A stretch of 22,951 nucleotides of DNA from a virus: IMG/VR virus record IMGVR_UViG_3300000116_000251, positions 1 through 22,951 of that record; one strand, written 5' to 3'. Made by a program: the position numbers and the translations under genes. Of the stretch, positions 1 through 22,951 are shown piece after piece (position 1 is the first letter of the stretch; each line of letters opens with the position of its first letter). Below the pieces are notes generated by a model. That model worked only from the letters and a program-made list of their open reading frames with translations. It made no database searches and had not been told where the DNA came from.

Positions 1-2640
1 CCTGGTGCCTTCGGTACTCGCAGACTGGCTGCACAAGCCACAGGTGCTGGCCTAGGCGATGTTGCCGGTAACTACGGCGTGGAAGCAGTACAGGCACTCA
101 GGGGAGAGCAGTATGAAACACCGGGAGAGATTTGGTCTCGCGCTGGTTCTCAGGGAGCTATCGTTGCCGGTCTAACCTTTGGTCTTGGTCTACCCCTTAA
201 CGCTATAGGTTCCGCAACGAACAAAGTTGCAAACATCTCTAGGGCTAGACTGGCAGAAGGCAACTCCAACAAAGGTGTGGCTGTAACTGCTGAAGACGCT
301 GTACAGGCCCGTGAGAGCCTTACCGCAATGTTGAAAGACGCGGGTTACTCAGACGCAGACATTGAAGACGTTGTACCAGTTCTGACCATTAAGCACATGC
401 TTGGAGATCAGGGTACATTTGCTGGCAAGTTTGCAACAGTGTTGGAAGGAATTGGTTCTAAGCAGCTGGGTGACAAGATTCCGGCACAGGCTGTGGAATT
501 TCTAAGCAAGATTGACAACCTTGTTCGTGCTGGTGAAGCGGCAGGTCGCAGTCAAATAGAGATTGCAGACTTGGTTAAGGAGAGCTTGACAAAGACTGAG
601 ATTGCACAGGCCAAGAAGGCACTAGACGGTATTGTTGATCTACAGGATCAGCTTGGTCCTAAGATGAGCGCAGCCAAAGACGTTACTCAACTTACCGATA
701 TGATTAGCGATGCTTTGGAAAGGCAGTGGAAATATGGGCAAGACCAGTTTAAAAGTACAAAGCTTTACGGAACTCTTGAAAACCCAAACCCAAATCTTGA
801 TCTAGGTAATCTATCTGGTTATGTTATCAAGAACACTGACGTTGCAGAAATGTTGAACAACACTGCAAAAGAGTTGGGTAGTAACAACGCTAACGAGGCT
901 ATAAACTTCTTTGCAACTGTTGATCAAAATTTCTTGGCTAAGCTTGACGGAGCCATCGAGGTAAAAGACGGAGTTGCTGTGGCTAAGGCTGAAGGGTCTG
1001 CCCTAAAAGACATTCCTGATAAAGCCCTTGGTCCTGTATGGAGGGCAGAAGCCAAAGCTGTTCTAGGCGACGGTGCAGAAAGTTTGGCAGCAATCAACGC
1101 CAATGACCTGTACCAACTAAACCGTAAACTTTCTGCAAAGAGTGGTTCAAGAACCGCAAGTTCACAGGAAACGCGTAACGGGACTTTAGCTTCTTCTGAG
1201 GTTTTCAACACCTTGGACAAATACAGTGCAGGTTTTAGTAAGGAGCTAAAAAGAGTTAACGCTGAGTATAAAAAGTTTGTAACTCCTCACAAACAGTCCA
1301 GGAGAAACATTACTGAAACTAGTGCTCAAACACCTAAACAGTATGTGGATGATCTTGTCGCCGGTAGAAAGCCACGTCTATTCACTGATATTATTGAACA
1401 GTTGGATAAGGCTTTGGAAGGGACTGAAGCAATTGGTGGACGAGGTGTAGACTTTGCAACCACCGACCAAATTTTAGGTGAGGTATCCTCTCAGTATATG
1501 CGTTTTATTAAAGATCAGTTTGATCTAAACGTGGGTGCTGCTACTGATTTGCCAACTCTTAGGCAAAATGCCAAAAATGCTCTGAAGTCTATCCAAACTC
1601 TGGAAAAGGCAGACAGTACTCCTAAGTTTAAAAAGACCATCGACCGGTTGTTCGACACTGAGGGTATGCGTGACTACAAGAAAGCTCTGCGTGAACTGTC
1701 AGAAGGTAAACCAGAAGGTGCAGCAAAGTTGGGACACGTTCTTAGCTATAAGGACTCTGCTGACTTTGTAGACAATATTAGCAACACTGCTTCAAACCTG
1801 TCTGGTTCTGACCTAGCTTCAGCAGCCGCTCAATTCAGAAACCTTAAATCTGTCGATCCACGGGCTGGAGAGTTTTACAACGAACTGTTCTATTCAGAAG
1901 TGTATTCAAAAGTTTTGAAGTTTGGTGGGTTACAGTCTGCACAGAGAAACGCCGCTGTAAAAAGTTGGGCCGATGATATTGTGTCTGCCAACAATGCTTC
2001 TCCTGAAGCTCTTAAAGAACTCCTAGGGCCTACGTACTACAAACCTATGATGGATATGGCTAACACAATACAGGGGGCCTTGAACATCGACCCTTCAGCC
2101 GGTGCTATTAGTGCAGCATCAGCACCTTTTGCAGCCGTCAGGGGAGTTATTAACGGTAATGTACTAGCTGCTTTAAAGCCACTTACATTTATGTACACCA
2201 TGCGTGGTTTTGGACCGGGGCAACCTGCTTGGAAACGAGTGCAAGCAGCCATTGCTAAGGGTAATTCCCAAGAAGAAATAAACAAAATGATGGCTCCATA
2301 TGTTGGGTCTTCTGTTAAAAAAGCTCGTAAAGCCGCTGGGGCAACTCTAAGCGGTCGTACGGGTCTCTTGGCAGCTTCGGTGTCAGCGTATATGAACGAA
2401 GCTGAAACAACCTTGCCACCAGAGGGTACTCCTATTGTTCCCAAGGTTGTTCGGCAGTCTGACGAAGAGGTTCAGCAACAGCAGCAACAGGCAGTTGTGT
2501 CTGAATATCAGGACGCAACGCTTGGTAAAGCTATGGCAGACGTTATTAGAGCCATCCAAGGGACAGGTCAACAGGCTATGAACATACCCGACTCACAAGC
2601 AGCGTTATCAGAAGGCTCTAGAATTGCAGGAACACGTTAA
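1..2640 (+). CDS. large virion structural protein, probably internal/ejection protein (5' partial)
   Basis: The frame is open from the first base to a TAA at 2638-2640, giving 879 visible residues. No start is needed inside the window, so the gene is cut by the left edge; the GTG at 79 is just an internal Val codon. The visible N-terminal part is rich in Gly, Ala and small hydrophobics (a loop-helix pattern about residues 1-65). Long helical, charged segments follow, and near the C-terminus there is a short poly-Gln run before a disordered tail. No enzymatic motif is visible. Size, composition and position just ahead of the lysozyme and holin-like genes fit the large internal virion or DNA-ejection proteins of podoviruses, but this is inferred from context. 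It overlaps the next gene by one base (TAATG), suggesting translational coupling. A tail-tube-associated or tape-like protein is the main alternative. Confidence 0.7.
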   Translation, partial: PGAFGTRRLAAQATGAGLGDVAGNYGVEAVQALRGEQYETPGEIWSRAGSQGAIVAGLTFGLGLPLNAIGSATNKVANISRARLAEGNSNKGVAVTAEDAVQARESLTAMLKDAGYSDADIEDVVPVLTIKHMLGDQGTFAGKFATVLEGIGSKQLGDKIPAQAVEFLSKIDNLVRAGEAAGRSQIEIADLVKESLTKTEIAQAKKALDGIVDLQDQLGPKMSAAKDVTQLTDMISDALERQWKYGQDQFKSTKLYGTLENPNPNLDLGNLSGYVIKNTDVAEMLNNTAKELGSNNANEAINFFATVDQNFLAKLDGAIEVKDGVAVAKAEGSALKDIPDKALGPVWRAEAKAVLGDGAESLAAINANDLYQLNRKLSAKSGSRTASSQETRNGTLASSEVFNTLDKYSAGFSKELKRVNAEYKKFVTPHKQSRRNITETSAQTPKQYVDDLVAGRKPRLFTDIIEQLDKALEGTEAIGGRGVDFATTDQILGEVSSQYMRFIKDQFDLNVGAATDLPTLRQNAKNALKSIQTLEKADSTPKFKKTIDRLFDTEGMRDYKKALRELSEGKPEGAAKLGHVLSYKDSADFVDNISNTASNLSGSDLASAAAQFRNLKSVDPRAGEFYNELFYSEVYSKVLKFGGLQSAQRNAAVKSWADDIVSANNASPEALKELLGPTYYKPMMDMANTIQGALNIDPSAGAISAASAPFAAVRGVINGNVLAALKPLTFMYTMRGFGPGQPAWKRVQAAIAKGNSQEEINKMMAPYVGSSVKKARKAAGATLSGRTGLLAASVSAYMNEAETTLPPEGTPIVPKVVRQSDEEVQQQQQQAVVSEYQDATLGKAMADVIRAIQGTGQQAMNIPDSQAALSEGSRIAGTR

Positions 2641-3188
2641 TGGCAGACTTTTTCTCAGACTTTAAAAACGCAATCCAAAGCAACCCGCAAGCTAGTCAAG
2701 AGTTTTCACGATTGAAGAACAAAGCTGCACTCTACGGTGGCGGTGCTGCGGCAATGGGAGCAGGTTCAGTGCTTCCAGAACCTGTTATCAACACTGGTCG
2801 CACTGCTGTCGAGGGTGTTAACCAGATGACAGATGACTTTGGTCGTTACACCGTTGATCCAATGTTGCAGCAAATGTTGCCACCAGGTATGGATGTCAAT
2901 GTGAACACAGGTGTGTCACCAATGGCAGCAGTGCGGGGCTTGTTGTCTAATGAGATGCCACCAATGAACCCGTCTGCTAATGTCTCTTATCAAGCACCGG
3001 GGGGAGGTCTCTATGGTTCAGGTACTGTCACGCCTCAAGGAATGTCTAACCCTACAGTGGGGTATAGTACTCCGGTACTGGGTGGGGCTGGTTCTTTTGA
3101 CGCTTCTGTTTCTTCCTCTGGCCCTGTTTCAAAGTTTCCTTCCTCCAGCGATCTATTCGCAGCAGCTAGACTCAATCTCAAGTTCTAA
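2640..3188 (+). CDS. virion-associated protein of unknown function
   Basis: This is a 182-residue protein whose ATG overlaps the stop of the preceding gene in TAATG. The N-terminal 25 residues look helical and charged. An Ala/Gly-rich hydrophobic patch follows (about residues 32-45), then a Pro/Met/Gly/Ser-rich, low-complexity C-terminal half with little predicted order. I do not recognise the family. Its place between a large virion protein and the lysozyme-like gene suggests a small structural or ejection protein. The last 70 codons are also open in another frame, but that frame lacks a ribosome binding site here and is only the upstream extension of the next gene. Confidence 0.65.
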   Translation: MADFFSDFKNAIQSNPQASQEFSRLKNKAALYGGGAAAMGAGSVLPEPVINTGRTAVEGVNQMTDDFGRYTVDPMLQQMLPPGMDVNVNTGVSPMAAVRGLLSNEMPPMNPSANVSYQAPGGGLYGSGTVTPQGMSNPTVGYSTPVLGGAGSFDASVSSSGPVSKFPSSSDLFAAARLNLKF

Positions 3189-3198
3189 GGATAGACCA

Positions 3199-3759
3199 AT
3201 GGAAGTTATTAACAAAGGTATTCTAAACGCACTTGAGATGCTTGGTCTTGGTGACGGTAAACAGAAAAGTGATGTAATACAAATATTATCAGAAAAGTAT
3301 TCTCCTGCGGTGGTCGCTGCAATTATTGGAAACATTGACGTAGAAACCGGTGGTTCTTTTGATCCTGGGCAAAAACAATATAATAACGGAAAGGGTAGGG
3401 GAATTTTTCAAATGGAAAGTGGTATGCTAGAGGCTTATAATAAGTATATCCAAGATAGAAAAATATCTAATACAGCCCAAGCGCAAATAAATTTTATGTC
3501 AAACATACTATCAAGCGGTAGTATATATGACATAGGGGCTGGAAATAGAAAGAAAGTCAAAGAAGCATTTGATAGTGGCGACGTTGATAGAATAACTAAA
3601 GAATTTTCAAACAGAGTTCTTAGGCCGGGTACGCCTCATTTAGACCGTAGGCTTAATTCTGCACGTTCTTATATGAAGGATTTACAAAACAATGTTTCTT
3701 CCTCAGGAGAACAACAGGGTGGTGGAATTATGTCTTATCTAGAAGGTTTGTTTAAATAA
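3199..3759 (+). CDS. lysozyme-like peptidoglycan hydrolase (phage tail-lysozyme type)
   Basis: The 186-residue protein starts at the ATG at 3199, preceded at good spacing by AAGG (3187-3190). The same frame is open upstream to 2980, but that part overlaps the previous gene and is hydrophobic noise. Residues about 30-80 carry the lysozyme-like signature: a helix ending in GNIDVETGG, with Glu49 the likely catalytic acid, then GRGIFQME where lysozymes of this type have their glycan-binding strand. This pattern is typical of the phage tail lysozyme domain (Phage_lysozyme2-like). A short amphipathic C-terminal helix follows a Gly/Ser linker. It likely cuts host cell wall, either on the virion at entry or at lysis, because a holin-like gene follows at once. 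The gene is visibly richer in A+T than its neighbours, which hints at separate acquisition. No signal peptide is seen. Confidence 0.72.
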   Translation: MEVINKGILNALEMLGLGDGKQKSDVIQILSEKYSPAVVAAIIGNIDVETGGSFDPGQKQYNNGKGRGIFQMESGMLEAYNKYIQDRKISNTAQAQINFMSNILSSGSIYDIGAGNRKKVKEAFDSGDVDRITKEFSNRVLRPGTPHLDRRLNSARSYMKDLQNNVSSSGEQQGGGIMSYLEGLFK

Positions 3760-3760
3760 A

Positions 3761-3940
3761 ATGGACGATAAAACCCCCATTGACATCACTGCTGGCATGG
3801 TTGCGTTCGGAGCGGTCATGGATGTTCTACCAGCTCTAGCAAGTTTGTTCACCATTATCTGGATGGGCATTAGGATTTACCAGAGTATTCTAGAAATCAA
3901 AGAACGACGGAGAGACAAGGATGCTGGGAATACCTCTTGA
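3761..3940 (+). CDS. holin-like small membrane protein
   Basis: This 59-residue gene starts one base after the lysozyme stop and overlaps the next gene by 20 bases. An acidic N-terminus leads into one hydrophobic segment (about residues 11-40, with a Pro at about 24). The C-terminus is strongly basic, with Lys and Arg clustered at about residues 47-54. This layout, and the pattern of a hydrophobic helix with Ile-Trp followed by an Arg-Ile-Tyr motif, resembles small holin-like proteins in marine podoviruses. It would form or help form the lesion in the inner membrane at lysis. The assignment rests on topology and its place after a lysozyme-like gene; a generic membrane protein remains possible. 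Confidence 0.62.
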   Translation: MDDKTPIDITAGMVAFGAVMDVLPALASLFTIIWMGIRIYQSILEIKERRRDKDAGNTS

Positions 3941-4361
3941 ACTTGTAACAATGCTAGGCTCTGGCCTTATGGGCGGGGTGATGACACTGTGGTCACAGAA
4001 TATGAAGGCCAAGCAGGATTCCTTTCAGAGGGCCATAGACGGCCTAGCAGCGCAGTCTACGGCCACTGACCTAGCCCGTCGCTACGAGAACAAGGGCTTC
4101 CAAGTGACGCGCCGTATAATCGCCCTGTCAGCCGTGGGTGCCATCATCGTATGGCCCAAGGTTGTAGCTGTGTTCTGGCCTGACATTGGTGTCACTGTTG
4201 GATACACAGCCTGGAAACCTGGTTTCCTGTTCTTCGAGGGTACAGAAGTTGTAAAGTGGGAAGCGGTTAAAGGTCTTGTCCTAACTCCACTGGACACTCA
4301 CCTAGTGTCTGCTATCGTCGGTTTGTACTTCGGCGCTTCAATTGTAAAGAACGCGAGATAA
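3921..4361 (+). CDS. membrane protein of the lysis region, unknown function
   Basis: The 146-residue protein is translated from an ATG at 3921 with GGAGAG six bases upstream, inside the end of the holin-like gene. It has three hydrophobic segments (about residues 3-23, 66-86 and 127-143). A charged, probably coiled, stretch lies between the first two and an aromatic-rich loop between the last two. I recall similar proteins in marine phages, always unnamed. Position suggests a role in lysis (second holin, pinholin partner or spanin-like) or a membrane-associated virion protein. No lipobox is visible, so a classical o-spanin is unlikely. Confidence 0.6.
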   Translation: MLGIPLELVTMLGSGLMGGVMTLWSQNMKAKQDSFQRAIDGLAAQSTATDLARRYENKGFQVTRRIIALSAVGAIIVWPKVVAVFWPDIGVTVGYTAWKPGFLFFEGTEVVKWEAVKGLVLTPLDTHLVSAIVGLYFGASIVKNAR

Positions 4362-4364
4362 CTA

Positions 4365-5294
4365 ATGGCTCTATTGTCTAACGAACTGTATCGAGAGGGA
4401 AGTGATTTTGGAGGCACGGCTGCCAATTCCACAAACTCCTCCGCAACTTCTTCGACCACTGCCACTGCTCCCAGCAGCGGTGCAAGTCCTATAGGAGGTT
4501 TCGTAAGTTCTATTACTAGCCCCGTGGCTAACGTTCCGGGACCATTTGGTCTTAACCTAGCACCTAGCCCGTTAGGTCTATTGTCTATGGCTGTGCCGGG
4601 GCCTCTGGGAATAGCCATGGGAATTGCTAACGCAGTGATGGGGATAGAAGCCCCCTCTGTTAACACCATTGGACAGTCTCAAGTTTCTGGCTTCGGTAAC
4701 CAGAGTGTGGACGCGTTTGGAAATCCAGTGGGTAGTCTGGCTAACGAAGTATCTGTAGTTGGCGCAGACCCAATGGGCGTTGTAGGCGACACAGGTGCTG
4801 CGGCAGGTATAGGTCAAGACTCTGGGTCAGGGGATCAAGGAGACACAGGTTCGGGACACGGGGCTGGTGAGGGTACTTCTGAAGAGGGAGCGACAGACGC
4901 AACAGCGTCAGGCCCAGGCGGTGGCGGCGGCGGTGGCGCTGGTAAGGTAATTTGCACCGAACTGCACCTACAGGGTAAGCTAGACGACGCTACGATGGCG
5001 GCGGATAGAGAGTTTGGACGGGCCGTCAGGGACAGTGACCCTTATACGATGATTGGCTACCATGTGTTGGCACTACCTATCGTAAGGTTGATGAAAAAGT
5101 CCAGCATTGTCACAAATGCTGTAGCACTTCTGGCACTACCTTGGGCCAAGGAGATGTACTTTAAGCAAACGGGTGAGGGTAAAGGTTCGTACCGGGGCCG
5201 TATCCTAATGAGGTTAGGTATACCACTGTGTCGCAAAGTTGGTCGCAGTGCATCGCGGGTAAAGCAGTACGCGCCAAAATACTTGGGAGGCTAA
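4365..5294 (+). CDS. conserved phage protein: disordered N-terminus, Gly-rich linker, conserved C-terminal domain
   Basis: This is a 309-residue protein. Residues 15-50 are Ser/Thr/Ala-rich and probably disordered, and residues 60-93 are hydrophobic with Pro and Gly. Residues 145-192 are very rich in Gly, Asp, Ser and Glu and end in seven consecutive Gly. The C-terminal domain (194-309) begins with VICTEL (Cys197), includes a GYH motif near 231 and a second Cys at 289, and is strongly basic at the end. I recall this VICTEL-type domain as recurrent in phage and prophage proteins near tail or lysis genes, without a known function. The architecture, a free N-terminal region tethered to a compact basic domain, suggests a virion or DNA-handling role. 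It is the last gene of the rightward operon, 34 bases before the convergent leftward genes. Confidence 0.6.
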   Translation: MALLSNELYREGSDFGGTAANSTNSSATSSTTATAPSSGASPIGGFVSSITSPVANVPGPFGLNLAPSPLGLLSMAVPGPLGIAMGIANAVMGIEAPSVNTIGQSQVSGFGNQSVDAFGNPVGSLANEVSVVGADPMGVVGDTGAAAGIGQDSGSGDQGDTGSGHGAGEGTSEEGATDATASGPGGGGGGGAGKVICTELHLQGKLDDATMAADREFGRAVRDSDPYTMIGYHVLALPIVRLMKKSSIVTNAVALLALPWAKEMYFKQTGEGKGSYRGRILMRLGIPLCRKVGRSASRVKQYAPKYLGG

Positions 5295-5328
5295 CCTTGG
5301 CCCCCCACGGGACTATTTAGCGTCCAAC

Positions 5329-5481
5329 CTAGGCAGGAAGGCGAGACCAGTATATCTGGAACTCCCTTTCCTGCTTTTTCTTTTCATAAGCTAGTTTAAT
5401 TTCCTCTACTGTTCTGCCACAACCTATACAATATATGTGGTCTAGGTCTAGCTTACACTTGTTTACACACTTGTTTACCAT
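5329..5481 (-). CDS. DUF1289-like small Cys-rich protein
   Basis: A 50-residue frame starts at the ATG at 5481, two bases after the RNR stop. Cys5, Cys9, Cys18 and Cys21 form a CxxxC...CxxC set, followed by GRTVEEI and a highly charged helix. The order C-x3-C-K-L-D, then C-x2-C-G-R-T-x2-E-I is the hallmark of the DUF1289 family, small proteins thought to bind a metal or Fe-S cluster; function unknown. AAGGAGG lies 17 bases upstream, rather far, so translation may depend on coupling to RNR. Being the last gene of the operon directly after RNR, it may be a redox or metal-related helper, but that is speculation. Confidence 0.66.
   Translation of the reverse strand: MVNKCVNKCKLDLDHIYCIGCGRTVEEIKLAYEKKKQEREFQIYWSRLPA
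5331..5384 (+). terminator. rho-independent terminator-like hairpin for the rightward operon
   Basis: The arms at 5331-5341 and 5366-5376 pair over about 11 bases (core GCAGGAA with TTCCTGC, two G-U pairs). The 24-base loop contains a second small hairpin, CCAG at 5347-5350 with CTGG at 5356-5359. The run TTTTTCTTTT starts at 5375. In the rightward direction this looks like an intrinsic terminator 36 bases after the last late gene. It lies antisense to the end of the convergent small Cys-rich gene. The loop is large, so strength is uncertain. Confidence 0.45.
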
Positions 5482-5483
5482 TG

Positions 5484-7166
5484 TTAAACACCACAGCTTC
5501 CTCCTTGACCAGAGATTTCACAAATGTCGTGAGTCTCTACACTTTCTTCAAACTCTGTGCCTAGCTTGTCTACAGCCTCAGAATAAGGAACCGATGATAG
5601 AGGTTGCCCTCCTCTGCATCCGTCTGGATAGACTGTAAACCCGCGCAGCCTGTGAGCATAAGAGGCAAGAGTATTAGTAAACTTTTCAACAGTGTCCTCA
5701 TTGTTCAACTTTGAACCCCATTGTGGTAGGTTGATGGTAGAGGATATAGACATGTCCACATAGTCTTGAACGTCAGCTTGGAAAGACATACGTCTCTCGT
5801 AGTCTTCTGCTAGGTCAATGGCTGACTCAATCTTGTTGGGGTCAGTACCATAGATGTCCATAATCTCCTGAGCAGCAGAGTCAACAACGTACTGATAGTG
5901 CCAACGATTCTGTCCTTTCAAATAGCGGCGCTTATAAGAAACAGCAAAAATAGGCTCAACACCAGTGCTAGTACCAGCGAGAATACCAATACTTCCAGTT
6001 GGGGCAATTGCTCTATTAGCCACAGGACGGGATATACCAAGACTATCAGCGTAGTCAGCACTAACACTGTCACTATGGCCTTTATAAACACCCAACCATC
6101 TGTGAAGCTCCTCCGTGACCTCATATTTATATCCTCTCTTAATCAACCACTCGTGCATACCCATGAGTCCAAGGCCAAGTCTACGGTTCTTCTCTCGTGT
6201 CTCATACACCTTATCATAAGGCAGCTTTGCCTTCAGTGTACCACAAATAAGAAACTTAGTACCAAGCTCCACAATATCACGGAACTCCTGAAGTGTTTCA
6301 ACTCTGCCAAGGTTGATACTACCAAGGTTACAAACGTCAGAGTCGTCAGCACTGGTCACTTCTGTACACGCATTGCGAAGCGTCTCATCTTCCTTGTCAA
6401 AGAAGTTAAAGCTAAAGCCAGGTTCTGCTGTCTGTAGAGCCTGTCGTACGTTCTGCCTAAACACATCTCCAACGTCACCAGTGTCCCAGTAGTTCAATAA
6501 CCACTCTGTATCATAATTGACAGAGACATTTGTCATATCCAAGGGGGCATTAAAGTTAAAGTCCTGCTCTTTAATCTGTCCTACAGAAAAGCCGGTGTCA
6601 CCCACTGGCATGTCGTACCAGTTCTTGGCAGATAGGAACTGCTCAATATCTCTATGCTGCCAATTGAGACTTGCATAGATTGCAGATCGACGACTACCAC
6701 CCTGCATTACTCTACGACCAATCTCGTTAATCATCTGCATCTTGGGAATAGGACCAGAGGCAATGCCCCCAGTCTTGCTTAGAGTGGCACCAGAGGGGCG
6801 GTAGACACTGTAGTCAATACCGATACCACCGCCCGTCATAAGACACGACTCAGACTTCCACGACAGGTTAGCCCAGTCTTCTCGGCTATCCTCCTCTGCC
6901 TTCAACAAGTAACAATTGTTAAAGAACTTATTGGGCCGACCCGCATAATATAGGTAGCGTCCACCAGGGATGAACTTCAACTCTGTTACCATTTGAGTCA
7001 GAGTTTCGATCTCATCATCCGAAAAGTGTTCTCCACAAACGTCCTGTACTAAGACGCGTGAAAGATCAGCCCAATTATTACATCCTTCATGAGCATACTT
7101 GTGCTTGAAGATATCTTCACTGAACTTAGAGCGGAACATGGGGTTTTCGTTACTTTTAAAACTCAT
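5484..7166 (-). CDS. nrdJ: ribonucleotide reductase, class II (B12-dependent) type
   Basis: The 560-residue protein reduces ribonucleotides to deoxyribonucleotides for phage DNA synthesis. Visible RNR features in order: FIPGGR (65-70), Cys85 in NNCYLL (first redox Cys), GGGIGIDYS (112-120), and the NxCxE active-site signature at 265-269 (Asn265, thiyl Cys267, Glu269). Then come Cys279 in VCNLGSINL (redox partner of Cys85), the phosphate-binding APTGSIG (388-394), and C-terminal Cys549 and Cys558, which probably shuttle electrons. There is no small-subunit (NrdB) or NrdD-activase gene nearby, and the sequence resembles the compact NrdJ proteins of marine phages; this makes class II likely, though class is not proven by sequence alone. 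The start overlaps the preceding 55-codon gene by 11 bases. Such phages would depend on host cobalamin. Confidence 0.9.
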   Translation of the reverse strand: MSFKSNENPMFRSKFSEDIFKHKYAHEGCNNWADLSRVLVQDVCGEHFSDDEIETLTQMVTELKFIPGGRYLYYAGRPNKFFNNCYLLKAEEDSREDWANLSWKSESCLMTGGGIGIDYSVYRPSGATLSKTGGIASGPIPKMQMINEIGRRVMQGGSRRSAIYASLNWQHRDIEQFLSAKNWYDMPVGDTGFSVGQIKEQDFNFNAPLDMTNVSVNYDTEWLLNYWDTGDVGDVFRQNVRQALQTAEPGFSFNFFDKEDETLRNACTEVTSADDSDVCNLGSINLGRVETLQEFRDIVELGTKFLICGTLKAKLPYDKVYETREKNRRLGLGLMGMHEWLIKRGYKYEVTEELHRWLGVYKGHSDSVSADYADSLGISRPVANRAIAPTGSIGILAGTSTGVEPIFAVSYKRRYLKGQNRWHYQYVVDSAAQEIMDIYGTDPNKIESAIDLAEDYERRMSFQADVQDYVDMSISSTINLPQWGSKLNNEDTVEKFTNTLASYAHRLRGFTVYPDGCRGGQPLSSVPYSEAVDKLGTEFEESVETHDICEISGQGGSCGV

Positions 7167-7323
7167 TGCAGTCTACCGGCCTTAGTTGAAAATGGTTTAT
7201 ATTATCTTCAATCTTATCGTATAGTAATACAACGAGATCAAAATTGTCCAGCCCTAGTATTTCTAAGATTTCGTCAGGGCTGTATGTGTCCGACAAATCT
7301 TTCAGTATTTCCTCAGAAACCAT
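7156..7323 (-). CDS. small acidic conserved phage protein
   Basis: This 55-residue gene overlaps the nuclease gene before it and the RNR gene after it by 11 bases each, typical of real genes in this operon. The protein is acidic and helical, with the pattern SPDEILEILGL followed by a helix ending in DNINHF. Very small proteins with a similar DE-x2-E-x-LG pattern occur in many marine phages, but I know of no function. The double overlap suggests its translation is tied to both neighbours. Confidence 0.55.
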   Translation of the reverse strand: MVSEEILKDLSDTYSPDEILEILGLDNFDLVVLLYDKIEDNINHFQLRPVDCNEF

Positions 7324-8152
7324 GCTCGATCTCTTGCTTTGATTTGCCCTCGTCCCCCACTAGGAACACAGGGCGTCCACCCCTAAACTTTAAATCAAGA
7401 CCCTTGTCTACCCAGCATACCTGCTTGTGTGGGCAGTAGGAGCAGTTGATACCCAGCTTCTTGCGACCTGAGGGCTTGTCGTCTACTTCTGTGAAGGGTC
7501 GATCAGGCGGTGTGTCCTCCTCCAGCATAGCCCTAACGTGCTTGATCCTGGCTGATGTATCCTCTAGGTTTTCATGAGTGTACGTAGCAAGCTCTCCACC
7601 GCTCTTATCCATAGCAAGGAACGTACCGCTCTTCTTATTCATAGCGTTGGCATAGCCACTGATCTGGGAGATGTATCCGAAGGCATCGTCGTCAGGCAGT
7701 GTGCCGTTCTTGAACTTCTTCATGGCAAAACTAGAGGCTGATTTAACATCGACAAGATGTCCGTCAATTACAGCGTCAATATGACCTATGATACCGTCCA
7801 CTTCAATACGCTTCTGCTGGTCCTCTACAGTGTGTCCAGCCTCCTTGGCTAGGTATAGAACTAGGGCCTCTACCAGATCACCAAAGATAAACTTCAGCCG
7901 TGTCTCAGATGACAACGGTTCTGGTTCGTGTTCTCCCTTAATGTCCAACCAGAGAGCACGATCACAGGGCTTACCAAGGTTCGACATACGCAGTGCTGGT
8001 TTACGTTCCGCAGTAGAGAACCAAAGTTGTTTCCGCACTGCTTCCATCACGGTATAGCCTAGCTCAAACAGGGCAGCTTTATCAGGCTCTTTCTTACCGT
8101 TGTCCAGCAATTCGTAGATGTCTGGAACTAGGGTGTCTATGGTTTTAGTCAT
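7313..8152 (-). CDS. PD-(D/E)XK nuclease, Cas4/RecB/AddB-like exonuclease
   Basis: A 279-residue protein with a PD-(D/E)XK core: Glu95 on the upstream helix, GHIDAVID (Asp126), then the catalytic VDVK (Asp135, Lys137), and QISGY (Gln163-Tyr167) as the RecB-motif helix. Cys63 near the N-terminus together with Cys237, Cys240 and Cys246 makes the split four-Cys arrangement of Cas4 and AddB, which holds a 4Fe-4S cluster. It probably processes phage or host DNA ends during replication and recombination, taking the place of T7 gp6 exonuclease. It overlaps the endonuclease gene upstream by 8 bases (ATGACTAA). There are no CRISPR arrays or other cas genes in the window, so a role in spacer acquisition is unsupported. 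Confidence 0.85.
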   Translation of the reverse strand: MTKTIDTLVPDIYELLDNGKKEPDKAALFELGYTVMEAVRKQLWFSTAERKPALRMSNLGKPCDRALWLDIKGEHEPEPLSSETRLKFIFGDLVEALVLYLAKEAGHTVEDQQKRIEVDGIIGHIDAVIDGHLVDVKSASSFAMKKFKNGTLPDDDAFGYISQISGYANAMNKKSGTFLAMDKSGGELATYTHENLEDTSARIKHVRAMLEEDTPPDRPFTEVDDKPSGRKKLGINCSYCPHKQVCWVDKGLDLKFRGGRPVFLVGDEGKSKQEIEHGF

Positions 8153-8741
8153 CTATATACTCCACTGATGTAATGTCTTTGTGGGTTTTATGAACGCCTG
8201 TTAAAACCTTTGAAAGTGCTTTTCGATCATAACCGTTTTCTTCGCACCACTGTTTAACAGTTCTGTCGTACACTTCTTCAACCCTACCGCCTTTAAATGT
8301 AATTTTAAAAGCCCCTTTGTAATTGCCGTGTTTAGTCCCGGACATCTTACGGTAACTCTCAACCGGCCTGAAGAAACGCCTACCACCTATGTTCTGATTG
8401 TAACAGTCTTCTCGCTCAAGACACTCAAGCTCCATCTGCAACTTCTCTTCGGTGTAGTAAAGGTCTCTCTTGTTCTTACAGAGGTGGAGTATCTCAAAAG
8501 TAAAGGCGTCTTTGCCATGCTCTTCCATTGCTTCTGTCAGAGACGCACTGCTGCCAGTGTATTTTTTCCAAGTAGATGGTCTGTTCTTTTTACGACTGCC
8601 CTTCTTAAACTTCCAAAGGTGCTTGCAGCCTATGTAAAACTTTCCAGTCTCCCGGTGAGTGATGATGTAGACAAATCCTAGGTAATCTGCAACATTGAAC
8701 TCACCGGAAGTTTGGACATCCCAATGCCCGTAGTCAGACAC
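8145..8741 (-). CDS. GIY-YIG endonuclease with C-terminal DNA-binding region (homing endonuclease-like)
   Basis: The 198-residue protein starts at a GTG directly after the SSB stop (TAAGTG), with an AAGGCGAAGAG ribosome binding site in the end of the SSB gene. The GIY-YIG nuclease domain spans about residues 21-120: GFVY (22-25), FYIG (35-38), Lys/Arg-rich region, YTGSS (61-65), the metal-binding Glu around 98-99 and Asn115 in NQNIGG. Residues 141-195 match the C-terminal modules of phage homing endonucleases: a beta stretch, then a helix-turn-helix around WCEENGYDRKALSKVL, then GVHKTHK. It could be a free-standing homing endonuclease that entered the replication operon, or a nuclease now working in phage DNA metabolism. 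No intron or intein is seen in adjacent genes. Confidence 0.85.
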   Translation of the reverse strand: MSDYGHWDVQTSGEFNVADYLGFVYIITHRETGKFYIGCKHLWKFKKGSRKKNRPSTWKKYTGSSASLTEAMEEHGKDAFTFEILHLCKNKRDLYYTEEKLQMELECLEREDCYNQNIGGRRFFRPVESYRKMSGTKHGNYKGAFKITFKGGRVEEVYDRTVKQWCEENGYDRKALSKVLTGVHKTHKDITSVEYIDD

Positions 8742-9179
8742 TTAGAACTCTTCGCCTTCTGCGACTTCCTGGAAATCGTTAGGAGTTTCATCGTCGAACG
8801 CAGCGTTGGGTGACTTGTATTCCACAGTATTGGTAAACTTAACACCTGCGATAAAGGTTGTAACACCCTCTCCAAACTTGTTGTTATATGGGCGCTGGGT
8901 TACCTTAACAACACCAGTGGTCCCCTCACCAAGCATCTTAGGACCGTCGTATTCTGAGCCATCCTTATTGTACAAGTCTGGCTGGTAGTTGCTCTTTAAC
9001 TGTACATAGGCCATGCCGTTGAACTTGTTGTCATCCTGTTTCACAGGCAGTTTAAGCTGCTTTGCCTTCTTAACCTGATCTCCCTCAAGTGCAACAGCGC
9101 ACGAATAGCGGTCGAACTTGTCCTTCTGGTCGAACAAGTATGTGTAGTACAGGTTACCTTCGATGTATGCATCTGCCAT
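8742..9179 (-). CDS. single-stranded DNA-binding protein, T7 gp2.5-like
   Basis: I choose the ATG at 9179 (145 residues) because it follows the polymerase stop at once, has GGAGTGAG upstream, and its MADAYIEG start matches gp2.5-like proteins. The longer frame from 9221 would overlap the polymerase by 41 bases. The body alternates beta-type segments as in an OB fold. The C-terminus is acidic and ends in EGEEF, with Phe as the last residue, the hallmark of gp2.5, whose acidic tail docks on the polymerase and helicase. It would coat single-stranded DNA at the fork. Its place directly after PolA supports the call. Confidence 0.8.
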   Translation of the reverse strand: MADAYIEGNLYYTYLFDQKDKFDRYSCAVALEGDQVKKAKQLKLPVKQDDNKFNGMAYVQLKSNYQPDLYNKDGSEYDGPKMLGEGTTGVVKVTQRPYNNKFGEGVTTFIAGVKFTNTVEYKSPNAAFDDETPNDFQEVAEGEEF

Positions 9180-9180
9180 G

Positions 9181-10812
9181 TTAGTGAATCTCACTCCAAT
9201 TGTTTCCGATTTGTACGTCACAGTCTAACTTACAACGTAAATTATACTCTTGATTGACCTGTGATATAGCTATTTTAACACAGTCAGACACAGAGTCAAT
9301 ACTTTCTTTTCCACACTCTATAACCATCTCGTCGTGTACCATTGCTACCAGTTTTGCCCCGGTTTTCCGGGCTTTCATGGTAGCAGCGGTATTCATAAAC
9401 CACTTCTTCATAAGCACAGCGGAAGAGCCTTGAATGAGCGTATTGATGCTTGCGTGTGGATGTCTCACCACTAGTTGTCGGCCATCTATTGCTCTCAAGC
9501 GCCCTTCCGTTGTACCCTTGTGCACTACTGCTTCTCGTAGTCTAGAGAACGACGGCAGGTTAGACAAGAAACGTTCTCGTAGAGCCTTGCCGTCCTTGGC
9601 AGTGCCGTTAACTACCGAACCAATCTTGGCATCACCGGCACCATAGAGCAGAGCGTAGATGAATGTCTTCGCCTGATCTCTGGTGTCTAGTCCGGCCATG
9701 TTCTGATTAGCGGTATGTATATCTCCATCCAGGATTTCCGCAGTGTAATCTGCATCATCCATGTAGTGCGCCAGTACTCGCAACTCTAGCCCAGCAGCGT
9801 CAGTGTCTATCAGGACGTTACCGTAATCTGACTTCCACATCTGTCTACATTCTAGGCCAAACGGTTTACGTAGGGAAGGTATCTGTTGCAGGTTAGGGTT
9901 GATACAGGACATACGGTTGGTAATAGCCCCCAGCGTCCTGTACTGGCAGTGTACGCGATCCTCTTCTCCGCAGGACTTCAACCACGAGTCAATCATGGCG
10001 GTACGCTTCTGTAGCATGAAGTACCGAGCCAGTATCTGAGCCTCTGGTATATCACAGTCTTCCAGGGTGCTCTCATCTACCTTGGGCTGCCCTGTAGGTG
10101 TGAACTGCTGTGGCTTCCACCCCTTCTCAATGAGCCTCTCTCCAATCTGCTTACGACTGGCTGGGTTGAACGGCTTCAGCTTAGTCTTGGTCTTCAACTG
10201 GATCACCTCTGGTTCAAAGGTGTCCTGCATCTGCACTACTATTTCTTCCTGTTCCAATAGAAGTTTTGAGTACACCTTATGCGCCAGTTTTTTGTCAAAG
10301 GCAAATCCGTTTTCTTCAACGTGAGAAGCCAACCGCTGCATACGGTGTTCGTCCGTGATTGCTTTCTCTGAAAAATCTTTGGTCTCTTCACAAACTATCC
10401 CATACACCTTGGCACAGAGGAGAACGTCCTGCTCACAGTAGGCTATCATCTCATCTGTAAGCTGTTCCCACGATTCCTCATAGGAACCCTTATGGAAACC
10501 TAGACGTTCTCCCCATGCCTTCAAGCCGTGGCCCTTATCCCTGTCGGGCTTTGCCATGCGAGACAGGATCAGGCTGTCCGTCTGCTTGGCAACAGGAACC
10601 TTAACTCCCCATAGTTTACGCAACGCAGGAAAGTCAAAGGTCAAGCCATTGTGAGCAACAATCTTGTCAAAACTGTTAAAGTACTCGCGTACTCCCACAG
10701 GATTTAGGAACGTCTTGACAATGTTGTTGTCCACATCGAGCGTGACCAGGCAATGGATACGGTTGTAATCCAGCCCGTCAGTCTCAATGTCTATCACAAG
10801 AGTGTTTAGCAA
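9181..10812 (-). CDS. polA: family A DNA polymerase, T7 gp5-like, with 3'-5' exonuclease
   Basis: The 543-residue replicative polymerase begins at TTG (10812), which overlaps the ThyX stop by 7 bases and has GGAGAG at ideal spacing. Exonuclease motifs: DIETDG (Asp8, Glu10), AHNGLTFDF (Asp60), YCEQDV (Asp129). Polymerase motif A: TDAAGLELR (Asp338). Motif B: RDQAKTFIY (Arg378, Lys382, Tyr386 at the position equivalent to E. coli Pol I Phe762, as in T7). Motif C: VHDE (Asp494, Glu495). The exonuclease appears intact. The distance from the N-terminus to motif A is about 137 residues shorter than in T7 gp5, consistent with lack of the thioredoxin-binding loop. Processivity must come from elsewhere or be lower. 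Confidence 0.95.
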   Translation of the reverse strand: MLNTLVIDIETDGLDYNRIHCLVTLDVDNNIVKTFLNPVGVREYFNSFDKIVAHNGLTFDFPALRKLWGVKVPVAKQTDSLILSRMAKPDRDKGHGLKAWGERLGFHKGSYEESWEQLTDEMIAYCEQDVLLCAKVYGIVCEETKDFSEKAITDEHRMQRLASHVEENGFAFDKKLAHKVYSKLLLEQEEIVVQMQDTFEPEVIQLKTKTKLKPFNPASRKQIGERLIEKGWKPQQFTPTGQPKVDESTLEDCDIPEAQILARYFMLQKRTAMIDSWLKSCGEEDRVHCQYRTLGAITNRMSCINPNLQQIPSLRKPFGLECRQMWKSDYGNVLIDTDAAGLELRVLAHYMDDADYTAEILDGDIHTANQNMAGLDTRDQAKTFIYALLYGAGDAKIGSVVNGTAKDGKALRERFLSNLPSFSRLREAVVHKGTTEGRLRAIDGRQLVVRHPHASINTLIQGSSAVLMKKWFMNTAATMKARKTGAKLVAMVHDEMVIECGKESIDSVSDCVKIAISQVNQEYNLRCKLDCDVQIGNNWSEIH

Positions 10813-11435
10813 TTCAGTTCTCTCCAGCTTACTGGAAACAGTTTACCACAATGATCTGAGATTGCAAGAGCTACTTCACGGGTTTCTTCTTGGGCAGTCT
10901 CTTCCAGCCTGAGCTTGCACACTCTAGAGAAAGCAGCCACTGATCCGGTCCAGTACCATTCGGTATAGGTAGACTGGGGCAGGACTGCTCTGGCTTGCTC
11001 CTCACATACCTTGAGTTTAAGCAGTCTATTATACGCATCGATAGAGTGCGAGATAGCTGAAGCATAGATATCCTCCACGATACCTTGGGAGACCACACCA
11101 AAGCTTTCGGAGCCTTGTTTCTTATCCTCACTCTCCTGCCTCCACATGTTTGATATCCAGGCTTGCGGCTTGTCAGAGACATAGCGTCTGCTAATCTCGT
11201 TCCAGACAAGTCCGACTTGGTGCTTGGAAAGTTGTCTGGCTACAAAGATGGGAGCCTTAATGTGCAGGGTGATGCTGGTGTGTCCAAAGGGTGTCCAGTG
11301 GTTGTGCTTGGCTAGAAACCCGATCAGCTTCTCATCCTTGGTGTCAAGAGTATCACTCATCTTACCAAAGCTGACCCTGGCGGCGTTAACCACTGACAAG
11401 TCTGAACCCATGTGATCAATTAGTTCTACTTCCAT
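10806..11435 (-). CDS. thyX: flavin-dependent thymidylate synthase ThyX
   Basis: A 209-residue protein that makes dTMP from dUMP using FAD, NADPH and methylene-tetrahydrofolate. Its signature region reads ARQLSKHQVG (66-75) followed by NEISRRY (79-85). This aligns with the ThyX motif RHRxxSxNExSxRY, with KHQ where bacterial enzymes usually have RHR. Asn79, Glu80, Ser82, Arg83/84 and Tyr85 are present, and HNHWTPFGH (44-52) is the usual upstream His-rich segment. The length fits the family. It is placed between a tiny basic gene (TAATG overlap) and the polymerase, so dTMP supply is co-expressed with replication. Confidence 0.93.
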   Translation of the reverse strand: MEVELIDHMGSDLSVVNAARVSFGKMSDTLDTKDEKLIGFLAKHNHWTPFGHTSITLHIKAPIFVARQLSKHQVGLVWNEISRRYVSDKPQAWISNMWRQESEDKKQGSESFGVVSQGIVEDIYASAISHSIDAYNRLLKLKVCEEQARAVLPQSTYTEWYWTGSVAAFSRVCKLRLEETAQEETREVALAISDHCGKLFPVSWRELNC

Positions 11436-11587
11436 TAGCCTTGACCTCTCTTCCTTGACAGCGATCCTGCATCTGGGGAACGCTTGTTCAGACGTTTGGT
11501 ATGGTTACGTGGGGCAAGTTTACCTCTGCGCCTTGTCTTTGGTACTGGGGTATAGGTGTTAGCTCCCTGATTACTTTTCTTTGCCAT
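11435..11587 (-). CDS. tiny basic conserved phage protein
   Basis: A 50-residue gene lies between the helicase stop and ThyX. It has an excellent ribosome binding site (AGGAG, 7 bases ahead of the ATG at 11587) and ends in a TAATG overlap with thyX. It begins MAKKSNQGANTYTPVPK and is very rich in Lys, Arg, Asn and Gly with no hydrophobic core, so it is probably disordered and may bind nucleic acid. I recall similar KK-x-NTYTPVPK proteins in other marine phages next to nucleotide-metabolism genes, without a function. Confidence 0.72.
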   Translation of the reverse strand: MAKKSNQGANTYTPVPKTRRRGKLAPRNHTKRLNKRSPDAGSLSRKRGQG

Positions 11588-11588
11588 C

Positions 11589-13220
11589 TTAGAACTCCTG
11601 TTCGATGGTTGTCATGCGTCCTGTCTTCTTATCGTAGAACAGTCTACCAGCTAGTCCTACGTCGCCTGTGTAGCGGCACTTGAGTACCCGTAGCGTCGTT
11701 GTGTTGCTGACCACTGGGTCGTCGCTTTGCGTGTCACGCTCCAGAGCTACGACCGTGTCACTGATCTGGGCAATGCCATGTGATCCGCGAAGGTGTCCTA
11801 GGTTTATCTCCACGCCTTCTTCATGTGATCTATCAGAACCAAGGCGGCGCAGGTGAGTGACAAGGTGCAGAGTGCATCCGGTCTCTTCGGTCAACTGGCG
11901 CAGCAGTGTCATGGTGCGGTCAATGGCCTTCCGTTCGTCCATGATCTCAAGTCCTGAAACCAGGATGCTAAGATGGTCAATGAAGATCACCTTGCAGTCC
12001 AGTCCCTGTACCATGAAACGTACGCGAGACAGCAAGTCGTCGGTGTTCATGCTACCGAAATGGTCGTACAAGTAAACACGCCCTGTTCCTAAAGTATTCG
12101 CAAAGTGTTCTTTGACCTTTTCTTTAGGATACTTGTTGAATACTTCGTTAAGATGTAGTGGCAGGTTGGCTTCAACAGCTAAGATACCGCGTCTGGTGCG
12201 GTCCACGCTCTCTTCAAGGGCGATGATGCCAATGTTCAGGTCGGTGTTCTTGATGTAGTAGTGCTGCAACTCCCGCAGGATGCTTGACTTACCTACGCCT
12301 GTACCAGCAGCCCATGTGACGATCTCTCTGCCACGGGTGCCAAGTGTCTTCTCCTGTAGGCCGGGGAAGGGGAAAGCCAGGCTCTTGATGTTCTGCTCGT
12401 CCCACAGGCGGTCAAAGTTGTCAGCACCGTTGTGGATACCAGAGGGGGTATATGAATACGTGTCTTTCAGATGCGCCAAGAATTCATTGCCTAGACCACG
12501 CTTGGTATACTCACAGGCGTCCTTGTGCTCAAGGTTGACAACGTAGGCTTTGCCGGGAGACAACAACTTGGCACACTTCTCTGCTGCACTGAGGCCCGGT
12601 GTGTCACTGTCGAAGCAGATGAACACTCGTTCGTAGCGTTCGAGCAATTCTAGGTTCTTCTTGAAGTCACGCTCCGCACTGGCTGCACCGCTCTTGATAC
12701 TCAGGACTGGCACCAGAGTGCTCTTGGGACTGTCGCTGACCTTGGTGGAGCCTAGCGGGATACGGTTAGCCATCTGGAACGCTGCCAGTGCGTCAGCCTC
12801 ACCCTCAGTGATGATGATCGTCTTGGAGCGTTGCGGAGCAGCCTTGCCCAAAGTGTGTGAACCAAACAGTTCGCACTTGGTAAAGTCGCCTTCGGTCTTG
12901 TGAGCCTTGCCGGGCATACGAACCTTGCTGGCTTTCTGCACGCCATCTACAAAGTACGGAAAGTAAACCATAGACCCATTGTCGGAGACCTTTACCTCAT
13001 AGAACTCAGAGACAGCACCGCCGATCTTACGGTCTTGCCAGAGTGTGTCCTGTTCTGGCTTCTTATAGTCCTCAATGTTGGACACGTTTATGTTCTCCAT
13101 TCGGTGTTGATTACAGCTAAAGCAATATGTGTGACCGTCGTCGTATTCAGCCAGTGCATCGCTAGACCCACAATCTTCGCACGGCTGGTGCGTCTTGCTG
13201 ATCTGTGAAGTGGTTTCCAT
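11589..13220 (-). CDS. primase-helicase, T7 gp4-like
   Basis: This 543-residue bifunctional protein has an N-terminal zinc-binding domain (Cys14, Cys17, Cys33, Cys36), a TOPRIM primase core (ITEGEAD with Glu139; CFDSD with Asp204 and Asp206), and a DnaB-type RecA-fold helicase. Walker A is GTGVGKSS (306-313, Lys311), Walker B is VIFIDH (Asp415), and a helicase Arg/Gly motif lies near LGHLRGSHG. The C-terminus is EQEF with terminal Phe, like the acidic tail of T7 gp4 that contacts the polymerase. It primes lagging-strand synthesis and unwinds the fork. Both the zinc finger and TOPRIM are intact, so it should make its own primers. It overlaps the preceding gene in TAATG. Confidence 0.94.
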   Translation of the reverse strand: METTSQISKTHQPCEDCGSSDALAEYDDGHTYCFSCNQHRMENINVSNIEDYKKPEQDTLWQDRKIGGAVSEFYEVKVSDNGSMVYFPYFVDGVQKASKVRMPGKAHKTEGDFTKCELFGSHTLGKAAPQRSKTIIITEGEADALAAFQMANRIPLGSTKVSDSPKSTLVPVLSIKSGAASAERDFKKNLELLERYERVFICFDSDTPGLSAAEKCAKLLSPGKAYVVNLEHKDACEYTKRGLGNEFLAHLKDTYSYTPSGIHNGADNFDRLWDEQNIKSLAFPFPGLQEKTLGTRGREIVTWAAGTGVGKSSILRELQHYYIKNTDLNIGIIALEESVDRTRRGILAVEANLPLHLNEVFNKYPKEKVKEHFANTLGTGRVYLYDHFGSMNTDDLLSRVRFMVQGLDCKVIFIDHLSILVSGLEIMDERKAIDRTMTLLRQLTEETGCTLHLVTHLRRLGSDRSHEEGVEINLGHLRGSHGIAQISDTVVALERDTQSDDPVVSNTTTLRVLKCRYTGDVGLAGRLFYDKKTGRMTTIEQEF

Positions 13221-13507
13221 TATCGTGCGTACTCCTTATCCATCTCCGCTGCCAAAGCCGCATATCCACAAATATCCACGTAGCAATCGTCGGTCCCTGA
13301 GTGCATGAGCCTGGCCACCTTGAGTAAAATCATCATATGGGCAACGTCCATGGGTGTCAACTGAACCTGCACCCCTGTCTTAGCTGACAAGTAACGAGAC
13401 CACAGGCTGGCAATACGGTTGTGGTTCTCATAGGCAGACCCATAATCTGTAGCACGCTCACCGTTAACAAGCTCCTTGGCGGTATCTAGGCATTCGTCCC
13501 TCTGCAT
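13220..13507 (-). CDS. DUF6378-like phage protein
   Basis: A 95-residue all-helical protein. The pattern GERATDYGSAYENHNRIASLW in two parts (NGERATDYG; NHNRIASLW), then PMDVAHMMILLKVARL and a final YVDICGYAALAAE segment, matches the DUF6378 family found in many phages. The layout of conserved Glu, Asp and Asn in helices is reminiscent of all-alpha NTP pyrophosphatase-like (MazG-type) proteins, but the metal-binding motif is not clear, so I do not assign an enzyme. Its stop overlaps the helicase start, pointing to a replication-linked role. Confidence 0.75.
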   Translation of the reverse strand: MQRDECLDTAKELVNGERATDYGSAYENHNRIASLWSRYLSAKTGVQVQLTPMDVAHMMILLKVARLMHSGTDDCYVDICGYAALAAEMDKEYAR

Positions 13508-13543
13508 CAGTTGTCATCCCTTCGTGGTTGTTTAAGGTTACGC

Positions 13544-13726
13544 TCAATCTTGATCGCTGATCCCAGCAGTATTGCCAACAGTTGTGATAATATCATCTAC
13601 CTTATCCTCTCTGTGAGCTAATGGGTCAACGTGGCCCAGAGCGTCTTTAACATGCCAATTGCATACCGTACAAATGTCGTCTGCACTCAATACCGGCAGC
13701 GGTACATCACATATCGCGCACCTCAT
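13544..13726 (-). CDS. small zinc-ribbon protein
   Basis: A 60-residue protein with Cys3, Cys6, Cys19 and Cys22 (CxxC...CxxC), which should bind zinc, followed by a short acidic helical tail. GGAG lies 9 bases ahead of the ATG at 13726. The start is two bases after the stop of the upstream membrane-protein gene. A 36-base gap separates it from the DUF6378-like gene. Function unknown; small zinc ribbons of phages often bind host transcription or replication proteins. Confidence 0.65.
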   Translation of the reverse strand: MRCAICDVPLPVLSADDICTVCNWHVKDALGHVDPLAHREDKVDDIITTVGNTAGISDQD

Positions 13727-13727
13727 G

Positions 13728-13922
13728 TTAAATACTCCACAGGTTCATTTTGTACCCGTTGTGAACAATTATGAAAAAACACGTCACAATGTGCAAGACA
13801 ACCCACACTGTTCTGATTATGGCAACTCTATCGGCCCGAAGGTCATCTTGGAACGCCTTCTGACCGATAGACTTGCACCAGTAATGCCACGCCTTACGCA
13901 ACATAGCGCCGATTGTACTCAT
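13728..13922 (-). CDS. small single-helix membrane protein
   Basis: A 64-residue protein with a basic N-terminal half (about 1-35) and one transmembrane segment (about residues 36-55, rich in Ile, Val, Phe) that ends with Asn-Gly-Tyr-Lys. AGGG sits about 8 bases upstream of the ATG at 13922. It overlaps the end of the HTH gene by 29 bases. I do not recognise a family. The topology suggests a cytoplasmic N-terminus anchored in the inner membrane, perhaps a host-interaction or superinfection protein. Confidence 0.5.
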   Translation of the reverse strand: MSTIGAMLRKAWHYWCKSIGQKAFQDDLRADRVAIIRTVWVVLHIVTCFFIIVHNGYKMNLWSI

Positions 13923-14148
13923 CGACTAGACCCTGCACCAATTCGTCATACTTCATCACATAGGATGCATAGGTGCGACCTTGCCCGTCCGACTTGATCA
14001 GGGTCTCAATTGGATACCCGTCGTTCTTCAACTCGTGAATGCGACTGGCCAGGCGGTAACACCCGAACAAACCGATGGCCTTCAGGGGAGACAAACTCTT
14101 CCTGCTCATGAGGTGTTTGAGGATTTTCTGGTTCTGGCTCATTTTCAT
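13894..14148 (-). CDS. helix-turn-helix protein, HTH_39-like
   Basis: An 84-residue protein. Residues 7-50 form a winged-helix-like HTH: KILKHLMSRKSLSPLKAI, then LFGCYRLASRIHELKNDGYPI, a pattern I recognise from the HTH_39 domain of many phage proteins. The C-terminal part is helical. AAAGGA stands 8-9 bases before the ATG at 14148, which overlaps the preceding gene by 4 bases. As the second gene from the leftward promoter it is a natural candidate for a DNA-binding regulator of this operon, or for a protein binding the repeats at 16.5 kb; neither is shown. Confidence 0.75.
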   Translation of the reverse strand: MKMSQNQKILKHLMSRKSLSPLKAIGLFGCYRLASRIHELKNDGYPIETLIKSDGQGRTYASYVMKYDELVQGLVDEYNRRYVA

Positions 14149-14336
14149 ATCTTGTTTCCTTTCAGATCATTGATGAAATCAACGTAGTCCTCGTGGACAC
14201 TGTAGAACTCTAGCACTCTTTTCATGGCTTTTAGAAGCTTCTTGTCCTCCACGTAGCCACTCCTGATAAACTTCTTGAGAGAAGTGCAGACAATGTCGTC
14301 CAAGCTCTCCTCTGCTATGTCTAGTTCGATGTTCAT
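14145..14336 (-). CDS. small acidic phage protein, first gene of the leftward operon
   Basis: A 63-residue protein starting MNIELDI, acidic in the first 15 residues and helical throughout, with a DDIVCTSLKKFI segment and a C-terminal YVDFINDLK. I recall similar small acidic proteins (the SLK-type pattern after an acidic start) in many phages, with no known function. The leader reads AGGGAAAATC before the ATG. It is about 75 bases downstream of the expected start site of the consensus promoter and so should be among the most strongly expressed early products. Confidence 0.68.
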   Translation of the reverse strand: MNIELDIAEESLDDIVCTSLKKFIRSGYVEDKKLLKAMKRVLEFYSVHEDYVDFINDLKGNKI

Positions 14337-14351
14337 GATTTTCCCTAAGTG

Positions 14352-14363
14352 AACAATATTGTT
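14352..14363. promoter_or_regulatory. second operator-like palindrome in the early leader
   Basis: A second exact copy of AACAATATTGTT lies 51 bases downstream of the first in the direction of transcription, between the promoter and the first gene. Two identical perfect palindromes within 62 bases suggest a paired operator. Confidence 0.45.
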
Positions 14364-14402
14364 ACCAAGTGTAATTAATCTCTATTGTGTTCTCAATTGT
14401 GT

Positions 14403-14414
14403 AACAATATTGTT
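14403..14414. promoter_or_regulatory. operator-like palindrome at the leftward promoter start site
   Basis: AACAATATTGTT is a perfect 12-base palindrome one base downstream of the -10 box, over the predicted start site. A protein bound here would block the leftward promoter. The core ACAATATTGT is shared with the palindrome at 14352-14363 and that at 16449-16466. Confidence 0.5.
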
Positions 14415-14415
14415 G

Positions 14416-14443
14416 ATTATACAGGACATAGAATTCCTGTCAA
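14416..14443 (-). promoter_or_regulatory. consensus sigma70 promoter for the leftward early operon
   Basis: On the minus strand a perfect TTGACA (14443-14438) and a perfect TATAAT (14421-14416) are separated by 16 bases. Transcription should start near 14408-14410 and run into the 63-residue gene and the whole replication operon. The -35 box begins one base after the stop codon of the upstream 77-residue gene. Confidence 0.85.
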
Positions 14444-14444
14444 G

Positions 14445-14678
14445 CTAATTTATCGAAAAAAATTCATCCTCTGTGTACATGATGTATTCTTCATCCTCAC
14501 CTTGGCTGAGATAGTCTTTCAGACCCTCCGCTGCCTCTATGAGATAGTGCAGCGACGATGCTTTACCGTTTATGTCTGCCAATTCCTGGTAAAATTGTAC
14601 GGTCTCTGTCTTTAGACCTCGATTTACCAGCGTGAACCACACGTTCATCTCGTCCAGATCGTCCATCTTGATGCTCAT
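14445..14678 (-). CDS. small acidic protein, unknown
   Basis: A 77-residue, strongly acidic, helical protein (Asp/Glu-rich at both ends, notably GEDEEYIMYTEDEF). Its ATG at 14678 overlaps the stop of the preceding zinc-ribbon gene in ATGA, a sign of translational coupling. It ends just before the -35 box of the leftward promoter. Small acidic phage proteins can mimic DNA or bind host proteins, but nothing here identifies a target. Confidence 0.55.
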   Translation of the reverse strand: MSIKMDDLDEMNVWFTLVNRGLKTETVQFYQELADINGKASSLHYLIEAAEGLKDYLSQGEDEEYIMYTEDEFFSIN

Positions 14679-14830
14679 TCTCCATAAATCTCCGTTAGTT
14701 TCTCTTCGTGTGTCGTTACATCATAGTTGTAGTGTGTCTCCCTGTTGCAACCTTGGCAATAGTAGTGGTCGAAATAGTCTATCGTTATGATATATTCTAA
14801 TGGCGTCTGGCAACGTGTGCAGTTTCTCAT
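14675..14830 (-). CDS. tiny zinc-ribbon protein
   Basis: A 51-residue frame with Cys4, Cys7, Cys25 and Cys28 (CxxC...CxxC) and many Tyr, His, Thr and Glu in the rest. AAGGA stands about 8 bases before the ATG at 14830, and the end is coupled to the next gene through ATGA. The regular Cys pairs, the good ribosome binding site and the coupling make it a credible gene despite its size. Function unknown. Confidence 0.62.
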   Translation of the reverse strand: MRNCTRCQTPLEYIITIDYFDHYYCQGCNRETHYNYDVTTHEEKLTEIYGE

Positions 14831-14832
14831 AG

Positions 14833-14940
14833 CTAATCCTTAAAGTTTCGACAAATCCATACGAACATCATCACGACTACGAATGATGCAATGCCCAGTG
14901 ATAGGGCCTTTAACACAATTGCAAGCGTGTTTGGTTCCAT
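14833..14940 (-). CDS. tiny single-helix membrane peptide
   Basis: A 35-residue frame with AGGAGGG at ideal spacing before the ATG at 14940, the strongest ribosome binding site in this cluster. Residues 6-30 are one continuous hydrophobic helix, with Cys-Arg and Lys-Asp at the C-terminal end. It starts one base after the stop of the preceding zinc-ribbon gene and ends two bases before the next ATG. Likely an inner-membrane peptide; no family recognised. Confidence 0.55.
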   Translation of the reverse strand: MEPNTLAIVLKALSLGIASFVVVMMFVWICRNFKD

Positions 14941-14941
14941 C

Positions 14942-15055
14942 TTACGCCCTCCTATACTTCACAATCCAACAGACGGCACACAATAGCCGCCCTTTCTCCC
15001 GTATTGTTGCAGTTTTGAAACAATGGTGGCACAGGGGGTTCCTACTGTCGTGCAT
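14942..15055 (-). CDS. tiny zinc-ribbon protein
   Basis: A 37-residue protein with CxxC at 9-12 and CxxC at 26-29, then a basic end. I prefer the ATG at 15055, because GGAAGG lies 9 bases upstream. An in-frame ATG at 15064 would give 40 residues but sits right against that ribosome binding site. Its 3' end carries the ribosome binding site of the next gene. It overlaps or abuts the 29-residue peptide gene. Function unknown. Confidence 0.5.
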   Translation of the reverse strand: MHDSRNPLCHHCFKTATIREKGRLLCAVCWIVKYRRA

Positions 15056-15056
15056 G

Positions 15057-15146
15057 TTAGTCATCCTTCCACAATATTGTTAACAGTTGGTCGAGCGCCA
15101 AGTATACAATGATGACAATGAAGATGCAAATGGTAATTGTAATCAT
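15057..15146 (-). CDS. possible 29-residue membrane peptide
   Basis: Starts at the ATG at 15146, about 12 bases after TAGGGA. Residues 2-18 are almost entirely Ile, Val, Thr, Phe and Leu, followed by Asp-Gln and a short amphipathic end. The frame reaches to the start of the next gene, as do the other genes in the cluster. It is short enough to be chance, so this is a tentative call. Confidence 0.38.
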   Translation of the reverse strand: MITITICIFIVIIVYLALDQLLTILWKDD

Positions 15147-15159
15147 AGTTTTGCAATCC

Positions 15160-15786
15160 CTAGTGTTTCGGATAGCTAATTAATGGCACGTCGTGATCCC
15201 AACATGCGCGACATGGTCCGCACGAATTGCCGCGTGTGCGCGCTTTGCACTCCATGCCCTTTGGGTCATTGCCCTTTGTGAACACTTGTGAACCGTGCGC
15301 CGCACCTTTGGGAATGGGGCCGTCAAGCTTGCTAGCAGATACGCGGATGATAAGATTGTCTGGTAATGCGCCATATTCCGCGACAATCGCGCGTTCTTGT
15401 GTTGGTAGCCAATGGCGAATGTTTGGCGTCATGCGGCAAACTTGAACAATGGCTTCTAACATTTCGACCGATTGTAGATCGCCACTATCAAACCAGCGAT
15501 GATAACCGTCAACGTTATAGCGCAAAATTTGGAAAGACATTGCTTGCGCCCATTGTTCCGGGTCACTGGTTTCCCATTTGGCAAGATTAGCCTTCCAACC
15601 TTGATCGACACTAGGGCGAAGCTTTTGAAGCTTGCGTGCGTAACATGAACGGCAAGGCGTTCCGTCAATCTTGGCCAGCTTTGATCCAGTCTTACAAGCG
15701 AATGCGTCGATTGCAAAAGTGGTCCCGGGCATCTTGCTGTTTCCGGTTGATACGTTGCCCAACTGTTTTGCGTCTTTTACTAACAT
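15160..15786 (-). CDS. GP88-like Cys-rich phage protein, probable metal or Fe-S protein
   Basis: A 208-residue protein. It begins LVKDAKQLGNVSTGNSKMPG, then has Cys31, Cys45 and Cys48 in PCRSCYA. Alternating beta-alpha segments follow with conserved-looking blocks YHRWFDSGDLQS (95-106), HWLPTQE (125-131) and IIRVSASKLDG (146-156). It ends in a second Cys cluster, Cys180, Cys189, Cys192 and Cys195. The blocks resemble GP88-type phage proteins (also listed as DUF7227), which I know only as uncharacterised. The CxxCY pair and barrel-like order recall radical-SAM-type enzymes, but the canonical CxxxCxxC is absent. It follows a strong hairpin and has the leader AGGGAAAATC before its ATG. Its codon choice (many GCG, CGC, TTG) looks different from the operon to its left. 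Confidence 0.7.
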   Translation of the reverse strand: MLVKDAKQLGNVSTGNSKMPGTTFAIDAFACKTGSKLAKIDGTPCRSCYARKLQKLRPSVDQGWKANLAKWETSDPEQWAQAMSFQILRYNVDGYHRWFDSGDLQSVEMLEAIVQVCRMTPNIRHWLPTQERAIVAEYGALPDNLIIRVSASKLDGPIPKGAAHGSQVFTKGNDPKGMECKARTRGNSCGPCRACWDHDVPLISYPKH

Positions 15787-15803
15787 GATTTTCCCTTTCT
15801 AGT

Positions 15804-15858
15804 TAACTTGCCAGCAATGGGCGCAACTATGCCAGCCGCGCCCATCCCTTGCAAGTTA
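15804..15858 (-). promoter_or_regulatory. nested hairpin in the leader of the GP88-like gene
   Basis: The outer arms 15804-15811 and 15851-15858 pair perfectly over 8 bases (TAACTTGC with GCAAGTTA). The inner arms 15817-15824 and 15838-15845 pair perfectly over 8 bases (ATGGGCGC with GCGCCCAT). A symmetric 5-by-5 internal loop separates them and a 13-base loop closes the top. The stop codon of the 56-residue gene lies in the outer arm. There is no T-run on either side in the leftward direction, so it is not a standard terminator; an RNA processing or regulatory structure is more likely. Confidence 0.6.
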
Positions 15859-16026
15859 GTCTTTCTGGTCCAAGCTTCTAATCCAATCGGCAAGCTTTGC
15901 CAAACGGTCATGATCCAAACGCGCAATGGCTTGTAACTGGACATCGCCGCTTTCCTCTAGGTCTTTGCGTATTTCATCGATTGTCTTATTTTCCATTTTA
16001 AAATCTTCCTCGTTCCATTTTTCCAT
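15856..16026 (-). CDS. small charged helical protein
   Basis: A 56-residue protein from the ATG at 16026, chosen because AAGGAG stands 8 bases before it; the frame is open further to 16071 without such a site. It is rich in Glu, Asp, Lys and Arg and is probably helical throughout, with a pattern KTIDEIRKDLEE and a leucine-spaced C-terminal half (RLAKLADWIRSL). I do not recognise it. It is the first gene leftward from the long non-coding region and probably shares a transcript with the GP88-like gene. Confidence 0.55.
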   Translation of the reverse strand: MEKWNEEDFKMENKTIDEIRKDLEESGDVQLQAIARLDHDRLAKLADWIRSLDQKD

Positions 16027-16448
16027 TGTCTCTACTCCTTGTGTGTTGCTTGTACTTAGTAGACGAACCATAACCCATATTGTTCCGCGCCGTCACAATA
16101 AAAAGTACCATCTTAAAACAAATCACATTGTCGCCACAATTGATTGCGTGTTCGTGGTTTGTTCCCATGCCCTGGAGGTACCGCCAGTGCGCGCTGGGTG
16201 CTTTCCATATGGTAGCACCTAGCAAACGAGCCAGAGGCTACCAGTGACGCTTATATGGCGTATATGACACCTATGCTTGCCAGGTATACCAGTCATGCTA
16301 CGAATGCATAGCGTGATATATCAGTACCATACGGTAGCGTATAGGTCAGCATTGTTGTCCTATTCGCACCCTCTCGCTCTCTCTAGAATATTTCTAATCT
16401 GTCCAACATTGAACACAATTGTATAACACCACGGCCAGTGTACAACTA

Positions 16449-16466
16449 TGTGACAATATTGTCACA
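16449..16466. promoter_or_regulatory. 18-base perfect palindrome, likely protein-binding site
   Basis: TGTGACAATATTGTCACA reads the same on both strands over all 18 bases. Its core ACAATATTGT is the core of the two palindromes at the leftward promoter, and the unit at 16573-16590 differs from it at only three positions. It looks like the ideal form of the site of which the array units are weaker variants. Confidence 0.6.
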
Positions 16467-16470
16467 GTAG

Positions 16471-16488
16471 TGTTACATTATTACAACC
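16471..16488 (-). repeat. degenerate repeat unit in inverted orientation
   Basis: Read on the minus strand this gives GGTTGTAATAATGTAACA, which agrees with most positions of the first array unit (GTGCAATAATGTCACA). It lies between the perfect palindrome and the array, in the opposite orientation. Confidence 0.4.
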
Positions 16489-16513
16489 GATCGGATGTTC
16501 ACGCTTTGTTCAC

Positions 16514-16646
16514 CTGGTGCAATAATGTCACACTGTTGCAACAATGTTGTCACTGTTGCCCAGGTGTCACACTGGTGCAATATTGTCACACATTGGAATG
16601 ATTCTAGTCTGTTGCAGGATTGTCACACTGTTGCAAAAATGTCGCA
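16514..16646 (+). repeat. iteron-like array of 19-base direct repeats
   Basis: Units start at 16514, 16533, 16553, 16572, 16609 and 16628, with an 18-base degenerate stretch at 16591-16608 where a unit would be expected. Consensus is about CTGKTGCAANAATGTCACA. The spacing is 19 bases (once 20, once 18 in the degenerate slot). Each unit is itself an imperfect inverted repeat (TGTTGCA...TGTCACA), so it could bind a dimer. Units are immediately tandem with no spacers, so it is not CRISPR. Confidence 0.75.
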
Positions 16647-16725
16647 ACCCCCCCGTGCGTCGCGTATTATTATATGTCCTCTGCGTTCATTTTTTGGAGG
16701 GGTAAATAATTGTTCAACACTACTG

Positions 16726-16754
16726 TTGACACCATTGTTACTTTATTGTATACT
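16726..16754 (+). promoter_or_regulatory. sigma70 promoter for the rightward packaging and head operon
   Basis: TTGACA (16726-16731), a 17-base spacer and TATACT (16749-16754) make a near-consensus promoter. Transcription should start near 16761, giving a leader of about 40 bases before the terminase small subunit. The sequence over the -35 box and spacer, read on the minus strand (GTAACAATGGTGTCAAC), partly resembles the leftward operator. Confidence 0.8.
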
Positions 16755-16803
16755 TAGTGTAAGGATTTATTATCCGTAGCTGTACAATATAGAGGAATAA
16801 ACC

Positions 16804-17265
16804 TTGCCACGTTACGCTGACTATGCCAATCCAAAGCCGATTAACAAGTCTCTTACTGAAAAGGAAGAGGCTTTTCTCATTGCCTTGGTTGATTCAAAGA
16901 TGGAACCTCTGGAAGCGTTCTACGCAGCGGGCTACAAAGAGCCAAAGGAGAGCATGGCCAAGCACCGCTCTAAACGGCTCCAGAAGCACCTCTGGCTTCA
17001 CATAGAGAACCGGATCAAAGAGCGGGTAAGCGAGACAGCCACACTGGCTCTAAACGTTCTGGAAGACCTTATGCGGACGGCTGACAGTGAGAATGTCCGC
17101 CTCAACGCTGCCAGAGATATTTTGTCTCGCGCAGGTTACGACGCGATCCAGCGGCAGGAAACGGTATTTAAAGAAGTTCACGAGATGTCTGACAAGGAAC
17201 TCGACGAACAGATTAAAGAACTACTGGACACAGAGAACGTAATTCCGTTCAAAGACAAGAGTTAA
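16804..17265 (+). CDS. terS: terminase small subunit
   Basis: The start must be the TTG at 16804: an in-frame TAA stands at 16798-16800, AGAGGA is correctly spaced upstream, and the next ATG is only codon 33. The 153-residue protein has an N-terminal HTH-like region (about residues 17-60, EKEEAFLIAL...EAFYAAGY), a helical oligomerisation part (70-115) and an acidic C-terminal tail that probably contacts the large subunit. TerS proteins recognise phage DNA and bring it to the motor. It is the first gene behind the rightward promoter and is directly followed by the large subunit. Confidence 0.82.
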   Translation: MPRYADYANPKPINKSLTEKEEAFLIALVDSKMEPLEAFYAAGYKEPKESMAKHRSKRLQKHLWLHIENRIKERVSETATLALNVLEDLMRTADSENVRLNAARDILSRAGYDAIQRQETVFKEVHEMSDKELDEQIKELLDTENVIPFKDKS

Positions 17266-17272
17266 GACAACT

Positions 17273-18703
17273 GTGAAACAGGATGTACTGGAGCTTCTTA
17301 AGGAAAAGCAAAAACGTGTAGAAACAAACAGAATCAGTTTCTACAAAGCTTACCCTTACCAGAAAAAGTTTCACGCTCAGGGCAAAGATTGTCCGCAACG
17401 TATTCTAATGGCGGCTAACCGCGTAGGTAAGACTTACTGTGGAGCCGTTGAAACCTCGTACCACCTAACAGGAGAGTACCCTGAGTGGTGGGAGGGTAGA
17501 CGATTTAAGAAGCCTGTGAAGGTATGGGCTGCTGGTGAGAGTAACGACACAACGCGGGATATTATCCAAAAGGAACTGTTTGGTTCACCTCAAGACCCTA
17601 CACAACTGGGCAAAGGTGCAGTCCCCTTGGACAAGATTGTATCAACAGTGCGTAAGCCAGGTGTACCTAATGCTTTCAGTAGTGCATTGATTAAGCACAC
17701 GAGCGGTGGTAATTCTCAGATTGCCTTTAAGGCATATGAGCAGGGTTATGAGAAGTTTATGGGTGAGGCAATAGATGTTGTCTGGCTCGATGAGGAACCA
17801 AAGCACGAGATTTTCTCGCAGTGTATCACCAGAACGGCGGACACTAATGGAATTGTCTATATGACGTTTACCCCAGAGCGGGGGATGACAAGCGTTGTAA
17901 GCTCGTTTCTAAATGATTTAAAGCCGGGTCAGTCGATGTGTACGGCAACATGGGACGATGTGGACCACTTGGACGAAAAGACCAAGACGCAGCTACTGGC
18001 GGTCTATAGTCCAGCAGAGAGGGAGATGAGGTCCAAGGGTATCCCGGTATTTGGTTCTGGTCTTGTCTATCCGGTAAGTGAAGAAGACGTAGTGTGTGAA
18101 GATTTTGACATACCAGACCACTATTTGTGCATAGCTGCAATAGACTTTGGTTTTGACCATCCCACCGCTGTATCGTGGGCTGCTCTAGACCCTGACGATG
18201 ATATTATTTATATCTACGACGAGTACAGTAGAAGCAAGGAAACACCGCTAACACATGCGGCAGTGATTAACGCTAGAACACCTGCATTGCCCGTAGCCTT
18301 CCCTCACGATGGTCTACAGCACGATAAGGGCAGCGGAGTACAGCTAGCACAACAGTATAGAGATTTGGGAGTATACATGCTTCCACACCATTTTTCTAAC
18401 CCACCAGTAGACGGAGCGACAAGTGGAAACAACTCGATTGAAGCAGGTATCAGTGAACTTCTACAACGCTTTGAAACTGGTCGTCTGCAAATATTTAAAT
18501 CGTGTACTGGGACTCTTGAAGAAATGCGTCTCTATCATAGAAAAAATGGTAAAGTTGTGCCGATAAAAGACGATCTGCTAAGTGCAATGCGCTACGCTGC
18601 CCTCTCTGTAGAACGGTTTGGAGAACGCGGTAAAAACAAAACTGTGTACCGTAAGTACAACTTTGACTCTGAAATTAAGTATAACTCTCCAGGGATTGTA
18701 TAA
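17273..18703 (+). CDS. terL: terminase large subunit
   Basis: A 476-residue packaging motor beginning at GTG. ATPase: Walker A ANRVGKT (48-54, Lys53), Walker B VVWLDEE (Asp173, catalytic Glu174), and a coupling motif TFTPERG (198-204). Nuclease: Asp291 in AIDFGFDHPTA, Asp346 in FPHDG, and Asp433/Asp434 in IKDDLLSAMRYA, the usual three acidic sites of the RNase H-like domain. It cuts concatemers and pumps DNA through the portal. All key residues appear present. It overlaps the next gene by one base. The sequence is of the type found in headful-packaging podoviruses, but packaging mode cannot be read reliably here. Confidence 0.94.
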   Translation: MKQDVLELLKEKQKRVETNRISFYKAYPYQKKFHAQGKDCPQRILMAANRVGKTYCGAVETSYHLTGEYPEWWEGRRFKKPVKVWAAGESNDTTRDIIQKELFGSPQDPTQLGKGAVPLDKIVSTVRKPGVPNAFSSALIKHTSGGNSQIAFKAYEQGYEKFMGEAIDVVWLDEEPKHEIFSQCITRTADTNGIVYMTFTPERGMTSVVSSFLNDLKPGQSMCTATWDDVDHLDEKTKTQLLAVYSPAEREMRSKGIPVFGSGLVYPVSEEDVVCEDFDIPDHYLCIAAIDFGFDHPTAVSWAALDPDDDIIYIYDEYSRSKETPLTHAAVINARTPALPVAFPHDGLQHDKGSGVQLAQQYRDLGVYMLPHHFSNPPVDGATSGNNSIEAGISELLQRFETGRLQIFKSCTGTLEEMRLYHRKNGKVVPIKDDLLSAMRYAALSVERFGERGKNKTVYRKYNFDSEIKYNSPGIV

Positions 18704-18927
18704 TGGAAAAGCTTAAAATATTTGACAAGTCTGGCAAACGCATGCTTGAAGAAGAAAAGAAGATGCGTAAAATGAACGAAGATTTTGAAAAAGCTAGGTC
18801 TCAGTATCTTCAAGGTTTTCCAAATGCGCTTATCCAGGACGCAAAGGCAATATTTAGCAAAAAAGATCGTTTGTTAAACAAGGCTGCTATAAAGTCACCG
18901 TCCCAGTATCGGAAGAACAAAAAATAA
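18703..18927 (+). CDS. small basic protein between terminase and portal
   Basis: A 74-residue protein joined to both neighbours by TAATG overlaps. It is very rich in Lys and Glu with a long helical segment (about residues 8-40) and a basic C-terminus. No family recognised. The position suggests a head-assembly or packaging accessory protein. The one-base overlaps on both sides argue that it is a true gene. Confidence 0.62.
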   Translation: MEKLKIFDKSGKRMLEEEKKMRKMNEDFEKARSQYLQGFPNALIQDAKAIFSKKDRLLNKAAIKSPSQYRKNKK

Positions 18928-20945
18928 TGGCTGTAACTCTAGATGACAGTGAAATCATTGCCCTTGTTGACACAGAGATCAATGGGAGTTCTACCTATTA
19001 TGACTCTGAGATCAGTTCTCAGCGTGAAAAATCTATGGAGTACTTCTATGGTGAGCCATTTGGTAACGAGGAAGATGGTCGATCTCAGGTAGTTGTCACC
19101 GACGTTCAGGACACGCTGATGTGGATGATGCCGTCCCTGATGCGTATCTTCACCGCTGGAGACAATATTGTAGAGTTTGTACCAGAAAGTCCAGATGATG
19201 TAGCAGTAGCTGAACAAGCTACCAACTATGTAAACCATGTGTTCTACAAGCAGAACGACGGGTTCATGGTGCTGTACAATATGTTCCTTGACGGCCTAAT
19301 GCAGAAGGTAGGCGTTGTTAAGCACTATTGGGAAGAGATTGAAGACACTACCACAGAGGATTACGAGAACCTTACACAGGGCGAGTACGACTCTCTCCTA
19401 GCTGATGACGAGCTAGAGCTTCAAGAGCACACAGAGACGACTGTAGAGCGCGCTGCCATTGACCCTATGACCGGAGAGCAGGTAGTTGTCGAGGACATTT
19501 TCCACGACGCTGTGTTTACGCGAACATTGTTTAACGGTAAAGTAACAATCGAAAACGTTCCGCCTGAAGAGTTCCTAATTAACTCTGGTGCAAAGTCTAT
19601 TGAAGATGCTCGTTTTATCTGTCACCGCTCTCACAAAACCCGTAACGATCTTATTCGTATGGGCTATGACGAGGAGACGGTATACGATCTTCCAGCGTAC
19701 TCCACAGGCGCTGATGATATTACAACGAGCCAAGAGTACATGGCACGTCACTCATATGACGCTACCAACGTATACCCTAACCAAGCTGCTGAAGACTCAG
19801 AGGTTATGGTACAGATTTATGAGTCATATACTCGACTGGACATGGACGACGAAGGTGTTAGCGTCCTTCACAAGATTATACACGCTGGCAATGTTATTCT
19901 CGACTGTGAACCAATTGACTACATTCCGTTCAGTTCTGTCTGCCCAATTCCGATTCCCCATAAGTTCTTTGGTCTGTCGGTGGCAGAGACCGTAGAGGAT
20001 ATTCAACTTATCCGCTCTACACTGACCCGTAACCTGCTAGACAATATGTATCTGGCAAACAACGGTCGGTTCCAGGTTGTAGAGGGACAGGTCAACATTG
20101 ATGACCTATTGACCAATCGTCCAGGCGGAATTGTCCGTACCCGTAGTCCTAACGCGCTACAGCCTATTGTAACACCTGCCCTACAGCCAGCTGCTTTTCA
20201 GATGTTGGAATACTGGGAAGGTATCAAATCTGGACGCACAGGTGTTAACCCCCAGACGCAGGGGCTATCAGCAGACGTACTTAAAAGCCATGTGACGCAG
20301 GGTGCCGTGCAGGGTGCTCTTACAAACGCACAGGGTCGCCTAGAACTGATTGCGCGAGTGTTTGCAGAGACCGGCGTTCGCAACATGTTTAAGTCGATCT
20401 ACAACCTTATTCAGCGTTACGAAGATCGTAAAAAGATAGTGCGTATTAACAACACCTATCAGGAAATTGACCCCGCAAGTTGGCGCGAAGACCTCGACGT
20501 AGATATTAAAGTCGGTATCGGATATGGGGACCAGAACAACCGTCTTACCAACCTTGGTACTTTCTCAGCATTGATTGAAAAGGTTGCTACTCAGACAGAG
20601 GGCATTGTTTCTCCCGACAACATCTATAACCTTATCCGACAGATTGGTAAGGAGATGGGCATCAACAACATCGATGCTCTGGTAACTTCTCCACCGCCTC
20701 CACGCAATGAACCAAATATGCAAGAGCAAGCAATACAAGCTCAAAGCCAAGCTCTCATCATGGAAGCTCAGGCTTCTCAGATGCAAGCAGAAGTTAAGGC
20801 CAAGGAACTTGAACTCAAGGCGGCTAAACTTGAACTGGATCGTGTTGAGACAGAATATAACATAGCTATCAAGCAAGAAGAGTTGAAACTTAAAGGTATT
20901 GAGCTAGGCTTTGAAATGGCTTCTGGCGAAAATGTAAAGGCATAG
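18927..20945 (+). CDS. portal protein
   Basis: A 672-residue protein following the terminase. It starts with a helical N-terminal region, has a central mixed domain, and a region around GIKSGRTGVNPQTQGLSAD (about 430-450) of the type seen in podoviral portals, followed by helices around the expected channel region. The C-terminal 80 residues (about 585-665) are a Gln/Glu/Lys/Ala-rich coiled coil, the likely barrel above the ring as in P22-type portals. It forms the dodecameric ring at one vertex through which DNA enters and leaves. Sequence type and position agree; no catalytic motifs are expected. Confidence 0.88.
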   Translation: MAVTLDDSEIIALVDTEINGSSTYYDSEISSQREKSMEYFYGEPFGNEEDGRSQVVVTDVQDTLMWMMPSLMRIFTAGDNIVEFVPESPDDVAVAEQATNYVNHVFYKQNDGFMVLYNMFLDGLMQKVGVVKHYWEEIEDTTTEDYENLTQGEYDSLLADDELELQEHTETTVERAAIDPMTGEQVVVEDIFHDAVFTRTLFNGKVTIENVPPEEFLINSGAKSIEDARFICHRSHKTRNDLIRMGYDEETVYDLPAYSTGADDITTSQEYMARHSYDATNVYPNQAAEDSEVMVQIYESYTRLDMDDEGVSVLHKIIHAGNVILDCEPIDYIPFSSVCPIPIPHKFFGLSVAETVEDIQLIRSTLTRNLLDNMYLANNGRFQVVEGQVNIDDLLTNRPGGIVRTRSPNALQPIVTPALQPAAFQMLEYWEGIKSGRTGVNPQTQGLSADVLKSHVTQGAVQGALTNAQGRLELIARVFAETGVRNMFKSIYNLIQRYEDRKKIVRINNTYQEIDPASWREDLDVDIKVGIGYGDQNNRLTNLGTFSALIEKVATQTEGIVSPDNIYNLIRQIGKEMGINNIDALVTSPPPPRNEPNMQEQAIQAQSQALIMEAQASQMQAEVKAKELELKAAKLELDRVETEYNIAIKQEELKLKGIELGFEMASGENVKA

Positions 20946-20954
20946 GAAAATAAA

Positions 20955-21257
20955 ATGGCATATCAAAACAACATTGCTTCTCGTATTATTTCAAGCGTAA
21001 ACATTAGTTCTAGTGGAACTTCAGCACAGAGTTCAGCTGCTCCCTTTGGAGCCACCATTGCTCGAATTGCAACTTCTGCAAACGTTAACATCGTGATTGG
21101 CCCAAACCCCACGGCCACCGCAGCAGGTACTCTGATTGAACCTGCGGATGCTTCTTACTTTGTCGTCAAACCTGCAAGTTCAGTTGGCGGCAGTGATGGT
21201 GAAAAGATCGCCAGCATTGGTACGGCAACTGTTAATGTAACCTGGCTGGAAGGCTAA
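20955..21257 (+). CDS. small virion-type protein, paralogue A
   Basis: A 100-residue protein with AGGA 7 bases before the ATG. Rich in Ser, Ala, Thr, Ile and Gly, apparently all-beta, starting MAYQNNIASRI and ending VTWLEG. It shares a framework with the next protein: TSAQSS, PFG, ARIA, IG-x-NPTA, GDGxKIA and TWLxG at matching positions. Its simple beta-rich make-up suggests a capsid decoration, head-tail or fibre-associated protein. Family not recognised. Confidence 0.7.
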   Translation: MAYQNNIASRIISSVNISSSGTSAQSSAAPFGATIARIATSANVNIVIGPNPTATAAGTLIEPADASYFVVKPASSVGGSDGEKIASIGTATVNVTWLEG

Positions 21258-21589
21258 TGGCTCGTCAAAATGTATTTGCCTACAGGATTAACTCTAACGA
21301 GTCTTTGGCAATCAGTACCACTTCTGCACAGAGTAGTTCTACTCCGTTTGGCTGTAATGTAGCGCGTATAGCAGCACACGCTACTGGTGGGTCTCCTCTT
21401 AATTATATAGAAATTGGTAAAAATCCAACTGCTTTAGCCGATGGAACTTCAATGTATATTCACGAACAGTCAGATTTTTACATAACAGTAACTCCAGATA
21501 GCTCACCGGGTGCTGGAGACGGTGATAAAATTGCTGCTGTCGCTAGTAGCGGTAACTCTAATGTTTATATTACTTGGTTGGTGGGGTAA
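21257..21589 (+). CDS. small virion-type protein, paralogue B
   Basis: A 110-residue protein overlapping paralogue A by one base (TAATG). It matches A along its whole length with a few short insertions (for example around residues 45-50 and 65-72), so the pair arose by tandem duplication. The two have diverged strongly, consistent with different roles or different partners. It lies just before the tail fibre gene. Confidence 0.7.
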   Translation: MARQNVFAYRINSNESLAISTTSAQSSSTPFGCNVARIAAHATGGSPLNYIEIGKNPTALADGTSMYIHEQSDFYITVTPDSSPGAGDGDKIAAVASSGNSNVYITWLVG

Positions 21590-21591
21590 TA

Positions 21592-22785
21592 ATGACTACT
21601 AATAAAAAAATTACCGAGCTTGCAGAACTAACGGAATCAAACTTGTCAGATGATGATGTGTTGGCTATTGTAGATGTTAGTGCCGGTACGACTAATAAAG
21701 TACGTAAGTCAACCTTGGCTTCTGCTTTGGCCGGTGTTGCTTCTCTTTCTGCAACGTCTCCTGTAACCGTTTCTGCCGGTACAGGTGCGGTTAATATAGC
21801 TGTCACGACTATCCCAATTACTTCAGGCGGCACGGGTGCTACGACAGCAGCCGATGCCCGTACAAACCTGGGTGTACCTGCTGCCACAGACGTTGTAATT
21901 GGTCCTGCATCTGCAACTGATAGCGCACTTGCTTTATTTGACGGAACAACGGGCAAACTAATTAAAGATAGTACGTACACGATTACGGCTGCTGGTGCGG
22001 CTTTGATAGACGATGCCTCTGCTTCTGCTCAGAGAACAACACTAGGTGCCGCAGCTTCGGGTGCCAACACCGACATTACGTCTCTCGGCGGTCTTACCAC
22101 CGACATTGCAGTAGCCGACGGCGGCACAGGTGCCAGCACGGCCAGCGCTGCGCGTACAAACCTCGGCGCAGCCGCGTCTGGTGCTAACACCGATATCACG
22201 TCGCTGGATAGCGGCAACATCGGTATTGGTACAGCGTCAGCTTCTCAGAAATTAACAATTCAAGGAACAGACGCAAGAATTTATTTAATTGGTGCAAACA
22301 CTGACATTGACATGACCGGAACTGCCGATGGTCAGTTATCACTAGATGGTAACGGTTATGGTTTTGGTATCGCTTTAAATAGTTCTGGAGCAAACCTGTA
22401 CACAAACACAACTAGTCGAGATTTGATATTTGGGACAGATGAAACTGAACGTATGCGTATCGAAGGCGATGGCAGCGTTAAAGTTGTCAACGCGGCCTAC
22501 AATCCGATCACTACGGATAACGATTTGAGTTTCGATCAGGCCGCCAGCAACAACTTCAAGTGTACTCCTAGCGGCACTGGCACATTGACGTTCACCAACC
22601 ACACTGACGGTCAGAGCGGCAACGTCCTGCTCATTAACTCTGGCGGTCACGCGATCAGCCTCGCGGCGACGACCAAGGGTGATGCTAACCTGGCCACAAC
22701 GATCTCCACCGCTGGAACCTACTGGCTATCCTATTACGACGACGGCACGAACGCCTATGTTGTCACAAGCGCGGTATTTGCTTAA
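21592..22785 (+). CDS. modular tail fibre protein
   Basis: I choose the ATG at 21592 (397 residues), three bases after the previous stop with GGGG at good spacing; the frame is open slightly upstream. Residues 1-75 are a helical/beta virion-binding type start. Three phage tail-fibre repeats follow: SGGTGATTAADARTNLG at 78-94, LGAAASGANTDITSL at 151-165, and GGTGASTASAARTNLG at 177-192, running into a second LGAAASGANTDITSL at 191-205. Residues 209-299 are a trimeric-fibre-type beta module ending DETERMRIEGDGSVKV, and 303-397 a terminal domain, probably for receptor binding. Base composition changes along the gene: A+T-rich at about 22240-22440, G+C-rich after about 22480, suggesting a mosaic. 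Confidence 0.85.
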   Translation: MTTNKKITELAELTESNLSDDDVLAIVDVSAGTTNKVRKSTLASALAGVASLSATSPVTVSAGTGAVNIAVTTIPITSGGTGATTAADARTNLGVPAATDVVIGPASATDSALALFDGTTGKLIKDSTYTITAAGAALIDDASASAQRTTLGAAASGANTDITSLGGLTTDIAVADGGTGASTASAARTNLGAAASGANTDITSLDSGNIGIGTASASQKLTIQGTDARIYLIGANTDIDMTGTADGQLSLDGNGYGFGIALNSSGANLYTNTTSRDLIFGTDETERMRIEGDGSVKVVNAAYNPITTDNDLSFDQAASNNFKCTPSGTGTLTFTNHTDGQSGNVLLINSGGHAISLAATTKGDANLATTISTAGTYWLSYYDDGTNAYVVTSAVFA

Positions 22786-22951
22786 TGTCAATCATTCAGG
22801 GTACGTCTAAAGCGTCGGGCGGCGGCTACGAGATTGACCAGTCGATCCGGTTTGATAAAACGGCGAGTTCTAGGCTGCAACTAACTCAGGGCACCCCGGA
22901 TGGGACTAGTTGGACGCTTTCATGGTGGATGAAGCGGGGTAAAATTGATGC
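22785..22951 (+). CDS. lectin-like fibre or spike protein (3' partial)
   Basis: The ATG at 22785 overlaps the tail-fibre stop (TAATG), and the frame is open to the right edge (55 residues visible). YEIDQSIRFDK, then SSRLQLTQ and SWTLSWWMKRGK, resemble the first strands of concanavalin/laminin G-type lectin domains, which occur in phage tail fibres and spikes. It likely belongs to the host-recognition apparatus. Length and remaining domains are unknown. Confidence 0.65.
   Translation, partial: MSIIQGTSKASGGGYEIDQSIRFDKTASSRLQLTQGTPDGTSWTLSWWMKRGKID

Follow-up and report, generated by a model that had tools for sequence, protein, structure and literature searches.

Sequence and fold comparisons suggest that the phage early-operon protein GP88 is a reduced radical-SAM-type enzyme related to DUF5131

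Radical-SAM enzymes work through a site-differentiated cluster and a GGE loop. Two of them serve as reference points here. Spore photoproduct lyase (SPL) abstracts a hydrogen in order to repair a thymine dimer of DNA (PMC3742179). The enzyme 7-carboxy-7-deazaguanine synthase (QueE) holds its cluster with a CX14CX2C motif in a beta6/alpha3 core (PMC4389238), and the motif was present in the QueE sequences that we retrieved. The phage proteins of Pfam family PF17338 (“Gene product 88”, GP88) form a named family without explained function, and DUF5131 (PF07505, phage Gp37/Gp68-like) is likewise unnamed in Pfam. In a literature search that covered only a minority of subscription journals, we found no paper treating GP88 or DUF5131 as radical SAM and none naming DUF5131, PF07505, PF17338 or DUF7227. 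The comparisons below indicate that GP88 is probably a reduced radical-SAM-type enzyme of the same stock as DUF5131 and the SPL/SplB branch; what would be new is a radical-SAM-like protein with its own cysteine plan.

The window, that is, the whole stretch of DNA analyzed, is the virus record IMGVR_UViG_3300000116_000251 (22,951 bases). Its minus strand encodes a DNA polymerase A, ThyX, a primase-helicase and a ribonucleotide reductase, and its plus strand encodes the terminase and portal. Among the matches listed, the terminase shares up to 56% identity with Vibrio phage terminases, while the nearest relatives of the polymerase are pelagiphage, Pseudomonas phage and roseophage enzymes (40% identity at most). 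The ribonucleotide reductase large-subunit barrel gene (PF02867; 5484-7166, minus strand) lies at the far end of the early block, and a homing-endonuclease-like gene (8145-8741, minus strand), with PHROGs matches to homing endonuclease and GIY-YIG, sits between replication genes. A 95-aa DUF6378 (PF19905) protein is encoded at 13220-13507 (minus strand); its PHROGs label, phosphofructokinase, looks wrong for such a size.

The ORF under study is a real gene (Table 1); a plus-strand reading of the same interval, full of stops, was rejected. Its product had been described from the sequence as GP88-like, and the PF17338 profile bore this out with 81.4 bits against a curated cut-off of 24.4. GP88 was the sole Pfam family matched at E values up to 10, no NCBIfam family was matched, and in PHROGs the protein fell into phrog_1392 (unknown function, E 2.5e-13). 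When the GP88 of a Streptomyces phage was used as the query, 381 of 50,697 phage records matched, and 270 of these are named Mycobacterium phages; the 40 matches listed carried no function label.

Table 1 Features of the GP88 gene and its surroundings in the window, with the basis for each.
Feature	Position	Strand	Basis
GP88 (PF17338) protein, 208 aa	15160..15786	-	ORF and translation; ATG start, then stop; PF17338 E 1.2e-22 over residues 18-197
C-terminal His208 and stop codon	15160..15165	-	His in 63/63; stop directly behind in 61/62 relatives and in the window ORF
C180-X8-C189-X2-C192-X2-C195, proposed second metal site (auxiliary Fe-S or zinc)	15202..15249	-	Cys in 63/63 and 14/14; metal putative
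Residues 95-106, strand 95-98 and DSGDLQS loop, proposed SAM-binding, GGE-like	15469..15504	-	Conservation and predicted strand; role putative
C31-X13-C45-X2-C48, then Y-A, proposed SAM-cleaving [4Fe-4S] site	15643..15696	-	Cys in 63/63; after predicted strand 22-24
24-bp hairpin just upstream of the GP88 start	15804..15858	-	Fold -37.6 kcal/mol, z -6.8; 0/200 shuffles as stable
71-aa ORF, probable preceding gene in the early operon	15856..16071	-	ORF list; weak PHROGs matches only, best 0.041
Five imperfect 34-nt repeats with TGTCACACTGTTGCAA-like cores	16448..16642		Repeat search; divergent intergenic region

In the early block, which runs leftward, GP88 comes second among the ORFs; it adjoins the divergent intergenic region and faces the terminase genes. 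Across 76 GP88 loci, the recurring terminase large-subunit ORFs upstream are encoded opposite to GP88, 24 of 25 in cluster 1 and 15 of 15 in cluster 5. The same holds for 19 of 19 terminase small-subunit ORFs, and 21 of 21 downstream primase-helicase ORFs share the strand of GP88; these neighbor clusters were named from their window members, one Pfam match and inspection by eye. GP88 is gene 1 of Roseobacter phage CRP-4; it comes sixth, counted from the left end, in Acinetobacter phage Bestia and third, counted from the right end and pointing inward, in mycobacteriophage 20ES. In Streptomyces phage Daubenski some 5 kb separate it from an end, and in Caulobacter phage Seuss and pelagiphage HTVC027P it lies inside the genome. 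In the window, as in several unrelated phages, GP88 belongs to the leading genes of the early operon, and it is presumably expressed early.

Relatives were taken from viral contigs and bacterial genomes, and 63 nonredundant sequences, the window protein and relatives 38-88% identical to it, were aligned (set A2). The original prediction had pointed to seven cysteines in two groups (31, 45, 48 and 180, 189, 192, 195), all of which are cysteine in 63 of 63 sequences; it had overlooked an eighth cysteine of the window protein, C117, which is not conserved (C in 30, A in 30 and V in 3 sequences). The C31-X13-C45 spacing is constant in all 63. Besides the seven cysteines, R97, W98, G102, D103, W126, P128, E131, R148, S150 and H208 are invariant, and D100 is kept in 62. 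The blocks SGDLQS, LPTQE and RVSASKLDG, singled out in the same prediction, are all found in the window protein, and D103, P128, E131, R148 and S150 fall within or beside them.

A wider GP88 set (n = 14), which includes the proteins of mycobacteriophage 20ES, Streptomyces phage Daubenski, Acinetobacter phage Bestia and Caulobacter phage Seuss, keeps the seven cysteines in 14 of 14 members, spanning alpha-, gamma- and actinobacterial phages, together with R, GD, P, W, T, N and S. Since both cysteine groups are kept in such divergent members, they belong to the core of the family and are not there by chance. The actinophage members (20ES and Daubenski) share the seven cysteines and the R, GD, W, T, N, S pattern with the window protein, but their first group reads C-X6-C-X3-C instead of C-X13-C-X2-C. 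The C-terminal histidine is specific to the branch of the window protein and is absent from the mycobacteriophage and Streptomyces members of the wider set.

The AlphaFold2 model of GP88, built with the A2 alignment (pLDDT 96.4, pTM 0.92), contains strands at 22-24, 95-98, 124-129, 145-150, 165-169 and 202-206, with helices between most of them. Where a beta-alpha barrel had been expected, a six-strand beta-alpha fold is predicted with high confidence; direct fold comparison with VIA gave only Z scores below 8. Three clustered cysteines after strand 1, a radical-SAM feature, are present (C31, C45 and C48, in 63 of 63 sequences, after strand 22-24). Places 1-5 of the VIA comparison are taken by QueE and viperin-like radical-SAM enzymes (Z 6.0-6.8), with QueE first (Z 6.8, rmsd 4.0, 143 residues), a second QueE at Z 6.2 and the viperin-like enzymes at Z 6.0. 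Radical-SAM enzymes fill 14 of the best 20 rows, the remainder being chitinases, dehydroquinate dehydratase, succinyl-CoA synthetase and a dextranase. With every Z below 8, the scores of the predicted model are by themselves no proof of a radical-SAM fold. Foldseek found nothing in the PDB at E <0.001; among viral models, other GP88s were followed by matches to a DUF7227 protein (probability 1.00) and a Gp37/Gp68-like protein (probability 0.98, TM 0.50). Sequence searches of solved structures with the window protein and with A2 gave chance matches only.

The link to DUF5131 was also seen at the sequence level. In Pfam scans, 6 of the 63 GP88s matched DUF5131 (best 1.3e-5), the window protein not being one of them, and 17 matched DUF7227 (best 5.2e-4). 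Conversely, 17 of the 59 viral and prophage DUF5131 proteins of set A4 matched GP88 (best 1.1e-6), and one matched Radical_SAM, at 0.19. A bacterial DUF5131 protein, L236, matched PF17338 at 1.2e-7 with 32.2 bits, above the GP88 cut-off of 24.4. An HMM built from A4 scored at least 10 bits with 32 of the 63 GP88s, against 0/63 reversed and 0/630 shuffled sequences, and against 8/630 when the shuffles kept the CxxCYx block. In the other direction, the A2 HMM reached at least 10 bits with 2 of 59 DUF5131s (best 14.7) and with 2 of 560 CxxCYx-keeping shuffles (best 15.3), which is hardly above the shuffles, to one of which the top score belongs. A further HMM (A7) found 6 of 59 against 3 of 560 such shuffles. 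Comparison by hhalign gave P values of 2.3e-4, 1e-4 and 1.5e-4 (HH probability only 45-57%), and the HMM alignments paired the CxxCYA motifs, the GD and SD loops, and TP-x4-WLPT of GP88 with tp-ltfllLTKrp of DUF5131.

Judged by these alignments, the likeness is a real but remote homology, and GP88 is related to DUF5131 without being a member of it. The two are collinear in CxxCYA and in the (G/S)D after strand 2, then in TPxxxxWLPT (GP88) against fQvLTKR (DUF5131) and RVSAS against GVSVE. GP88 has the longer first cysteine spacer and is shorter overall (208 aa, compared to about 240-400 aa); the C-terminal half of DUF5131, with GGESG and FKQWG, is absent from it, and four C-terminal cysteines are found instead. 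In DUF5131, just the three N-terminal cysteines are invariant, a fourth, C220, being kept in at least 90% of sequences. A GP88-DUF5131 gene pair was considered and rejected, as both occurred in 1 of 117 GP88 loci and 0 of 80 DUF5131 loci within the stored flanks. The lone case among the 117 is Microvirga lupini (L111), where the DUF5131 gene (2229-3194, minus strand) and the GP88 gene (5947-6639, plus strand) are less than 3 kb apart.

The predicted structure of DUF5131 (pLDDT 93.0) is clearly a radical-SAM fold, closest to SPL. SPL aligned to the model with Z 13.4 (rmsd 3.4, 205 residues), rows 1-31 of the VIA comparison are all radical-SAM enzymes, and the first match of another kind is isopropylmalate synthase at 8.7; Foldseek also placed SPL first (probability 1.00, E 1.3e-3). 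At the sequence level, DUF5131 matched the NCBIfam model rSAM_mob_pairA (radical SAM mobile pair protein A) at 9.3e-21, although far under its strict cut-off of 355 bits. One protein, L137, matched Radical_SAM (PF04055, 3e-10), SPL (2.9e-6) and DUF5131 (7.2e-5) together, and hhalign of A4 against the SplB-like set gave 2.5e-5 (HH probability 75%), with NPxxGC..GC..CYA aligned on both sides. A sequence search of solved structures with A4 gave no useful match. The DUF5131 proteins L236, L210 and L111 had strong PADLOC matches to the candidate-defence models PDC-M41B and PDC-M30B (up to 6.1e-122). Membership of GP88 in a defence system was rejected, PADLOC giving no match.

The original prediction had also ventured a metal or Fe-S enzyme, to be compared in fold with radical-SAM enzymes. 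A radical-SAM type is partly supported, by DUF5131 and by the best fold rows; GP88 itself has no direct radical-SAM profile match and direct fold scores below Z 8. The window protein did not match the profiles PF04055 (Radical_SAM), PF20903 (SPL) or TIGR04508 (QueE, NCBIfam), and the 12 NCBIfam families matched in a scan of the 63 GP88s are unrelated chance ones, with no radical-SAM family among them. By hhalign, GP88 was not significantly similar to the SplB-like set (P 0.1 and 0.21), and no sequence link to QueE was found (P 0.28). SPL and the SplB-like proteins (PF20903, NF033668) are tied to GP88 via DUF5131, through its fold match to SPL and the bridging protein L137; the SplB-like set has a CX3CX2C motif and longer proteins, compared to CX13CX2C in GP88. 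QueE, of the Cx14CxxC type, resembles GP88 in its long first spacer, its size (about 210 aa) and its fold, and in these alone; it has no C-terminal four-cysteine site. Since QueE uses CX14CX2C (PMC4389238), the long first spacer is no bar to a SAM-cleaving cluster in GP88. No queuosine-pathway genes were recognized by eye near GP88 among its loci. We do not file GP88 as a member of the radical SAM superfamily; it is related to it and probably works alike.

If so, C31, C45 and C48 would coordinate a [4Fe-4S] cluster, and S-adenosylmethionine would bind to the fourth iron of this cluster, held in place by the GD loop (G102-D103, in the place of GGE) and by R148 and S150 on the strand 145-150. 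Reductive cleavage of SAM would then yield a 5'-deoxyadenosyl radical that abstracts hydrogen from the substrate. C180, C189, C192 and C195, which stand where DUF5131 has the rest of the barrel, may bind either a structural zinc or an auxiliary Fe-S cluster. Our guess is that the substrate is most likely a nucleic acid base, in phage or host DNA or in host tRNA or rRNA, because the gene lies at the beginning of the early block and because the closest solved fold to DUF5131 acts on DNA thymine. As SPL acts on a DNA thymine dimer (PMC3742179), nucleic acid is the first substrate to consider.

The alternative that survives best is that GP88 is a zinc protein, in which both cysteine groups bind structural zinc on a small alpha/beta scaffold for nucleic acid or a host protein, and no radical chemistry takes place. 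The C-terminal C-X8-C-X2-C-X2-C could indeed be a zinc knuckle, and 7 of the 63 GP88s matched zf-CXXC weakly (best 0.0051). However, the three N-terminal cysteines alone leave one zinc ligand to find, and the conserved residues placed on one strand after another (GD, W-P-T, N and S) resemble an active site. Moreover, DUF5131, to which GP88 is matched over three shared blocks, combines only three invariant N-terminal cysteines with a radical-SAM fold, and we consider the zinc protein unlikely.

We find it very unlikely that GP88 is a degenerate, catalytically dead relative of radical-SAM enzymes that serves as an early binding protein, such as a host-takeover factor, with cysteines of structural use only. 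Its early gene position and its small size, without the C-terminal half of DUF5131, would suit such a protein, but seven cysteines and likely SAM-loop residues kept invariant across very divergent phages would be unusual in a dead enzyme. That GP88 is an unrelated TIM-barrel-like metalloenzyme that came to resemble DUF5131 by convergence around CxxCYA is hardly credible: chitinases and lyases do occur among its fold matches and the hhalign probabilities are modest, but the matches run through successive blocks in order, CxxCYx-keeping shuffles scored 8/630 against 32/63, and L236 exceeded the curated cut-off in one direction.

Were GP88 the radical-SAM-type enzyme that we think probable, a widespread unknown would become testable chemistry, DUF5131 would be suggested to be of the same kind, and phages would use oxygen-sensitive radical chemistry from their earliest genes. 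A broader and somewhat unlikely scenario is that GP88 and DUF5131 are two branches of a phage-borne radical-SAM lineage from SPL stock. GP88 would be the minimal form (about 200 aa, 3 + 4 Cys), which tailed phages infecting many hosts would produce as soon as infection begins. It would alter nucleic acid chemically, either to mark or protect the DNA of the phage or to damage DNA or RNA of the host.

The sequence had also been read as showing unusual codon choice and a structured leader. The first did not hold, as the mean log RSCU of GP88 relative to six replication genes (-0.028) lies inside the range of 36 same-length segments of the polymerase, primase-helicase and ribonucleotide reductase (-0.051 to 0.096), and its GC3 is 0.49 compared to 0.44-0.62 in these genes. 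The leader is real: the hairpin just upstream (Table 1) falls in the second-lowest energy window of the minus strand. An Rfam element was rejected, with 0 matches at gathering score in the window. Long hairpins also stand just before GP88 at no fewer than eleven other loci, similar in size (47-62 nt, 20-27 bp) and place but not in sequence. Whether they are enriched depends on the criteria applied. A permissive definition (at least 16 bp) picked out 17 of 70 GP88 leaders and 133 of 747 other leaders, which is hardly an enrichment. Under a stricter, exploratory rule chosen after that first count (at least 17 bp, -20 kcal/mol or lower, recurring genes only as control), 11 of 69 GP88 leaders qualified, compared to 8 of 368 controls (Fisher p 1.9e-5). 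The hairpin may serve in processing the RNA or in controlling its translation. Between the early and structural blocks, the repeat region (Table 1) also contains palindromes such as TGTGACAATATTGTCACA, and a possible function of the repeats would be that of an operator array or a replication origin.

Follow-up and report, generated by a model that had tools for sequence, protein, structure and literature searches.

Layout of the early/late control region

The window analyzed here is a linear IMG/VR fragment of 22,951 nucleotides. A leftward early operon occupies approximately 5.5–16.0 kb, and the late genes on both flanks are read rightward. The early operon contains genes for RNR, an exonuclease, SSB, PolA, ThyX, and a primase-helicase together with small genes, their identities being assigned partly by inspection. 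No near relative of the window was found in the phage collection. Its TerL showed at most 56% identity to those of isolates (Vibrio phages and the SAR11 phage Baldr) and 76–96% identity to those of many IMG/VR contigs, and two more TerL scans gave mostly the same contigs. The relatives of the polymerase are SAR11/Roseobacter phages, and TerL is closest to Vibrio phages.

An array of operator-like repeats sits between the leftward early operon and terS. It belongs to a module common to more than 60 relatives, which consists of a CN tract, an AT-rich stretch, the array, a C-run, a TGCGTTCATTTTTGGGG-like element, and a TTGACA-17-TATAAT promoter leading into terS. The features of the window that are discussed below are as follows.

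13894–14148, minus strand: winged-helix HTH_39 gene (PF14090, E = 1e-14), second gene after the operators
14145–14336, minus strand: gene for a 63-aa protein, first gene after the operators
14352–14363, no strand: putative operator O2, AACAATATTGTT, 51 bp downstream of O1
14403–14414, no strand: putative operator O1, AACAATATTGTT, placed where transcription is expected to start
14416–14443, minus strand: leftward promoter TTGACA-16-TATAAT, 12 of 12 matches to the sigma70 consensus
16150–16164, plus strand: LexA-type box 1, GTTCGTGGTTTGTTC, alphaproteobacterial motif, approximately 125 bp upstream of the first leftward gene
16365–16383, plus strand: CN tract CGCACCCTCTCGCTCTCTC (C at every second base), then AT-rich TAGAATATTTC; found in 73 of 95 control regions
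16438–16646, no strand: operator-like array with the unit TGTTGCAANATTGTCACA, detected by PWM scan, lag-11 autocorrelation, and motif scan
16438, 16449, 16460, 16471; 16515, 16526, 16537; 16554, 16565; 16610, 16621: array matches in the PWM scan, in 11-bp steps
16449–16466, no strand: perfect 18-bp palindrome TGTGACAATATTGTCACA, an array unit with two TGTNACA heptads 11 bp apart (7+4+7)
16497–16511, plus strand: LexA-type box 2, GTTCACGCTTTGTTC, alphaproteobacterial motif, inside the array
16648–16654, plus strand: C7 run closing the array
16682–16702, plus strand: conserved TGCGTTCATTTTTTGGAGGGG element
16726–16754, plus strand: rightward promoter of the terS/late operon, TTGACA-17-TATACT, which most relatives have about equally far from the C-run
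16804–17265, plus strand: gene resembling that of a small terminase subunit, with a weak match to Terminase_2 (E = 0.016); the first to the right of the control region

The CN tract is 15–23 nt long with free bases between the Cs, and its two-nucleotide period could suit the loading of a hexameric helicase. Other examples are seen in L021, L033, and L069 and at positions 5–25 of the Baldr record (L081).

Palindromes at the control region and at the leftward promoter

The perfect symmetry that the sequence-only reading had described at 16449–16466 was confirmed at exactly this position, as were the two 12-bp palindromes at 14352–14363 and 14403–14414, both of which are AACAATATTGTT. These three are the only palindromes of at least 12 bp outside the coding genes of the window. 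The 18-bp palindrome was expected 0.1 times per Markov-shuffled window and was present in 9% of the shuffles; by itself it is mildly unusual and constitutes weak evidence. Its core, ACAATATTGT, occurs in five exact copies in the window, compared with 0.03 expected. Two of the five lie in coding sequence, at 15071–15080 in a 29-codon ORF and at 19162–19171 in the portal gene. The former was rejected as an operator, since it forms the codons ACA ATA TTG of this conserved ORF (15057–15146, minus strand), which encodes a conserved, unannotated 29-aa membrane-type peptide, MITITICIFIVIIVYLALDQLLTILWKDD.

The core at 16449 was ACAATATTGT only in the window and L172, and the other close relatives carried ACAACATTGT, GCAACATTGT, or ACATTATTGT. 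Among the close relatives, the right half of this unit, ATTGTCACA, was near-invariant and the left half variable; the window palindrome corresponds to an array copy with TGTGACAA in both halves. The exact 18-mer TGTGACAATATTGTCACA was found in no other IMG/VR contig, and a similar perfect palindrome, GTGACAAATTTGTCAC, was present in L037. Judged from these sequences, the palindrome is a local symmetric variant and the most symmetric unit of the array. A role in RNA, as a hairpin or terminator, is very improbable: a 41-nt segment does fold at −14 kcal/mol (z = −2.7), but the hairpin is not conserved in relatives and lacks a T run, no Rfam match was obtained, and no transcript is expected across it.

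The palindromes near 14.4 kb show a different pattern of conservation. The promoter and the start-site palindrome, slightly altered in some cases, were kept in all 11 close HTH_39 relatives; in the same 11, a second palindrome followed approximately 47–63 bp on, with drifting sequence in between. HTH_39 is the first gene downstream of the operator in L088, L090, L091, and L093. In L018 and L023, whose HTH_39 is 58% identical, the layout was kept with a different start-site palindrome, CAATTGTGATCACAATTG. (Approximately 350 bp upstream of the HTH_39 gene, these two contigs also contain a hairpin like that of an intrinsic terminator, GTGTGGCAAAATTGTCACAC with a T run behind it, that resembles the array motif.) Because autoregulated repressor operons usually have this promoter/operator layout, we infer that HTH_39 binds these sites and regulates its own expression. 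The palindromes at 14.35–14.41 kb are thus likely to be the autoregulatory operator of the HTH_39 operon, separate from the array. An HTH_39 repressor at the start-site operator would block RNA polymerase, and the second operator would strengthen the block. The HTH_39 proteins of Zobellviridae (Cobavirinae) and of Sulfitobacter phages share the Pfam domain and have a similar early-gene neighborhood; however, in contrast to the window, no palindromic promoter operator was seen upstream of HTH_39 in the three isolate phages checked.

The sequence-only reading had proposed that one regulator acts at both places. Both places are indeed operator-like, the pair at 14.4 kb is strongly conserved, and the array lies in a conserved early/late control region, but the single regulator was not supported: AACAATATTGTT is kept at the HTH_39 promoter, whereas neither the core nor the symmetry at 16449 is conserved. 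In this model, HTH_39 would bind the leftward promoter and the array and switch transcription from early to late. The 10-bp core common to both places speaks for it, as does, weakly, the enrichment of CAATATTG in the arrays of the HTH_39 clade (9 of 67 array sites, compared with 3 of 123 elsewhere, the sites not being phylogenetically independent). On the other hand, the array motif is also present in contigs, some of them fragments, in which no HTH_39 was found. Three of these (L036, L038, and L041) have CACTATAGTG operators at the corresponding promoter, with several copies at the early-promoter start site (L041:3195–3260; L036, approximately 1790). Conversely, L018 and L023 possess HTH_39 together with a different array type, and their HTH_39 operators differ from their own arrays. 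Since the start-site operator and the array vary independently, one regulator at both places is unlikely, and HTH_39 is disfavored as the array binder. Comparison of these loci indicates that two systems are most likely present, an HTH_39 autoregulatory circuit and a control-region array.

The helically phased array and its exchange as a cassette

The existence of the array was confirmed. Its units had been wrongly taken for weakened copies of the palindrome, the consensus unit across relatives being the asymmetric TGTTGCAANATTGTCACA. Autocorrelation over the control regions of 40 relatives gave z = 33 at lag 11 and z = 14 at lag 22, and a coding control was flat. The motif was located 17–205 bp to the left of the C-run, just upstream of terS, in approximately 33 related loci, and the remaining exact matches among 2.9 million viral contigs were mostly scattered in appearance. 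In 85,000 cellular genomes there were 76 scattered single matches, a chance level, and no tandem pair; a common host operator was therefore rejected as its identity. The unit also has a resemblance to MatP, CRP, and Rex sites, which were discounted on account of their different spacing. Roseobacter phage CRP-6, an isolate that is otherwise unrelated, carries approximately eight tandem GTTGCAANAATGTCAC copies in its own divergent early/late intergenic region (L193:44500–44730), and the primase alone was matched there among the window proteins tested.

Whole repeat cassettes have been replaced between L042 and L052 and between L061 and L069, with near-identical flanks. The specificity of the array thus seems to be exchanged as a unit. 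TerS differs by three residues between L042 and L052 and is identical save for a 2-aa gap between L061 and L069, and it was rejected as the specificity partner of the array. Likewise, G003 and L176 show 91–99% identity in most replication genes (93% in the primase-helicase) and have different arrays. No early phage gene tracking the cassette type was found among 12 genomes or fragments. From all these comparisons, the partner of the array is probably not HTH_39, TerS, or an obvious replication protein. Such operator-cassette exchange between near-identical phages suggests fast co-evolution with a DNA-binding factor. The site of the P2 Ogr-type late activators is TGT-N12-ACA; activation of this type was rejected, as no Ogr_Delta match was obtained among ten early/terminase proteins in a Pfam scan.

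These exchanges also bear on a packaging function, in which a TerS ring would engage the phased sites of a pac or cos site just upstream of terS. The position adjoining terS/terL fits this explanation, and phased repeats could fit DNA wrapped around a TerS ring. In addition, contig ends are mildly overrepresented near the CN tract, with 5 of 41 lying within 40 bp of it, and in the Baldr record the tract is preceded by only 4 bp. However, the specificity of the array does not follow TerS, given the full exchanges described above, and CRP-6 shares the motif, yet no match to the terS or terL of the window was found in it. A packaging site is accordingly improbable. The contig ends concerned lie to the left of the CN tract in L004, L006, L015, L027, and L070, and they possibly mark a physical genome end.

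A somewhat better, though still unlikely, alternative is an iteron-type origin, in which a phage or host initiator on the 11-bp-phased repeats would melt the AT-rich stretch beside the CN tract, a T7-type primase-helicase would be loaded on the C-phased strand, and the LexA-type boxes would tie replication to the host state. Phased direct repeats are present, and the unit resembles the iteron sequence TGTGACAAATT. The CN tract with its AT-rich stretch is widespread, the GC skew changes sign near the control region, and an array of this kind is kept in the divergent region of CRP-6. Moreover, T7-style initiation would lack an evident T7-type RNA polymerase, as the largest leftward early ORF encodes 560 aa. 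Against this, no recognizable Rep or initiator was found in a Pfam scan of ten early/terminase proteins, the primase-helicase is nearly the same in G003 and L176 despite their different array types, and the skew change also follows from the coding-strand switch. Iteron plasmids such as mini-F likewise combine phased repeats with a separate inverted-repeat operator for an autoregulated winged-helix protein, RepE (PMC13028717); unlike in mini-F, the operator and the array vary independently among the phages compared here, and no Rep protein was found among the ten proteins scanned.

LexA-type boxes and candidate control by host factors

The window contains exactly two copies of GTTC-N7-GTTC, at 16150 and 16497. 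The two lie in the control region and are conserved in the close clade; the box at 16497 was present in 8 of the 9 close-clade sequences checked and absent in L159. In 74 unique control regions, 143 copies were counted, compared with 0.64 in shuffles, and some regions had up to seven. Their density was 4.9 per kb in the control regions and 0.075 per kb elsewhere on the contigs concerned, an approximately 65-fold difference. The enrichment of GTTC direct repeats was essentially confined to the spacer of 7, other spacers being low. This sequence is the published LexA-binding motif of alphaproteobacteria, and the phage boxes agree with the alphaproteobacterial LexA (SOS) box in exact motif, spacing, and direct-repeat geometry (PMC3323433, PMC8565304). 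On the basis of this motif identity, the boxes are candidate host LexA sites. A difference is their setting between early and late genes, in phages that yielded neither an S24 repressor nor an integrase (12 records).

A perfect TGTTTCACGTGAAACA, the canonical chromosomal parS, is present in the control regions of L063 (57–72) and L067 (1261–1276), 101 bp to the left of the C-run, and L065 and L066 have a two-mismatch version. The CtrA motif TTAA-N7-TTAA was not enriched (1 observed, 0.8 expected, in 45 dissimilar regions), nor were PhoB boxes in the control regions.

Taken together, these observations point to the palindrome as one dimer-type operator in a helically phased, host-factor-bound array between the early and terminase/late operons, with the HTH_39 operator at 14.4 kb being separate; we give this reading a probability of about 0.5. 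In this reading, the intergenic control region that separates the leftward early operon from the rightward terminase/late operon of a virulent podovirus-like phage is filled by the array. Host LexA and one further dimeric factor for TGTTGCAANATTGTCACA would bind cooperatively on one helix face, and the bound LexA and array factor would tune early and late promoter activity to the host state. Several observations count against this mechanism: neither the cellular genomes nor the comparison of early phage genes yielded a factor for TGTTGCAANATTGTCACA; the hexamers of the terS promoter are near-consensus, so that no obvious activator is needed; the distances between array and promoters exceed those of classical repressors; and some features of the control region resemble those of an origin.

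The common assumption is that the SOS state of the host is of no consequence to virulent phages. A broader proposal, which we regard as tentative and rather doubtful, is that virulent marine phages of a large group carry, between their early and late genes, an exchangeable landing pad for host regulators (LexA boxes, in some cases parS, and a further dimeric factor) that pauses or releases infection according to the host state. The nearest functional precedents are phi29, a virulent phage controlled through Spo0A boxes and trapping by Spo0J (ParB), and the CtrA-dependent "lytic deferment" of alphaproteobacterial phages (PMC9437464). Like the window phage, these are virulent phages with clustered host-regulator sites at promoters, and the use of Spo0J by phi29 is paralleled by parS in L063 and L067. 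In contrast to them, the regions described here have LexA-type boxes, no enrichment of CtrA sites, and a large exchangeable array. GIL01 and other LexA-using phages likewise have LexA boxes at phage promoters but are temperate (PMC4551915, PMC6182141), whereas no integrase or CI/LexA homologue was found in the 12 records. If the proposal is true, phages of an abundant, mostly uncultured marine group read host DNA damage, in a manner like that of phi29 and CtrA deferment but via SOS and with specificities exchanged as cassettes. The region packed with LexA-type boxes would then also allow hosts to be assigned by a test on sequence and would offer a system ready for bench work. As a further observation, Fur-box-like GCAAATGAGAATCATTCTCAA or related repeats adjoin the C-run in the control regions of L036, L182, L038, and L041.
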